Origin: Tahibacter soli
Lineage (GTDB): Bacteria > Pseudomonadota > Gammaproteobacteria > Xanthomonadales > Rhodanobacteraceae
Reading direction: 5' to 3'
Assembly (NCBI RefSeq): GCF_025717065.2
Contig: NZ_JAOVZO020000003.1
Coordinates: forward strand, 620,001 to 684,000
DNA: 64,000 bases
Shown here: in pieces, positions 1 through 64,000 of the stretch
Layout of the letters: the number at the start of each line of letters is the position of its first letter
Position numbering within the stretch: position 1 is the first letter of the stretch
Notes under the pieces: model-generated
What the model was told of the DNA's origin: nothing
Seen by the model: only the letters and a program-made list of their open reading frames with translations
Databases searched by the model: none
Made by a program: the position numbers and the translations under genes

Positions 1-1
1 G

Positions 2-124
2 GTCTGCGGCGGCATTCCGGCGACGAGCTTCCCGAATCCGGTGCAGGGCGACGGCCGCATCGACGTGTACGCGGCGTATCAACAGGCCGCGCTGCTGTTC
101 GCGCAGGACGCCGCCGGCGAGTGA
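2..124 (+). CDS. C-terminal end of a probable S8 (subtilisin-like) peptidase, truncated by the window edge
   Basis: An open frame runs in from the left edge to a TGA at 122-124, giving the last 40 residues of a protein. The stretch GDGRIDVYAAY resembles the closing helix of S8 serine proteases, where G-x-G-R-[IV]-[DN]-x-x-x-A is common. No catalytic residue is inside the window, so the family call rests on this short motif alone. The 5'-nucleotidase gene starts 90 bases downstream, after a strong hairpin, and is probably a separate transcription unit. Confidence 0.5.
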   Translation, partial: VCGGIPATSFPNPVQGDGRIDVYAAYQQAALLFAQDAAGE

Positions 125-141
125 CCGTGTCGTGACGAAAC

Positions 142-168
142 GCCTGCCCCGCGTCGCGCGGGGCAGGC
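142..168 (+). terminator. GC-rich hairpin after the truncated peptidase gene
   Basis: A perfect 12-bp stem (142-153 with 157-168) closes on a 3-nt loop, 17 bases after the stop at 124. It is not followed by a clear T tract on the plus strand, so it could be a weak intrinsic terminator or an RNA-stabilising hairpin. Confidence 0.4.
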
Positions 169-213
169 TACACTTGCGGCGCGAGCCGACCGGATGCGGC
201 TCAGGTTGCCGCA

Positions 214-1140
214 ATGAAAGACCCCACGCCGACTCCCAAGACCGATTCCGTCGACAACCGCCTCGTCGTCGCGATTTCTTCGCGCGCGCTGTTCGACCTC
301 GGCGAAAGCCACGAGCTGTTCGAGCGCGAAGGCATCGACGCCTATCGCCGCTACCAGATCGCGCACGAGAACGACCTGCTCGAACCCGGCATCGCGTTCC
401 CGCTCGTGCAGAAGCTCCTGCGCCTGAACCGCATCGGCGCGAACGCGCCGCGCATCGAGGTGATTCTCCTGTCGCGCAATTCGGCCGACACCGGCCTGCG
501 CATCTTCAATTCGATCGAACACCACGGCCTCGGCATCGAGCGCGCCGCGTTCACGAACGGCGCGCCGACGCACGCCTACGTGCATCCGTTCGGCGCCGAC
601 GTGTTTCTGTCGGCGCATCCGGAAGACGTCGCGCACGCGCTGGCGGCCGGCGTCGCCGCTGCCACGATCCTGCCGTCGAAGGCGCCCACGCTCGCGTCGG
701 CGCAGCTGCGCATCGCGTTCGACGGCGACGCGGTGCTGTTCGGCGACGAGTCCGAGCGCGTGTCGCAGGAGCAGGGGCTCGAAGCGTTCCACCGCTACGA
801 AACCGACAACGCCGGCCGGCCGCTGCCGGGCGGCCCGTTCCGCGGTTTTCTCGACGCGCTGCACCGCATCCAGAGCGCGTTTCCGATGGACGCCTCGCCG
901 ATCCGCACGGCGCTCGTCACCGCGCGTTCGGCGCCGGCGCACAAGCGCGTGATTCTCACGCTGCGCGCGTGGGGCGTGCGCATCGACGAGGCGCTGTTCC
1001 TCGGCGGTCGCGACAAGGGACCGTTCCTCGAAGCGTTCGGCGCCGACATCTTCTTCGACGATTCGCGCACCAATGTGGAATCGGCGAGAAAGCACGTCGC
1101 GACCGGGCACGTGCCGCACGGCGTGTCGAACGAGCGCTGA
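214..1140 (+). CDS. 5'-nucleotidase, cytosolic NT5C1/PF06189-type
   Basis: The 308-residue protein resembles the cytosolic 5'-nucleotidase family that dephosphorylates nucleoside 5'-monophosphates. Recognisable family stretches are the N-terminal LVVAISSRALFDL, the middle IEVILLSRNSADTGLRIF, and the C-terminal GGRDKGPFLEAFGADIFFDD, which carries the acidic residues expected near the HAD-like active site. Length fits the bacterial family. No signal peptide is seen, so it should be cytoplasmic. The ATG at 214 follows the hairpin at 142-168; no strong Shine-Dalgarno sequence is visible. The next gene begins 7 bases after its stop and could be read through from here. The in vivo substrate cannot be read from the sequence. 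Confidence 0.85.
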   Translation: MKDPTPTPKTDSVDNRLVVAISSRALFDLGESHELFEREGIDAYRRYQIAHENDLLEPGIAFPLVQKLLRLNRIGANAPRIEVILLSRNSADTGLRIFNSIEHHGLGIERAAFTNGAPTHAYVHPFGADVFLSAHPEDVAHALAAGVAAATILPSKAPTLASAQLRIAFDGDAVLFGDESERVSQEQGLEAFHRYETDNAGRPLPGGPFRGFLDALHRIQSAFPMDASPIRTALVTARSAPAHKRVILTLRAWGVRIDEALFLGGRDKGPFLEAFGADIFFDDSRTNVESARKHVATGHVPHGVSNER

Positions 1141-1147
1141 CGACGCC

Positions 1148-2125
1148 ATGAGGCGCGGCATTCGGGCGTTCGTCGCGATCGCGCTGGTTGCGCTCGTTGC
1201 CGTCGCGGGCGAACGCGCATGGCGCGGCGACGGCGCATCGGCCCCGCCGCAGGCGCCCGACCGCGACGACGCGCCGGTGCGCCTGCCGAAGGCCGTCGAA
1301 CCGGCGCCCAAGCCGGTCGCGGCGGCGCACGACGACGGTCCGCTCGGCGAAACCATCGAGCGCCTGAAGGCGCAGCAGCAGGCCGGGCCGGACGACGATT
1401 TCCGCGCCCGGCGCGAAGCGCTCGAGCGCCGCACCGCCGCGGGCGACGTCGGTGCTTCGGCCGAGCTCGGCAAGCTGATGCTCTCGTGCGAATTCTTTTT
1501 CGATCTCGGCGAAGACGACGTCGAGGCGGTCCTCGTCGAAGGCATCGCACGGTTCGGCAAGGAGGCGCTCGAGCTGCCCGAATCGATACCGCTGGACGCC
1601 GCGGTCGACTCGGCCAAGCGCGTGCTCGACGAGCAGCGCAAGCTCTGCCGCGGCGCGAGCGGCCTGGAACTGTCGACGGACGAACGTCGCCGCGCGCTCG
1701 ATCTGCTGCGGCAGGGCGCGCGCGCCGGCGACGCAGGCGCGATGGCGACGTTCGGCCTGCACGCGTTCGCCGACTTCGCCGATCGCCGCGCGATGATCGC
1801 CGACCCGCAGGCCGTGCGCGACCGCAAGCGCGAGGCGCTGCGGTATCTCGAGCGCGCGATCGAGGCGGGTCATCTCGACGCGCTGTGGATCATGGCGGAT
1901 GCGTATGCCGAAGGCGCCATCGTCGACAAAAGTCATTTTCTTGCCTATGCGCACTATTACGCCTATGGGCAGGCGAGCGTCCGCGGCGGCGCCGACGCGC
2001 GCCCGCTCGATACCGACCTCCTGCTGTACGCGGCCGAGCTGACGCCGGAACAGATCGCCGACGCGCGCCGTCGCGGCGACGCGATCGACGCCGCGTGCTG
2101 CCGGCCCGGGGACGGCGGATCGTGA
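1148..2125 (+). CDS. Exported or membrane-anchored helical-repeat (Sel1/TPR-like) protein, paralogue 1 of 3
   Basis: 325 residues. The N-terminus (MRRGIRAFVAIALVALVAVA) is a signal peptide or single membrane anchor, followed by a Pro/Ala-rich linker. The rest is alpha-helical with Sel1-like units such as AAGDVGASAELGKLMLSC, RAGDAGAMATFGLHAFADF and EAGHLDALWIMADAYAEG. Cysteines follow the first unit, lie between units, and form a CC pair near the C-terminus (DAACCRP). The two downstream genes encode homologous proteins of similar length and the same cysteine plan. Its stop codon overlaps the next start (GTGA at 2122-2125), indicating translational coupling. Function unknown; a periplasmic scaffold or binding role is only a guess. 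Confidence 0.75.
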   Translation: MRRGIRAFVAIALVALVAVAGERAWRGDGASAPPQAPDRDDAPVRLPKAVEPAPKPVAAAHDDGPLGETIERLKAQQQAGPDDDFRARREALERRTAAGDVGASAELGKLMLSCEFFFDLGEDDVEAVLVEGIARFGKEALELPESIPLDAAVDSAKRVLDEQRKLCRGASGLELSTDERRRALDLLRQGARAGDAGAMATFGLHAFADFADRRAMIADPQAVRDRKREALRYLERAIEAGHLDALWIMADAYAEGAIVDKSHFLAYAHYYAYGQASVRGGADARPLDTDLLLYAAELTPEQIADARRRGDAIDAACCRPGDGGS

Positions 2126-3015
2126 CGCGGGTTCGCATCGCGGCGCTTGCCGGCGCGGCCGTCATTGCAGCCGTCGCCGCGGCCGTGCTGCTGCGCGCGC
2201 CCGTGCCGCCGGCTGCGACGCCGCCGGCCGTGCCGGAAGCGGTCGCGTCGCGCGCAACGATCGATTCCGTGCCGTCGCCACCCGTCGTGCCGGCGCCCGA
2301 CGTCGCCGCGGCGGCACCGTCGTTCGCGCCGAAGTTCGCGGAGCCGCCCGAGGCGCTTGTCGATTTGCTGGCGCGCGCGGGGGCCGGTGACGTCGAGGCG
2401 ATGGTCGATCTCGGCATGTCCCTGCAGGAATGCCGCGCGGACAAACTGGCCGATCTCGACAAACGCATACGCCGGCTTGAAACCCGCGAAAGCAAGCTCG
2501 TGGAGGTTCGCCCGGACGGCGGTGAAGTCGATCAGCGCGAAGTGCTCGTTGCCGGCATGCGTCATACGATCGCGCGCTGCGAATCGGTACCGCCCGAAGA
2601 ACGCAACCGCGCGTTCGCGTGGATCGAGCGGGCCGCCGCCGCCGGCGACCTGGATGCGCGCGAGATGTTCTTCACGCAGGCGCTCGACGACTTCCCGGAC
2701 GAGGCCGCCGTCATCGCGAACATCGACGAGGTGGAACGCCGCCGCGACGTCGCGCGCCGCTTCGCGAGGGAAGACATCGCGGCCTGCGTCGACGGCGTGT
2801 TCGACACGCAAAGCCGCGCGTTCGACGTGCTCGGCATGGCCGATCCGGTCGAACGAATGGCCATTCTTCATGCCGCGTTTCTGATGCAGCCCCGCGGCGG
2901 CAACTCGGCGCAGAAGACCGAAATGTTCGACGCGGAAGCGCAAGCGGTCGACGAGTTCGCGCTGATCGAAGCCAGGCGCCGCGGCGTCGCGCTCTACGCG
3001 CATTGCGCACCGTAG
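2122..3015 (+). CDS. Exported or membrane-anchored helical-repeat protein, paralogue 2 of 3
   Basis: 297 residues from a GTG that overlaps the previous stop by 4 bases. The hydrophobic N-terminal segment (VRIAALAGAAVIAAVAAAVLL) and a Pro/Ala/Val linker are followed by units such as RAGAGDVEAMVDLGMSLQEC and RAAAAGDLDAREMFFTQAL, parallel to those of its neighbours. It is the most diverged of the three: the third unit is not recognisable, and a single cysteine (YAHCAP) replaces the C-terminal CC pair. Very long open frames in the other registers here reflect GC bias. The start was chosen because it places the membrane segment at the N-terminus and couples to the upstream gene. Function unknown. 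Confidence 0.72.
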   Translation: MTRVRIAALAGAAVIAAVAAAVLLRAPVPPAATPPAVPEAVASRATIDSVPSPPVVPAPDVAAAAPSFAPKFAEPPEALVDLLARAGAGDVEAMVDLGMSLQECRADKLADLDKRIRRLETRESKLVEVRPDGGEVDQREVLVAGMRHTIARCESVPPEERNRAFAWIERAAAAGDLDAREMFFTQALDDFPDEAAVIANIDEVERRRDVARRFAREDIAACVDGVFDTQSRAFDVLGMADPVERMAILHAAFLMQPRGGNSAQKTEMFDAEAQAVDEFALIEARRRGVALYAHCAP

Positions 3016-3025
3016 AGGACGGCCG

Positions 3026-4063
3026 ATGGCGTTGTGGGATCCGAAGAAAAAAACGTCGCGCCGCCTTTTCTCCACGCGGCATCTCATCGAACGCGAGCAC
3101 ACGAAGTCGAGCTGGCGCGAACTGCGGGTCGTGCTCGTTCTGGCTGCCATCGTCGTTCCGTTCGCGTGGTGGATACACGGCCCGCCGCGGCTCGTGTTTG
3201 CCGACGGATCGACATGGCCGGCGCGGAAAGACGCAACGCCTTTGCCCGCGCATGCCGCTGACGCGCCGGTCGCGCGGCCGGCCGCGACACGAACCGTCGC
3301 GGCAACCGCCGAGCGCATGCCGGTTGCCGCCGCGCCGGCCGCGGCGCCGCCGGCATTCGGCGGACGCCTCGCGGAACTCGAACGGCGCGCGCTCGCCGGC
3401 GACGGCAAGGCCGCGTTGCAGCTCGCGCGCGCGCTGCTCGAATGTCGCAGCTACGTGCCGATCAGCGACGCTGCGGTTGAAGACAATGTCATCGACGGTC
3501 TCGCAAGCGTCGACGCGGCGCCGACCGCGCTCGACGGCACACCGATCGCGCCGGTCGAGATTCTCGAGGCGATACGCGCACGCGTCGCGGAGCGGCGTGC
3601 GGTCTGCGAGGGCATCGGCCCGGGCGACCTTGCGAACGTCGACGGACGCGCAGGCCTTTCGTGGCTGATCCGCGCGGCCGACGCCGGCGAGACTGCGGCG
3701 ATGGTGGCCTACGCGCGCCACGCGTTCGCCGGCTACGATACGTTCGATCCGCATGCGCCGCAGATCGTTGCGGAAGTGCCCCGCGTGCGCGACTACCTGT
3801 CGCGCGCGCTCGCGCTCGGCGATCCGGCGGCGCTCGGCGCCTACGGCGACGCCTACAGCCTCGGTATCGTTTTCGACGCCGACCCGCTCGCGGCGTACGC
3901 GTACTACTACGCGTACGTGCAGGTCGACTCTCCCGACGCGCGCATGTACGACGCCGTGCTCGTCAATCTCGAGCGCGCGCTCGCATCCGGCGACATCGCG
4001 CAGGCGCGCGAGCGCGGCCTTGCGATGTTCGCGGCGTGCTGCGGCCCTTCCTCGAAGCCCTGA
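3026..4063 (+). CDS. Membrane-anchored helical-repeat protein, paralogue 3 of 3
   Basis: 345 residues, starting 10 bases after the preceding stop. A basic N-terminal stretch of about 35 residues precedes one transmembrane segment (VVLVLAAIVVPFAWWIHG), which fits a type II anchor better than a cleaved signal. A Pro/Ala linker leads to helical units RRALAGDGKAALQLARALLEC, RAADAGETAAMVAYARHAF and LALGDPAALGAYGDAYSLG, then AYAYYYAYVQ and a terminal FAACC. Paralogue 1 has the matching AYAHYYAYGQ and DAACC. The three genes look like a tandem amplification and a single operon. I do not recognise a named family. Confidence 0.75.
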   Translation: MALWDPKKKTSRRLFSTRHLIEREHTKSSWRELRVVLVLAAIVVPFAWWIHGPPRLVFADGSTWPARKDATPLPAHAADAPVARPAATRTVAATAERMPVAAAPAAAPPAFGGRLAELERRALAGDGKAALQLARALLECRSYVPISDAAVEDNVIDGLASVDAAPTALDGTPIAPVEILEAIRARVAERRAVCEGIGPGDLANVDGRAGLSWLIRAADAGETAAMVAYARHAFAGYDTFDPHAPQIVAEVPRVRDYLSRALALGDPAALGAYGDAYSLGIVFDADPLAAYAYYYAYVQVDSPDARMYDAVLVNLERALASGDIAQARERGLAMFAACCGPSSKP

Positions 4064-4132
4064 AGCGCGGCCGGCGTTGTTGCCGGCGCGGTTCTCTGCG
4101 ACGATCGCGCTCTCTCGGCCGTTTCGACCCGC

Positions 4133-4633
4133 ATGTCCGACACCATCGACGATTTCATCGTAGTGACCGAAGTCGAGCACGGCCCGGCGTTCGCCGATCC
4201 GCTGTTCCAACGCAAGTACAAGACGTCGGCGCCGGATTTTCCGCACCACGTCGTCGCGTTCTGGAAACGGCCCGACGGCGCGTTCGTACCGGCGAGCTAC
4301 GTGCATTTCACCGACTGTGGCGACATCTTTCTCGCCGGGGGCGCTGCGACCGACGGCGCGGTGCTGCGCGCGATGAGCGAGCGCGAACAGGCCGCGCTGC
4401 ACGAATACGGCGCGCTGATGCTCGCCACGTTGCGCTACGGATTCGCGCGCTGGGGCGGGCGCTGCGACGCGATCTTCACCTGCTGCGGCGACGCGCGCGC
4501 ACTCGAGACGACGCCGAAGCTCGGCTTCGCGCCGACGGGCGTCGAATACCTGCTCGTGCACTGGCAGCGCGAACTGTCCGCGCGGCGCAAACACGAACTC
4601 ACGGCGAAAGCGAAAAGCTTCATGCCGTTCTGA
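4133..4633 (+). CDS. Hypothetical protein, paralogue of the next gene
   Basis: 166 residues, no signal peptide or membrane segment. It aligns along its whole length with the next gene: both have the sequence FPHHVV or WPHHVV, then a K or R-rich turn with DGA, a central GG-x(2)-TDG turn, YGFARW/HGFARF, a CGDxRAxE motif, and finish with LLVHW and a Lys/Arg-rich tail ending in PF. The central beta-rich part and the KLGF-like turn faintly resemble the GNAT acetyltransferase fold, but no acetyl-CoA loop (Q/RxxGxG/A) is visible. I do not recognise the family. Confidence 0.7.
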   Translation: MSDTIDDFIVVTEVEHGPAFADPLFQRKYKTSAPDFPHHVVAFWKRPDGAFVPASYVHFTDCGDIFLAGGAATDGAVLRAMSEREQAALHEYGALMLATLRYGFARWGGRCDAIFTCCGDARALETTPKLGFAPTGVEYLLVHWQRELSARRKHELTAKAKSFMPF

Positions 4634-4643
4634 CGGAGTGGCA

Positions 4644-5147
4644 ATGTCCCATTCGCAAAAACCGCACTTCCTGCTGACGACCGCGCTCGACGACGCCACC
4701 GCCGAATTCGGCGCGCTGTTCGAGCGCAAGTTCGGCCATGCGCTGCCGGAATGGCCGCACCACGTCGTGTCGTTCTACCGCCGCGGCGACGGCGCGCTGG
4801 TGCCGCTGTCGTATTCGAAGTTCTTCCGTTTCCAGAACGTGATGCTCGTCGGCGGCTGCTGCACCGACGGCCGCGCGTACGCGGCGATGACCGACGCCGA
4901 CCGCGACGCGCTCGCCGCGAGCGGCGGCTCGATGGTGCACGTGCTGCGCCACGGCTTTGCGCGTTTCGCCGGCGAATGCGAAGCGTATTTCGGCTACTGC
5001 GGCGATCCGCGCGCGTGGGAAGTCGACATCGCCGCGGGCTTCGAAGCGGCCGGACCGGACAAGCTGCTGGTGCACTGGCACAAGGAGCAAAGCCCGACGG
5101 CGAAGCGCTCGCTGATCGCGATGGTCGAGGCGATGGGGCCGTTCTAG
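4644..5147 (+). CDS. Hypothetical protein, paralogue of the preceding gene
   Basis: 167 residues. The ATG at 4644 was chosen over an in-frame GTG at 4638 because GGAG (4635-4638) sits 5 bases upstream of it. It begins 10 bases after the preceding stop, so the two paralogues probably share a message. Shared blocks are PHHVVSFYRRGDGALVP, the GGCCTDGRAYAAMTDADRDAL turn, HGFARFAGECEAYFGYCGDP and DKLLVHWHKE. The product is soluble and cysteine-containing. It is convergent with the deacetylase gene, with only 10 bases between the stops. Function unknown. Confidence 0.7.
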   Translation: MSHSQKPHFLLTTALDDATAEFGALFERKFGHALPEWPHHVVSFYRRGDGALVPLSYSKFFRFQNVMLVGGCCTDGRAYAAMTDADRDALAASGGSMVHVLRHGFARFAGECEAYFGYCGDPRAWEVDIAAGFEAAGPDKLLVHWHKEQSPTAKRSLIAMVEAMGPF

Positions 5148-5157
5148 CCGCGGCGCG

Positions 5158-5985
5158 TTACTTCGCCGCGTCGCGCAGGATCTGCGCGAGCCCTTCCGGC
5201 GACTTCCAATGCCAGCCGCAGATGTAGCGCGGCACGTTCCAGCGGTCCGTATCGACCGTCGCCGGCGTCGCGCCGTCGCCGAACGCGGCGTCGAGGCCGA
5301 GCGCCGCGCCGCGCCGCGGCAGCCAGTCGGCGCGCAGGAAGTCGTTCACGTGTCCGAACGGATAGCAGAACAGCGACGGCCGCCGCTCGATGCGCGACGC
5401 GATGTAGTCCTGCGCCTGCGCGATTTCGAACTCGGCCTTGGCCTCGTCGCCGACGTCGTGGAAGTCGCCGCGCACGAGACCCGCGGGGCCGGGGCTGGTC
5501 AGGCACGGGTGGTTGTGGTCCCAGCTGTGGTTTTCGATCGCGACGAGGCCGCTCGCCTGCGCCGCGCGCCACCAGTCCTCGCGCATCCAGTCGCGGCCGA
5601 CGAGGCAGAGCCGGTCCATCGCGTCGCGCGCGGCGGGCTCGGCGATGACGAACGACGTCAGGTGCAGGTCGGGCTGCGCGTGCGCGCCGTGCCGCGCGCG
5701 AAAGTCGAGCAGTGCGTTATAGAAACTCTTCTGGCGACCGTGCTGCGGATGGTCGAGATCGTGGTAGTCGAAATTGCTGCCGTCGTCGCAGGTGAGCGCG
5801 ACGCAGCGCGCAAGGTCGCGCGTCGCGCGGCCGAGCACTGCATCGACGACCCATGCGACCGGTACGATGCGCAGGCCGAGCGCGTGGATCGCATCGAGGT
5901 CGGCGGCGAACGCGACGTGGTCGTTCGTGGCATAGTCGTTTCCGGCGATGTTCACGCCGTGGTAGGTCAGGATCGGTACGCGCAT
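5158..5985 (-). CDS. Polysaccharide deacetylase family (NodB-like) hydrolase
   Basis: 275 residues. It opens with VPILTYHGV, the usual start of polysaccharide deacetylases. The NodB signature follows: TCDDGSNFDY supplies the catalytic base and metal aspartate, HSWDHNH the metal histidines and RRPSLFCYPFGHVNDF the late motif. The family hydrolyses N- or O-acetyl groups on chitin-like sugars, peptidoglycan or exopolysaccharides. The TCDDG motif (rather than TFDDG) and the extra residues before HSWDHNH are slightly atypical. There is no signal peptide, so it may act on cytoplasmic precursors. It is divergent from gcdH, with 148 bases between the starts. Confidence 0.85.
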   Translation of the reverse strand: MRVPILTYHGVNIAGNDYATNDHVAFAADLDAIHALGLRIVPVAWVVDAVLGRATRDLARCVALTCDDGSNFDYHDLDHPQHGRQKSFYNALLDFRARHGAHAQPDLHLTSFVIAEPAARDAMDRLCLVGRDWMREDWWRAAQASGLVAIENHSWDHNHPCLTSPGPAGLVRGDFHDVGDEAKAEFEIAQAQDYIASRIERRPSLFCYPFGHVNDFLRADWLPRRGAALGLDAAFGDGATPATVDTDRWNVPRYICGWHWKSPEGLAQILRDAAK

Positions 5986-6133
5986 CGCGCGATGATAACC
6001 GGTCGCGGCGCTGGCTCCGCCAGGGAGCCGATCGAACGCGTTTGCATGGGGCCATTGCGCGCGTCGATGCAGTTCGCGCAGGCGCTGGCTAGAATTGCGG
6101 GCTTCCTCGTCGCCGCGCTAATCCGGGAAAACC

Positions 6134-7306
6134 ATGGCCGCCAGCACACTCAATCCGTACGACCTCTACGACGTCCGCTCGATGCTCACCGAAGAAGAGG
6201 CCATGGTGCAGGACACCGTCGCGCGCTTCACCGACGAGCGCGTGCTGCCGATCATCGGCGAGTGCTTCGACAAGGGCGTGTTTCCGCGCGACCTGATTCC
6301 GGAAATGGCCGAGCTGGGCCTGCTCGGCTCGTCGCTGCCGACCGAATACGGCTGCGCCGGCATGAACGCGGTCAGCTACGGCCTGATCTGCCAGGAACTC
6401 GAGCGCGGCGATTCGGGCATCCGCAGCTTCGCCTCGGTGCAATCGTCGCTGTGCATGTATCCGATCTACGCCTACGGCAGCGAAGAACAGCGCCGCCGCT
6501 GGCTGCCGGACATGGCCGCGGGCAAGGTGATCGGCTGCTTCGGCCTGACCGAGCCGCACGGCGGCTCCGATCCGGCGAACATGAAGACCAACGCCAAGCG
6601 CGACGGCGGCGACTGGATCATCAACGGCGCCAAGATGTGGATCACGAACGGCAATCTCGCCCACATCGCGATCGTCTGGGCGCAGACCGAGGAAGGCATC
6701 CAGGGCTTCATCGTCGAGAAGGACATGCCCGGCTTCGCCGCGCAGGAAATCCACAAGAAGATGAGCCTGCGCGCGTCGGTGACGTCGGGCCTGTTCTTCG
6801 ACAACGTGCGCGTGCCCGACGCGAACCGCCTGCCCAACGTGAAGGGCCTCAAGGGGCCGCTCGGCTGTCTCACGCAGGCGCGCTACGGCATCACCTGGGG
6901 CCCGATCGGCGCGGCCATCGCGTGCCTTTCCGAAGCGACCGAATATTCGAAGACGCGCGTGCTGTTCAACCGTCCGATCGCCGCGACGCAGGCCGTGCAG
7001 CTGAAGCTCGCCGACATGGCGCGCCGCATCACGCAGGCGCAGCTGTTGTCGCTGCAGCTCGGCCGTCTCAAAGACGCCGGCAGGATGCAGCCGACGCAGG
7101 TGTCGCTGGCGAAGTGGAACAACGTGCGCATGGCGCTCGACATCGCGCGCGAGTCGCGCGACATCCTCGGCGGCGCCGGCATCACGACCGAATACGGCGC
7201 GATCCGCCACGCGCTGAACCTCGAATCCGTGATCACGTACGAAGGCACGGAAACCGTGCACCAGCTCGTCGTCGGCCGCGAACTGACCGGCATCAACGCG
7301 TTCTGA
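6134..7306 (+). CDS. gcdH: Glutaryl-CoA dehydrogenase (acyl-CoA dehydrogenase family)
   Basis: 390 residues, the normal length. It oxidatively decarboxylates glutaryl-CoA to crotonyl-CoA in lysine/tryptophan catabolism, using FAD and passing electrons to ETF. Diagnostic features are RSFASVQSSLCMYPI, where the family has its substrate-carboxylate-binding arginine; the FAD/substrate loop GCFGLTEPHGGSDP; KMWITNG; and the C-terminal VITYEGTETVHQL, whose glutamate is the catalytic base. ILGGAGITTEY is also typical. The neighbours are not lysine-degradation genes, so it appears to be a single-gene unit. A TAGAAT hexamer at 6090-6095 could be its -10 element, but no matching -35 is clear. Confidence 0.93.
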   Translation: MAASTLNPYDLYDVRSMLTEEEAMVQDTVARFTDERVLPIIGECFDKGVFPRDLIPEMAELGLLGSSLPTEYGCAGMNAVSYGLICQELERGDSGIRSFASVQSSLCMYPIYAYGSEEQRRRWLPDMAAGKVIGCFGLTEPHGGSDPANMKTNAKRDGGDWIINGAKMWITNGNLAHIAIVWAQTEEGIQGFIVEKDMPGFAAQEIHKKMSLRASVTSGLFFDNVRVPDANRLPNVKGLKGPLGCLTQARYGITWGPIGAAIACLSEATEYSKTRVLFNRPIAATQAVQLKLADMARRITQAQLLSLQLGRLKDAGRMQPTQVSLAKWNNVRMALDIARESRDILGGAGITTEYGAIRHALNLESVITYEGTETVHQLVVGRELTGINAF

Positions 7307-7343
7307 CGCCGCGCGCCGTTGCGGCGCGAAGACAGGGGTAGCC

Positions 7344-8411
7344 ATGACGATGAGGCGGTCGGGCGGTATCGGCGCGTTCGTGCGCGCGGCCTTCGTGGCG
7401 GCGCTAGCCGCCGTCGCCATCGATGGCGCGCAGGCGGCATCGCTGAGCGGTCGCGTCGTCGTTCCCGACGGCGCGACGTTCTCGCCCGCGGGGCTCCTGC
7501 TCCAGCGCCGCTCGTCGAACGGACTGTTCTGGGAAAATCCCGGCTACGTGCCGCAGATCGTCGGCACCGACGGATATCTCTATTCGTCGATAGCGGCGGG
7601 CACGTATCGCATGTGCTACGACGACAACGTTCTGCTGCGGCAATGCTTCGACGGACGCAACGAAACGGCGTTCGCCGGCTTCGACTTCACGCCGATCGCG
7701 CTCGCGGCCGGCGACGAGCGCCAGGAAGTGAATCTCACGCCGCAGCCCGGCGACGAACTGCGCGGACGCGTAACGGACGCCTACGACGCGACGACGACGA
7801 TCTCGTGGTTCCTCGTCACCGTCTACGACGAGAACGGCAACGCGTTCGCAGACTGGTACGACCTGCAGCCCGACCCGGCCGGCAACTGGGTCATCGGCGG
7901 CGTCGCGCCCGGGCGCTACTACGTTTCGGGCCACATCGAAACGTTCGTCACGCAGTTCTGGCCGGGCGACGAATGCGTCGACGTCTGCGCGCCGCCGGAG
8001 TACGGCCAGCTGGTGACCGTGCCCGCCGGCGGCGCCGCGTCGAACATCGATTTCGCGATGAAGCCGTTTTCGGTCGTGCGCGTGCGCGTGCTCGACAGCG
8101 CCACGGGCGTGGAGATTCCGCAGCCGTCGGTCGGCGGCTGGTCGAGCATCATGGGACCGGCGCTGTTGCGGCCGGCGCGCTACGACGCGGCGAGCGGCGA
8201 GCACGTGCAGTATCTCGGCCCGTCCGGCGACCGCGTCGCCGCGTACGCGCCGAACTACGTCACTCGATTCGTCACGCGCGGCAACTGCTACAGCATGGTC
8301 GACTGCCTGTTCGTGTATCCGCCGCTCGTACTCGCGCGCGACGAAGTGCGCCGCGTCACGCTGCGCCTCGCGTTGCGCGACGGATATATTTTCGCCCACG
8401 ATTTCGAATGA
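7344..8411 (+). CDS. Secreted protein with carboxypeptidase-regulatory-like beta domains and a Phe-rich C-terminal tail
   Basis: 355 residues with a signal peptide (MRRSGGIGAFVRAAFVAALA, cleavage near AQAA-S). The mature part has beta-sandwich units beginning SLSGRVVVPDGATF and ELRGRVTDAY, followed by VNLTPQ- or FAMKP-type strands, as in carboxypeptidase-regulatory-like domains. There is no enzymatic motif. It ends in GYIFAHDFE, a tail shared with three other exported proteins in this window (see findings). AGGGGT-like sequence lies 6 bases before the ATG at 7344; a second ATG two codons on is also possible. Role unknown; probably extracellular or periplasmic. Confidence 0.75.
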   Translation: MTMRRSGGIGAFVRAAFVAALAAVAIDGAQAASLSGRVVVPDGATFSPAGLLLQRRSSNGLFWENPGYVPQIVGTDGYLYSSIAAGTYRMCYDDNVLLRQCFDGRNETAFAGFDFTPIALAAGDERQEVNLTPQPGDELRGRVTDAYDATTTISWFLVTVYDENGNAFADWYDLQPDPAGNWVIGGVAPGRYYVSGHIETFVTQFWPGDECVDVCAPPEYGQLVTVPAGGAASNIDFAMKPFSVVRVRVLDSATGVEIPQPSVGGWSSIMGPALLRPARYDAASGEHVQYLGPSGDRVAAYAPNYVTRFVTRGNCYSMVDCLFVYPPLVLARDEVRRVTLRLALRDGYIFAHDFE

Positions 8412-8442
8412 TCGCGACGTGACGACCGCAGCGAAGAACCGA

Positions 8443-8982
8443 ATGAGCGACCACCGCACGATAGAAACGCCGCGCCTGATCCTGCGCCCGCCGGTGCTCG
8501 CCGATTTCGACGGCTTCGCCGCGTTCCAGGCCGATGCCGAAACGATGCGCTTTCTCGGCGGCGTGCAGCCGCGTTCGCTCGCGTGGCGCGGCTTCATGAC
8601 GATGGCCGGCGCGTGGTCGCTGCAGGGCTACGCGATGTTCTGCGTCATCGAGAAGGCGAGCGGACGCTGGATCGGCCGCCTCGGTCCGTGGATGCCCGAA
8701 GGCTGGCCCGGCACCGAGGTCGGCTGGGGCATCGCGCGCGAGTTCGCCGGGCGCGGCTACGCGACCGAAGGCGCGAGCGCGGCGATCGACTGGGCGTTCG
8801 AGCATCTCGGGTGGACGCAGGTCATCCACACGATCGACCCGCTCAACGTCGGCTCGCGCGTGGTCGCGCAGAAGCTCGGTTCGCGCCTGCTCGGCCCCAC
8901 GCGCCTGCCGGCGCCGTACGAGCACGAAAACGTCGAGGCGTGGGGCCAGTCGCGCGAAGAATGGTTCGCGCGGCGGCGTTGA
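8443..8982 (+). CDS. GNAT family N-acetyltransferase (RimJ/RimL-like)
   Basis: 179 residues from the ATG at 8443; an in-frame GTG at 8419 would add eight. It begins with the RimJ/RimL signature TIETPRLILRPPVLADFDGF, has the acetyl-CoA-facing strand WIGRLGPWMPEGWPGTEVGW, then REFAGRGYATEGASAAIDWAF (motif A, with RGYATEG at the pyrophosphate loop) and NVGSRVVAQKLG. These are the conserved blocks of Acetyltransf_3 proteins, which acetylate protein N-termini or small amines. The substrate cannot be inferred. The GST gene follows 11 bases downstream and is probably cotranscribed. Confidence 0.88.
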   Translation: MSDHRTIETPRLILRPPVLADFDGFAAFQADAETMRFLGGVQPRSLAWRGFMTMAGAWSLQGYAMFCVIEKASGRWIGRLGPWMPEGWPGTEVGWGIAREFAGRGYATEGASAAIDWAFEHLGWTQVIHTIDPLNVGSRVVAQKLGSRLLGPTRLPAPYEHENVEAWGQSREEWFARRR

Positions 8983-8993
8983 GGACGCACGCC

Positions 8994-9599
8994 ATGCTCA
9001 CCGTCTACGGCATGAAGTCGTCCGGCAATTGCTACAAGGTGCAATTGTTGCTCGAACGGCTCGGCCGGCCGTACCGCTGGAACGAGGTGAACATCCTCGC
9101 CGGCGAATCGCGCACGCCGGAATACCTCGCGATGAACGCGAACGGCCGCGTGCCGCTGCTGCGCGACGAGGAAGGGCGGTATCTCGCCGAGTCGAACGCG
9201 ATCCTGTGCTATCTCGCCGACGGATCGCCGCTCTTGCCCGAGGATCGCTGGCAGCGCGCGCAGGTGCTGCAATGGCTGTTCTTCGAGCAGTACAGCCACG
9301 AACCGTACATCGCCGTCGCGCGCTTCATCCGCACGATGCTGCCGGCCGACACGCCGCGGCGCGCCGAACTGCCGCGGCTCGTCGAGCGCGGCAACCAGGC
9401 GCTGGCGGTGATGGAGCGACATTTGTCGCGAGCCGCGTACTTTGCCGGCGATGCGTACACGATCGCCGACATCGCCTTGTTCGCGTACACGCACGCGGCG
9501 GCCGACGGCGGGTTCGATCTTTCCGCGTATCCGGCCGTCGGCGCGTGGCTCGATCGCGTGCGCGCGCAACCGGGGCACGTGGCGATGACGCCGGCGTAG
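8994..9599 (+). CDS. Glutathione S-transferase family protein
   Basis: 201 residues. The ATG at 8994 follows a GAGGA sequence at 8981-8985. The thioredoxin-like N-terminal domain starts MLTVYGMKSSGNCYKVQLLL, with a probable catalytic Ser/Cys near residue 10-13, and contains NGRVPLL (cis-Pro loop) and ESNAILCYLA, the glutathione-binding ES motif. The helical C-terminal domain has AGDAYTIADIALFAYTH, the N-capping box of GSTs. It resembles the YfcG/YghU-like or beta GST class. Substrate unknown; likely conjugation or thiol-disulfide chemistry in the cytoplasm. Confidence 0.88.
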   Translation: MLTVYGMKSSGNCYKVQLLLERLGRPYRWNEVNILAGESRTPEYLAMNANGRVPLLRDEEGRYLAESNAILCYLADGSPLLPEDRWQRAQVLQWLFFEQYSHEPYIAVARFIRTMLPADTPRRAELPRLVERGNQALAVMERHLSRAAYFAGDAYTIADIALFAYTHAAADGGFDLSAYPAVGAWLDRVRAQPGHVAMTPA

Positions 9600-9765
9600 C
9601 CGATCCTCGCTGGTGCCATTCCCGCGCGGTTGCGGCGGGCCATTGGCTTGCTGCACCGCGTCAGATTTCAAACCCGTCGCGCGCGCCGTTATCCTTGCGC
9701 TCCCTTTGTCTTGCGCCTGCAACGCCGACGTGCGTGTGCCGGTGCGCCGCATACAGGCCTCGCCC

Positions 9766-12030
9766 ATGTCCGTCGTCGCTCCGATTCCCGCTCGCCAGAA
9801 GAACGTCAACCGCGCCGAGGTCTGCGATCAGAACTTTCTCGAGTTCGTGCGCGGCTGGAGCGCGGCGCCGCATGCGCGTCCGGCGGCCGACCAGCCGGTG
9901 CTGCCGGGCAGCCTGTGCACCGCGCGCGACTTCGACGAGCTGCTCGAATCGCAGCTGATCAGCCGGCACCTCGATCTCATGGCGCGCGTGCTGCGCGTCA
10001 AGAACAAGGTGTTCTACACGATCGGCTCGTCCGGCCACGAAGGCAACGCGATGGTCGCGCGCCTGACGCGCCATACCGACCCCGCGTTCCTGCACTACCG
10101 TTCCGGCGGCTTCATGGCCGAGCGCTTCCGCAAGCTGCCGGGCATGGATCCGATCATGGATTCGGCGCTGTCGTTCGCCGCGAGCAAGGACGACCCGGCG
10201 TCCGGCGGCCGCCACAAGGTGTGGGGCTCCAAGCCGCTGTGGGTGCTGCCGCAGACCTCGACGATCGCCTCGCACCTGCCCAAGGCGCTTGGTACCGCCG
10301 TCGCGATCGAACAGGCGCGCCGCATCGGCCATAAGCTGCCGGTGCCCGACGATTCGATCGCGGTCTGTTCGTTCGGCGACGCGTCGGCGAACCACGCGAC
10401 CGCGCAGACCGCGTTCAACGCGGCCGGCTGGACCGCGTACCAGAAGCTGCCGGCGCCGGTATTGTTCGTGTGCGAGGACAACGGCATCGGCATTTCGGTG
10501 AAGACGCCGACCGACTGGATTTCCGCGAGTTTCAGCCAGCGCCGCGATCTGGACTATTTCTACGCCGACGGCCTCGACCTCGCGAACGGCTACGAACAAG
10601 TGGCGCGCGCCGTCTACCACTGCCGCACGACGCGCCGGCCGACGTTCCTGCACCTGCGCACGACGCGCATCATGGGCCACGCCGGCACCGACTTCGAAAT
10701 CGAATGGCGCAGCGTCGACGAACTGATGGCCGTCGAGGCGACCGACCCGCTGCTGCGCTCGGCGCAGATCGCGCTCGCGTCGGGGCTGTATTCGAAGGAC
10801 ACGCTGCTGGCGAAATACGAGGCGATTCGCGCGAAGTGCTTCGCCGCGGCCGAAGAGGCCGACCGCCGGCCGAAGCTGACCGATCTCGCCGAAGTGATCG
10901 CGCCGCTCGCGCCGTATCACCCGAACCAGGTCAACGTCGAAGCCAAGCGCGCCGACTTCGCCGAAAAGCGCGCCGCGGTGTTCGGCGGCGAGGAAAAGCT
11001 GCCCGAGAAGCAGGCGCCGCGGCATCTGGCGATCCAGATCAACAACGCGCTGCACGATCTGTTCTGCAAATACCCCGAGGCGCTGCTGTTCGGCGAGGAC
11101 GTCGCGCAAAAGGGCGGCGTGTACACCGTGACGAAGGGGCTGCACAAGGCGTTCAAGAGCCAGCGCGTGTTCAACACCCTGCTCGACGAGACGATGATTC
11201 TCGGGCTCGCGCAGGGCTATTCGAACATGGGCATGCTGCCGCTGCCCGAGATCCAGTACCTCGCGTATTTCCACAACGCGTGCGACCAGATCCGCGGCGA
11301 GGCGTGCTCGCTGCAGTTCTTCTCGAACGGCCAGTACCGCAACCCGATGGTCATGCGCATCGCGTCGCTGGGCTACCAGCGCGGCTTCGGCGGCCATTTC
11401 CACAACGATACGTCGATCACCGCGCTGCGCGACATTCCCGGCCTCGTGGTCGGCTGCCCGAGCCGCGGCGACGACGCGGCGATGATGCTGCGCACGCTGA
11501 CGGCGCTGGCCAAGGTGGACGGCCGCGTCTGTGCTTTCCTCGAACCGATCGCGCTGTACATGACGAAGGACCTGTACGAACCCGGCGACGGCGGCTGGCT
11601 CACGGCGTACCCGGCGCCCGACCAGCACATTCCGCTCGGCGAAGAGCGCGTCTACGCACCGAACGCCACCGATCTCGTCGTGTTCTGCTACGGCAACACG
11701 GTGCCGATGGCGCTGCGTGCCGCGCGCACGCTCGAGGCGCGGCACGGCTGGAAGGTGCGCACGGTCGACCTGCGCTGGCTGCAGCCGCTCAACGAGCCGG
11801 CGATCGCGCGGCATGCGGGCGAGTGCAGGCGCATCCTCGTCGTCGATGAAGGCCGCCGTTCGGCCGGCGTCAGCGAAGGCGTGATGACCGCGATCGTCGA
11901 GGCCGGGCACGGCGGCAAGCCGACGCGGCGCGTGGTCGGCGTCGACACGTATACGCCGCTGGCGGGCGCGGCGTTTCTCGTGCTGCCGAGCGACGACGAC
12001 ATCGTCGCGGCGGCCGAATCGATCAAGTAA
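9766..12030 (+). CDS. 2-oxoacid (branched-chain type) dehydrogenase E1, alpha and beta subunits fused
   Basis: 754 residues. The N-terminal half (about 1-400) is an E1-alpha: GSSGHEGNAMVA, then the thiamine-diphosphate/Mg motif from SFGDASANH (about residue 203) to EDNGIGIS (about 240). The C-terminal half (about 420-754) is an E1-beta: LLFGEDVAQKGGVYTVTKGL, LLDETMILGLAQGYSNMG, PLPEIQY, and the C-terminal TVDLRWLQPL. Alpha and beta are normally separate genes; here one frame carries both. No E2 or E3 gene is next to it, so partners must lie elsewhere. The ATG at 9766 was chosen because the upstream 51 codons look unlike protein. Likely role: oxidative decarboxylation of branched-chain 2-oxoacids for branched fatty acid primers or amino-acid catabolism. 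Confidence 0.88.
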   Translation: MSVVAPIPARQKNVNRAEVCDQNFLEFVRGWSAAPHARPAADQPVLPGSLCTARDFDELLESQLISRHLDLMARVLRVKNKVFYTIGSSGHEGNAMVARLTRHTDPAFLHYRSGGFMAERFRKLPGMDPIMDSALSFAASKDDPASGGRHKVWGSKPLWVLPQTSTIASHLPKALGTAVAIEQARRIGHKLPVPDDSIAVCSFGDASANHATAQTAFNAAGWTAYQKLPAPVLFVCEDNGIGISVKTPTDWISASFSQRRDLDYFYADGLDLANGYEQVARAVYHCRTTRRPTFLHLRTTRIMGHAGTDFEIEWRSVDELMAVEATDPLLRSAQIALASGLYSKDTLLAKYEAIRAKCFAAAEEADRRPKLTDLAEVIAPLAPYHPNQVNVEAKRADFAEKRAAVFGGEEKLPEKQAPRHLAIQINNALHDLFCKYPEALLFGEDVAQKGGVYTVTKGLHKAFKSQRVFNTLLDETMILGLAQGYSNMGMLPLPEIQYLAYFHNACDQIRGEACSLQFFSNGQYRNPMVMRIASLGYQRGFGGHFHNDTSITALRDIPGLVVGCPSRGDDAAMMLRTLTALAKVDGRVCAFLEPIALYMTKDLYEPGDGGWLTAYPAPDQHIPLGEERVYAPNATDLVVFCYGNTVPMALRAARTLEARHGWKVRTVDLRWLQPLNEPAIARHAGECRRILVVDEGRRSAGVSEGVMTAIVEAGHGGKPTRRVVGVDTYTPLAGAAFLVLPSDDDIVAAAESIK

Positions 12031-12156
12031 GGCGCCGTCGCGGGGCGCCCCGCCCGGCGTCCCGCGAGATATCCGGCGCACTGCCATCACTGCTTGTCGT
12101 ACCGGGTTCCGACGGTTCTGGAGCCCGCCGACCGAATCGCCTATGATCGCGCGCAG

Positions 12157-13059
12157 ATGAGTCAACGCCAGCCACTAACCATCCTTTTTGCCGATGTTTC
12201 CGGCAGCACCAAGCTGTTCGAGACGCGTGGCGACGAAACGGCACGGCGCATCGTCGCGGCCGTGCTCGACGCGCTCGGCGAAGTGACGCAGCGGCACGGC
12301 GGCAAGGTCATCAAGACCATCGGCGACGAGGTGATGTGCACGTTTCCGGGGCCGCTCAACGGGCTGCTCGCGGCTACCGACATGCAAAAACGCGTCTCGA
12401 GCGATCCGTCGTTCGTGCGCGACAGTCTCGCGATCCGCATCGGGCTGCATCACGGCGACACGCTGGTCGAAGCGGCCGACGTCTACGGCGACGCGGTGAA
12501 CACCGCGGCGCGCATGGCGTCGCTGGCCAAGCGCGAGCAGATCATCACCACGGCGTCGACCGTCACCGGCGTGACCAACGTCGGCCCGCTGCGCACGCGC
12601 TCGGTCGGCACGGCGCGCGTGTCGGGCAAGCTGCTGCCGATCGAAATCGTCGACGTGATGTGGCAGGACGACACATCCAACGTCACGACCGTGCAGCGCG
12701 TGGTCAAGCTCGCCGAAGCCGAGCAGCGCAAGGCGCGGCTGATGCTGCGCTACAAGAGCCAGGCGTTCGAGATCGACGAACTCGCGCCGCCGTTCTCGCT
12801 CGGCCGCGAGGCGAGCAACAACCTCATGATCGACGCCGAGTGGGTGTCGCGCACGCACGCGACGATCGAATACAAGCGCGGTCACTGGGTGCTCGGCGAC
12901 CGTTCGACGAACGGCACGTGGGTGAAAGTCGGCGACGGCGACGAGTTGCGCCTGCATCGCGACGAGCTGCACCTGCGCAAGGCCGGCACGATCAGCCTCG
13001 GCCAGGAAACGTCGTTGAACCCGGATTTCGTGCTGATTTTTCAGTGCGTGGAAGCTTAG
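12157..13059 (+). CDS. Class III adenylate/guanylate cyclase fused to an FHA domain
   Basis: 300 residues. The cyclase domain (about 6-165) has LTILFADVSGSTKLFE with the first metal aspartate, GGKVIKTIGDEVM with the second, and VYGDAVNTAARM with the transition-state Asn and Arg. The Lys in KTIGD and the Asp before AVN fit an ATP-specific cyclase. The C-terminal part (about 205-290) is an FHA phosphothreonine-binding domain: FSLGREASNNLMI, then VSRTHATIE and DRSTNGTWV. There is no membrane segment. The start was placed at the ATG directly before MSQRQPLTILF. TATGAT at 12142-12147 lies so close to the ATG that a leaderless transcript is possible. FHA fusion suggests control of cAMP synthesis by a Ser/Thr kinase. 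Confidence 0.9.
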   Translation: MSQRQPLTILFADVSGSTKLFETRGDETARRIVAAVLDALGEVTQRHGGKVIKTIGDEVMCTFPGPLNGLLAATDMQKRVSSDPSFVRDSLAIRIGLHHGDTLVEAADVYGDAVNTAARMASLAKREQIITTASTVTGVTNVGPLRTRSVGTARVSGKLLPIEIVDVMWQDDTSNVTTVQRVVKLAEAEQRKARLMLRYKSQAFEIDELAPPFSLGREASNNLMIDAEWVSRTHATIEYKRGHWVLGDRSTNGTWVKVGDGDELRLHRDELHLRKAGTISLGQETSLNPDFVLIFQCVEA

Positions 13060-13060
13060 A

Positions 13061-13204
13061 ACCCTCTCCCCCAAAGCGCGCAGCGCTTTGGGGGAGAGGG
13101 CAGGGTGAGGGGGCGACGCTGCGCACTTCCTCGATCTTGACGAAGATTCCTGCGTCGCCCCCTCACCCCGACCCTCTCCCCCAAGCAAGCTTGGGGGAGA
13201 GGGA
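13061..13204. repeat. Composite palindromic repeat (REP/BIME-like), copy 1 of 2
   Basis: The element starts and ends with hairpins built on CCCTCTCCCCC / GGGGGAGAGGG. Between them, GGGTGAGGGGGCGACGC and its inverse flank a spacer of roughly 35 bases, so the whole unit is also a larger palindrome. A second copy of the same design lies at 55689-55826. Both sit immediately after a plus-strand stop and before a minus-strand stop, so they occupy convergent gene ends and may serve as bidirectional terminators. Confidence 0.9.
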
Positions 13205-13209
13205 GTCTT

Positions 13210-13671
13210 TCAAACGTACGGGTCGGCAATCCCCAGCCCCGCCAGCGCCTTGCGCTCCAGCGCCTCCATGCGTTCGGCGTCGGCCTCTTCGATGTGATCG
13301 TGGCCGATCAGATGCAGCACGCCGTGCACGGTCATGTGCGCGTAGTGGTGTTTGACCGGCTTGTTCTGTTCGGCCGCCTCTCGCGCGACCACCGGCACGC
13401 AGATCACGAGATCGCCCAGGAGCGGCAGCACGACGCCGGGCGGCAGTTCCGCCGGAAACGACAGCACGTTCGTCGCGTAGTCGCGACCGCGGTACTGGCG
13501 GTTCAACGCGCGGCCTTCGTCGGCGTCGACGAGCCGTATCGACAGTTCCGCCGCGCGCCGCCGCCGCGCGACCGACAGCGCCGCGTCGACCCACGCCGTG
13601 AAACTCGTACGCGCCGGCACGCCGCGGCGCGCCACGCCCGGCGCGTAGGACAAATGCAGGTCCAAAGCCAT
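13210..13671 (-). CDS. ybeY: Endoribonuclease YbeY
   Basis: 153 residues. YbeY is a zinc-dependent RNase needed for 16S rRNA 3'-end maturation and ribosome quality control. The metal motif [11 protein letters not shown] near the C-terminus matches the H-G-x-L-H-L-x-G-x-D-H signature, and NVLSFP is also characteristic. The ATG at 13671 overlaps the stop of the beta-propeller gene by one base (TGATG). phoH and ybeY are classically adjacent; here a secreted-protein gene is wedged between them in the same operon. The gene end abuts the palindromic repeat at 13061-13204. Confidence 0.93.
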
Positions 13672-14531
13672 CAGCGCTCGAAATCGTCGGCGAACAGCAC
13701 GCCGCCGCAGCCGGTGGGCACGAGCGTGACGCGGTTGCCGCCCGATTCCGGTATCGCGATGTCGCCGGTGAACTTGCCGTAGTCGATATCGGCCGGGCTC
13801 GACAGCGCGCCGCCCACGGCGGTCGACGGCGAGGTGGTCGAGAACGGCGGATCGAAGCGGCGCAGGCAGCCGCCGCCGCCGGGGCAGGTCCACGGCGTGA
13901 CGTAGATCGCGCCACGGCAGTCGAGCGCGATGCCGTCGATATTGTTGAGCGGCGTGTTCGGCGCGGCGGTATCGATCAGGATCGTCGGCGTGCCGCCGCC
14001 CGTGGCGAGCGCGAGAACCTTCGCGTTGCTGCCCCAGGTCGCGATCAGCAGGCGCTGGTTTTCCGCGTCGAAGACGATGCCGTTGGGCGTCTGCGTCGTC
14101 GTCGCGAGCGGCGTCTGCACCGGCGCGGCGAGGTTCGCTATGTTGAGCGCCGTCACTTTCTTTGCGCTGAAGTCGGTGACGTACAGCGTGTCGAGGCCGT
14201 TCGACGTGATGCCGTTCAAGAAGCTCGCGCCGGCGATCGGTTCGTTGAGCACGCGCACCGCAGTGTCGATGTCGTAGCCGCGCACGCTGCCCGAGTCGAG
14301 GACGTAGAGCACGCCGCCGAGCAGTTCGATGCCGTACGGCGACGTCGGATCGTCGGTGAACACCGACAGCGTGCCGTCGGTCGCGCGCACCAGGATCTGG
14401 CCCGCGTTCTTGTTGCTGACGAAGACGCGTCCGGTGCGCGCGTGCACTTCGGTGCTTTCCGGGCCGTTCAGGGTTTGCGCGGTCGCCGCGGAAGCGGCGA
14501 AGAGTACGGCGGCGGCAAGCAGAACGCGCAT
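13671..14531 (-). CDS. Secreted NHL/SMP-30-like beta-propeller protein with Phe-rich C-terminal tail
   Basis: 286 residues with a clear signal peptide ([20 protein letters not shown]). The mature part has repeated blade-like strands ([64 protein letters not shown]), as in NHL or SMP-30-type six-bladed propellers. No catalytic residues are obvious. It ends [10 protein letters not shown], the tail shared with other exported proteins here. It starts 3 bases after the phoH stop and overlaps ybeY by one base, so it is embedded in the phoH-ybeY operon. Likely periplasmic or extracellular; function unknown. Confidence 0.78.
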
Positions 14532-14534
14532 CGA

Positions 14535-15506
14535 TCAATCCTTCGGTTTCGCCTCGCGGGCTTCGTAGGCGCGAACGATACGCTGTACCAGCGGATGGCG
14601 CACGACGTCTTTCGACGTGAAGAACGTGAAGCTGATGCCGTCGACGTTGCGCAGCACCTCGATCGCGTCGCGCAGGCCCGACTGCACGTGCTTGGGCAGG
14701 TCGATCTGCGTGACGTCGCCGGTCACGACCGCCACCGAGCCGAAGCCGATGCGCGTCAGGAACATCTTCATCTGCTCGACCGTCGTGTTCTGCGCCTCGT
14801 CGAGGATCACGAACGAATCGTTCAGCGTGCGGCCGCGCATGTACGCGAGCGGCGCGATCTCGATCACGTTGCGCTCGATCAGTTTGGCCACTTTTTCAAA
14901 ACCAAGCATTTCATACAATGCATCATAGAGCGGGCGCAGGTACGGATCGACCTTTTGCGTCAGATCGCCGGGCAGGAAGCCGAGCTTCTCGCCGGCCTCG
15001 ACCGCGGGACGTACCAGGATCAGCCGCTGCACGCGGTTGTCCTCGAGCGCGTCGACTGCGCTCGCTACCGCGAGATAGGTCTTGCCGGTGCCAGCGGGGC
15101 CGACGCCGAAATTGATGTCGTTCGTCGCGATCGCGTGCAGATAGCGCGCCTGGTTCGCGCCGCGGCCCTTGATCGTGCCGCGCTTGACGCGAATGACGAC
15201 GTCCTGCGCCTCGCCGGCGTCGCGCTCGGCGAGCGCTTCGATGCCCGACTCCTGCAGGTGCAGATTGATCGCATGGCCGTCGAGCGTTTCGGTTTCGGTC
15301 GCGTCGTACAGCGCGTGCAGCAGTTTCGCGGCGAGCGCAACGCTGCGTTCGTCGCCGATCACGCGATACTGGTTGCCGCGATTGTTGATTTCCACGCCGA
15401 GGCGCAACTCGATCTGGCGCAGATGCGCGTCGAGCGGCCCGGCGAGATTCGCCAGGCGCTCGTTGTTTTCCGGTTCGAGGATGAGGTCGCGATAAGAGGC
15501 TGTCAT
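14535..15506 (-). CDS. phoH: PhoH-like ATPase (YbeZ)
   Basis: 323 residues. Walker A is GPAGTGKT in [17 protein letters not shown], preceded by the [12 protein letters not shown] segment typical of Pho[21 protein letters not shown] follows, and Walker B is [11 protein letters not shown]. The [10 protein letters not shown] motif is also diagnostic. PhoH/YbeZ works with YbeY in RNA metabolism. The ATG at 15506 gives the standard N-terminus ([17 protein letters not shown]). It is the first gene of the phoH / propeller / ybeY unit. Confidence 0.93.
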
Positions 15507-15553
15507 AACCGGCGAGGTTAGCGCGCCCCCTTCCGGCGAGCCAGTGACAAGCG

Positions 15554-16126
15554 TCAGAAGCCGTATTCGGCCTGCAGCGTCAGGCGGTTCGTCGTGTATT
15601 CGAGGAATCGTCCCTGCGCCTTCAGATAGTCCGCGGACAGGCCGACGCCGAAGCGCTCGCTGACGCGATAGCCGATGCCGACGCCGCCGTACCAGTCGGT
15701 GCCGTTGTCGCGGTACGTCTCGCGCGGCTCTCCGACGGGGCCATAGGCATAGGCGGTCTTCCAGCGGAACAGGCCGAGCCGCGCGGTGACGTACCAGCGC
15801 GCGTCGAGCGCGATGCGGTCGTTGAAGCCGATGCTCGAACCCGACAGGTCGATGTCGTGGCGGTGTACCGTCGTCGCGCCGCCGGCGGTGACCGGGATGT
15901 CGCGGCCGAACGTGCCGAAGTCGTTCCATCCGGCTTCGATGCCGAAGCCGTTCCAGCGCCAGCCGGCGTTGAAATTCCACGCCGACGCGGTGCCCATGCC
16001 GGGGCGTTCGATGCTCGCCGCGCCGACGCCGGCGCTGACGTACGGGCCGTTGAGGTCGGCGTGCGCGGCCGACGCCGCGCCGAGGCCGAGCGCGAGCGCC
16101 AGCGGCGTCAGGATGCTCTGGTTCAT
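15554..16126 (-). CDS. Outer-membrane beta-barrel protein (Ail/OmpA-like small porin fold), paralogue of the gene at 16365-16922
   Basis: 190 residues with a signal peptide (MNQSILTPLALALGLGAASAAHA). Alternating strands rich in aromatic and glycine residues follow (FNAGWRWNGFGIEAGWNDFG, WYVTARLGLFRWKT, GTDWYGGVGIGYRVSERFGV), ending in LQAEYGF with the C-terminal Phe needed for Bam-mediated insertion. It should form an eight-stranded barrel. It is paralogous to the upstream neighbour: both have an NDFG turn, GxFRWxxxxxxG, GTDWYxGVGxGY and EYTTNRxxxxAEYxF. Function unknown; possibly stress-related or adhesive. Confidence 0.85.
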   Translation of the reverse strand: MNQSILTPLALALGLGAASAAHADLNGPYVSAGVGAASIERPGMGTASAWNFNAGWRWNGFGIEAGWNDFGTFGRDIPVTAGGATTVHRHDIDLSGSSIGFNDRIALDARWYVTARLGLFRWKTAYAYGPVGEPRETYRDNGTDWYGGVGIGYRVSERFGVGLSADYLKAQGRFLEYTTNRLTLQAEYGF

Positions 16127-16291
16127 GACGATTCCATTAGTCTAATTGTGGAACAAGAAAGTCCGTCGCCGCGCGTTTTTCGGTACGCGAGGAGGGAGGT
16201 GCAGTGCGTTTGCGTGACGGCCGGCGCGTCGTGCGCTGTGCGACCGGCCGCTGCTGTGGAGTCGAAACGCCCGCCGGAAGTTCCGCGGCGC

Positions 16292-16336
16292 GCGCAAAAG
16301 CAAACGGGCCGCGGCGCATCCATGCGCCGCGGCCCG
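16292..16336 (-). terminator. Intrinsic terminator of the upstream outer-membrane barrel gene
   Basis: A perfect 14-bp stem (16305-16318 with 16323-16336) has a TCCA loop. On the minus strand it is followed by a T-rich run (TTTGCTTTTG). It lies 29 bases beyond the stop at 16365, so it should end that transcript before the second barrel gene. Confidence 0.8.
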
Positions 16337-16364
16337 TCGGGGAGAGAACTTCCGGGGCTGAAAC

Positions 16365-16922
16365 TTAGAAGCGGTATTCCGCCGTGACCGAGGTGCGGTT
16401 CGTCGTGTACTCGGCAACCTTGCCGTCGGCCTTGAAGCGGTCGAACGCGAGGCCGACGCCGAAGTTCTGGTTCACGTCGTAGCCGACGCCGACGCCGGCA
16501 TACCAGTCGGTACCCTTCTCGTCGCGACGCGTACGGGGGCCGGCGGCGAGACCGAAGTCGGTATCGGCGTCCCAGCGAAACACGCCGGCGCGGCCCGAGA
16601 CGTACCAGTTTTCGGCGAAGTTCACCTTGCCGTTGACGCCGAGGTTCCAGCCGGTCAGGTCGATCTTGTCGCGCACGGCGCCGCTGATCGTCGAGTACTT
16701 GTCTTCCAGGCTGCCGAAGTCGTTGTAGCCGGCTTCGAGGCCGAACGCGCCCCAGCGATAGCCGCCGTTGATCGCGAACGCGGTGTCCTTGTCGTAGTCG
16801 CCTTTCTTGAGGTCCGACTGGCCGACGTTGCCGCTGATGAACAGGCCGTCCGCCATCGCCGCCGGCAGAGCGGTCACACCGGCCAGACCCAGAGCGAGAG
16901 CCAACACCATTTTGGTTTTCAT
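16365..16922 (-). CDS. Outer-membrane beta-barrel protein (Ail/OmpA-like), paralogue of the gene at 15554-16126
   Basis: 185 residues with signal peptide MKTKMVLALALGLAGVTALPAAMA. The mature protein has barrel strands (FAINGGYRWGAFGLEAGYNDFG, WYVSGRAGVFRWDADTDF, GTDWYAGVGVGYDVNQNFGV) and a terminal AEYRF. It resembles its neighbour but is separated from it by 238 bases and a strong terminator, so the two are probably expressed independently. The pair is a local duplication. Ligand or function unknown. Confidence 0.86.
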   Translation of the reverse strand: MKTKMVLALALGLAGVTALPAAMADGLFISGNVGQSDLKKGDYDKDTAFAINGGYRWGAFGLEAGYNDFGSLEDKYSTISGAVRDKIDLTGWNLGVNGKVNFAENWYVSGRAGVFRWDADTDFGLAAGPRTRRDEKGTDWYAGVGVGYDVNQNFGVGLAFDRFKADGKVAEYTTNRTSVTAEYRF

Positions 16923-17230
16923 GATTTAGTTCCGAACTGTAGTTGTGGATGCATGTTGCGTCACGCCGAAACATTCCCGGTCCGTCGTGCCGTCGGGGGC
17001 AAATATTCGGGCTCAGCCGCTGAACACAAGGGCACACCGAAACTGAATGCTTTAACCGCGATTCATCGTGCGAGCGCCGGTCGATGAACATTGCCGGATA
17101 GTTTCAAGAGGTGCCTCGACCAATGTCTAAGGCGCATATGCCGAAAGTCCCGCCCGCGCCTCCGTCGTTTGGCGCATGCGTTCCGCACGTGGCACTATTC
17201 GCGCCCGCCGAACGTTCATCAGGACACGCC
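16923..17230. other. 308-base intergenic region between the barrel gene and the ABC transporter
   Basis: It must hold the divergent promoters of the barrel gene (minus) and the ABC operon (plus), but I cannot assign -35/-10 pairs with confidence. Local A/T enrichment occurs around 16990-17080. An in-frame ATG at 17111 could extend the ABC ATPase N-terminus by 40 residues; these look unlike the family and are probably untranslated. No repeat or RNA gene is seen. Confidence 0.5.
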
Positions 17231-18004
17231 GTGAGCGAAGCCCCCGACGATGCCGCGCCGCTCGTGCTGTCGGTAGAGCGCCTGCGCAAGACCTACGGCG
17301 ACACGGCCGCCGTCGAGGACGTGTCGTTCGCGGTGCGCCGGCACGAACTCGTGGGTCTGCTCGGCCCGAACGGCGCCGGCAAGACCACGACGATCAATAT
17401 GGTGCTCGGCGTGCTCGAACCCAGCGCCGGATCGATCGCGATCGACGGCATCGACCTTGCGCGCGACCGCGCCCGCGCGCTGGCGCGCACGAATTTCGCG
17501 GCGGTCTACGCGCCGCTGCCGGGCAATCTCACGGTGCTGCAGAACCTGCGCTTCTTCGGGCGCATCTACGCGGTCGACGCGCTCGAGTCGCGCATCGAGC
17601 GACTGCTCGAACGCTTCCGCATCGCGCAGTTCCGGCACACCAAATGCGGCCTCCTGTCGTCCGGCGAACAGACGCGCGTGAGCCTCGCCAAGGCGCTGCT
17701 GAACGATCCTACGCTGCTGCTGCTCGACGAGCCGACCGCGTCGCTCGATCCGGCGACCGCGCAGGATCTGCGCGAAGCGATCCGTGCGATCGCGCGCGAG
17801 ACGAACGGCGGCATCCTGTGGACCTCGCACAACATGTACGAGGTGGAAGAGGTGTGCGATCGCGTGCTGTTCCTGTCGCATGGACGCATCCTGCTCGAGG
17901 GCGACCCGCGCGAGTTGCCTGCGCAGCACGGCGCGGCGTCGCTGGAAGAACTCTTCATCCGCGTCGCGCGCGAGCCGCTCGACTTCAATACGGGTGTCCG
18001 ATGA
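17231..18004 (+). CDS. ABC-2 type exporter, ATP-binding protein
   Basis: 257 residues from a GTG at 17231. Walker A is LLGPNGAGKTTTINMVLGVL (about residue 44). The Q-loop region is NFAAVYAPLPGNLTVLQNL, the signature is LLSSGEQTRVSLAKALL (LSSGE in place of LSGGQ), Walker B is LLLLDEPTASLDP and the H-loop is TSHNMYE. This subfamily powers export of polysaccharides, antibiotics or lipids through a partner permease. Its stop overlaps the permease start (ATGA at 18001-18004). An upstream ATG at 17111 is possible but gives an unusual N-terminal extension. Substrate unknown. Confidence 0.9.
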   Translation: MSEAPDDAAPLVLSVERLRKTYGDTAAVEDVSFAVRRHELVGLLGPNGAGKTTTINMVLGVLEPSAGSIAIDGIDLARDRARALARTNFAAVYAPLPGNLTVLQNLRFFGRIYAVDALESRIERLLERFRIAQFRHTKCGLLSSGEQTRVSLAKALLNDPTLLLLDEPTASLDPATAQDLREAIRAIARETNGGILWTSHNMYEVEEVCDRVLFLSHGRILLEGDPRELPAQHGAASLEELFIRVAREPLDFNTGVR

Positions 18005-18804
18005 ACCTGACCCGCGTCGGCGCCATCGTGGTGCGCCAGTTCTACCTCATGCGTTCGAGCCCGACGCGCGTCGTGCCGCTGTTCGCCTGGGTCGCGATCG
18101 ACATCGTGCTGTGGGGCTTCATCGCGCGCTATCTCGACGGCGCGACGAAAGGCGGGCCCAACTTCGTCACGAGTCTGCTCGGCGCGGTGCTGCTGTGGGA
18201 TTTCTTCACGCGCATCATGCACGGGCTGATCACGGCGTTTCTCGAAGACGTCTGGTCGCGCAATTTCCTCAACGTGTTCGCGACGCCGCTGACGATCACC
18301 GAGTACGTCGCGGGTCTCGTCGTCACCAGCGTGCTGACGAGCCTCGTCGGCCTCGTAGCGATGCTGGCGCTGGCCGGCGGCGTGTTCGGCCTGCCGTTCG
18401 CGACCTACGGCGCGGCGTTCGTGCCCTTCATCTCGATCCTGTTTCTGTTCGGGATCGCGCTCGGCATCTTCGCGAGCGCGTGCGTGCTGCGGTTCGGCCC
18501 CGCCGCGGAATGGCTCGCATGGCCGCTGCCGGCGCTGCTGTCGCCGTTCGCGGCGGTGTTCTATCCGCTGTCGGTGCTGCCGTCGTGGATGCAGTGGATC
18601 GCGCACGCGATGCCGCCGGCGTACGCGTTCGAGAACATGCGGGCGATCGTCGCGGGCAACGCCGCGTCGCCGGGCGGGCTCGCCATCGGCCTTGCGCTCG
18701 CGGTCGGCTACATCGCGCTCGCGTTCGCGTTCTTCGTGCGCATTCACAAGTCGGCCGTGCGCAGCGGCCTTCTCGCGCGCTACAGCGCCGAAAGCGCCGG
18801 ATAG
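18001..18804 (+). CDS. ABC-2 type exporter, permease
   Basis: 267 residues with about six hydrophobic segments, for example VVPLFAWVAIDIVLWGFI, FVTSLLGAVLLWDFFTRI, LTSLVGLVAMLALAGGVF, FISILFLFGIALGIFASACV and LAIGLALAVGYIALAFAFFV. The late sequence PFAAVFYPLSVLPSWMQWIA, followed by PPAYAFENMRAI, is the ABC-2 permease signature region. It is translationally coupled to the ATPase and probably pairs with it as a dimer of dimers. No adjacent biosynthetic or membrane-fusion gene hints at the cargo. Confidence 0.9.
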   Translation: MNLTRVGAIVVRQFYLMRSSPTRVVPLFAWVAIDIVLWGFIARYLDGATKGGPNFVTSLLGAVLLWDFFTRIMHGLITAFLEDVWSRNFLNVFATPLTITEYVAGLVVTSVLTSLVGLVAMLALAGGVFGLPFATYGAAFVPFISILFLFGIALGIFASACVLRFGPAAEWLAWPLPALLSPFAAVFYPLSVLPSWMQWIAHAMPPAYAFENMRAIVAGNAASPGGLAIGLALAVGYIALAFAFFVRIHKSAVRSGLLARYSAESAG

Positions 18805-19010
18805 TGCCGGTTCGCCGAAAAGCGAGAGCGGACGCCGGAGTCCCGCGTCACCCTGCTTCCTTGCATGCCTCAACGACGCCGCTCTCGACGCGAACCGTTG
18901 CTCGTGCATCGATCGTCCGACGGTATGTGTAAATAGTCAAGTTGTAAACTCTGACAGCCGAACGCGTGACGGCGGCGTGAAGCACCCTCGTTTCTTCTGG
19001 ATCCGTCGCG

Positions 19011-20441
19011 TCATTCGAAACCGTTCGTGAAGATCGCGTCGACGCGCGCCTCGTCGGCACCGATGTCGTACGCGCCGGCGCGCGCGTCGCGGTCGATGTC
19101 GTCGACGACCGACGCGAGCGCCTCGCCGCGATCGATCGCGGGGCTTCCCGCGGGCAGCCGGCAGTTCGCGTCGACGACGAATGCGGCGGCGAGGCTGTTC
19201 GTGTCGGCGTTCACGGCCGCGCGCCATTGCGCGAGCGTGCCGCCGCCGTCGATCGGGCTGCCGGGACGTGCGTCGACGAATTCGCAGACGCCCGTCGTGT
19301 CGCGAAAACCGTTCCAGTCGCTGCCGGGATTGCCGGCGAGGCCCGACAGGCCGCCGAGTTCGTCCGAATGGCGAATCGCGATGCAGCGACCGCCGTTCTG
19401 CACGACGAGGTTGTTGCGCAGCTGCGTGCCGACGCTCGCCGGGCGGCCCGCTTGCGGATCGTAGTCCTGAAAAGTGACGCCGAAATACAGCGCCGCGTGG
19501 CCTAGATTGGCCGTGTCGACGATCGTATTGTTCGCGACGATCGCGTTCTGCGCGGCGTACAGACCGATGCCGGCGTAGTTCGCGCCGCGCACGCAGTTGT
19601 TGCGCACGATGCCGCGAATCGCCTCGTAGTATCCGGGGTTGAGCGTCGTGTCGAAGAACTCGGGGCTCGTGTCGAAGCCGACGAGAATGCCCGCGACGCC
19701 GGCGTTCTCGATGCGGTTGCGTTCGATCACGACGTCGGCGGCGCCGCCCTTGAAGTACACGCCGGTCGTCGCGGTGTCGTGGATGTAGCTGTCCTGCACG
19801 ATCATGCGCGCGCCGTTGACGTTGTCGATGCCTTCGGCGTTCTTGTCGTCGAGCGGCGTGCCGGGCGGATAGCCCGCGCCGGAGTTCCAGATCTCGGTGC
19901 GGCGAATCGTCACGTCGTCGCACTTGGGCGTGATCTTGATCGCGTCGCGGCCGGTGTCGTGAATCTTGCAATCTTCCACAATGACGTTCGACGCGCCGGT
20001 GCCGCTCGGATTGCCCTGCGAGTCCCAGTCGGTCTGCAGGAATACGCCGTAGTACCAGCCGCCCGATATCTCCAGCCGCGACAGGCGGCTGCCCGACGCC
20101 TCGGGGTCGATCTGCACGCACACGGTGTCGGGCACGTCGAGCGGGCAGGCGATATGCGCCCATTCGCCGGCGCGCGAGCGCAGCGTCAGCGGCACGCGCA
20201 GGCGCACCTCGACTTCGTTGTAGACGTTCGCGCCGGGCAGGCCGCGCAGCGTAACCGTGTCGCCGGCCGAAACGATGTCGTTCGCCGGATCGAGTACGTG
20301 CGAGAGCGTGCGAAACGGCAGCGCGAGCGAGCCGTTGCCGTTCGCGTCGCTGCCGGCGGTGGAGACGAACCACTCGGCGCCGTGCGCGGCGGGCGCGAGC
20401 GAGGCGAGTACGACGAACGCGATGCGCATCGGCGTCTCCAT
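19011..20441 (-). CDS. Secreted right-handed beta-helix protein with Phe-rich C-terminal tail
   Basis: 476 residues; signal peptide within MRIAFVVLASLAPAAHGAEW. The mature start WFVSTAGSDANGNGSLALPF is the usual entry of pectate-lyase-like/DUF1565 beta-helices. Repeated rungs follow (NVIVEDCKIHDTGRDAIKI, MIVQDSYIHDTATTGVYF, DVVIERNRIENAGVAGILV, AIVANNTIVDTANLGHAALY). Near the end, DIDRDARAGAYDIGADE is a common capping motif, then comes the short tail ARVDAIFTNGFE. The ATG at 20441 overlaps the stop of the next upstream gene (TGATG). Such proteins often bind or cleave polysaccharides, but no lyase residues are evident. Confidence 0.82.
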   Translation of the reverse strand: METPMRIAFVVLASLAPAAHGAEWFVSTAGSDANGNGSLALPFRTLSHVLDPANDIVSAGDTVTLRGLPGANVYNEVEVRLRVPLTLRSRAGEWAHIACPLDVPDTVCVQIDPEASGSRLSRLEISGGWYYGVFLQTDWDSQGNPSGTGASNVIVEDCKIHDTGRDAIKITPKCDDVTIRRTEIWNSGAGYPPGTPLDDKNAEGIDNVNGARMIVQDSYIHDTATTGVYFKGGAADVVIERNRIENAGVAGILVGFDTSPEFFDTTLNPGYYEAIRGIVRNNCVRGANYAGIGLYAAQNAIVANNTIVDTANLGHAALYFGVTFQDYDPQAGRPASVGTQLRNNLVVQNGGRCIAIRHSDELGGLSGLAGNPGSDWNGFRDTTGVCEFVDARPGSPIDGGGTLAQWRAAVNADTNSLAAAFVVDANCRLPAGSPAIDRGEALASVVDDIDRDARAGAYDIGADEARVDAIFTNGFE

Positions 20442-21985
20442 CAGTAGTCGAACGGATCGGTGAAGATCGCGTCGCGCGACGCGATCTCGCTCGTGTTGCC
20501 GTCGGCGTCGGTCGCGACCAGTACGAGTGCGCCGCCGGCGAGCGCCGCCGTCGGCAGCGTCACGGTCTTGGGCGCCTGCGCCTCGGCCGCGGTGTACGCG
20601 AACGACGCGGCGAGGTTCTGCGGCTGTCCGCCGGCGCCGGTCGCGACGTCGATCGCGAGCGGATACGCCGCGTTCGCGGGCAGCGTGTCGACGCGGAACG
20701 TCAGCGTGGCCGTCGTGCCCGTGGTCGTCAGCGCTTCGACGACCGGCGCGTTCTGCAGGCGGTTGCTGCCGGCGTCGGCGTCGCCCGCGTCGTTCGGCGT
20801 GACGCCGTCGGCGAACGAACCCGTCGCAAGGTCGAGCGCCAACCCGCGGTTGTACGCGTAGCGATTGCGGCCGGCATCGACATTGCGGCAGCCGATGACC
20901 GCGACGCCGGCGCCGCGGTTGTAGGCGATCGTGTTGCCGGCGATCGCGATATCGCAGGTGTCGTTGCCGGCGATGCTCACGGCCGGCTGCGGGCTGCCGG
21001 GCGTGCCGCCGTTCGACAATGGCCGCATGCCGGTGACGTCGGTGCCGATCGCGTTGCCTTCGATGCGCGTGCCGGCGTAGGCGGCGGCGCCGGTCGTGTT
21101 CAATGCGATCGCGCCGAGCGGGTTGCCGGAAATCACGTTGCGCGCGCCGGGCTGCGTGCCGCCGATGCGCGCGTTGGTCAGGCGCGCGGAGGTATAGATC
21201 GCGGGGAAGCTCGTATGGCCGATCGCCTGCGTGCCGCTGCGATCGGTGCCGATGAGGTTGCCCTGCACGGCAAGGCCGTTGCCGTCGCGCTGCAGCACGA
21301 TCGCGCCGAACATCCCGCTGATGAGGTTGCGCGCGGCGGGCGCCGTGCCGCCGACGACGTATGCGCCCGTGGCGTAGGTGACGATGCCGTAGCCGCGGCC
21401 GCCCGACGTGTTCACGGCGGCGACGGTGCCGTCGATGTCGGTGCCGAGAAAGCAGCCTTCGATGCGATGCGCCGCCGTGCCCCACAGCTGGAACTGCTGC
21501 GCGAAGCGGCTGACCGCGAGGCCGCGAAACGCGCTGGCGCCCTGCGACGGAAAGTTCGGCGAAATTTCAAAGCCGTTCTGTTGCGTGCCGAACGCGGTGC
21601 CGGGCGTCACTTCGATTTTCAGGATCGTGTCGAGCCCGCCCGTGTCGGCGGAGATGGTGTTCGGCGCGGCGCCCGGCTGCGTATAGCCGTCGATCTCGAC
21701 GGCGTTGTCGATGCGCGGCAGCGAGGTTGCGCCGACCGCGATGCGCCAGTGGCCGGTCGCGGCCTGATAGCTCGCGTCGCTCGCCGGTATCGCGAATTCG
21801 ATGCGGTCGGGCGCGGGATTCAGGTTGGCGTTTTCCATCGCGCCGCGCAGCGAACAGTCGCCGGGCGTCGCGCCGTCGCAGGCGACGAGCGAGGCGTCGC
21901 TGCCGGTGTCGACGACGAAGGTTGCGGCGGACGCGTCGCCGGCGGCGCATAGCGCGGCGAATACCAGGGCAGGGAAGCTCTTCAT
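20441..21985 (-). CDS. Secreted beta-helix repeat protein (CSLRxA type) with Phe-rich C-terminal tail
   Basis: 514 residues with signal peptide MKSFPALVFAALCAAGDASA. It starts with TFVVDTGSDASLVACDGA and GDCSLRGAMENANLNP, the typical entry of extracellular CSLR-x-A beta-helix proteins, then IDGYTQPGAAPNTI. Rungs carry GNLIGTD-, GNAIGTD- and GNTIAYN-type turns. A C-terminal beta-sandwich (ATLTFRVDTLPANAAY to LVLVATDADGNTSEIAS) precedes the tail RDAIFTDPFDY. It starts 5 bases after the lipoprotein stop and overlaps the next start, so all three minus-strand genes form one operon. Probable cell-surface or secreted protein; function unknown. Confidence 0.82.
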   Translation of the reverse strand: MKSFPALVFAALCAAGDASAATFVVDTGSDASLVACDGATPGDCSLRGAMENANLNPAPDRIEFAIPASDASYQAATGHWRIAVGATSLPRIDNAVEIDGYTQPGAAPNTISADTGGLDTILKIEVTPGTAFGTQQNGFEISPNFPSQGASAFRGLAVSRFAQQFQLWGTAAHRIEGCFLGTDIDGTVAAVNTSGGRGYGIVTYATGAYVVGGTAPAARNLISGMFGAIVLQRDGNGLAVQGNLIGTDRSGTQAIGHTSFPAIYTSARLTNARIGGTQPGARNVISGNPLGAIALNTTGAAAYAGTRIEGNAIGTDVTGMRPLSNGGTPGSPQPAVSIAGNDTCDIAIAGNTIAYNRGAGVAVIGCRNVDAGRNRYAYNRGLALDLATGSFADGVTPNDAGDADAGSNRLQNAPVVEALTTTGTTATLTFRVDTLPANAAYPLAIDVATGAGGQPQNLAASFAYTAAEAQAPKTVTLPTAALAGGALVLVATDADGNTSEIASRDAIFTDPFDY

Positions 21986-21990
21986 GGGAT

Positions 21991-22560
21991 TCACTCGCTG
22001 TAGCGGAAGCGGCCGTCGGCGACGACGACGGTCGCGCCGTCGTTCGCGGTCAGCGTGCCGGAGAAGCGCGCGTCGATGCGCGTCGGGTTCCTGGCCAGCA
22101 CGTCGACGTCGACGGTGACGTCGAACCCGAGCGCGCCGCCGACGAGATAGCGTTCGCGCGAAAGGTTGGCGACTTGCGCGGCGTTGCCGACCGACGCCTC
22201 GCGCGTGCGCACGACGTAGCGGCCGGGTTTGTCGACGCCGGCCACGTTGAGGTTGAACGTCTGCTCGTTCGCGTCCTTCGGGCCGAACGAGCCCGCCATG
22301 ATCAGCCGGCGCGCCATGCCCGGCGGGTCGAACGCGCCGAAGATCTCGCGGTCGGCCTTCCACGGCTTGCCGTCGAGCGTCATCGTCAGCACGTTGCCGG
22401 CGGCGGCGGGCGGCGGCGCGGGCGCTGCGGCGGCGGGCGCCGTCGTGACCGGCGGCGGCACCGCGGCATCGTTGGAGCAGCCGGCGGCGAGCGCGGCGCA
22501 CAGCAACACGACGAGGCGCCTCACGGGGCGACGCCGTCGGCGAAGAACGAATCGGGGCAT
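21991..22560 (-). CDS. Predicted lipoprotein
   Basis: 189 residues from the ATG at 22560; in-frame ATGs further upstream exist but only lengthen an unstructured basic leader. A strongly basic N-terminus (RRRRRPVRR) leads to LVVLLCAALAAGCSN, a lipobox with the acylated Cys in AAGC. A Pro/Ala linker precedes a soluble domain beginning NVLTMTLDGKPWKADREIFG, whose strands end in FSGTLTANDGATVVVADGRFRYSE. This resembles small beta-sandwich lipoproteins of the DUF6252-like type, but I am not certain of the family. It is first in the operon with the two beta-helix proteins and divergent from the ECF sigma gene. Confidence 0.75.
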   Translation of the reverse strand: MPRFVLRRRRRPVRRLVVLLCAALAAGCSNDAAVPPPVTTAPAAAAPAPPPAAAGNVLTMTLDGKPWKADREIFGAFDPPGMARRLIMAGSFGPKDANEQTFNLNVAGVDKPGRYVVRTREASVGNAAQVANLSRERYLVGGALGFDVTVDVDVLARNPTRIDARFSGTLTANDGATVVVADGRFRYSE

Positions 22561-22652
22561 GTCGGACTCCAGGGTGGACATATCCGGACATACGCCGTCC
22601 GCGCCCGGACCTGACACGACACCTTCTGTAGACTGCATGCGGGAGGGGCGGC

Positions 22653-23216
22653 ATGACCCAGACGGATACCGAGGTGACGCGACTGCTCAGGCAGTGGCGC
22701 GACGGCGACGAGGCGTCGCTCGACGCGCTGCTGCCGCACGTCTACGACGAGCTGCGCCGGCTGGCCGCACACGAGCTGCGCGGCCAGCACGGCCACGACA
22801 CGCTGCAGCCGACCGCGCTCGTCAACGACGTGTTCGTGCGGCTGCTCGGCGCCGCGCGCGTCGACATCTCCAACCGCAAGCACCTGTTCGCCACGGCAGC
22901 GAAGCTGATGCGCCAGATCCTGATCGATCGCGCGCGCGCCCAGTCGCGCGAAAAACGCGGCGGCGGGCACTGGCAGCGCGCCGACCTCGTCGAGGCGATC
23001 GGCCTGCCGATCGAGGAGAACACGTCGCTGCCGGCGCTCGACGAAGCGCTGCGCGCGCTCGAGGCGCTCGATCCGCGCATGGCGCAGATCGTCGAGCTGC
23101 GCTACTTCGGCGGACTGGAAGTGTCCGAAGTTGCACATTTGCTCGAAGTGGACGAGCGCACCGTCTACCGCGACTGGGCGATGGCGCGCGCGTGGCTGCG
23201 CGAACGGCTGGACTGA
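22653..23216 (+). CDS. ECF-subfamily RNA polymerase sigma factor (TIGR02999-like)
   Basis: 187 residues. The sigma region-2 segment includes VYDELRRLAAHELRGQHGHD, LQPTALVNDVFVRLL and SNRKHLFATAAKLMRQILIDRARAQ. Region 4 has LEALDPRMAQIVELRYFGG, then EVSEVAHLLEVDERTVYRDW, the -35-recognition helix-turn-helix. This ECF group typically lies beside a Hanks-type kinase rather than an anti-sigma factor. Here the kinase gene follows after 2 bases. A strong ribosome-binding site (GGAGGGG) precedes the ATG. Candidate targets include the divergent exported-protein operon, though no promoter was identified. Confidence 0.92.
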   Translation: MTQTDTEVTRLLRQWRDGDEASLDALLPHVYDELRRLAAHELRGQHGHDTLQPTALVNDVFVRLLGAARVDISNRKHLFATAAKLMRQILIDRARAQSREKRGGGHWQRADLVEAIGLPIEENTSLPALDEALRALEALDPRMAQIVELRYFGGLEVSEVAHLLEVDERTVYRDWAMARAWLRERLD

Positions 23217-23218
23217 CG

Positions 23219-25572
<2,354 letters not shown>

Positions 25573-25576
<4 letters not shown>

Positions 25577-26904
25577 GCGTCGACCGCCACGCGTCCGCGC
25601 AGCGAATTCGCCATCGCCTCGGTGACGATCACGTCGACGAACGTGCCGATCAGGCGCGCCGGTGCGGCAAAGTTCACATAGCGCATGTTTTCGGTGCGGC
25701 CGGTCAGCTCGTTCGGATCCTTGCGGCTCGGGCCTTCGACCAGCACGGTCTGGCGCGTGCCGACCATCGACTGGCTGATCTTCATCGCGTTCGCGGTGAC
25801 GGCCGCCTGCAGGCGCGCCAGGCGCTCGCTCTTGACCGCCGCCGGCGTGTCGTCGTCGAGGTTCGACGCGGGCGTGCCGGGACGCTTGGAGTAGATGAAG
25901 CTGAAGCTCTGGTCGAAGCCCACGTCTTCGATCAGCTTCATCGTCTTGTCGAAATCGGCGTCGGTTTCGCCGGGAAAGCCGACGATGAAATCGGACGAAA
26001 CGGAAATGTCCGGGCGCACCGCGCGCAGCTTGCGGATCTTCTGCTTGAACTCGAGCGCGGTGTAGCCGCGCTTCATCGCCGCGAGAATGCGGTCGGAACC
26101 CGCCTGCACCGGCAGGTGCAGGTAGTTGGCCAGCTGCGGCACGCTCGCGTACGCCTCGACCAGCGAGTCGGAGAACTCGAGCGGGTGCGAGGTGGTGAAG
26201 CGGATGCGGCCGATGCCGTCGATCTGCGCGATCGCGTGGATCAGGAGCGCAAGGTCGGCGACGCCGCCGTCGTGCATCGCGCCGCGATACGCGTTGACGT
26301 TCTGGCCGAGCAGGTTGATTTCGCGCACGTTCTGTTCGGCGAGCGCCGCCACTTCGGCGACGACGTCGTCGAACGGCCGGCTGACCTCGTCGCCGCGCGT
26401 GTACGGCACGACACAGAACGTGCAGTACTTGGAGCAGCCTTCCATGATCGACACGAACGCCGTCGGACCTTCGGCACGCGGCTCCGGCAGCTTGTCGAAC
26501 TTTTCGATTTCCGGAAACGAGATGTCGACCTGCGGCTTGCCGCTGGAGCGGCGCGCTTCGATCATCTCGGGCAGGCGATGCAGCGTCTGCGGGCCGAACA
26601 CGAGATCGACGAACGGCGCGCGCTTGACGATCGCGTCGCCTTCCTGCGACGCGACGCAGCCCCCGACGCCGATCACGACGTTCTTGTTCGCCTTTTTCAG
26701 TTCGCGCCAGCGTCCGAGCTGCGAGAACACCTTCTCCTGCGCCTTTTCGCGCACCGAGCAGGTATTGATCAGGATGACGTCGGCCTCGGCCTCGTTCTGG
26801 GTCAGTTCGAGGCCGTGGGCGGCGGCGAGCACGTCGGCCATCTTGGACGAGTCGTACTCGTTCATCTGGCATCCGTGGGTCTTGATGTACAGCTTGCCGG
26901 ACAT
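25573..26904 (-). CDS. miaB: tRNA-2-methylthio-N6-dimethylallyladenosine synthase MiaB
   Basis: 443 residues from the ATG giving [19 protein letters not shown]. MiaB adds a methylthio group to i6A37 of tRNA using two [4Fe-4S] clusters and SAM. The N-terminal UPF0004 domain supplies cysteines in [18 protein letters not shown] and [11 protein letters not shown]. The radical-SAM motif is [32 protein letters not shown] is also typical, and a TRAM domain follows ([20 protein letters not shown]). Length is normal. It ends tail-to-tail with the kinase gene with overlapping stops. Confidence 0.95.
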
Positions 26905-27220
26905 GGGCGGTCGCAAAAACTTGAGTGAGCGCGGCAGTTTACGCGTCCGGCGCCTGCGGCGCCATCGGCCTGGCCATGGCGGGGCCCGGCGATTTCGTGG
27001 CGCCGCGCCCGTTTCGGCAACGCCGGACTTGCCCGGACCTTCCCAAATATCAGAAACTTGGGCGACCGACCTGAATCGCTCGTGAAGTTGTCGGTACGCG
27101 CAGGGGAGCGAAAGCGCGGAGCTTTTCCCGCCTTGACGGAGTCAAGAACGGGCTGCTGTCGCACGGCGTCAGCAGTTGGACAGGAAAATCCGTCGCCTTC
27201 GCACGCAGTCGCAACGAACC
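26905..27220. other. 316-base divergent intergenic region with nested hairpins before the transglycosylase gene
   Basis: It should contain divergent promoters for miaB and the transglycosylase gene. Two hairpins are visible in the probable plus-strand leader: CTTGAC/GTCAAG (27132-27137 with 27141-27146), nested inside CCCG/CGGG, and CTGCTG/CAGCAG a few bases on. No open frame with a convincing start is present. I could not assign promoter hexamers. Confidence 0.5.
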
Positions 27221-28177
27221 ATGCCCGATATCCGTACCCGCCGCCGTCCCCGTTCCGCCTGGCTCTGCGCCGCGGCGCTGCTGTTGCTCGCGCCGCAGGC
27301 TTTCGCCGGCGGCCTGTTCCGCTGCAGCGGCAAGAACGGCGAGCTCGCCTACACGAACCGGCCGGCCGGCTACGCCAACTGCACGCAGGTCTCGAGCTAT
27401 TCCGAGCCGCCGCCGAAGGCGCCGGTCGCCACGGCCGCGACCGCAGCGCCGGCGTCGATGCCGAACGCGCCGGTGCCCGAACGCACGGCGGCCGTGAAGT
27501 CGACGCAGCCGCAATGGCACTACAACGATGCGGCCGGCAGCAAGACGCCCGCGGTCGCCGCCGCCGGCGCGGCCACGGCGACGCCGGCCGAGGGCGACAA
27601 GAAGGCCGACAACAAGGTGCTGCGCGGCGCGGTGTACAAGATCAGCAAGGCGAACGGCATCACCGAGTACACGAACATCCGCCCGTCCGGCCGTCGATAC
27701 CAGGTGCTGTTCACGTACATCTCCACCTGCTACGCCTGCGACATCCGCTCGAAGGTCAATTTCACGACGACGCGCCTGAACCGCGATGCGTACCGCGCCG
27801 AAATCGCCGCCGCGGCGATCGAGTTCAGCGTCGACGAAGCGCTGCTGCGCGCGGTCGTGCATGCCGAGTCGGCGTTCAATCCGAACGCGCTGTCGAACAA
27901 GGGCGCGCAGGGCCTGATGCAGCTGATGCCGGGCACCGCCGACGACATGGGCGTCGACAACCCGTTTGACGCCACGCAGAACATCCGCGGCGGCGCGCAG
28001 TACCTTGCGTACCTGCTCAAGAACTTCCAGGGCGACGAACGTCTCGCGGTGGCCGCGTACAACGCAGGCCCCGGCAACGTGCAGAAGTACGGCGGCGTGC
28101 CGCCGTTCGACGAGACGCGCGTCTACGTCTCGCGCGTGCATACGCTGCGCGACCGTTACCGCGAAACGAGCCTGTAG
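27221..28177 (+). CDS. Lytic transglycosylase (SLT domain) with N-terminal DUF4124-like domain
   Basis: 318 residues with a signal peptide (SAWLCAAALLLLAPQAFAGG). The first mature region, GLFRCSGKNGELAYTNRPAG, is DUF4124-like. A linker follows, then a second similar motif (VYKISKANGITEYTNIRP). The SLT catalytic domain (about 200-318) has LLRAVVHAESAFNPNALSNK with the catalytic Glu, GAQGLMQLMPGTADDMGV, and VAAYNAGPGNVQKYGGVPPF. It cleaves peptidoglycan glycan strands to 1,6-anhydro products in the periplasm. ATG 27221 was preferred over one 15 codons upstream because the signal peptide starts there. Convergent with the degS-like gene. Confidence 0.92.
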   Translation: MPDIRTRRRPRSAWLCAAALLLLAPQAFAGGLFRCSGKNGELAYTNRPAGYANCTQVSSYSEPPPKAPVATAATAAPASMPNAPVPERTAAVKSTQPQWHYNDAAGSKTPAVAAAGAATATPAEGDKKADNKVLRGAVYKISKANGITEYTNIRPSGRRYQVLFTYISTCYACDIRSKVNFTTTRLNRDAYRAEIAAAAIEFSVDEALLRAVVHAESAFNPNALSNKGAQGLMQLMPGTADDMGVDNPFDATQNIRGGAQYLAYLLKNFQGDERLAVAAYNAGPGNVQKYGGVPPFDETRVYVSRVHTLRDRYRETSL

Positions 28178-28231
28178 CCGGGAATCGCTTCCGCTTCCGG
28201 CGACGCAGTTCGATTCGCGGCGCGCTTCCCG

Positions 28232-29407
28232 CTACGGGTTCGGCACCTGGCCCTGGCGATTGAGCACGGGCCGCTGCACGAGCGTCACCTGCGCCTCGAA
28301 CGCGATGCCGGCGCGCAAGCCCTCGATCTTGACCGTGGTGTCGGGCGGCGTCGCCGCTTCGCGCTTGCGCAGGTCGACCGCGTCGAGGATGTCGGCGCCG
28401 TCGAACTTCAGCACGATGTCGGCCGGCTGCAGGCCGGCAAGCGCGGCCGGACTCTGCGGGTAGACGTCGTAGACCTGCGCCCCGCGCGCGGCGGCGGGCA
28501 GGCCGGAATTTGCCGCGACGGACACGCGGCCGTATTCGATGCCGATCCAGCCGCGTACGACGATGCCCTTGGCGACGATCTGGTCGAGCACCTCTTTGGC
28601 CGTCGCCACCGGAATCGCGAAGCCGATGCCCTCGGCGCCGTACTGCTGCGGCAGGTTCGCGGTGTTGATGCCGACGAGATCGCCGTAGGCGTTGATCAGC
28701 GCGCCGCCGGAGTTGCCGACGTTGATCGCCGCGTCGGTCTGGATGAAATCTTCGTAGGTCCACTGGTTGAGCTGCCGGCCGACGGCGCTCACGACGCCCA
28801 TCGTCACCGTCTTGCCGAAGCCGAACGGATTGCCGATCGCGAGCACCACGTCGCCGACGGCCGGCGTCGGGCTGTCGGTCAGCTTCATGGTCGGCAGGTC
28901 GGTCGCGGCGATCTTGAGCACGGCGAGGTCGGTGTCCTCGTCGCCGCCGACGAGGCGCGCGGCGGCGAAACGGCCGTCGGACAGCAGCACCTGGATGTCG
29001 TTGGAGCGCGCGATGACGTGGTTGTTGGTCAGCACGTAGCCGTCCGAGCCCACGATCACGCCGGAGCCGAGGCTCTGCTGGCGGCGCTGGTAGGCCGGCC
29101 CCACGCTGATGCCGAACAGCTTCTGCGTAACGGGATCGGGGTACAGCACCTGCTGGCGCTCGGTGATCACCTTGTTCGCGTAGATGCTGACGACGGCCGG
29201 GGCGGCCTTGGCCACGGCGTCGGCGTACGAAACCTGGCCGACGCTGCGCGAGCCCGCAGGCGCGACCGGCGCGTCGGCCGACGCCGGCGCGTCGCCGCGC
29301 AGCCACCCGCCGGCGTCGGGCCACAGGCGCGTGATCACGAACGCGACGGCGAGGCCTATCGTGGCGAATTGCAACAGGAACGCGAGCGCGCGCAACGCAG
29401 GTTTCAT
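28232..29407 (-). CDS. degS: DegS/HtrA-family periplasmic serine protease with one PDZ domain
   Basis: 391 residues. One N-terminal membrane anchor (LAFLLQFATIGLAVAFVITR) is followed by a trypsin-like domain with the catalytic triad: His in VLTNNHVIA, Asp in DTDLAVLKI and Ser in NVGNSGGALINAYG. A single PDZ domain follows (about 290-380; AAARGAQVYDVYPQSPAALA). A single anchor plus one PDZ fits DegS/AlgW, the regulatory protease that cleaves the anti-sigma factor RseA/MucA when misfolded porins appear; DegP has two PDZ domains. No rseA or rpoE is nearby. It is divergent from petA. Confidence 0.85.
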   Translation of the reverse strand: MKPALRALAFLLQFATIGLAVAFVITRLWPDAGGWLRGDAPASADAPVAPAGSRSVGQVSYADAVAKAAPAVVSIYANKVITERQQVLYPDPVTQKLFGISVGPAYQRRQQSLGSGVIVGSDGYVLTNNHVIARSNDIQVLLSDGRFAAARLVGGDEDTDLAVLKIAATDLPTMKLTDSPTPAVGDVVLAIGNPFGFGKTVTMGVVSAVGRQLNQWTYEDFIQTDAAINVGNSGGALINAYGDLVGINTANLPQQYGAEGIGFAIPVATAKEVLDQIVAKGIVVRGWIGIEYGRVSVAANSGLPAAARGAQVYDVYPQSPAALAGLQPADIVLKFDGADILDAVDLRKREAATPPDTTVKIEGLRAGIAFEAQVTLVQRPVLNRQGQVPNP

Positions 29408-29697
29408 CGGTCGTCCAGGTGGCTTTGCGGCGCAATGGTGCTGCGTCCGCGGCAAGGCGGGATGAGCCGCAGGTTTGATTGTGCGCTGCCGGCTCACTCG
29501 CTAAACTAACACGATTTTTGGGGCCAGCCGTCACCCTCGCCGGCGCAACCGGCAGTCGTGTTCAGCCGAGAAAGGCATCGTTGAGCGGCACGTCGACGCA
29601 GCGGTTTGCGCGGCGTGCGTGTTGCTTTTGGCGAAGCCGGAACGTCGCGGACGGCCCCGAAGAAACGTATTCCCAGAGTATTGAACCGGAGATCCGG

Positions 29698-30300
29698 ATG
29701 GCGAACGAAGGCGTCAATCATGGCCGCCGCCGCTTCCTCACGGCCACGACGGCAGTCGTCGGCGGTGTGGGCGCGATATCGGCGGCAGTGCCTTTCATCA
29801 AGTATTGGTTGCCGAGCGCGCGCGCGAAGACCGCGGGCGCTCCGGTGCAGCAGGACATTTCGAAGATCGAAGAAGGGCAGATGATCATCACCGAGTGGCG
29901 CGGCCAGCCGGTGTGGGTCGTGCGCCGTTCCAAGGCGCAGCTCGATGCGCTCAAGTCGCAGGATTCCCGCCTGCGCGATCCGAAGTCCGAGAACGCCGAC
30001 CAGCAGCCGAAGTTCGCGCAGAACGAGTACCGCTCGATCAAGCCGGAACTGCTCGTGATGGTGGGCGTGTGCACGCACCTGGGCTGCTCGCCCAAGTTCC
30101 ACGGCGAGATCAAGCCCGAGCCGTTCGACGCAGAGTGGAAGGGTGGCTTTTTCTGCCCTTGCCACAAGTCGCGTTTCGACATGGCCGGCCGCGTCTACCA
30201 GGGCGTTCCCGCGCCGACGAATTTGAAGGTCCCGCCGTACACCTTCGCGGACGGCGACAAGACGCTGATCATCGGCGTCATGCCTGAGGGAGCCGCGTAA
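29698..30300 (+). CDS. petA: Ubiquinol-cytochrome c reductase, Rieske iron-sulfur subunit
   Basis: 200 residues. The N-terminus NHGRRRFLTATTAVVGGVGA is a twin-arginine-type signal anchor. The Rieske cluster ligands are in VCTHLGCSPKF and FFCPCHKSRFDMAGRVYQG, the C-x-H / C-x-x-H boxes with the disulfide cysteines. It carries electrons from ubiquinol to cytochrome c1 in the bc1 complex. An in-frame extension upstream lacks coding character; ATG 29698 places the RR motif correctly. It ends TAATG, overlapping the petB start by one base. Confidence 0.96.
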   Translation: MANEGVNHGRRRFLTATTAVVGGVGAISAAVPFIKYWLPSARAKTAGAPVQQDISKIEEGQMIITEWRGQPVWVVRRSKAQLDALKSQDSRLRDPKSENADQQPKFAQNEYRSIKPELLVMVGVCTHLGCSPKFHGEIKPEPFDAEWKGGFFCPCHKSRFDMAGRVYQGVPAPTNLKVPPYTFADGDKTLIIGVMPEGAA

Positions 30301-31547
30301 TGGCGAACAAGCTCACGCGCGCCGTCGCCGGCGTGCAGGAATGGTTCAACTACCGTACCCCGGGCCTGCTGCCTGCGTATCGCAAGCACATGTCCGAGTA
30401 CTGGGCGCCGAAGAACTTCAACCTCTGGTACTACTTCGGCTCGCTCGCGCTGCTCGTGCTCGTCAACCAGATCGTGACGGGCATCTTCCTGACGATGAAC
30501 TTCAAGCCCAGCGCGGCCGAAGCGTTCGCGTCGGTCGAGTACATCATGCGCGACGTGGAGTGGGGCTGGCTGATCCGCTACATGCATTCGACGGGCGCCT
30601 CGGCGTTCTTCATCGTCGTGTATCTGCACATGTTCCGCGGCCTGCTGTACGGCTCGGCGCAGAAGCCGCGCGAGCTCGTGTGGATCCTCGGCATGCTGAT
30701 CTACCTCGTGCTGATGGCCGAGGCGTTCATGGGCTACGTGCTGCCGTGGGGCCAGATGTCGTTCTGGGGCGCCAAGGTGATCATCTCGCTGTTCGGCGCG
30801 ATCCCGATGATCGGCGACACGCTGGTCGAGTGGATCATGGGCGACTACCTGCCGGCCGACGCGACGCTCAACCGCTTCTTCGCGCTGCACGTCATCGCGC
30901 TGCCTCTGGTGCTGCTGCTGCTCGTGGTGCTGCACATCGCCGCGCTGCACGAAGTGGGCTCGAACAACCCGGACGGCGTCGACATCAAGAAGACGAAAGA
31001 CGCCCGCGGCCGGCCGCTCGACGGCATCGCGTTCCATCCGTATTACACGGTCAAGGACATCTTCGGCTGCCTGTTCTTCCTGACGATCTGCGCGTTCGTG
31101 CTGTTCTTCGAACCGACGTTCGGCGGCTGGTTCCTCGAGCACGACAACTTCGTCGCGGCGAACAAGCTCGTGACGCCGGAGCACATCAAGCCGGTGTGGT
31201 ACTACACGCCGTACTACGCGATGCTGCGCGTGGTTCCGGACAAGCTGTTCGGCGTGCTGACGATGTTCGGCGCGATCGCGATCCTGTTTTTCGTCCCGTG
31301 GCTCGACCGCAGCCCGGTCAAGTCGTATCGCTATCGCGGCTGGATGTCGAAAGTGCTGCTCGGTCTGTTCGCGTTCTCGTTCGTCTGGCTCGGCAAGATC
31401 GGCGCCGGCCCCGGTACCGATCCGGTCGAGACGATCGTCGGCCGCGTGCTGACCCTCTACTACTTCGCCTTCTTCTTCACGATGCCGTTCTGGACGGCGG
31501 CCGACGCGACCAAGCAGGTTCCGGAACGGGTGACGATGCATGATTAA
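30300..31547 (+). CDS. petB: Ubiquinol-cytochrome c reductase, cytochrome b subunit
   Basis: 415 residues, a full-length bacterial cytochrome b. Haem-ligand histidines lie in helices B (YMHSTGASAFFIVVYLHMF) and D (FALHVIALPLVLLLLVVLHI). Other markers are GYVLPWGQMSFWGAKVI and the Qo-site PEHIKPVWYYTPYYAMLR (PEW is PEH here, as in some proteobacteria). Eight or nine transmembrane helices are apparent. It overlaps petA by one base and petC by eight bases, so the complex subunits are translationally coupled. Confidence 0.96.
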   Translation: MANKLTRAVAGVQEWFNYRTPGLLPAYRKHMSEYWAPKNFNLWYYFGSLALLVLVNQIVTGIFLTMNFKPSAAEAFASVEYIMRDVEWGWLIRYMHSTGASAFFIVVYLHMFRGLLYGSAQKPRELVWILGMLIYLVLMAEAFMGYVLPWGQMSFWGAKVIISLFGAIPMIGDTLVEWIMGDYLPADATLNRFFALHVIALPLVLLLLVVLHIAALHEVGSNNPDGVDIKKTKDARGRPLDGIAFHPYYTVKDIFGCLFFLTICAFVLFFEPTFGGWFLEHDNFVAANKLVTPEHIKPVWYYTPYYAMLRVVPDKLFGVLTMFGAIAILFFVPWLDRSPVKSYRYRGWMSKVLLGLFAFSFVWLGKIGAGPGTDPVETIVGRVLTLYYFAFFFTMPFWTAADATKQVPERVTMHD

Positions 31548-32376
31548 GCAAGCCATGACCAAGCTCGGTCTCGCCACTGTCGTCGCGCTGGTTGCCGCGT
31601 CGCCGCTCGCGCTCGCCTCGTCGGGCGGCGCGGCGCTCAAGCCGGCCAATACGCGCGTCGACAACGTCGCCTCGCTGCAGCGTGGCGCGCACTTGTATTT
31701 CAACTACTGCATCGGCTGTCACTCGATCGAGTTCATGCGCTATTCGCGCATCGGCGAAGACCTGAAGCTGACCGAAGATCAGGTGATGAAGAACCTGAAC
31801 TTCACCGGCGGCAAGTACGGCGAAACGATCCACTCGTCGATGCCGGCGGCCGACGCCGCGCGCTGGTTCGGCAAGGCGCCGCCCGACCTGTCGCTCGAAG
31901 CGCGCGCGAAGGGTCCGGACTGGATCTACAACTACCTGAAGTCGTTCTACGTCGATCCGGCGCGCCCGGTCGGCTGGAACAACACGGTGTTCCCGGGCGC
32001 CTCGATGCCGAACGTGCTGTGGGAGCTGCAGGGCGTGCAGCATGCGACGTTCGAGCCGAAGGAAAAGAAGCAGGAGTCGTGCTCGGGCGAAGGCGAGGGC
32101 TGCAAGAACGGCCAGCGCGAAGTCGAACACTGCAAGGACGGTACGACCGAGATCGACGGCAAGTGCCTCGTGCACCTGGAAGTGTCGACGCCGGGCAAGC
32201 TGTCGGCGCAGGAATACGACGAGGCCGCGCGCGACCTGACCGCGTTTCTGCAGTACGTCGCCGAGCCGGCGGCCCTCAAGCGCCAGAGCATCGGCGTGTG
32301 GGTGGTGCTCTACCTCGCGTTCTTCACGTTCCTGGCCTGGCTCCTCAAGAAGGAATACTGGAAGGACGTGCACTGA
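31540..32376 (+). CDS. petC: Ubiquinol-cytochrome c reductase, cytochrome c1, with a four-cysteine insertion
   Basis: 278 residues. A signal peptide ends near ALAS. The haem c motif is CIGCH (57-61) in YFNYCIGCHSIEFMRYSR, and the axial methionine lies in FPGASMPNVLWE (Met156). The C-terminal anchor is VWVVLYLAFFTFLAWLLKKE. Between the Met loop and the final helix, residues about 175-215 form a charged insertion with Cys181, Cys188, Cys198 and Cys209 (spacing 6, 9, 10). I know of no such insertion in the common cytochrome c1 sequences; it could form disulfides or bind a metal. It overlaps petB by 8 bases. Confidence 0.94.
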   Translation: MIKQAMTKLGLATVVALVAASPLALASSGGAALKPANTRVDNVASLQRGAHLYFNYCIGCHSIEFMRYSRIGEDLKLTEDQVMKNLNFTGGKYGETIHSSMPAADAARWFGKAPPDLSLEARAKGPDWIYNYLKSFYVDPARPVGWNNTVFPGASMPNVLWELQGVQHATFEPKEKKQESCSGEGEGCKNGQREVEHCKDGTTEIDGKCLVHLEVSTPGKLSAQEYDEAARDLTAFLQYVAEPAALKRQSIGVWVVLYLAFFTFLAWLLKKEYWKDVH

Positions 32377-32382
32377 CGGGTC

Positions 32383-32412
32383 CGGGCGGCGGAGCTTTGC
32401 TTCCGCCGCCCG
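32383..32412 (+). terminator. GC-rich hairpin after petC
   Basis: An 11-bp perfect stem (32383-32393 with 32402-32412) lies 6 bases after the petC stop, before the sspA leader. There is no clear T tract, so it may be a weak terminator or a processing or stability hairpin that lowers sspA read-through. Confidence 0.5.
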
Positions 32413-32512
32413 ACCGCTCCCTCGCGCCGGACGGCTATGCGTAGCGAAAAGTGCGTAGTAGATTCGCGCGAGGCGACCATACCGGGTCGTCGCATCGTGG
32501 CGGGGGAGAGGC

Positions 32513-33136
32513 ATGGCCTTGAGCACACGTTCGCGCACGGTACTAACGCTGTATTCGGCCCGCGATAGCGTCCATTGCCATCGCGTCAGGCTGGTTCTCG
32601 CCGCCAAGGGCGTCAGCTACGATCTCGTGCTTGTCGATCCGGCCAAGCCGCCCGAGGACCTGTCCGACCTGAACCCCTACAACAACGTACCGACGCTGGT
32701 CGATCGCGACCTCGTGCTGTACGAGACCGGTGTGATCAGCGAGTACCTCGACGAGCGGTATCCGCATCCGCCGCTGATGCCGATCGATCCGCTGTCGCGC
32801 GCACGGCTGCGCCTGGCCATGGTTCGCCTCGAACGCGACTGGCTGCCGCTCGCCGAGCAGTCGGCCGGCACGTCGAAGACGGCGGAAGCGTCGCGCAAGC
32901 GCCTGCGCGAGAATCTCGTTTCGGCGCTGCCGCTGTTCAAGGCGTCGAAGTTTTTCCTGAACCCGGAAATGAGTCTGGCCGACTGCGCGCTCGCGCCGCT
33001 GATCTGGCGCCTGCCGAGCATCGGCGTCGCGTTGCCGCGCGAGGCGCACGCGATCGTCGACTACGGCGAACGCATCTTCCGCAATCCCGGATTCACCCGC
33101 AGCCTTACCGCCGAAGAGAAGCTACTGCGTGACTGA
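32513..33136 (+). CDS. sspA: Stringent starvation protein A
   Basis: 207 residues with the GST fold but lacking catalytic GST function. It starts with LTLYSARDSVHCHRVRLVLAAKGV, followed by LNPYNNVPTLVDRDLVLYE and GVISEYLDERYPHPPLMP, all characteristic of SspA. SspA binds RNA polymerase and modulates sigma70 promoters in stationary phase and acid stress. The ATG at 32513 follows a GGGGGAGAGG ribosome-binding site. The sspB start overlaps its end. The pet-sspA-sspB order is common in gamma- and betaproteobacteria. Confidence 0.94.
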   Translation: MALSTRSRTVLTLYSARDSVHCHRVRLVLAAKGVSYDLVLVDPAKPPEDLSDLNPYNNVPTLVDRDLVLYETGVISEYLDERYPHPPLMPIDPLSRARLRLAMVRLERDWLPLAEQSAGTSKTAEASRKRLRENLVSALPLFKASKFFLNPEMSLADCALAPLIWRLPSIGVALPREAHAIVDYGERIFRNPGFTRSLTAEEKLLRD

Positions 33137-33548
33137 CGACAAGACCGGCGCGGCCGGCATGACCTCGAACCGCCCGTACCTGTTGCGCGCGATCTACGAC
33201 TGGATCGGCGACAACGGCATGACGCCGTATCTGCTCGTCGACGCGGCGTGGCCCGGCGTGCTCGTCCCGCCGCAGGCCGCGAAAGACGGCCGCGTCGTTT
33301 TGAACATCGCGATGCGCGCCGTGGTCGGGCTCGATCTCGGCAAAGAGTGGGTGCGATTCAACGCGCGCTTCGGCGGCGTCAGTCATGCGGTCGAAGTGCC
33401 GGTCGGCGCCGTGCTCGCGATCTACGCGCAGGAAAACGGGCAGGGCATGATGTTCCCGGCCGAGGGCGCGCCGCCGCCGTCCCCGCCGTCGCCCGCGCCG
33501 ACGGCCGACGCCGACGCGCCGCCGAAAAAGGCGGACACCTTCGCGTGA
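33129..33548 (+). CDS. sspB: ClpXP adaptor SspB, apparently truncated by a frameshift before the ClpX-binding tail
   Basis: 139 residues in the zero frame. The ssrA-tag-binding core is intact: NRPYLLRAIYDWIGDNGMTP, RVVLNIAMRAVVGLDLG, VRFNARFGGVSHAVEVPV and AVLAIYAQENGQGMMFP. A Pro/Ala linker follows and the frame stops at ADTFA. Family members end in a short basic-hydrophobic ClpX-binding motif (E. coli ends ALRVVK). Here that motif, GGHLRVIK, is present at 33530-33556 in the -1 frame, directly after AAAAAG. The start may be the GTG at 33129, overlapping sspA by 8 bases, or the ATG at 33159. Without the tail the adaptor should bind ssrA-tagged substrates but deliver them poorly. Confidence 0.9.
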   Translation: MTDDKTGAAGMTSNRPYLLRAIYDWIGDNGMTPYLLVDAAWPGVLVPPQAAKDGRVVLNIAMRAVVGLDLGKEWVRFNARFGGVSHAVEVPVGAVLAIYAQENGQGMMFPAEGAPPPSPPSPAPTADADAPPKKADTFA

Positions 33549-33556
33549 TCAAGTAG
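33525..33556 (+). other. Frameshift site and out-of-frame XB tail of sspB
   Basis: The zero frame reads CCG AAA AAG GCG and stops at TGA 33546-33548. Shifting -1 after AAG (33530) gives Gly-Gly-His-Leu-Arg-Val-Ile-Lys and a TAG at 33554-33556, directly abutting the convergent stop of the DUF3301 gene. AAAAAG resembles the slippery core of programmed -1 sites (A AAA AAG in dnaX), here with G instead of A at its first position. It may be a programmed shift, a true mutation, or a homopolymer sequencing error. Confidence 0.75.
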
Positions 33557-33916
33557 CTACGGAATCCGCGGCGCGAGGTACGTGACGTTGCCGACCGTCG
33601 ATGTCGGCGGCGGCTGGCGCAGCGGCAGACTGAAGTTTTCGAGTTTGCCGGCGCGCAGCACGAGCGTTCCGCGGTGGCGGTCGTGACCGTCGGTGCTGAC
33701 GTCGAACCCGTACTCGCGGCGCAACCCCGGCTGGCCGTTCTGGGCGCGCACGAAGCGGATGCGGCGCAGGCCGACCGACTGGTCCAGCAGCTGCAGGTCG
33801 GCGCGCGCGCACAGCTGGCGCGCGACGTTGGCGGCGCGGTCGCGCGAACGCACGGCGTCGTGCCAGATCAGCGCTACGGCGGAAACGAGGACGAGCAGGA
33901 TCAGCGATTCGAGCAT
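33557..33916 (-). CDS. DUF3301 family membrane-anchored protein
   Basis: 119 residues. One N-terminal transmembrane segment (MLESLILLVLVSAVALIWHD) is followed by AANVARQLCARADLQLLDQSVGLRRIRFVR, the highly conserved DUF3301 block with its invariant Cys. A beta-rich tail follows (LRREYGFDVSTDGHDRHRGTLVLRAGKL). Function of the family is unknown. The start is the ATG at 33916 that opens the membrane segment; the frame continues upstream without support. It converges on sspB. Confidence 0.85.
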   Translation of the reverse strand: MLESLILLVLVSAVALIWHDAVRSRDRAANVARQLCARADLQLLDQSVGLRRIRFVRAQNGQPGLRREYGFDVSTDGHDRHRGTLVLRAGKLENFSLPLRQPPPTSTVGNVTYLAPRIP

Positions 33917-34060
33917 CGCGCCAGTTTGGAGTCCGTCGCGGGCGAACTCAAGTCGTGAACCGTTCGCGGCGGTTACTGTGCGCCGGTTGACGGCCAAGTG
34001 CCGTGCCGCATCGTCTAGAATGGGCGCTTGTTGCGGCAGTTACAGGGGAATGTGGTCGCC

Positions 34061-36631
34061 GTGATCGAAATACCGGGTTATCTCATCAAGCGCGAGATCG
34101 GACAGGGCGGAATGGCCAGCGTCTATCTCGCGATCCAAAGTTCGCTCGAACGTCAGGTCGCGCTGAAGGTGATGGCGCCGGCGCTCGCCGCCGACCCGAC
34201 GTTCACCCGCCGCTTCCTGCAGGAGGCGCGCACGCTCGCGTCGCTGGCGCACCCGAACATCGTGCAGGTGTTCGACGTCGGCGTGACGCCGAACCAGCAG
34301 CACTATTTTTCGATGCAGTACCTGCCGGGCGGCGATTTCGTCTCGCGCGTGCAGCGCAATCTCGACGAGGTGGAGCTCAAGCGCATCCTGACCGGCGTCG
34401 CGCGCGCGCTCGGCTACGCGCACCAGCGCGGCTACGTGCATCGCGACGTCGCGCCCGGCAACATCCTGTTCGACCCGGCCGACAACCCCGTGCTGACCGA
34501 TTTCGGCATCGCGCTCGCCGCGAGCCAGTCGACGCGCATCACGAGCGCGGGTTTTTCGGTCGGCACCAGCCACTACATGAGTCCCGAGCAGGCGCGCGGC
34601 GGCGACATCGACGCGCGCTCGGACATCTACAGCCTCGCCGTGCTCGGCTGGTACGGCCTCACCGGCAAGCCGCCGTTCGACGGCGCCGACGGTTTCGCCG
34701 TGGCCTACGCGCACGTGTTCGAGGCCGTGCCGCGACTGCCGGAGCACCAGGCGCACTGGCAGGAACTGTTCGACCGCGCGCTGGCGAAGGATGCGAAGGA
34801 CCGCTACGCCGACACCGAGCAGCTGCTGGCCGCGATCGAGGCGATTCCGGCGAGGGAGCCCGAACCGATCGAGGGCGGGGCGCCGAAGTCCGCGCCCGCA
34901 CCCGCGGTGCGCTCGCCCGACACGGCCGCCGCCGTCGCCGCGGCGCGGCAGTCCGCGCCGACCGTCGCGCAGCCGCGTCCGGCCGCCGTCAAAAAAGCCG
35001 TCGAATCGAAACCCGCCGCGCCCGCCCCGAAACCGGCCGCGCGTTCCGGCAGCGGCGCCGGCCTGTGGCTGGCCATCGCGGTGCTGAGCCTGGTCGGCTT
35101 CGGCGCGCTCGGCGCGTACTTCTGGCCGCGCAGCAATGTTGCCGCGACCCCGGCGTCGACCGTGCCGGCGGCGACGCCGCCCGCGCCGGCTCCGGCACCG
35201 CCGCCGGCCAGCGAGCCGGTAGCCGCAACCACGCCGGCAGTCGAACCGCCGCCCGCGCCGCCGCCGACGGAAACGCCGGCCGGCACGCCGACCGAAACAC
35301 CGGTCGAAGTCGCTCCGGCCGGAACCGCGCCGACCGATCCGCTCGCGGCCGACCCGTCGGCGACCGCCGCCGATCCGAACGCGGCACCGGGCGCCGAGCC
35401 GATCGATCCGGTCGCGAACCCGGCCGCGTTCCTGGCGAGCCTGCCGACCGTCGAAGACCCCGTCGTCAAGCTCGTGCGGCTCGGCAAGGGCGATCTCGCC
35501 GCGCAGCGCTACACGTCGCCGCCGAATTCGAACGCGCTCGACCGCTTCAAGCTCGCGCTGCGCATCGACGGCCGCGACAAGAACGCCAGGCAAGGCATCG
35601 TCGACACCGCGCGCGCGTATCTCGCGCTCGCCGACAAGTCGCAGGCCGCGAACGACCTGACGCTCACGCGCAGCCACTTCGAGCGTGCCGTCGAGATCGC
35701 GACCGTCGTGCCGGCCGAAGGCAAGCCGGTGATCGACGAAGTCGCGCAGCGGCGCGCGAAGCTTGCCGGGCCGTTCCTCGACGACGCGCGCAAGGCCGCG
35801 GCCGTGTGGGACAAGGAAGGCGCCAAGGCCGCCTACGACAAGGCGCTCGCGATCGACCCGAAAAACGCCGTGGCGCAGGAAGGCCTGCGCAAGCTGCCGT
35901 CGATCGGCAGCGCCGGCTACGTGTTTCGCGACCGCGCCGGCGACGGCGCGCAGGGCCCCGAGCTCGTCGTGCTGCCGGGGGCGAAGATTGCCGCCGGACG
36001 CACCGAAGTGACGCGCGGCGAGTTCAAGCGCTACTGGGCCGCGGCCGGTTCGCGCGCGTTCGCGGGCAAGGAACCCTCGTGCCGCGACCGCGAATCGTTC
36101 TTCCGCAGTTCGCGCAAGCGCACGTGGCAGGCCGCCGACATCACGCAGGACGACAGCCATCCGGTGGTCTGCGTCAGCTGGGACGAGGCGGCGGGCTATG
36201 CGCGCTGGCTGTCCGAGCAGACCGGCCGTACGTATCGGCTGCTGTCGAACGCGGAGTTCGACCAGCTGGCGCGCGAAGTCGGCAGCGGCGGCTGCACCGG
36301 CGCGAATCTTGCTGATGCGTCGTTCAACAAGGCGTACGACACGCGCACGGGTGCGTCGTGCGACGACGGCTACGCGGCGACGTCGCCGGCCGGCAAGTTT
36401 CCGCCGACCGCGTCGGGCGTGTTCGATGTCGACGGCAATGCGCGCGAATGGGTCAACGCCTGTGCGAACGGCGTGCCGGGTGCCGGCTGCCGCGAACACC
36501 GCGTGCGCGGTCGCAGCTGGTACTCGCCGCCGGACAAGGAAACGGCGGCGTTCACGGACAATGTCGCGTCCGACGTCTCTTCCAACAATATCGGTTTTCG
36601 CATCGTGCGCGAGCTGGGTGATCGGTTGTAG
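34061..36631 (+). CDS. Hanks-type Ser/Thr kinase with C-terminal SUMF1/FGE-like domain; catalytic loop lacks the usual Lys
   Basis: 856 residues. Kinase domain (about 1-265): GYLIKREIGQGGMASVYLA, VALKVM, the catalytic loop YVHRDVAPGNILFD, DFGIALA and MSPEQARGG. The loop reads HRDVAPGN, so the Lys of the HRDxKPxN consensus is Ala. A Pro/Ala linker and one transmembrane segment (LWLAIAVLSLVGFGALGAYF, about 335-356) follow. After a second Pro/Ala-rich stretch comes a TPR-like region (about 450-610). The final 235 residues are SUMF1-like: VTRGEFKRYWAAAG, HPVVCVSWDEAAGYARWLS, SGVFDVDGNAREWV and NIGFRIVR. GTG 34061 sits about 10 bases after AGGGGA. It lies upstream of an FHA protein gene. Confidence 0.9.
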   Translation: MIEIPGYLIKREIGQGGMASVYLAIQSSLERQVALKVMAPALAADPTFTRRFLQEARTLASLAHPNIVQVFDVGVTPNQQHYFSMQYLPGGDFVSRVQRNLDEVELKRILTGVARALGYAHQRGYVHRDVAPGNILFDPADNPVLTDFGIALAASQSTRITSAGFSVGTSHYMSPEQARGGDIDARSDIYSLAVLGWYGLTGKPPFDGADGFAVAYAHVFEAVPRLPEHQAHWQELFDRALAKDAKDRYADTEQLLAAIEAIPAREPEPIEGGAPKSAPAPAVRSPDTAAAVAAARQSAPTVAQPRPAAVKKAVESKPAAPAPKPAARSGSGAGLWLAIAVLSLVGFGALGAYFWPRSNVAATPASTVPAATPPAPAPAPPPASEPVAATTPAVEPPPAPPPTETPAGTPTETPVEVAPAGTAPTDPLAADPSATAADPNAAPGAEPIDPVANPAAFLASLPTVEDPVVKLVRLGKGDLAAQRYTSPPNSNALDRFKLALRIDGRDKNARQGIVDTARAYLALADKSQAANDLTLTRSHFERAVEIATVVPAEGKPVIDEVAQRRAKLAGPFLDDARKAAAVWDKEGAKAAYDKALAIDPKNAVAQEGLRKLPSIGSAGYVFRDRAGDGAQGPELVVLPGAKIAAGRTEVTRGEFKRYWAAAGSRAFAGKEPSCRDRESFFRSSRKRTWQAADITQDDSHPVVCVSWDEAAGYARWLSEQTGRTYRLLSNAEFDQLAREVGSGGCTGANLADASFNKAYDTRTGASCDDGYAATSPAGKFPPTASGVFDVDGNAREWVNACANGVPGAGCREHRVRGRSWYSPPDKETAAFTDNVASDVSSNNIGFRIVRELGDRL

Positions 36632-36797
36632 GCGTCTCGTTCGTTGATACACCGGTGTCACGCTGAACGCCGACGGTTGCGGCAGTGCCGTTGGTCACGC
36701 GTCAACTTGCGCGGCATGCGGCCGCGCACCTAAGCTGCGACGACTTGCGCACGGAGGCGGCCGGGCGCTCATAACAACGATCAGGGGTCACGATCGA

Positions 36798-37601
36798 ATG
36801 AAGCTCATTTTTCCGAACGGCGAACACGAACCGGTCAATCTGTCCGAAGGCATCACGGCGATCGGCACCGGGGCGGAATGTCTCGTGGTTCTTGCCGCAC
36901 CCGGCATCGCGCTGCGCCACGCCGAAGTGCATCTGCGCAACGGGCAGGCGCTGATCCGCGTGCCCGATCCGCGCAACGTGGTCGTGCTCAACGGCCGACA
37001 GGTGACGACCGACGTCACGATCAAGCCCGGCGACCTGCTGCTGTTCGCGAAGGTCGGCTGCCAGGTGCTCGCGCCGGACCGCGTCGCGGCGCCGACGACG
37101 CCCGCGCCGCGCCCGGCGGGTGCGAGCGACGACAACGACGGGCGCACGCGCATCCGGCAGGCGTTGCCGAAGTTCATGCTGCGCGGCGTTTCGGGTTCGA
37201 CGTTCGGCAAGACGTTCGCGCTGGTCGGTTCGATGACGATCGGCCGCCAGGCCGATTGCGACATCTCGATTCCCGGCGACGAAATCTCGCGCCATCACGC
37301 GAAGCTGCAGGTGCTGCCCGACGGTGTGATGGTCGAAGACATGGGGTCGGCGAACGGCACGTTCATCAACGACAAGCGCGTGCATTCGGGCGTGCTCAAG
37401 CCCGGCGAGGAACTGCGCCTGGACACCGTGCGCTTTCTCCTGATGTCGCCCGGCATGGAAGTGGCCAAGCCGGCGCCGGCACCGGTCGCGGCGGCGCCCG
37501 AGCCCGCGGCGAAGTCGAATACGGGGCTGTGGATCGGCGTGCTGGTCGCGGCGCTGGCGATCGCGGCCGCGGGGGCGACGAAGGTGCTGGGGTACTGGTA
37601 A
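36798..37601 (+). CDS. Membrane-anchored protein with two FHA domains
   Basis: 267 residues. The N-terminal FHA-like domain (about 15-85; GITAIGTGAECLVVLAAPGI, ALRHAEVHLRNG) lacks the canonical Gly-Arg and Ser-x-x-His pair. The second FHA domain (about 135-210) is canonical: MTIGRQADCDISI, ISRHHAKLQVL, MGSANGTFINDKR. A Pro/Ala linker and a C-terminal transmembrane segment (LWIGVLVAALAIAAAGATKV) end the protein, so it is tail-anchored with its FHA domains probably cytoplasmic. Placement after a Hanks kinase suggests it reads phosphothreonine made by that kinase or a similar one. Confidence 0.9.
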   Translation: MKLIFPNGEHEPVNLSEGITAIGTGAECLVVLAAPGIALRHAEVHLRNGQALIRVPDPRNVVVLNGRQVTTDVTIKPGDLLLFAKVGCQVLAPDRVAAPTTPAPRPAGASDDNDGRTRIRQALPKFMLRGVSGSTFGKTFALVGSMTIGRQADCDISIPGDEISRHHAKLQVLPDGVMVEDMGSANGTFINDKRVHSGVLKPGEELRLDTVRFLLMSPGMEVAKPAPAPVAAAPEPAAKSNTGLWIGVLVAALAIAAAGATKVLGYW

Positions 37602-37610
37602 GTCTTTTGT

Positions 37611-37696
37611 TCGTCATCCCGGCGAAAGCCGGGATCCAGCCTTTGGCCGGGCTCGAAAGAGCAACCGCTGGATTCCAGCTTGCGCTGGAATGACGA
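37611..37696. repeat. REP-like palindromic element with TCGTCAT termini
   Basis: The element begins TCGTCAT and ends ATGACGA. Inside, CCCGGC-GAAA-GCCGGG forms a stable hairpin, and a second hairpin pairs GGATTCCAGC with GCTGGAA. The design resembles the widely dispersed 'TCATCCCGGCGAAAGCCGGGATCC' type of extragenic palindrome. It lies between the convergent FHA protein gene and nadC and may help end both transcripts. Only one copy is in the window. Confidence 0.8.
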
Positions 37697-37703
37697 GCCG
37701 AAG

Positions 37704-38561
37704 CTACGCGTGCCTGACGCTCACCCGCATCGACAGATCCACCGCGCGTACATGCTTCGTCAGCGCGCCGATCGAGACGAAATCGACGCCGGTGCGCGCG
37801 ATCTGCGCCAGGCGCGCGAGGTCGACGCCGCCCGATACTTCGAGTTCGACGCGACCGCCGACTTCGGCGACCGCGCGGGCGAGGTCGGCGTCGGAAAACT
37901 CGTCGAGCATGATGCGATCGACGCGCGCGGCCAGCGCAAGATGCAGTTCGGTAAAATTCTCGACTTCCACTTCGAGCAGCAGCTGCGGATGCTTCGTGCG
38001 CGCCGCTGCGACCGCGCCGGCGAGCGAACCCGCCGCCGCGATATGGTTTTCCTTGATCAGGATCGCGTCGTACAGGCCGATGCGGTGATTGGTGCCGCCG
38101 CCGCAGCGCACCGCGTATTTCTGCGCGAGACGCAGGCCCGGCAGCGTCTTGCGCGTGTCGAGCACGCGCGTGCGCGTGCCTTGCACCGCTTCGACGTGCC
38201 GCGCCGTGACGGTGGCCGTGCCCGACAACGTCTGCACGAAGTTCAGCGCGCAGCGCTCGGCGCCGACCAGCGCGCGCGCGTTGCCGCGCAGGCTGACGAG
38301 GCGCTGGTCGGGCGCGAGCGCGTCGCCGTCGGCCGCGTGCCAGTCGATCTCGACCTGCGGATCGAGCTCGCGGAAGCACGCGTCGAACCAGGCGCGCCCG
38401 CACAGCACCGCGGCTTCGCGCGTGATCACGAACGCCTCGGCGGCGGCCGTGGCGGGAAGCAGGTCGGCGGTCGCGTCGCCCGGGCCGATGTCTTCGGCGA
38501 GCGCGCGGCGTACGTCGGCGAGGACGACGTCCTCGCCGGGCGGATCGAATCGATGGCTCAT
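37704..38561 (-). CDS. nadC: Nicotinate-nucleotide pyrophosphorylase (quinolinate phosphoribosyltransferase, carboxylating)
   Basis: 285 residues. NadC converts quinolinate and PRPP to nicotinate mononucleotide, CO2 and PPi in de novo NAD synthesis. Markers are LAEDIGPGDATADLLP, ALNFVQTLSGTAT, TRVLDTRKTLPGLRLAQKYAVRCGGGTNHRIGL (the substrate-binding Arg/His/Lys loop; segments RKT and GGGTNHR), ILIKENHI, EVEVENFTEL, IMLDEF, and ELEVSGGV. Length is normal. It starts 25 bases after the stop of the DUF1631 gene and could share its message. nadA and nadB are not in the window. Confidence 0.95.
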   Translation of the reverse strand: MSHRFDPPGEDVVLADVRRALAEDIGPGDATADLLPATAAAEAFVITREAAVLCGRAWFDACFRELDPQVEIDWHAADGDALAPDQRLVSLRGNARALVGAERCALNFVQTLSGTATVTARHVEAVQGTRTRVLDTRKTLPGLRLAQKYAVRCGGGTNHRIGLYDAILIKENHIAAAGSLAGAVAAARTKHPQLLLEVEVENFTELHLALAARVDRIMLDEFSDADLARAVAEVGGRVELEVSGGVDLARLAQIARTGVDFVSIGALTKHVRAVDLSMRVSVRHA

Positions 38562-38586
38562 GGGATCTTCCGCGACGTTCGCCGCT

Positions 38587-40959
38587 TCACGACGCGGCCG
38601 GCTGCTGCGAGGCTTCGTCGGCCGTCGCCGTCGGACTCTTCGCCGCGTGCGCGGCCTTGAGGCGTTCGACGATCGCGTCGAGCGCGCGGTCGAACAGCGG
38701 CACTTCCTCGAGCACGGTGACGTGCCCGGCCGCGAGATCGGCCGCAAGCTGCGCGGCGGTGCGATCGGCGACCTTGAGGCCCTTGCGGTTGACGAACAGA
38801 TATTTCGAGCTGATCGGGCTGATCCACGACAGCTTCGCGCGTTCTTTCGCGCCGTTCGCGTCGAGGAACTCGATCCAGGTGCCCACTTTCAGTTCGCGCA
38901 CCGCCTGGACCCAGTTTTCGGTCGGCGGTTCGGCCGGTTGCGGATCGGGTTCTTCCTCGATCGACGCCATGACGCTGTCGCCGGCGTCCTGGTTCGCCAG
39001 CGGCATGGGATCGGTGAGTTCGAGCGGCGGCGCTTCGGTCACCTGCGTCGGTTCTGCCGGCTGCAGCAGGCTCTGGTAGACGACGTTGAGCTGTTGCATC
39101 AACCGCCGCACGTCGTTTTCGTCGAACGCGACGGTCGCCAGACCGTGCCGCAGCGTTTTTTCGAGCTGCGGCAGGATCGCCTGCAGCCGTTCGCGCTCGG
39201 CGGCGTTGTGCTTGGGCTGCACGCTCCAGATCAGCTCGTCGGCGAAGCGCAGCGCGTGGCGCCATTCGTTCGACGTGTCGCCCTGGCGCAGCATCACGAG
39301 CACGAGATAGTTCGCCCACGGCCGCGACAGGAGGTTCTTGATCAGCTCGGGAACGGGGCGGTTCTCGATGCGCTGCATGATTTCGCGCGCGGCCGTGCGG
39401 CGCGCGTCGAGCAGTTTTTCGCGACCGCGCGTGGCTTCGCTCGCGCGCTGTTCGGCGAGGTCGGCGCGGCGCTTGTTCGTTTCGACGAACGCTTCGAAGT
39501 CGATGCGCACGCGGTCGAAGATGCCGAGATCGTCTTCGAAATCCTTGAGCAGCGATTCGACGATTTCCTTGACCTTGTCGTGCAGGCGCCGATCGCGGTC
39601 CGATTCTTCGGACCAGCCGACGCACGCCTGCGCGAGACTGTCGAGCAGCACGCGCGCCGGGTGCGTGCGGCGGGCGAACAGGTGCTTGTCGAGCAGCGCC
39701 ACTTTCAGGAACGGAATCTGCAAGCGGCCGAGCATCGCCTGCATTTCGGCCGGCAGGTTGCGATCCTGCAGGATGTATTCGAACAGAAGGCCCACGAGGT
39801 CGATCGTGTCCTCGTCGGCGCCCGAGACGTTCGCGCCGGTTTCGCCGCGCAGCTTGCCGGCCTGGCCGAGGAGTTCCTCCTTGACCTTGAGCGCGACCTG
39901 CGCCGATTCCGCCGCGCTCTGCGCCGACAGGTTCTGGTTCTGCAGGATCGTCAGCGCCGACAGCAGCTCGGGAATATTGAGCGGCGCGACGTTCGGATTG
40001 TAGTTCACGGTCGTGTAGCCGGTCGGGATGCCGGCCGCGGTCGCGCCGTCGATGTCGGTGCGCCGGTTCGCGAGCATCGCGCGCAGCGAGCTGTAGAGGT
40101 TCGCCTGCAGTTCGGCCGCCGCCGCGTCGACGGGCAGGTAGCCCGCGCCCGCGCCGCCGTCGAAGCCGTCGGGCATCTGCTGGGGCATCGGCGCGCCGGG
40201 TACGGCGGGTGCGCCGGGCGCACGCGGCGGCGGTGCCGGCGCGCCGGGCCGGCGCTGCACGGTCGCCCGCATCTGCGGCAGCACGCCGGCGTGCACGAGC
40301 AGCGCGTTCAACTCGTCGTAGAACGCGTCGAGCCCGCCCATGACGTAGCGGTCGAAAAGTTTGTAGATGATCAGGCGCACCGGCAGCTCGACCTCGAGCT
40401 CGCCGCTGGCTTGGCGGAACGCCTGGCCGACGGCCGTCGGTCCGATCGGGCTGTTGGCGTCCTCGACGCGCTGGTTCGTGATGTGCGAAAGACGCTGGTT
40501 CAGCGCGAACAGCACGCGCTGCAGACGGTTTTCGGTTTTCGCGACCATGCTCGCGACGGCGAGCGATTCTTCGAGTTCGGTGTTGTCGACGAGCGACAGC
40601 GACAGCTCGCCGGTCGCATTCGTTTCGGGTTTGCCGCCGATGCCGCGGCCGGCGACGAAGTCGATGAACTGGCGCGCGAGCTGTTCCTGGAAGCGCAGCT
40701 CGATCTGCTGGCGCTTCTTGCGCACCTCGCGCATGCCGTCGAAATACGTCGCCTGCACGGCGTTGCTGTCGGCCTTGCTCGCAAGGTCGAACAGCGCGTC
40801 GTCGGCGTTCTCGAACAGCGTCGTGGCGAGCGCCGTCAGACGCTTGAGCGCGTGCGTGCGCACCTGGCCGAAGGCTTCGGCAGGGCGTTCGCCGAGCGCC
40901 GCGGCGGTCGTGCGCTGATTCAGATCCACCACTTTGGGATTGTTGTCGTTGGAACTCAT
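38587..40959 (-). CDS. DUF1631 family protein
   Basis: 790 residues. It opens with the ATG of SSNDNNPKVVDLNQRTT and is helical for most of its length (ALKRLTALATTLFENADDAL, RKKRQQIELRFQEQLARQFI). Conserved DUF1631 stretches are present, such as LFEYILQDRNLPAEMQAML, LQIPFLKVALLDKHLFARR and HPARVLLDSLAQACVGW. The last ~100 residues (LKVGTWIEFLDANGAKERAK, ISSKYLFVNRKGLKV) form a small beta domain reminiscent of PilZ-like folds. No membrane segment. The molecular function is not established; such proteins are sometimes mislabelled thymidine phosphorylase. Confidence 0.85.
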   Translation of the reverse strand: MSSNDNNPKVVDLNQRTTAAALGERPAEAFGQVRTHALKRLTALATTLFENADDALFDLASKADSNAVQATYFDGMREVRKKRQQIELRFQEQLARQFIDFVAGRGIGGKPETNATGELSLSLVDNTELEESLAVASMVAKTENRLQRVLFALNQRLSHITNQRVEDANSPIGPTAVGQAFRQASGELEVELPVRLIIYKLFDRYVMGGLDAFYDELNALLVHAGVLPQMRATVQRRPGAPAPPPRAPGAPAVPGAPMPQQMPDGFDGGAGAGYLPVDAAAAELQANLYSSLRAMLANRRTDIDGATAAGIPTGYTTVNYNPNVAPLNIPELLSALTILQNQNLSAQSAAESAQVALKVKEELLGQAGKLRGETGANVSGADEDTIDLVGLLFEYILQDRNLPAEMQAMLGRLQIPFLKVALLDKHLFARRTHPARVLLDSLAQACVGWSEESDRDRRLHDKVKEIVESLLKDFEDDLGIFDRVRIDFEAFVETNKRRADLAEQRASEATRGREKLLDARRTAAREIMQRIENRPVPELIKNLLSRPWANYLVLVMLRQGDTSNEWRHALRFADELIWSVQPKHNAAERERLQAILPQLEKTLRHGLATVAFDENDVRRLMQQLNVVYQSLLQPAEPTQVTEAPPLELTDPMPLANQDAGDSVMASIEEEPDPQPAEPPTENWVQAVRELKVGTWIEFLDANGAKERAKLSWISPISSKYLFVNRKGLKVADRTAAQLAADLAAGHVTVLEEVPLFDRALDAIVERLKAAHAAKSPTATADEASQQPAAS

Positions 40960-41000
40960 AGGCCGCATGACAATCGGTTCTCAGCGAGCAAGCCAGTTTA

Positions 41001-41160
41001 GTGTTGTGTTCCGCAAATAAGTCGAAGAATTCCGGCGTCTTTCGCCGCAATCCTTCGTTGCTGCTCGTCGTCGTACTGCCTGTACGCCTCCTCGCAGCGC
41101 CTCGTCTTGCGACGAAATCCAGCCGGAATTACTTTTCGACGTATTTGCGAAACACAACAC
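41001..41160. repeat. Long imperfect inverted-repeat element (about 160 bases)
   Basis: The outer arms (about 41001-41036 and 41122-41160) are inverted copies carrying GTGTTGTGTT, CGCAAATA, GTCGAA and ATTCCGGC, with a few mismatches. The pairing continues inward (TTTCGCCGCAA with TTGCGACGAAA), so nearly the whole element can fold into one long hairpin. It fills most of the gap between the divergently placed ends of the DUF1631 and Trm112-like genes. It looks like a mobile palindrome or MITE-like unit without coding capacity. Confidence 0.85.
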
Positions 41161-41226
41161 TGGTGCGCACATCGAAGCTTTCAAAACACCCTCGCAGCCC
41201 GGTGAGAACTGCGTCACATTTCCGGT

Positions 41227-41493
41227 TCAGGCCGGAAGGGCGGTCAACTGGGTAGTGCCAATGGCCTCGTCGGCGAGCATCACCGGGATGTCGTCGTCGA
41301 TGCGGTAGATCACCTTGCCGTCGGTCGTGATCAATCCCGCTGCAAGCGGCGTGCCGACTGCCGCGCCCGCGACCGTTCGTACCATGCCGTCGGCGATCGC
41401 CGCGTTCAAGGCGTCGAGCTGCGCTTTCGACAGGAGCGTCAGCGGACTTTTGGACGTCGGGCAGCACAGGATGTCGATCAGGCGCTTGTCCAT
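41227..41493 (-). CDS. Trm112-like (UPF0434) small protein lacking zinc cysteines
   Basis: 88 residues. The ends match the Trm112/YcaR family: [20 protein letters not shown] at the N-terminus and [20 protein letters not shown] at the C-terminus. The canonical CPxC pair is CPTSK here, and the central strand has no cysteine, so the zinc site of the E. coli-type protein is missing. The middle is also expanded by about 25 residues. From memory, similar forms occur in Xanthomonas relatives. In bacteria the role is unclear; the eukaryotic homologue activates methyltransferases. Confidence 0.85.
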
Positions 41494-41556
41494 TGCGCGG
41501 TTCCTTCGGAGGATTTGCCTCTACAATACCGCTTTTGCCGAAGGCGGACCAAGAAG

Positions 41557-42059
<503 letters not shown>

Positions 42060-42063
<4 letters not shown>

Positions 42064-43184
42064 GCACGGTCGGCATACTCGGCGGCGGGCAGCTCGCCCG
42101 CATGCTCGCGCTTTCCGGCGCGCCGCTCGGCGTGCGTTTTCTCGTCGTCGACAGCCTGGCCGATGCCTGTGCCTCGCAGGTCGCGCCGCTGCTCCTGGCG
42201 GACTGGCGCGATTTCGACGCGCTCGAAGAGTTCGCGCGCCGTATCGACGTCGCGACGTTCGATTTCGAGAACGTGCCGGCCGAAACCGCGCAGTGGCTGA
42301 CCGAACACACCACCGTCTATCCGAATCCGCGCGCGCTGTCGGTCGCGCAGGACCGCCTCGCCGAGAAGACGCTGTTTCGCGAAGTGGGTCTGGCGACGCC
42401 GGCGTTCGCCGCGATCGACAGCCTCGCCGATCTCGAACGCGCACTTGTAGAAGTCGGCTATCCGGCCGTGCTCAAGACGCGCCGGCTCGGCTACGACGGC
42501 AAGGGCCAGTACCGCATCAAGTCGCCGGCCGACGTCGCGCCCGCGTGGGACGCGCTCGGCCGCGTGCCGCTGATTCTCGAAGCGTTCGTGCCGTTCGAGC
42601 GCGAGGTGTCGGTGATCGCCGTGCGTTCGCGCGACGGCGAGTTCCGCACGTATCCGCTGACGCAGAACTGGCACGCCGACGGCATCCTGTCGATGAGCCT
42701 CGCGCCGGCGCCCGATTCGGACGCGCTCGCGCCGCGGGCGTTCGACTACGCGCGGCGCGTCGCCGAGGCGCTCGACTACGTCGGCGCGTTCGCGCTCGAG
42801 CTCTTCGTGCACGAAGGCCGGCTGCTCGGCAACGAGATGGCGCCGCGCGTGCACAACTCCGGGCACTGGACGATCGAAGGCGCGCCGGCCAGCCAGTTCG
42901 AAAACCACGTGCGCGCGGTGCTCGGGCTGCCGCTCGGCGACACCGCGTCGCTCGGCGTCAACGTGATGTTCAACTGGATCGGCGAGCTGCCGCAGGCCGC
43001 GCCGGTGCTCGCCGAGCCGCGCGCGCACTGGCACGACTACGGCAAGGAACCGCGCGCCGGCCGCAAGGTGGGGCATGCGACGCTATGCGCGTTCACCGCC
43101 GAGGAAATGCGCGAACGTCTCGTGCGCGTGGCGCGCGCGCTCGGCCGCGAGGCGCAGGCGGCGCCGGTGCTCGCGGCGCTGTAA
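42060..43184 (+). CDS. purK: N5-carboxyaminoimidazole ribonucleotide synthase PurK
   Basis: 374 residues, ATP-grasp fold. It makes N5-CAIR from AIR, ATP and bicarbonate, the substrate of the adjacent PurE. The N-terminus [20 protein letters not shown] is diagnostic. Others are [29 protein letters not shown] (ATP-grasp glycine loop), [15 protein letters not shown], and the C-terminal [18 protein letters not shown]. The start ATG lies within ATGA overlapping the purE stop, so translation is coupled. A hairpin follows the stop. Confidence 0.95.
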
Positions 43185-43188
43185 AGAA

Positions 43189-43212
43189 CGAGGCCGCCTT
43201 GCGGCGGCCTCG
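43189..43212 (-). terminator. Hairpin between convergent purK and sodB
   Basis: A perfect 10-bp stem (43189-43198 with 43203-43212) has a TTGC loop. On the minus strand it is followed by TTCTTTAC, so it best fits a sodB terminator; it may also act on purK transcripts. Confidence 0.65.
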
Positions 43213-43233
43213 TCGGGTATCGCGTCTGCGGGC

Positions 43234-43812
43234 TTACGCCATCTGCTTGGCGACAAAATCCCAATTGACCAAATTCCAGAACGCCTCGACGTACTTCGGC
43301 CGCGCGTTGCGGTAGTCGACGTAGTACGCGTGCTCCCACACGTCGCAGGTCAGGAGCGGCGTGTCGGTGCCGGTCAGCGGCGTGGCCGCGTTCGACGTCG
43401 AGACGAGCGCGAGCGATCCGTCCGGACGCTGCACGAGCCACGCCCAGCCCGAGCCGAACGTGCCGATCGCGGTCTTCGTGAACTGCTCCTTGAACGCCGC
43501 GAACGAGCCGAACGCCGCGTTGATCGCGTCGGCGAGCTTGCCGGACGGTTCGCCGCCGCCGTTCGGGGCGAGGCAGTTCCAGTAGAACGTGTGGTTCCAG
43601 ATTTGCGCGGCGTTGTTGAACACGCCGCCGGACGACTTCCTGACGATCTCTTCGAGCGACAGGTTTTCGAACTCGGTGCCCGGGATCAGGTTGTTGAGGT
43701 TGGTCACGTACGTCTGGTGATGCTTGCCGTAGTGATAGTCGATCGTCTCGGCCGAGATGTGCGGCGCAAGCGCGTCGCGGGCGTAGGGAAGCGGGGGAAG
43801 CTCGATCGCCAT
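43234..43812 (-). CDS. sodB: Superoxide dismutase [Fe]
   Basis: 192 residues. Metal ligands are His in [12 protein letters not shown], His in [11 protein letters not shown], and Asp and His in [13 protein letters not shown]. The [11 protein letters not shown] sequence, with Gln directly before the metal helix, and CLAPNGGG fit an iron enzyme. It disproportionates superoxide in the cytoplasm. The ATG at 43812 is preceded by an AAGGAG-like site on the minus strand. A TATACT -10-like hexamer (43847-43852, minus) lies 35 bases upstream. It is divergent from grxD, another iron/redox gene. Confidence 0.95.
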
Positions 43813-43846
43813 GAGGCTACTCCTTGCTGATGGGCTGGGGTCGCGC

Positions 43847-43895
43847 AGTATACGTGGACTGCAAGGCCCGACTGGAATGACGCTGCTGGTACAAT
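43847..43895. promoter_or_regulatory. Divergent promoter-like region of sodB and grxD
   Basis: On the minus strand TATACT (43847-43852) is a good -10 match for sodB. On the plus strand TACAAT (43890-43895) is a good -10 match for grxD. Neither has a convincing -35 at 16-18 bases, so the assignment rests on the -10 hexamers and position only. No Fur-box palindrome is evident. Confidence 0.4.
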
Positions 43896-43939
43896 CGCGG
43901 GCATCGCGCCGACGGGCGCCGAAGCCTCCTGAGGAAATA

Positions 43940-44257
43940 ATGGACGTTCTTGAACGCATCAAGGCCACGGTCGAAGCCAGTCCGATCGTTCTTTTCATGA
44001 AGGGCACGCCGCAGTTCCCGATGTGCGGCTTCTCCAGCCGCACCGCGCAGGCGCTCAAGGCGGTCAACGCCGACTACGCGTCGGTCAACGTGCTCGAAGA
44101 TCCCGAAGTGCGCGCCAACCTGCCGCGCTACTCGAACTGGCCGACGTTTCCGCAGCTGTTCATCAACGGCGAACTGATCGGCGGCTGCGACATCACGCTC
44201 GAACTGTACGAATCGGGCGAGCTCGAGCGGATGGTCCGGGAAACGCGGAAAGGCTGA
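43940..44257 (+). CDS. grxD: Monothiol glutaredoxin Grx4 family
   Basis: 105 residues with the CGFS active site in [44 protein letters not shown] and the Lys/Trp/Pro glutathione-binding residues match Grx4. The family carries [2Fe-2S] clusters in iron-sulfur assembly and iron sensing. The ATG follows GAGGA with standard spacing. The SDR gene begins 1 base after its TGA. Confidence 0.94.
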
Positions 44258-44258
44258 T

Positions 44259-45020
44259 ATGACGAGCCTACCCGCGGGCTGGACGCCCGCCGCAGACACG
44301 CTCGCGGGGCGCACGATCCTCGTGACCGGCGCGACCGGCGGCCTCGGCCGCGCGAGTGCGCTCGCGTGCGCGCGGGCGGGCGCGACCGTCGTGCTGCTCG
44401 GCCGCAAGGTGAGCACGCTCGAAAAACTCTACGACGAGATCGAAGCGCTCGGCGCGCCGAAGCCCGCGATCTATCCGATGAACCTCGAAGGCGCCACGCC
44501 GCGCGACTTCGAGGAACTCGCCGACACGATCGAACGCGAATGCGGCGCGCTGCACGGCGTCGTGCACGCCGCGGCGCATTTCGCCGGGCTGCAGCCGGCG
44601 ACCGAGATCAAGCCGGAAGAATGGATGCGCGTGCTGCAGGTCAACCTCAACGCGCCGTTTCTCCTGACGCAGGCGCTGATTCCGCTGCTCAAGGCGCAGG
44701 ACGACGCGAGCGTCGTGTTCGTGCTCGACGACGAGCGTCGCGTGCGCAAGTCGTTCTGGGGCGCCTACGGCGTCGCGAAAGCGGCGCTCGCGGGCATGGT
44801 GGCGATCCTGCACGACGAAACCGACAACAGCTCGCTGCGCGTGCAGGCGCTCTTGCCCGCGCCGATGCGCACGGCGCTGCGGCGCATGGCCTATTTCGGC
44901 GAAAACACGCTCGAACAGCCCGAGCCCGACGCGAGTGCGCAAGCGGTGACCTATCTCCTGAGCGCCGACGGACGTCCGGCGCGCGGCGGCGTGCTCGATC
45001 TGCGCCCGACGACGAACTGA
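44259..45020 (+). CDS. Short-chain dehydrogenase/reductase, YciK-like
   Basis: 253 residues with Rossmann motif ILVTGATGGLGRASALACAR, the HAAAHFAG segment replacing NNAG, and VLQVNLNAPFLLTQALIPLL, all YciK-like. The catalytic Tyr-x3-Lys is in GAYGVAKAAL. The preceding strand reads VVFVLDDERRVR, so the usual active-site Ser of classical SDRs is not at its normal position; catalysis may be altered or lost. It follows grxD by one base and is probably cotranscribed with it and with marC. Substrate unknown. Confidence 0.88.
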   Translation: MTSLPAGWTPAADTLAGRTILVTGATGGLGRASALACARAGATVVLLGRKVSTLEKLYDEIEALGAPKPAIYPMNLEGATPRDFEELADTIERECGALHGVVHAAAHFAGLQPATEIKPEEWMRVLQVNLNAPFLLTQALIPLLKAQDDASVVFVLDDERRVRKSFWGAYGVAKAALAGMVAILHDETDNSSLRVQALLPAPMRTALRRMAYFGENTLEQPEPDASAQAVTYLLSADGRPARGGVLDLRPTTN

Positions 45021-45036
45021 CCGCAAGGGGAAACGC

Positions 45037-45651
45037 GTGGACGCGCAGATGAGCACGGTGTCGGCGGGAATCCTGCTGTTCCTGATCATGGACCCGCTCG
45101 GCAACATCCCGGTGTTTCTGAGCCTGCTCAAGACCGTGGCGCCGGAACGCCGGCGCGCGGTGCTGCTGCGCGAACTCATGATCGCCCTGGTCGTGCTGTT
45201 CGCGTTCCTGCTCGGCGGCCAGTACATCCTGAAGGTGCTGCAGCTCAAGCAGGAGTCGGTCAGCATCGCCGGCGGCATCATTCTCTTTCTGATCGGCGTG
45301 AAGATGGTGTTTCCGCCGAAGGACGGCGGCATCTTCGGCCACAGCGACGGCGGCGAGCCGTTCATCGTGCCGATGGCGATACCGGGCGTCGCAGGCCCGT
45401 CGGCGATGGCCGCCCTGCTGCTCTTGACCAATACGCAGCCGGGCAAGCTCGCGCAGTGGAGCCTCGCGTTGTTCGCGGCCTGGGCCGCGACCGCGATCAT
45501 CCTGCTGTCGGCAACCTACCTCTTCAAGGTGCTCGGCGAAAGCGTGCTGACGGCGCTCGAACGCCTGATGGGCATGATTCTGATCGCGCTGTCGGTGCAG
45601 ATGCTGCTCGACGGCATCGCCGGCTATCTCAAGACCGCGCCGTTGCATTGA
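45037..45651 (+). CDS. MarC-family integral membrane protein
   Basis: 204 residues with about six transmembrane segments: SAGILLFLIMDPLGNIPVFL, ELMIALVVLFAFLLGG, VSIAGGIILFLIGVKMVF, a loop EPFIVPMAIPGVAGPSAMAA, LALFAAWAATAIILLSATYL, and LMGMILIALSVQMLLDGI. DPLGNIPVF and the PxAIPxxAGP loop are the MarC/YchE signatures. It starts with a GTG preceded by AAGGGG. The family's transport function is unproven; an amino-acid exporter role is suggested for some members. Confidence 0.9.
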   Translation: MDAQMSTVSAGILLFLIMDPLGNIPVFLSLLKTVAPERRRAVLLRELMIALVVLFAFLLGGQYILKVLQLKQESVSIAGGIILFLIGVKMVFPPKDGGIFGHSDGGEPFIVPMAIPGVAGPSAMAALLLLTNTQPGKLAQWSLALFAAWAATAIILLSATYLFKVLGESVLTALERLMGMILIALSVQMLLDGIAGYLKTAPLH

Positions 45652-45762
45652 CCCGCGCCTGCCGCGGTTCCGGCGGGCGTTCAGAATCTCGGCTGCGAAC
45701 TCTATTCAAACGCTTGTAACATCGGCAACCGAGCATTGCAGTACCGGAATGGGGAGCATCCC

Positions 45763-47487
45763 GTGATCAGCGTCGAACGCAGCCTCTACGAGAAATTTCC
45801 GCGGCTGGCCGAAGGCGTGGCGCGCAGTTTCTCGCAGCCCGTCGTGGACCTGCTGCGCAAGGTCGTTTGCGAAGACCGCATCAATTTCATGCTCACGGAG
45901 TTCGGCAAATACCCGGGCTTCGAGTTCATCGAGCACGCGCTCAACTATCTGGAAGTGAGCTACAGCGTCGCCAACACCGACCGCGAGAACATCCCGGTCG
46001 ACGGCGGCGTGCTGATCGTGTCGAACCATCCGCTCGGCGCGCTCGACGCGATGACCCTCCTGCAGATGGTCGGCAGCGTGCGCCGCGACGTGCGCATCCT
46101 CGCCAACGACGTGCTGATGCACCTCGATCCGATGAAGCCGCTGCTGCTGCCGATCAACGTCTTCGGCGGCGACGGACCCGTGCAGAACGGCATGCGCATG
46201 GCGTACCGCGCGCTCGAGGAAGGGCAGGCGATCATCGTTTTCCCGGCCGGCGAAGTGTCGCGCATGCGCCCCAACGGCGTTCGCGACGGCCGCTGGTCGT
46301 CCGGTTTCGTGCGCATGGCGAAGAAAACCGGCGTGCCGGTGCTGCCGGTGCACGTCGCCGCGCACAATTCGCCGATGTTCTACGGCGTCTCGATGCTGGC
46401 CAAGCCGCTCGCGACGCTGTTGCTCGCGCGCGAAATCTTCGGCGCCACGCGCACGCGCGTCGGCATCAGCATCGGCCAGGCCGTCGCCGCGAGCGAACTC
46501 GAACGCAACGGCAGCACGCCCGAGCAGGTCGCCAAGGCGATGCGCCGGCACGTCTACCAGCTCGCCAGGCGCCGCCCGACGGTCTTTACGACGTCGACCG
46601 CGATCGCCCATCCCGAATCGCCGCTCGCGGTGCGGCGCGCGCTCAAGCAGCGCGCCGAAGTACTCGGCGAAACGACCGACGGCAAGCGCATCCTGCTGAT
46701 CGATTCGCAGCCCGACTGCCCGGTCATGCGCGAAATCGGCCGGTTGCGCGAAGTCGCGTTCCGCAAGGTCGGCGAGGGCACCGGCATGCGCCGCGACCTC
46801 GACCGCTTCGACGATCACTACCGCCACCTCGTGCTGTGGGACGAAGAACAGCTCGCCGTCGTCGGCGCCTACCGCCTCGGCGAAGCGGGCCGCATCCTCG
46901 AGCAGCGGGGCATGGACGGCCTGTATTCGGCGACGCTGTTCGACTACGCGCCGGCCGCGAAGGAGTTTCTCGTCGACGCCGTCGAGCTCGGCCGCAGCTT
47001 CATCCAGCCGGCGTACTGGGGCTCGCGCAGCCTCGACTATCTGTGGCAGGGCATCGGCGCGTACCTGCGCGCCCGTCCGCAGGTGCGCTGGCTGTTCGGG
47101 CCGGTCAGCCTGTCGGCGACGCTGCCGCAGACCGTGCGCGAACTGATCGTGCACACGCACGGACGTTTCTTCGCCGATCCCGACCGGCTCGCGACCTCTC
47201 GCAATCCGTTCCGCGTCTCGCCGGCGATCGCGCGCGAAGCCGACGCGGCGCTCGACGGCAAGGATGCGAAAGCCGCGCTGAGCCTTCTGAAACAGCAGCT
47301 TGCGGTGTCCGACAGCGCGATTCCGACGCTCTACCGCCAATACGTCGACCTGTGCGAACCGGACGGCGTGCGGTTTCTCGCGTTCGGCGTCGATCCGCAG
47401 TTCGGCGGCTGCGTCGACGGCCTGATCCGTCTCGACCTGCACCGGCTCAAGCCCGCCAAGCGCGCGCGCTACATCGACACCGAGTAA
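45763..47487 (+). CDS. Bifunctional acyltransferase: PlsC-like O-acyltransferase fused to OlsB-like N-acyltransferase (ornithine-lipid OlsF-like)
   Basis: 574 residues from a GTG that follows GGGGAG. The N-terminal half (about 1-290) is a lysophospholipid-acyltransferase domain: VLIVSNHPLGALDAMTLL holds the catalytic His/Asp, and IIVFPAGEVSRM the glycerol-3-phosphate-like binding block. The C-terminal half (about 310-574) is a GNAT-like OlsB/hemolysin domain: CPVMREIGRLREVAFRKVGE, HLVLWDEEQLAVVGAYRLG and VELGRSFIQPAYWGSRSLDY. This order matches OlsF, which makes ornithine or glutamine aminolipids in one protein. The exact head-group amino acid cannot be told. Likely inner-membrane associated, relevant under phosphate limitation. 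Confidence 0.83.
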   Translation: MISVERSLYEKFPRLAEGVARSFSQPVVDLLRKVVCEDRINFMLTEFGKYPGFEFIEHALNYLEVSYSVANTDRENIPVDGGVLIVSNHPLGALDAMTLLQMVGSVRRDVRILANDVLMHLDPMKPLLLPINVFGGDGPVQNGMRMAYRALEEGQAIIVFPAGEVSRMRPNGVRDGRWSSGFVRMAKKTGVPVLPVHVAAHNSPMFYGVSMLAKPLATLLLAREIFGATRTRVGISIGQAVAASELERNGSTPEQVAKAMRRHVYQLARRRPTVFTTSTAIAHPESPLAVRRALKQRAEVLGETTDGKRILLIDSQPDCPVMREIGRLREVAFRKVGEGTGMRRDLDRFDDHYRHLVLWDEEQLAVVGAYRLGEAGRILEQRGMDGLYSATLFDYAPAAKEFLVDAVELGRSFIQPAYWGSRSLDYLWQGIGAYLRARPQVRWLFGPVSLSATLPQTVRELIVHTHGRFFADPDRLATSRNPFRVSPAIAREADAALDGKDAKAALSLLKQQLAVSDSAIPTLYRQYVDLCEPDGVRFLAFGVDPQFGGCVDGLIRLDLHRLKPAKRARYIDTE

Positions 47488-47732
47488 GTCGGGCGAAGCA
47501 GGCGGGCACCGCCTTTCGAAGTCCCGTACGGGGTGTGCGGGACTTATACAAAACTGTCATGTGTTGCTGTTAAACTGCCGTTAATGGCTTCGCCTGCGTA
47601 CGGACGCGCAGGGTCTGGGTCCGGGGAAAAAACCGAAAGTCATCCTGGCCGCGCTCCTGATGGGGACCATCGGCGCGGCTTTTGGCGTGACTCGACGCTG
47701 TAACAATTGCAAGCAAACCGAAGGGTGAAACG

Positions 47733-50700
47733 ATGAACAAGCGACTCCGTGTCCGAGTCCTACCGCTGATGCTCGCCTCGCTCCTGGCTTCCTCGCCGAG
47801 CTTTGCGCAGAACACCTCCGCCGCGATGAGCGGCCGCGTCACCGACGCGAGTGGCAAGCCGGTCGCGGGCGCGACCGTCGATATCATCCACGTGCCGTCC
47901 AACACCACCAAGCAGGTGACGACGGACGCGGAAGGCCGGTTCAACGTGCGCGGTCTGCGCGTCGGCGGCCCGTTCATCGTCGACGCCGAGAAGTCCGGCC
48001 TTTCCAAGGCCGAGCGCAAGGACGTCTACCTCAAGCTCGCCGAAGACACCACGATCGACCTGACCATGGGCGCGGACGCCGCGACCCTGGAAGCGGTCGA
48101 AGTCACCGCGACCGCCGCGTCGTCGGTGTTCCTGGCCGACAACAAGGGCTTGTCGACCAACGTCACGAACGAACAGATCCAGGCGTTCCCGTCGATCTCG
48201 CGCTCGATCCAGGACTACGTCCGCCTCGACTCGCGCATCGTGCAGACCGACAAGGAGCGCGGCGAAATCTCGGCCGTCGGCCAGAACTCGCGCTACAACA
48301 ACATCAAGATCGACGCCGTCTCGACCAACGACGAATACGGCCTGGAAGCGACCGGCCTGCCGTCGCAGTCGGGCACGCAGCCGATCTCGATCGATACGAT
48401 TGAAGAATTCAACATCTCCACCGCCAACTACGACGTGACGAATTCGCGCGCGGTCGGTGCGTCGATCAACGCCGTGACGAAGAGCGGTACGAACGAGTTC
48501 AAGGGTTCGGTGTACTTCACGTACCGCGACCCGGACATGATCGGCGAGAACGAGCAGGGCGCCGATTTCACCGGCTTCGGCAAGCAGACCAACAAGGGCT
48601 TCACGCTCGGCGGTCCGATCATCAAGGACACGCTGTTCTTCTTCATCAACTATGAAGAATTCGAACGCACCAACGTGGCGCCGGACGTCGGCGTGCGCGG
48701 CTCGGGCGCGACGAACGAAGCCGGCATCACGCAGGCGCAGCTCGACGACATCGTGCGCATCGCGCGCGACCGCTGGGGCTTCGACGCCGGTTCGCTCAAC
48801 CCGAGCGGCGACCTGACCGACAAGAAGTACCTCGCCAAGCTCGACTGGAACATCGACGACTACCATCGCGCGTCGTTCCGCTACAACAAGACCGAATCGT
48901 CGGTGCCGGTGCTCGAGCGCCTGACCGGCGGCCAGATCTCGCTGTCGTCGTGGTGGTACGACAAGAAGTACGACTTCGAAAACTACGTCGTCAACCTGTA
49001 CGACGACTGGTCGGAAAACTTCTCGACCGAAACCTCGGTGTCGTACAGCAAGTACTCGAACGAATCGCCGACCAACTCGCGCCTGCCGTCGATGGCGATC
49101 GCGGTGGCCGGCCTCAACGGCGCGCCGAACACCAGCGTGTTCCTCGGCACCGAGCGTTCGCGCCAGGCCAACGCGCTCGACGTCAAAACGCTGAACGCCT
49201 ACTGGGCCGGCGACTACTTCCTCGGCGACCACACGATCAAGTTCGGCGTCGACTACAAGAAGTCGGACACGTTCAACCTGTTCCTGCAGGATCTGTACGG
49301 CAACTACTCGTTCGCCAGCATCGCCGACTTCGAAGCGGGCCGTTACTCGCCGCTGCCGTCCGGCTACACCGGCGGCCTGATCGGCGGCAACTCGTACCAG
49401 CTCAACGTGCCGATCGGCGGCGATCCGAACAACGCCGCAGCCGACTGGTCGCTCAAGCAGTACGGACTGTTCCTGCAGGATACGTGGCAGATGTCGCCGA
49501 ACCTGTCGATCCAGTACGGCGTGCGCCTCGACCAGCTCGGCACCGGCGACGTGCCGCTGTACAACCCGGCCGTCCTGCCGGCGTTCAACTACCCGAACAA
49601 CGCGACGCCGAGCGGTCGCCGCGTGATCCAGCCGCGCTTCAGCTTCAACTACACGTTCGACACCGAGCGCCCGACGCAGCTGCGCGGCGGCCTGGGTCTG
49701 TTCCAGGGTTCGAACCCGGGCGTGTGGCTGTCCAACGCCTACAGCACGAACGGCCTGCTCTACACGACGTACCAGGTGGGCAACGCCGGTGGCACGAACT
49801 TCTCGCCGGATCCGAACAACCAGCCGACCGGCTCGGCCGTGCCGCGCCAGACGGTGTCGATCACGTCGCCGAACTTCCATGCGCCGTCGGCCTGGAAGGC
49901 GTCGCTCGCGTTCGATCACGAGCTGCCGTGGTGGGGCCTGATCGCGTCGGCCGAGTACATCTATCTCGACACGCGCGACGGCGTGATGTTCGAGCACCTG
50001 AACCTCGGCGCGCCGACCGGCACGCTGCCGGACGGCCGCAATTCGTACTGGCGCACGCTGGGCGCCACGGCCACGGGTTCGCGCTCGGGTGCGAACGGCC
50101 AGTTCGCCGATGTCGTGCTGCTGCGCAATACGCACGAAGGCAAGGCGAGCGCGCTGACGCTGTCGTTGGAAAAGCCGTTCAGCGATTCGTGGACCGGCCG
50201 CGTGGGCTGGTCGTACGGCAACTCGACCGAAGCGAACGTCGGTTCGTCGTCGGTCGCGCTGTCGAACTGGAACTCGCTGGCCGTGTACAACGCGAACGAA
50301 AACATCGCGCGCACGTCGGCGGCTGAAATCCAGCAGCGCTTCACCGCGTCGCTGAGCTGGCGCCATGCGTTCTTCAGCAACTACAACACGACCGTGTCGG
50401 CGTTCTACGAAGGCCGCGCCGGCCGTCCGTTCAGCTACACGTTCTCGAACGACGCGAACGGCGACGGCAACGCCGGAAACGACCTGTTCTACGTGCCGAT
50501 CGACCAGAACGACGTGATCTTCACGGATGCGACGCAAGCGGCGAACTTCTGGAACTACATCCAGAGCAACGAGTTCCTGAACAGCCACCGCGGCCAGGTC
50601 ATCAGCCGCAACAGCGCGCGCAGCAAGTGGGTCAACCAGGTCGACCTGCGCTTCTCGCAGGAAGTGCCGGGCTTCTTCGAAGGCAACAAGGGTGAGCTCT

Positions 50701-50936
50701 GGGTCGACATCCTGAACTTCACCAACCTGCTCAACAAGAAGTGGGGCCACATCGAGGAAGCGCCGTTCAATTCGAACGGCGGCCAGCGCCTCGGCGTCGC
50801 GCAGTTCGCCGGTGTCGATCCGACCACGGGCAAGTACATCTACCGCTACCCGCAGGCCGCGCAGTCGTTCGTCACGAAGGACAATATCGGCGAGTCGCGT
50901 TGGGCGGTGCAGGTGGGCGTGCGTTACACGTTCTGA
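47733..50936 (+). CDS. Oar-like TonB-dependent receptor with N-terminal carboxypeptidase-regulatory-like domain
   Basis: 1067 residues. A signal peptide ends at PSFA-Q. A regulatory-like domain (SGRVTDASGKPVAGATVDII) is followed by a plug (NVTNEQIQAFPSISRSIQDY, IKIDAVSTNDEYGLEA) and a large barrel with strands such as FKGSVYFTYRDPDMIGENEQ, ending in VGVRYTF. It lacks an obvious TonB-box near residue 100; IEAVEVTATA-like sequence (LEAVEVTATAAS) is nearby. Oar-type receptors import large peptides or glycans, or act in surface assembly and motility. It stands alone between two noncoding gaps and ends in a strong terminator. Ligand unknown. Confidence 0.9.
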   Translation: MNKRLRVRVLPLMLASLLASSPSFAQNTSAAMSGRVTDASGKPVAGATVDIIHVPSNTTKQVTTDAEGRFNVRGLRVGGPFIVDAEKSGLSKAERKDVYLKLAEDTTIDLTMGADAATLEAVEVTATAASSVFLADNKGLSTNVTNEQIQAFPSISRSIQDYVRLDSRIVQTDKERGEISAVGQNSRYNNIKIDAVSTNDEYGLEATGLPSQSGTQPISIDTIEEFNISTANYDVTNSRAVGASINAVTKSGTNEFKGSVYFTYRDPDMIGENEQGADFTGFGKQTNKGFTLGGPIIKDTLFFFINYEEFERTNVAPDVGVRGSGATNEAGITQAQLDDIVRIARDRWGFDAGSLNPSGDLTDKKYLAKLDWNIDDYHRASFRYNKTESSVPVLERLTGGQISLSSWWYDKKYDFENYVVNLYDDWSENFSTETSVSYSKYSNESPTNSRLPSMAIAVAGLNGAPNTSVFLGTERSRQANALDVKTLNAYWAGDYFLGDHTIKFGVDYKKSDTFNLFLQDLYGNYSFASIADFEAGRYSPLPSGYTGGLIGGNSYQLNVPIGGDPNNAAADWSLKQYGLFLQDTWQMSPNLSIQYGVRLDQLGTGDVPLYNPAVLPAFNYPNNATPSGRRVIQPRFSFNYTFDTERPTQLRGGLGLFQGSNPGVWLSNAYSTNGLLYTTYQVGNAGGTNFSPDPNNQPTGSAVPRQTVSITSPNFHAPSAWKASLAFDHELPWWGLIASAEYIYLDTRDGVMFEHLNLGAPTGTLPDGRNSYWRTLGATATGSRSGANGQFADVVLLRNTHEGKASALTLSLEKPFSDSWTGRVGWSYGNSTEANVGSSSVALSNWNSLAVYNANENIARTSAAEIQQRFTASLSWRHAFFSNYNTTVSAFYEGRAGRPFSYTFSNDANGDGNAGNDLFYVPIDQNDVIFTDATQAANFWNYIQSNEFLNSHRGQVISRNSARSKWVNQVDLRFSQEVPGFFEGNKGELWVDILNFTNLLNKKWGHIEEAPFNSNGGQRLGVAQFAGVDPTTGKYIYRYPQAAQSFVTKDNIGESRWAVQVGVRYTF

Positions 50937-50957
50937 TCGACGTTTGATCGCGTTACG

Positions 50958-50987
50958 AAAAACGGCCGGTGCGAACCGGCCGTTTTT
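50958..50987 (+). terminator. Strong intrinsic terminator after the Oar-like receptor gene
   Basis: A 13-bp stem (50958-50970 with 50975-50987), AAAAACGGCCGGT paired with ACCGGCCGTTTTT, has a GCGA loop and runs into seven Ts. It lies 21 bases after the stop and would also function on the opposite strand. Confidence 0.93.
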
Positions 50988-51198
50988 TTGCGCGTTACCT
51001 GAACTTGACCTGCGCCGACGCTTCCGGAATGCTTGACCGGCTGATTCGTCGCCCTCCCGGGCGCGCGGGGCACGGCGCCCCGCATCCAACCTCCGGTTCC
51101 GGCGTCGCGCGGTGCGCGAATGCCCCGAACCGGCCGATTGTGCAAGGCCGTCCCGCAGCGCCACGTGCGCGCCCGCCGGCCGTCTTCGATGGAACGCC

Positions 51199-52596
51199 AT
51201 GAAATCAACAGGCAAAGACCTTCCCCGCCACGCCACCGCGTCGGCGCGCATTTCTCCGGCCAACGGCCTCGACGTGCTGTCGCGCAACGAAGTCACGCGC
51301 CTGCGCGACGCCTCGCAGCGCGGCCTGCACGCGCTCCTGCGCCGCTGCGCGCTCGCGGTGCTGACGCAAGGCGTCGAAACCGACGACGCGCGCGCGCTGC
51401 TCGACCGCTACCCCGATTTCGATATCCAGGTGCTGCAGCAGGATCGCGGCATCAAGCTCGAACTGACGCACGCGCCGGCGCAGGCGTTCGTCGACGGCCG
51501 CATCATCCGCGGCGTCAACGAACTGCTGTTCGCCGTGCTGCGCGACATCGTCTACGTCGCGACGCAGATCGAAGCCGGCGGCTTCGATCTCGACGATTCG
51601 TCGGGCATCACGCACGCCGTGTTCGAAATCCTGCGCAACGCGCGCGTGCTGCGCCCGCATCTCGACCCGAACCTCGTCGTGTGCTGGGGCGGCCACTCGA
51701 TCGCGCGCCACGAGTACGACTACACGAAGAAGGTGGGCTACCACCTCGGCCTGCGCGGCCTCGACATCTGCACCGGCTGCGGCCCGGGCGCGATGAAGGG
51801 CCCGATGAAGGGCGCGATCATCGGCCACACGAAACAGCGGCGCAAATCGAACCGCTACATCGGCATCACCGAGCCCGGCATCATCGCGGCCGAGTCGCCG
51901 AACCCGGCCGTGAACCACCTCATCATCATGCCGGACATCGAAAAGCGCCTCGAAGCGTTCGTGCGCGTGGGCCACGGCATCATCGTCTTTCCCGGCGGCG
52001 TCGGCACCGCCGAGGAAATCCTCTACATGCTCGGCATCCTGCTGCACCCGGACAACGCCGGCATTCCGTTCCCGCTGATCTTCACCGGCCCGAGCGAATC
52101 GGCCGCGTATTTCCAGCAGATCGACAAGTTCCTGCGTCTGGCGCTCGGCGACGAGGCGGCGAAGCGCTATTCGATCGTGATCGACGATCCGCCGGAAGTC
52201 GCGCGCCAGATGCTCAAGGGCATCGACAAGGTGCGCGAATACCGCCTCGACTCGAAAGACGCGTTCTTCTTCAACTGGGCGCTCAAGATCCAGCACGAGT
52301 TCCAGGTGCCGTTCCGGCCGACGCACGAAAACATGGCGAGCCTCAACCTGCACCGCAACCAGCCGTCGCACCGGCTCGCGGCCGATCTGCGCCGCGCGTT
52401 CTCGGGCATCGTCGCCGGCAACGTCAAAGAGGAAGGGCTGCGCGCGATCGAGCAGCACGGCCTGTTCGAAATCCACGGCGAGCCGGAAATCATGCGCGCG
52501 CTCGACGCGCTGCTGCGCAGTTTCGTCGACCAGCACCGCATGAAGCTGCCCGGCGGCAGCGCGTACAAGCCGTGCTACCGCGTCGTCGTCGACTGA
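51199..52596 (+). CDS. ppnN: Nucleotide 5'-monophosphate nucleosidase PpnN (YgdH/LOG family)
   Basis: 465 residues, close to E. coli PpnN. It hydrolyses purine and pyrimidine monophosphates to base and ribose 5-phosphate and is a (p)ppGpp target in E. coli. The N-terminal regulatory part has LDVLSRNEVTRLRDASQRGL. The LOG core has VVCWGGHSIARHEYDYTKKV, CTGCGPGAMKGPMKGAIIGH and IIVFPGGVGTAEEILYMLGI, including PGGxGTxxE. The C-terminal domain has LNLHRNQPSHRLAADLRRAF. The ATG at 51199 is the first giving the family N-terminus; the frame is open further upstream. Confidence 0.93.
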   Translation: MKSTGKDLPRHATASARISPANGLDVLSRNEVTRLRDASQRGLHALLRRCALAVLTQGVETDDARALLDRYPDFDIQVLQQDRGIKLELTHAPAQAFVDGRIIRGVNELLFAVLRDIVYVATQIEAGGFDLDDSSGITHAVFEILRNARVLRPHLDPNLVVCWGGHSIARHEYDYTKKVGYHLGLRGLDICTGCGPGAMKGPMKGAIIGHTKQRRKSNRYIGITEPGIIAAESPNPAVNHLIIMPDIEKRLEAFVRVGHGIIVFPGGVGTAEEILYMLGILLHPDNAGIPFPLIFTGPSESAAYFQQIDKFLRLALGDEAAKRYSIVIDDPPEVARQMLKGIDKVREYRLDSKDAFFFNWALKIQHEFQVPFRPTHENMASLNLHRNQPSHRLAADLRRAFSGIVAGNVKEEGLRAIEQHGLFEIHGEPEIMRALDALLRSFVDQHRMKLPGGSAYKPCYRVVVD

Positions 52597-52687
52597 TTGG
52601 GCCGACGAAGGCGGCCGGGCTCGCGATATGCCGCAAAAAGGCTTGACGAGACCCGGCCGAATCTGCAAAATCCCGCGCCTCACGCAT

Positions 52688-52763
<76 letters not shown>

Positions 52764-52771
52764 GATACGAC

Positions 52772-52799
52772 AAGGCCTGCAGCGATGCAGGCCTTTTTC
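52772..52799 (+). terminator. Intrinsic terminator of tRNA-Asn
   Basis: AAGGCCTGCA (52772-52781) pairs with TGCAGGCCTT (52786-52795) around a GCGA loop. With the adjoining Ts it forms a run of five. It begins 9 bases after the tRNA. Confidence 0.92.
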
Positions 52800-52894
52800 G
52801 TCACCGCGTCGCGCAATCCGGCGTCGAAGCCGGTTCGTGTAATTCCTTTTTCCAGTATTCCCAATAGCCAGATGTGGCGCGAGCCGCGATCGCG

Positions 52895-53449
52895 TCATTC
52901 GACGGCGCCGCACGCCGTCGCGGCATAGCCGGGGTCGACCGCCACGCGGCGCAGGCGGCCCGCGTTGTTCAACGCGAGGGCGCTGGCGCGACTGGCGCCG
53001 CGTCGATCGCAGAACGTCAGCGTGACGTTGCTGCCCTCGCTGGTGCCGTCCGCGAGATAACGCACCGAGCGCCTGCCGTTCGACGTCGCGACGGCGACGC
53101 CGGGCGGCACGCCGCCGGCGCCGAGCTGCGGTTCGCCGGCGTCGCGCAGGCCGTTGCGATTGCCGTCCTCGAAACTGATCCAGCCGCGTTGCCAGTGGAT
53201 CGTATCGGCGCAGCCGCCGTCGCCGTTGCCGGGACACACGACGACGTTGCTCGCGCGCACGACGGCCTCGGCACGCGCCTGAGCGAACGCGAGCGTGAGT
53301 CCGCTGCGCGCCGTACTCATGCGGTTGCCGGCGACGAGCGACTGCAGCGACGGCAGCCCGGCGCCGAGCGCGACCGACAGCACGACGAAAACCATCACGA
53401 GTTCTATCAGGCTCAATCCGCCCTGATTGCGGGGTAAAACGCGATGCAT
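52895..53449 (-). CDS. GspH/FimT-family type II pseudopilin
   Basis: 184 residues. The prepilin leader is MHRVLPRNQGG, with processing before LSLIELVMVFVVLSVALGAG; the Glu at +5 is the conserved pseudopilin residue. The mature domain follows the GspH/FimT fold: STARSGLTLAFAQARAEAVV, VVVCPGNGDGGCADTIHWQRGW, DGNRNGLRDAGEP and a final cysteine near CGAVE, which probably forms a disulfide. AGGAG lies 6 bases before the ATG at 53449. No other pilin or secretion gene is adjacent, so it is an orphan minor pilin that must work with a distant type IV pilus or type II machine. Confidence 0.9.
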   Translation of the reverse strand: MHRVLPRNQGGLSLIELVMVFVVLSVALGAGLPSLQSLVAGNRMSTARSGLTLAFAQARAEAVVRASNVVVCPGNGDGGCADTIHWQRGWISFEDGNRNGLRDAGEPQLGAGGVPPGVAVATSNGRRSVRYLADGTSEGSNVTLTFCDRRGASRASALALNNAGRLRRVAVDPGYAATACGAVE

Positions 53450-53645
53450 GGCGAGCTCCTGCGATGAAGGAGGCCAGCGTAGGCGTCCGTATCGCGCCGG
53501 GGCAGGGCTATCGGGCGCGCCGCCGCGTGGGAGAATTCCGGTTCTCGCCTGCGCGAAGGACGAGTGGATTTCAAACGCCGCTGACACCATATGTCCGCAG
53601 AGCCGGCTAACGTAGGCGCGTCCATCGAATGACGAAGGAAACCGC

Positions 53646-55676
<2,031 letters not shown>

Positions 55677-55688
55677 CAGGGTTACAGA

Positions 55689-55826
55689 ACCCTCTCCCCC
55701 AAGCTTGCTTGGGGGAGAGGGCAGGGTGAGGGGGCGACGCTTCGTACTTTCTCGATCTCGACGAAGACTCCGGCGCCGCCCCCTCACCCCAGCCCTCTCC
55801 CCGCGCAAGCGCGGAGGAGAGGGGGG
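55689..55826. repeat. Composite palindromic repeat (REP/BIME-like), copy 2 of 2
   Basis: The same architecture as 13061-13204: outer hairpins built on CCCTCTCCCC and its inverse, inner inverted GGGTGAGGGGGCG arms, and a central spacer containing CTCGATCT..GACGAAGA shared almost base for base with copy 1. It separates the convergent uvrB and SGNH-like genes. Confidence 0.9.
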
Positions 55827-56843
55827 CTATTGAAGCAGTCCCTTCGCCTTCAACACGCCGATCAACGTTCGCGTATACGCCGCCTTGTTGCGATAGTCGA
55901 TATGCGAATCGTCCGGCAGCGGAAACGCGACGAGTTCCGGGTAGTCGCGCGCCGATACGACCGCGACCGGGCTTTCCGCGGCGAAGCGGTTCCAATACAG
56001 CTCGGGCGGATAGACGCGGTCCATGATCTGCCGGTTGAACCCGCTGATCGGGCTTTCGTAGAAGATCACGCGACCGCCGCGCGCTTCGATCGCGCGCGCC
56101 TGCTCGAGCACCGGCCGCACTTCGGCGAACCACGATTCCGGCGTGCGCTTGGGCAGGTTCGCGACGTTCGTTTCCGCGACCGCGGCGAAATGGCGTTTCG
56201 CGCCTTCCGGATCGGTGAGCGTGTAGTCGATGTCGCCGCTGCGATCGGTGTGGTAGGCGACGTAGTTGCGCGGCGGCGGCGGCGCGCCGGCGAGCGCGCG
56301 CCTGAGCATCGCGATCGCACCGAGATCCGGATTCGAAATCGCCGCCGCCTGCTGCCAGACGTCGAGCAGCGCGCGATGCGCGCGCCAGCTCGGCGTCCAA
56401 TGGCGATGGTAGTAGTCGACATATGGCTGCTGCAGCTCGCGGTATTCGGTCAGGAACGCGTTGCTCTCGACGTCGCAGATCACGGTGCCGCGAAAGTCCG
56501 GGTCGTTGGCGAGGTCGCGCAGCACCGCGAGCGGGTAGAGCCCGTTGATCGCGAGCATCACCGGCCGGTAGCCCGGCAGTTCCGCGCGCAGCGTCGGCAT
56601 GTCGAAGCCGTATTCGGTGCGAGACGCGCCGAGCAGCACGAGCGGGCGCGGGGAGTCGCCGTAGACCTTGTCGCGCTCGGTCGACCACAGCTGCGGCGAA
56701 TCGAGGACGTTCGGCACCTGGCCGTGCGCGCGCCACCCGCGCTCGACGCCGGCGAGCGCGAGCGCCGCGACGGCGAGCGCGACGATCCACGCGACGAGCC
56801 AGCGTCGCGGCGACGTATTCGCGATGTCGGCGTCGTTCGTCAT
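55827..56843 (-). CDS. Membrane-anchored SGNH/AlgX-like protein, partner of the MBOAT acyltransferase
   Basis: 338 residues. One N-terminal transmembrane segment (LVAWIVALAVAALALAGVER) precedes a periplasmic domain. PLVLLGASRTEYGFDM provides a GxSR-like nucleophile region, and FPLPDDSHIDYRNKAAYT carries the distal Asp/His pair, as in SGNH or AlgJ/AlgX acetyltransferases. Family residues between them are weakly conserved, so the assignment relies partly on context: it starts 1 base after the MBOAT stop. The pair probably transfers acetyl groups to an exported polysaccharide. The polysaccharide itself is not encoded here. Confidence 0.75.
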   Translation of the reverse strand: MTNDADIANTSPRRWLVAWIVALAVAALALAGVERGWRAHGQVPNVLDSPQLWSTERDKVYGDSPRPLVLLGASRTEYGFDMPTLRAELPGYRPVMLAINGLYPLAVLRDLANDPDFRGTVICDVESNAFLTEYRELQQPYVDYYHRHWTPSWRAHRALLDVWQQAAAISNPDLGAIAMLRRALAGAPPPPRNYVAYHTDRSGDIDYTLTDPEGAKRHFAAVAETNVANLPKRTPESWFAEVRPVLEQARAIEARGGRVIFYESPISGFNRQIMDRVYPPELYWNRFAAESPVAVVSARDYPELVAFPLPDDSHIDYRNKAAYTRTLIGVLKAKGLLQ

Positions 56844-56844
56844 G

Positions 56845-58269
56845 TCAGAACTGGAAGTAGATGAACGCATGGTTGTTGCCCGGCGACAACACGATCAGGC
56901 ATAGCATCGCCGCGAGCAACAGGCCGACGACGACGGCGGGCAGGCGGCGGAACGCGCGCTCGGGATCGGTGTTGCGCAAGAGCGCCTGCACGAGCACGAG
57001 CAGTCCGAACACCGCGACCGCGAGGCGCTGTTCGAACGTCGTCGCCGCGAGGCCGGCCGACAGGCCGCCGACGTCGACGAGTGCGCGGCTGATCGCCCAG
57101 CCGTCGCCGAAGCCGCGCGCGCGGAACCACACCCACGCATACATGACCGCGACGAGCGTGATCGCGCCGTAGGCGAACGCGAGCGCGCGTCCGGCTTGGC
57201 GTCCGCCCGGCCACCAGTGCTCGCGCGCGTAGCGCTCGAGCGCGAGATAGCCGCCGTGCAGCGCGCCCCAGGCGACGAACGTCCACGCGGCGCCGTGCCA
57301 CAGCCCGCCGATCAGCATCGTCAGCATGAGGTTGCGATACGTTTTCCATTCGCCGCCGCGATTACCGCCGAGCGAGACGTACAGATAGTCGCGCAGCCAG
57401 CTCGACAGCGAGATGTGCCAGCGCCGCCAGAAGTCCGAAAAGCCGATCGCCGCATACGGGTTGCGGAAGTTGATCGGCAGCCGAAAACCGAGCGCGAGCG
57501 CGGCGCCGAGCGCACAGGTCGAGTAGCCGGCGAAGTCGCAGAAGATCTGGCCGCTGAACGCGATCATGCCGATCCATGCGCCGCTCGCGTTCGCATGTGC
57601 GGCGTCGTTGAACACGGCGTCTGCGACCGGCGCGAACACGGTGTCGGCGAGCACGATTTTTTCGAACAGGCCGAGCGTCAGAAACGCAAGGCCGAGGCCG
57701 AGTCCGTCGGCGCTCGTGCGGCGCGGCGTTTCGATCTGCTCGCGCATCTGCGTGAAGCGCACGATCGGGCCGGCGACGAGTTGCGGAAAGAAGCCGACGT
57801 ACAGCGCGTAGTCGCGCCAGTCCGGCGTCGGCGCGAATTTGCGGCGATAGACGTCGAAGCAGTACGACAGCGAGTGGAACGTATAGAACGAGATGCCGAT
57901 CGGCAGCACGATGTCGAGCCTGGGCGGCACGTAGACGACGCCGATCGTCGCGAGCGCCTGCGCGAGGCTGTCGAGCGCGAACGCGCTGTACTTGAAATAG
58001 CCCAGCACGACGAGATTGACGACGAGCGTCGCGACGACCCAGCGTTTGCGCGCCGCGGGCGCCTGCGCCGCGTCGATGCGCCGTGCGATCCACCAGTCGA
58101 GCGTGGTCGAGGCGATCAGCAGCAAGAGGAACGGCGGATTCCACGCGGCGTAGAACGCGTAGCTCGCGACCAGCAGGAAATTCTTGCGCGCGCCCCAGCC
58201 GGGCAACGCGTTGTAGCCGGCCAGGACGGCCGCGAAGAAGACCAGGAACGTGAACGAGTCGAACTGCAT
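56845..58269 (-). CDS. MBOAT family O-acyltransferase (AlgI/DltB-like)
   Basis: 474 residues with about ten hydrophobic helices. The AlgI/DltB signature runs through LPIGISFYTFHSLSYCFDVY, YALYVGFFPQLVAGPIVR, FSGQIFCDFAGYSTCALGAA and SDFWRRWHISLSSWLRDYLY. The catalytic His lies in LIGGLWHGAAWTFVAWGALH. It passes acetyl groups across the inner membrane to a periplasmic partner, here the protein encoded 1 base downstream. Substrate could be an exopolysaccharide or cell-wall polymer; no biosynthetic cluster is present. Confidence 0.92.
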   Translation of the reverse strand: MQFDSFTFLVFFAAVLAGYNALPGWGARKNFLLVASYAFYAAWNPPFLLLLIASTTLDWWIARRIDAAQAPAARKRWVVATLVVNLVVLGYFKYSAFALDSLAQALATIGVVYVPPRLDIVLPIGISFYTFHSLSYCFDVYRRKFAPTPDWRDYALYVGFFPQLVAGPIVRFTQMREQIETPRRTSADGLGLGLAFLTLGLFEKIVLADTVFAPVADAVFNDAAHANASGAWIGMIAFSGQIFCDFAGYSTCALGAALALGFRLPINFRNPYAAIGFSDFWRRWHISLSSWLRDYLYVSLGGNRGGEWKTYRNLMLTMLIGGLWHGAAWTFVAWGALHGGYLALERYAREHWWPGGRQAGRALAFAYGAITLVAVMYAWVWFRARGFGDGWAISRALVDVGGLSAGLAATTFEQRLAVAVFGLLVLVQALLRNTDPERAFRRLPAVVVGLLLAAMLCLIVLSPGNNHAFIYFQF

Positions 58270-58298
58270 CGATCACATGCTCGATTGCGACTCAACGA

Positions 58299-58326
58299 AA
58301 AACGCCGGCTCTTGAGCCGGCGTTTT
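58299..58326 (-). terminator. Intrinsic terminator of tRNA-Val
   Basis: AAAACGCCGGCT (58299-58310) pairs with AGCCGGCGTTTT (58315-58326) around CTTG. On the minus strand the stem runs into a T tract. It lies 16 bases past the tRNA 3' end and also between that tRNA and the MBOAT gene. Confidence 0.9.
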
Positions 58327-58342
58327 CGAGGATCTGCAATCC

Positions 58343-58417
58343 TGGTGGGCGCGACAGGGATCGAACCTGTGACCCCTACCATGTCAAGGTAGTGCTCTAC
58401 CGCTGAGCTACGCGCCC
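58343..58417 (-). tRNA. tRNA-Val (anticodon GAC)
   Basis: 75 bases with an encoded CCA. On the minus strand the acceptor GGGCGCG pairs with CGCGCCC. The D-arm is GCTCAGCGGTAGAGC, the anticodon loop TTGACAT (GAC) closes on CTACC/GGTAG, and the T-arm has GGTTCGATCCC. A single tRNA with its own terminator. Confidence 0.97.
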
Positions 58418-58550
58418 GGTGAAGGGGCGCGAAGAATAGCGAAGTCGTCTGCGGTGCACAAGCCTGTCGTGCATCGAATCGTCGACGTCGGCGAATTCGC
58501 CGTACGCCGACGGTGCGTCCCGATCCCTGCGCCGTCGAATAGGTCTTGAG

Positions 58551-58586
58551 GCTGATTTCAAATACACGTTCAGACTGATGTCAAAT
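58551..58586 (+). promoter_or_regulatory. Tandem 13-base direct repeats upstream of a TonB receptor gene
   Basis: GCTGATTTCAAAT (58551-58563) and ACTGATGTCAAAT (58574-58586) match at 11 of 13 positions and are spaced 23 bases apart, about two helical turns. They lie 63-98 bases before the ATG at 58649, a typical position for an operator or activator site. Regulator unknown; no classical Fur box is obvious. Confidence 0.45.
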
Positions 58587-58648
58587 CCTCGCAAGTGCGG
58601 ACAATCCCCCGGCGCGTTTAAGTCTTTTTTAACGATCGGGGGCCAGCG

Positions 58649-60778
58649 ATGCGTTCGACTTTGTTTACCAGCATTCTTTTTGCGCTTTCCACGCCGGCAA
58701 TGGCGGATACGTCGGTCGAGGCGGAGCTCGCCGGTGTCGCCACGACGGCGGAGAGCGAATCCGGTCCGGAGGCTGATTCCGCCGGTCCGCGCGGCGAGGC
58801 GCCGCTCGAGCAGATTCAGGTCACGGCGACGCGCACCGCGAAGTCGAACTTCGAGGTCGCGACCGCCGTCAGCGTCGTCGGCCGCGACGAGATCCGCGAA
58901 CTCGCGCCGCTGACCGTCGCCGACTACCTGCGCGCGCAGCCGGGCGCATTCGTGCAGGCGACGACGCCGGGCCAGGCGATTCCGATCATCCGCGGCCTCA
59001 AGGGCTCGGAAGTGCTGCACATCGTCGACGGCTTCCGTCTGAACACGGCGTTCTTCCGCAATTCGCCGAACCAGTATTTCGCGCTCGCCGACGCGCAGAA
59101 CGTCGACCGCCTCGAAGTCGTGCGCGGACCGTCGTCGAGCCTGTACGGTTCGGACGCGATGGGCGGCGTCGTCCAGGTGCTGACGCCGGAAGAACGTTTC
59201 GACGGCGGCAGCTGGAGCGGCCGCGGCCGCTTCCGCGCACAGTATACGAGTGGAGATCTCTCCAGCGTCGGCCGCATCCAGGGCGCGGCCGGCAAGGACG
59301 GCATTTCGATCGCCGGCGGCGTGACGGTGCAGGACGTCGGCCGGCGCGAACTCGGCGGCGACGGCGGCCGCCTGCCGAACAGCGATTTCAGTTCGCACGC
59401 GGCCGACGCGAAGCTGATCTGGTCGCCGGCGGAAGGCCACGAGCTCATGATCTCGGCGCAGTACCTGCAGCAGCCCAAGACCGCGCGCGTCGACGAGCTG
59501 ATCGCCGGTTTCGGCCAGACGCGTCCGAACTCGGTCGAGTTCTATTTCCAGCCGCAGGACCGCCTGTTCGCGCAGGTGCGCTACACGATCAGCGAAGCGA
59601 CGAGCTGGTTCGATCGCGCCGAATTCCACGTCGGCTACCAGAAGATCAACGACGACCGCCGCACGCGCGAATTCGGCACCGCGAACCGCGAACTCGAAGA
59701 GAACTCGAGCCGTCTGCGCGGCGCGACCGCGACGTTCGACAAGACGGTCGGCAATCACAGCTTCGTCTACGGCGCCGAGGCCTATTACGACACGATCGAC
59801 AGCTTCCGCGAGCGCCTGAACCTCAATACGAACGTCGTCAGCGCGCGCCCGTCGCGCTTCCCGGACGGCTCGACGATGGATAGCTTCGCCGTGTTCGCGA
59901 ACGACAGCATCGCGCTCGCGCCGCACTGGCAGCTCGACGTCGGCGGACGCTATTCGAGCTTCGACATCGAAATGCCGACGACGCCGCAAGGGCCGGGCGT
60001 CAAGCTCAGCCCCGACGACCTCACCGGCAACGCAGGCCTCACGTTCCGCGCGACCGATACGCTGCACGTCGTGAGCAACGTCGGCCGCGGCTTCCGCGCG
60101 CCGAACATCTTCGACCTCGGCGTGTTCGGCGACCGTCCGAGCAACCGCTTCGCCGTGCCGAACATCGACCTCAAGCCCGAAACGGTCGTCACCTGGGACG
60201 TCGGCCTCAAGTGGGACCAGCCGGGCGTGCAGGCCGAAGTGTTCCTGTGGAAGTCGAACTACAAGGACAAGATCACGTCGGTCGAAACCGGCGAGATCAC
60301 GCCGAGCGGACGCATCGTCGTGACGAACCGCAACGTCACCGATCTCGACCTGTGGGGCCTGGAAGCCGGCGCGCGCTGGTACTTCAACGAGAAGAGCCAG
60401 GCCTACGGCGTGATCAACTTCACGCGCGGCGAGGAAACCTACGCCGGCGCCACGTACGACGCCGACCGCGTGCCGCCGATCAACGGCCGTCTCGGCTTTC
60501 TGCATTATCTCAACGAAACGGTCAGCATCGACGCGTGGGCGCTGTACGCCACGCGACAGGATCGCCTGAGTCCGCGCGACCTGACCGACCCGCGCGTGAA
60601 CCCGCAGGGCACGGCCGGCTGGGCGACCGCGAACGTGCGTCTCGACTGGGAATTCGCGCAGGCCGCGACGCTCGGCCTGCGCCTGGAGAATCTCGGCGAC
60701 CGCCGCTATCGCGAACACGGTTCGGGTGCCGACGAAATGGGACGCAGCGCGAGCGTGATTCTCGACTGGGCGTTCTGA
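58649..60778 (+). CDS. TonB-dependent outer-membrane receptor (siderophore/haem type)
   Basis: 709 residues with signal peptide (MRSTLFTSILFALSTPAMA). After an acidic spacer, LEQIQVTATRTAKSNFEVAT is the TonB-box/plug entry. The plug continues through LTVADYLRAQPGAFVQ, IPIIRGLKGSEVLHIVDGFR and VDRLEVVRGPSSSLYGSDAMGG. The barrel ends ASVILDWAF with the terminal Phe. A central FRAPNIFDLGVFGDRPSNRF and DLKPETVVTWDVGLKW are the FRAP/NPNL-like segments of haem and catecholate receptors, so iron uptake is the best guess. A convergent esterase gene lies downstream. Ligand unknown. Confidence 0.92.
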   Translation: MRSTLFTSILFALSTPAMADTSVEAELAGVATTAESESGPEADSAGPRGEAPLEQIQVTATRTAKSNFEVATAVSVVGRDEIRELAPLTVADYLRAQPGAFVQATTPGQAIPIIRGLKGSEVLHIVDGFRLNTAFFRNSPNQYFALADAQNVDRLEVVRGPSSSLYGSDAMGGVVQVLTPEERFDGGSWSGRGRFRAQYTSGDLSSVGRIQGAAGKDGISIAGGVTVQDVGRRELGGDGGRLPNSDFSSHAADAKLIWSPAEGHELMISAQYLQQPKTARVDELIAGFGQTRPNSVEFYFQPQDRLFAQVRYTISEATSWFDRAEFHVGYQKINDDRRTREFGTANRELEENSSRLRGATATFDKTVGNHSFVYGAEAYYDTIDSFRERLNLNTNVVSARPSRFPDGSTMDSFAVFANDSIALAPHWQLDVGGRYSSFDIEMPTTPQGPGVKLSPDDLTGNAGLTFRATDTLHVVSNVGRGFRAPNIFDLGVFGDRPSNRFAVPNIDLKPETVVTWDVGLKWDQPGVQAEVFLWKSNYKDKITSVETGEITPSGRIVVTNRNVTDLDLWGLEAGARWYFNEKSQAYGVINFTRGEETYAGATYDADRVPPINGRLGFLHYLNETVSIDAWALYATRQDRLSPRDLTDPRVNPQGTAGWATANVRLDWEFAQAATLGLRLENLGDRRYREHGSGADEMGRSASVILDWAF

Positions 60779-60786
60779 CGCCGATG

Positions 60787-60815
60787 CGCGCGGTCGCCGT
60801 CACGGCGACCGCGCG
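60787..60815. terminator. Hairpin between the convergent TonB receptor and esterase genes
   Basis: A 13-bp perfect stem (60787-60799 with 60803-60815) has a TCA loop. It lies between the two convergent stops. No long T tract follows on either strand, so efficiency is uncertain. Confidence 0.55.
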
Positions 60816-61964
60816 TCAATTCGACGGCATCGCCTGCACGCGTTTGAGGCGATCGACGTAGTACGACAACGGCGTTTCCTCGTAGCGGTTCGCAAGCTCG
60901 AGCGCGCGTTCGGCCGCACGAACGGCATCGTCGCGGCGATCGAGCGACGCGTATGCGCGGGCCAGGCGATCCCACGCGCCCGGCGATTGCGGATCGATGT
61001 CGACGCCGCGCCGGACCAGCGCGAGACCTTCTTCTTTCCGGCCGGCCCCGATCGCTTCTTCGCCGAAGTCGGCATACACCTCGCCCGGCACCGGCAAAGC
61101 GGTGCCGACGGTTTTCGAGACGTCGGCGTAGTGCTTCTCGGCGTAGGCCAGACCTTTCGGCATCAGGTCCGGGTGATAGCGATAGCCGTCGTAGAGCCGG
61201 CGCAGGCCGTCGATCGTCGCGAGCAGCGACATGCCGCGATGCGTCTCGTCGGGGAACGCGCGCTCGTTCCAGCGCAGGCCCTTGGGCGCCTTCTTCAGCA
61301 CGCCGACGAGCGCGTCGTAGTCGGCGAGCGGTCGGCCCGAGTCGTCGGCGCGCGCGACGTACAGAAATGCATTCGTGGCTTTGTTCGCAGCGAGCGATTT
61401 TTCGAGCGCGTGCTGCGGCCAGTTGCCGTCCCAGTCGAGCGACGGCGCGAGCGCGAGATAGGCGCGGAACGGCGACGGTTCGCCGGCGAGGCAGTACAGC
61501 GCGAACAGGCCGCCGAGCGAGTGGCCGTGCAGCACGCGAAAGTCGTTCGTGCGCAGGTTGGCCTCGATCGTCGGAATCAGCTCGGCGGCGAGAAACTGCT
61601 TGAACCGGCTCGCGCCGCCGCCGCCGACCCAGGCTTCCCAGTCGGTCGGCGTGAAGTCGCGCATGCGCGAGGTGTTGTCGATGCCGACGACGATCAGCTC
61701 CGGAATCTCGCCGCTGTCGGACAGATAGTCGACCGTGGCCGTGACGGGCGCGAACTGCGATGGGGCGTCGAGCAGGTACAGCACCGGATAGCGCCGGTTT
61801 TCGGCCCAGCGATAGCTCGGCGGCAGATGCACGCGGTACGTGCGTTCTTCCGACAGCACGGTCGAATGGGTCCGGTGCGTCTGCCCGATCACGACCGGAT
61901 CGGCCGCGACGGCGCGGCCCGCGAGGCAGACGAACAGCAGCAGTGCGGCGATGCGAGCGATCAT
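60816..61964 (-). CDS. Exported alpha/beta-hydrolase esterase (esterase D / Fes-IroE-like) with C-terminal TPR
   Basis: 382 residues with a signal peptide (MIARIAALLLFVCLAGRAVA). The esterase domain (about 25-290) has YRVHLPPSYRWAENRRYPVLYLLD, ELIVVGIDNTSRMRDFTP, and the nucleophile elbow LHGHSLGGLFALYCLA (GHSLGG). A catalytic His is likely in DETHRGM. The last ~80 residues contain a TPR-like pair (DPQSPGAWDRLARAYASLDR). PF00756 members include enterobactin/salmochelin esterases; location beside a TonB receptor suggests hydrolysis of a ferric siderophore or related ester in the periplasm. The start is the ATG before the signal peptide; the longer frame lacks support. Confidence 0.87.
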   Translation of the reverse strand: MIARIAALLLFVCLAGRAVAADPVVIGQTHRTHSTVLSEERTYRVHLPPSYRWAENRRYPVLYLLDAPSQFAPVTATVDYLSDSGEIPELIVVGIDNTSRMRDFTPTDWEAWVGGGGASRFKQFLAAELIPTIEANLRTNDFRVLHGHSLGGLFALYCLAGEPSPFRAYLALAPSLDWDGNWPQHALEKSLAANKATNAFLYVARADDSGRPLADYDALVGVLKKAPKGLRWNERAFPDETHRGMSLLATIDGLRRLYDGYRYHPDLMPKGLAYAEKHYADVSKTVGTALPVPGEVYADFGEEAIGAGRKEEGLALVRRGVDIDPQSPGAWDRLARAYASLDRRDDAVRAAERALELANRYEETPLSYYVDRLKRVQAMPSN

Positions 61965-62050
61965 GCGACGACCTCCCCTGGGTTCGCCCGGAGCCGGGCG
62001 ACCGCGTCGACATGGTGCGCCGGAACCGCGTTTCAATGACGCCGCCCGCG

Positions 62051-62079
62051 TTGACAGGGCGGGGCGCGTGCACTAGTTT
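62051..62079 (+). promoter_or_regulatory. Candidate thrS promoter
   Basis: TTGACA (62051-62056), a perfect -35 consensus, is followed after 17 bases by TAGTTT (62074-62079), a 3-of-6 match to TATAAT at the key positions. Transcription would start near 62086 and give a leader of about 195 bases before thrS. Confidence 0.55.
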
Positions 62080-62154
62080 TGTGCGCGTCTGCGTCGCAGC
62101 CGCGACGCGCAACGAACGGGTGGCCCGCGCCAACGCGCCGGTCTAGGGTGTGAC

Positions 62155-62184
62155 ATGAGCACGCGAACTTTCTTTATCGGCTGA
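62155..62184 (+). CDS. Putative nine-residue leader peptide upstream of thrS
   Basis: An ATG at 62155 opens a nine-codon frame reading Met-Ser-Thr-Arg-Thr-Phe-Phe-Ile-Gly and ending in TGA (62182-62184). AGGGTG sits a few bases upstream as a possible ribosome-binding site. The stop is 26 bases before an intrinsic terminator. The Thr-Arg-Thr-Phe-Phe run would make ribosomes sensitive to charged tRNA-Thr or tRNA-Phe. This is inferred from position and sequence only. Confidence 0.55.
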   Translation: MSTRTFFIG

Positions 62185-62210
62185 CACTTCGCGCAGGCGC
62201 ACCTCGATGC

Positions 62211-62236
62211 AAGGGCGCGCGGCGCCCTTTTTATTG
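62211..62236 (+). terminator. Intrinsic terminator/attenuator in the thrS leader
   Basis: AAGGGCGC (62211-62218) pairs with GCGCCCTT (62222-62229) around a GCG loop, running into a T-rich tract (TTTTTATT). It stands 45 bases before the thrS ATG and after the leader ORF, a layout expected for transcription attenuation; alternatively it ends an unseen small RNA. Confidence 0.8.
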
Positions 62237-62280
62237 TCCGCGCCGCCGCCATAAGGCGACGCGGAAACGAGAGACGGAAC

Positions 62281-64000
62281 ATGGTTCACATCACGCTACC
62301 CGACGGCAGCCAGCGCGCGTTCGATCAACCGGTATCGGTGCAGGACGTCGCCGCGTCGATCGGCCCGGGCCTCGCCAAGTCGGCGCTCGCCGGCAAGGTC
62401 GACGGCAAGCTCGTCGACACGAGCTATCGCATCGACGCGGACGCCGCGCTCGAAATCGTCACCGAAAAGCACCCCGACGCGCTCGAGGTGATTCGCCACT
62501 CGACCGCGCATCTGCTCGCGCAGGCGACGCAGCGCCTGTTTCCCGACACGCAGGTCACGATCGGCCCGGTCGTCGACAACGGCTTCTACTACGACTTCGC
62601 GCGCAAGACGCCGTTCACGCCGGACGATCTCGACAAGATCGAAGCCGAAATGAAGAAGATTGCGGCCGAAGGGCTCGCGGTCGAGCGCTCGGTCATGCAG
62701 CGCGACGCCGCGGTCGACTTCTTCAAGAACAAAGGCGAGATCTACAAAGCCGAAATCATCGAGTCGATTCCGGCCAATGAAGATCTGTCGCTTTATTCAC
62801 AGGGCGAGTTCATCGATCTGTGCCGCGGCCCGCACGTGCCGAACACGAGCAGGCTCAAGGCGTTCAAGCTGATGAAGGTCGCCGGCGCGTATTGGCGCGG
62901 CGACGCCAAGAACGAGATGCTGCAGCGCGTCTACGGCACCGCGTGGCTCAACGACAAGGATCTCAAGGCGTATTTGACGCAGCTCGAGGAAGCCGAGAAG
63001 CGCGATCACCGCAAGATCGGCAAGGCGATGGACCTGTTCCATCTGCAGGAAGAAGCGCCGGGCCTCGTGTTCTGGCATCCGAAGGGCTGGTCGATCTGGC
63101 AGGTGGTCGAGCAGTACATCCGCAAGGTGTACCGCGACTCGGGCTACCAGGAAGTGCGCTGCCCGCAGATTCTCGACCAGACCCTGTGGCAGAAGACCGG
63201 CCACTGGGAAAACTACCGCGAGAACATGTTCACGACGGCGTCGGAGAACCGCGACTACGCGTTGAAGCCGATGAACTGTCCGGGCCACGTGCAGATCTTC
63301 AACCACGGCCTGCACAGCTACAAGGAACTGCCGATCCGCTACGGCGAGTTCGGCGCGTGCCATCGCAACGAGCCGTCGGGCGCGCTGCACGGCATCATGC
63401 GCGTGCGCGGCTTCACGCAGGACGACGGCCACATCTTCTGCATGGAATCGCAGATCGAGTCGGAAGTGACCGCGTTCCATCGACAGGCGATGAAGGTGTA
63501 CGCCGACTTCGGCTTCGCGGACATCGCGCTGAAGATCGCGCTGCGGCCGGACAAGCGCATCGGCTCGGACGAAACCTGGGACAAGGCCGAAAACGCGCTG
63601 CGTTCGGCGCTGCGCGCCTGCGGCGTCGAGTGGCAGGAGCTGCCGGGCGAGGGCGCGTTCTACGGCCCGAAGATCGAGTACCACATGAAGGACTCGATCG
63701 GGCGCGCGTGGCAGGTCGGTACGATGCAGGTCGACTTCTCGATGCCGGGCCGCCTCGGCGCCGAATACGTCGGCGAGGACTCTGCACGCCACGTGCCGGT
63801 GATGCTGCATCGTGCGATCGTCGGCTCGCTCGAGCGCTTCATCGGCGTGCTGATCGAACACCACGCGGGGCTGTTCCCGTCGTGGCTCGCGCCGGTGCAG
63901 GCGGTGGTCATGAACATCACGGACGCCCAGGCCGACCACGTCGAGCGCGCCGTGCAAGCCCTTGTTAAGCAAGGTTTCCGCGTAGAGGCGGATTTGCGAA
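62281..64000 (+). CDS. thrS: Threonyl-tRNA synthetase, truncated by the window edge
   Basis: 573 codons to the right edge, most of the roughly 640-residue protein. The N-terminal TGS domain ([14 protein letters not shown]) is followed by the editing domain, [15 protein letters not shown] to the [18 protein letters not shown] segment with its conserved His/Cys residues. The class II core has [15 protein letters not shown], whose Cys is a zinc ligand, [33 protein letters not shown] and [14 protein letters not shown]. The anticodon domain begins near [18 protein letters not shown]. The ATG follows GAGACGGAAC. It should head a thrS-infC-type operon beyond the window. Confidence 0.97.

Follow-up and report, generated by a model that had tools for sequence, protein, structure and literature searches.

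A one-base shortfall, probably an assembly error, places the ClpX-binding tail of sspB out of frame in a Tahibacter soli genome

Introduction

In Escherichia coli, SspB that lacks its C-terminal tail is either inert or competes with direct recognition by ClpX. The −1 frameshift site of dnaX reads A AAA AAG and is accompanied by an upstream Shine-Dalgarno (SD) sequence and a stem-loop, and runs of A are natural sites of slippage. The tail of SspB (PF04386), an adaptor of ClpXP, is the XB motif that binds the zinc-binding domain of ClpX (PMC12373786). Gene-breaking indel errors are known to occur in draft assemblies (PMC12007338).

Here we analyzed a stretch of 64,000 nucleotides from Tahibacter soli (contig NZ_JAOVZO020000003.1, positions 620,001 to 684,000), referred to as the window, in which a first-pass annotation made from the sequence alone had placed the ClpX-binding tail of SspB in the −1 frame and had offered three options: programmed −1 frameshifting, a recent mutation, or a homopolymer sequencing error. 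Coordinates are those of the window unless a contig is named. The source genome (G000; 6.65 Mb, 23 contigs, 99% complete) was compared with seven congeners, which are called sisters below.

Results

The zero-frame sspB ORF lies on the forward strand (33129–33548), begins with a GTG start codon at 33129, encodes 139 amino acids, and ends in APPKKADTFA. Its core matches the Pfam profile for SspB (PF04386; E 2.0e-32; 114.5 bits against a cut-off of 27) over profile positions 2–122 of 156. Immediately upstream is an open 207-amino-acid ORF on the same strand (32513–33136), which overlaps the sspB start by 8 bases and which, from its usual position and look, we take to be sspA. The last zero-frame codons of sspB are AAA (33525–33527), AAG (33528–33530), and GCG GAC ACC TTC GCG, followed by the stop codon TGA (33546–33548). 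Comparison with the seven sister tails located the XB tail, GGHLRVIK, together with its TAG stop (33554–33556), at 33530–33556 of the forward strand in the −1 frame, and the sspB of this assembly has no XB tail at its in-frame C-terminus. GGHLRVIK plus a stop is identical in four of the seven sisters, which excludes a chance occurrence. The −1-frame tail is thus confirmed, and the sequence agrees with the first-pass annotation, which had the zero frame stopping at ADTFA and GGHLRVIK with a stop in the −1 frame. In its core domain, its canonical tail sequence, and its place directly after an sspA-like ORF, the locus resembles described SspB; it differs, in this assembly alone, by the one-base shift of its tail. 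The genome contains a single SspB profile match and no second copy, and a duplicate gene elsewhere was accordingly rejected. The expected partners are encoded as well, namely a ClpX with a zinc-binding domain and a tmRNA whose tag, ANDDNYALAA, we take to be similar to the AANDENY tag of E. coli.

The tail is in frame in all seven sisters, where it reads KKGGHLRVIK, KKGGHLRVVK, KKGSHLRVIK, or RKGGHLRVIK. Three of the sister sspB ends equal those of named Tahibacter loci (T. caeni, L040; T. harae, L039; T. aquaticus, L042), three others equal those of metagenome-assembled genomes (L041, L043, and L044), and that of the sister G001 equals none. A contig search covering the best 80 of 107 relatives found the tail in frame in 78 of 78 uncut loci, and in the other two (L045 and L056) the contig ends short of the tail. 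SspB is present in 145 of the 147 genomes of a family sample. The tail is in frame in 37/37 of the family loci L002–L038 and in 33/33 of the uncut loci among L119–L152 (34 fetched, with L146 cut), and in 74 further family genomes the SspB profile match extends to position 155 or 156 (profile length 156) and contains no stop. The sisters, contig loci, and family loci overlap and are not independent samples; among all genomes examined, the out-of-frame tail is unique to this assembly. Aligning sister sspB genes for linker indels had been proposed in the first-pass annotation, which had also named LRVIK in frame in relatives, with one base different in the linker, as the arrangement pointing to an assembly error. 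All seven sisters have that arrangement.

Relative to the sisters, DNA and frame-aware alignments show the stretch at 33519–33531 of the forward strand, which reads CCGCCGAAAAAGG, to be one base short. A MAFFT alignment with five sister loci placed the one-base gap a few bases 5' of the A run, in a CCGCC stretch, a frame-aware aligner placed the short codon at 33523, and protein similarity (ADAPPKK compared with SDSEAPAKK and similar) indicated that the zero frame is still valid to about APP. Because the gap in the DNA alignment falls upstream of the A run, the exact position within about 33519–33531 is not fixed, and it is possible that the shift coincides with the AAAAAG run. The first-pass annotation had put the break directly after AAAAAG; the tail is indeed out of frame there, but the place of the missing base can be given only as this interval. 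A perfectly paired 5-bp G+C hairpin, CCGCC-GAAAAA-GGCGG (33519–33534), has the A run in its loop and could favor a template slip or a sequencing artefact there.

Comparison of 264 kb around sspB with the sister stretches revealed a second break, in ihfA (G000:C3:689232-689530; positions 5232-5530 of L159), which lacks one base at an A7 run and lies 36 kb from sspB and 5.2 kb past the end of the window. The frame is lost after LRKK at about G000:C3 689,395, the protein being out of frame from residue 58, and the gene is intact in the three sisters examined (G001, G005, and G002). The himA model matched ihfA in two parts, each in its own frame. All five of its matches in the genome fell below the cut-off, with the three outside ihfA scoring lower. 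One of these three is an HU gene (C20:413476) that had been listed with a stop inside its himA match; it is intact, the stop being the end of the gene itself.

The frequency of such breaks was estimated with a frame-aware protein-to-DNA scan, led by G005, of ORFs conserved between two sisters, which covered 163 ORFs and 165,043 aligned bases of G000. The four regions scanned (49, 65, 37, and 12 ORFs) gave 10, 6, 5, and 3 called events. Of these 24 events, 22 were set aside by inspection, mostly from printed context alone, on the grounds that the event lay before the likely start codon, in a divergent C-terminus, in an antisense or non-gene-like ORF, or in N-terminal read-through. Some set-aside events fall in ORFs that are not gene-like, so the 163 ORFs include non-genes. 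The two events judged real, sspB and ihfA, are both one base short at or beside A runs, and no break was judged real in the 114 ORFs of the other G000 regions. When G001 led the query of region 1 (46 ORFs), seven events were called in G000, from which again only sspB and ihfA were kept. Homopolymer runs of at least five bases in the aligned sequence of regions 1 and 2 number 47 for A/T and 22 for G/C, and none of the 22 G/C runs is broken. At 68% G+C, N-terminal read-through ORFs and antisense ORFs abound, and they had caused numerous false calls in earlier frameshift scans. Three sites, whose gene names are our presumptive labels, were considered separately: a grxD/short-chain-dehydrogenase-like junction at about 44259 was checked in detail and set aside, an rpmI-rplT junction at about C3 685,300 was examined in detail and not counted as a break, and dnaX at about C20 396,047 is open and was not counted.

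The same inspection of printed context was applied to events in three sisters. G005 gave 7 events in 151 ORF tests, none judged real and one, in the dnaX tail, unclear; G002 gave 12 events in 136 ORF tests, none judged real and one unclear (residue 282 of a 384-amino-acid ORF); and G001 gave 11 events in 59 ORF tests, four of which were judged real (a uvrB-like gene, a purE-like gene, and two others). The difference between G000 (2/163) and G005 plus G002 (0/287 ORF tests) is not significant (Fisher p 0.13). With 90% of the genome taken as coding, two breaks in 165 kb correspond to about 73 per genome (95% interval 9–262), an estimate derived from two events on the same contig, 36 kb apart. 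In the single-contig G001, apparent one-base breaks, several of them near G or C runs, were seen in the C1 stretches L163–L176 (four judged real in 47 ORFs), which suggests that the G001 assembly is error-rich.

Both breaks appear young. Compared with G001, the 51 out-of-frame sense codons contain no amino-acid change and 19 silent differences, divided between ihfA (43 codons, 14 silent base differences) and sspB (8 codons, 5 silent). The ihfA segment differs from G005 and from G002 in one codon each, the last (a stop here, Q there), and the eight codons of the sspB tail have no amino-acid change relative to four sisters and one relative to each of the other three, with silent sites differing. 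Neither out-of-frame segment therefore looks like one that has spent a long time without selection. For sspB, this bears out the first-pass annotation, which had argued against long-standing decay from the survival of the tail. Both mutS and mutL are open in the genome, and loss of mismatch repair as a cause of real A-run deletions was rejected on that ground, although an open frame is no proof of activity.

Discussion

From the comparison of sequences, the assembly is probably (roughly 0.65) one base short in the sspB linker because of a homopolymer-type sequencing or assembly error. The relatives are intact at both sites (7/7 sisters for sspB and 3/3 examined for ihfA), and a further break of the same kind lies nearby. 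Tens of young frameshifts would need a mutator, yet mutS and mutL are open, which makes an assembly error the simplest explanation, and we infer that the missing base was misread in sequencing or assembly and was not lost by mutation. The indel errors of draft assemblies described in PMC12007338 are similar in that genes fall one base short by homopolymers, conserved genes are hit, and relatives are unaffected; the density here is low by comparison. Several observations weigh against an assembly error: A5 is a short homopolymer, the G/C runs of regions 1 and 2 are unbroken, the genome-wide estimate comes from two events on one contig with none judged real in the 114 ORFs elsewhere, 22 of the 24 shift calls were discarded by inspection, and the difference from G005 and G002 is not significant. 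Of the three options in the first-pass annotation, recent mutation and sequencing error both stand, with error favored by the in-frame relatives and the ihfA break, and the programmed shift is unsupported.

A real and very recent one-base deletion in this strain, leaving an SspB without its XB tail, is the less likely of the two but a distinct possibility. A young mutation predicts just such an undecayed out-of-frame segment, the SspB core is intact, its ClpX and tmRNA partners exist, and natural slippage at A runs is established. If the break is real, the SspB core would bind ssrA tags with no tethering to ClpX; with both partners present, tagged proteins would presumably be bound by a tail-less SspB but not handed on, and such a protein would then be inert or, by competing with direct recognition by ClpX, inhibitory. 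The difficulty is that ihfA, 36 kb away, has a break just as young and that mutS and mutL are both open, so that two independent real losses are less likely than a common assembly cause.

Programmed −1 ribosomal frameshifting at G AAA AAG (33524–33530, forward strand), which would give tethered and untethered SspB, is very improbable. A −1 slip after AAA AAG would yield KKGGHLRVIK, the end found in sisters, and the run belongs to the A_AAG class, the tetramer most prone to shifting in E. coli (PMC4066793). By the definitions in that paper, the site contains a Z_ZZN tetramer (A_AAG only) and no X_XXZ_ZZN heptamer. Tetramers without a stimulator averaged 0.147% against 0.112% for controls with no motif, whereas with an added IS3 pseudoknot six tetramers gave 0.26% to 5.6%, A_AAG first (PMC4066793). 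Looking for a downstream stem-loop or SD-like stimulator, as the first-pass annotation had advised, returned only ordinary downstream folds, computed without pseudoknots (z −0.70 and −0.50 relative to shuffled sequence), and no GGAG, AGGA, or GAGG in 33491–33560. The genome has a tRNA-Lys(CTT) gene, which is expected to lower slippage on AAG, since a tight AAG-reading tRNA is thought to reduce it (PMC5009743); slippage is not precluded thereby, as IS elements of many species with such a tRNA still use A_AAG (PMC4066793). None of the relatives examined shares the arrangement: the tail is out of frame in 0/7 sisters and in none of the other uncut loci, and the run itself varies, the sister codons being AAGAAA, AAGAAG, CGCAAG, or AAAAAG. 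With all uncut loci of the relatives examined in frame, programmed −1 shifting is not conserved, and conserved frameshifting was rejected.

The first-pass annotation had also called the run close to the dnaX site. Both sites do have the lysine codon pair AAA AAG at their junction, but the first base is G here instead of A, such that only the A-site tRNA re-pairs fully and the P-site tRNA has no fully cognate re-pairing. The sspB site further differs in being unconserved and without a conspicuous stem-loop or SD, and in that the relatives need no shift. Literature on SspB, ClpX, and frameshifting, surveyed by title, included no title concerning an SspB frameshift. In the sister G001, alone among the seven, sspB (L007, C1:1816377-1816715) has the full A AAA AAG at the same lysine codons with its tail in frame, and a −1 slip at this heptamer would remove the tail.

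As improbable as programmed frameshifting is the idea that in this lineage the A-run losses are real and tolerated because ribosome or RNA polymerase slippage restores the frame in sspB (AAA AAG) and ihfA (AAA AAA). By this account, the protein of the sisters would result from a −1 slip at either break, and the cell would hold SspB and IHF-alpha each in a full-length and a truncated form. Transcript slippage is described on runs of nine A or T, longer than the A5 and A7 here (PMC5009743). Least probable of all is that sspB decayed long ago into a pseudogene without a tail, which would fit a frame broken in the assembly but was rejected given the conserved SspB core and tail codons that encode nearly the same amino acids as in the sisters while silent sites differ.

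The out-of-frame end of sspB most likely represents no new control mechanism. Most likely, the SspB of this organism is an ordinary one whose XB tail is in frame; its core would bind ssrA-tagged proteins and its tail would tether them to the zinc-binding domain of ClpX. If both breaks were real and rescued by slippage, this genome, large and high in GC, would offer an unusual example of bacterial recoding. If the break is an assembly error, it is of little import beyond a caution that conserved genes, sspB and ihfA among them, may look truncated in draft genomes.
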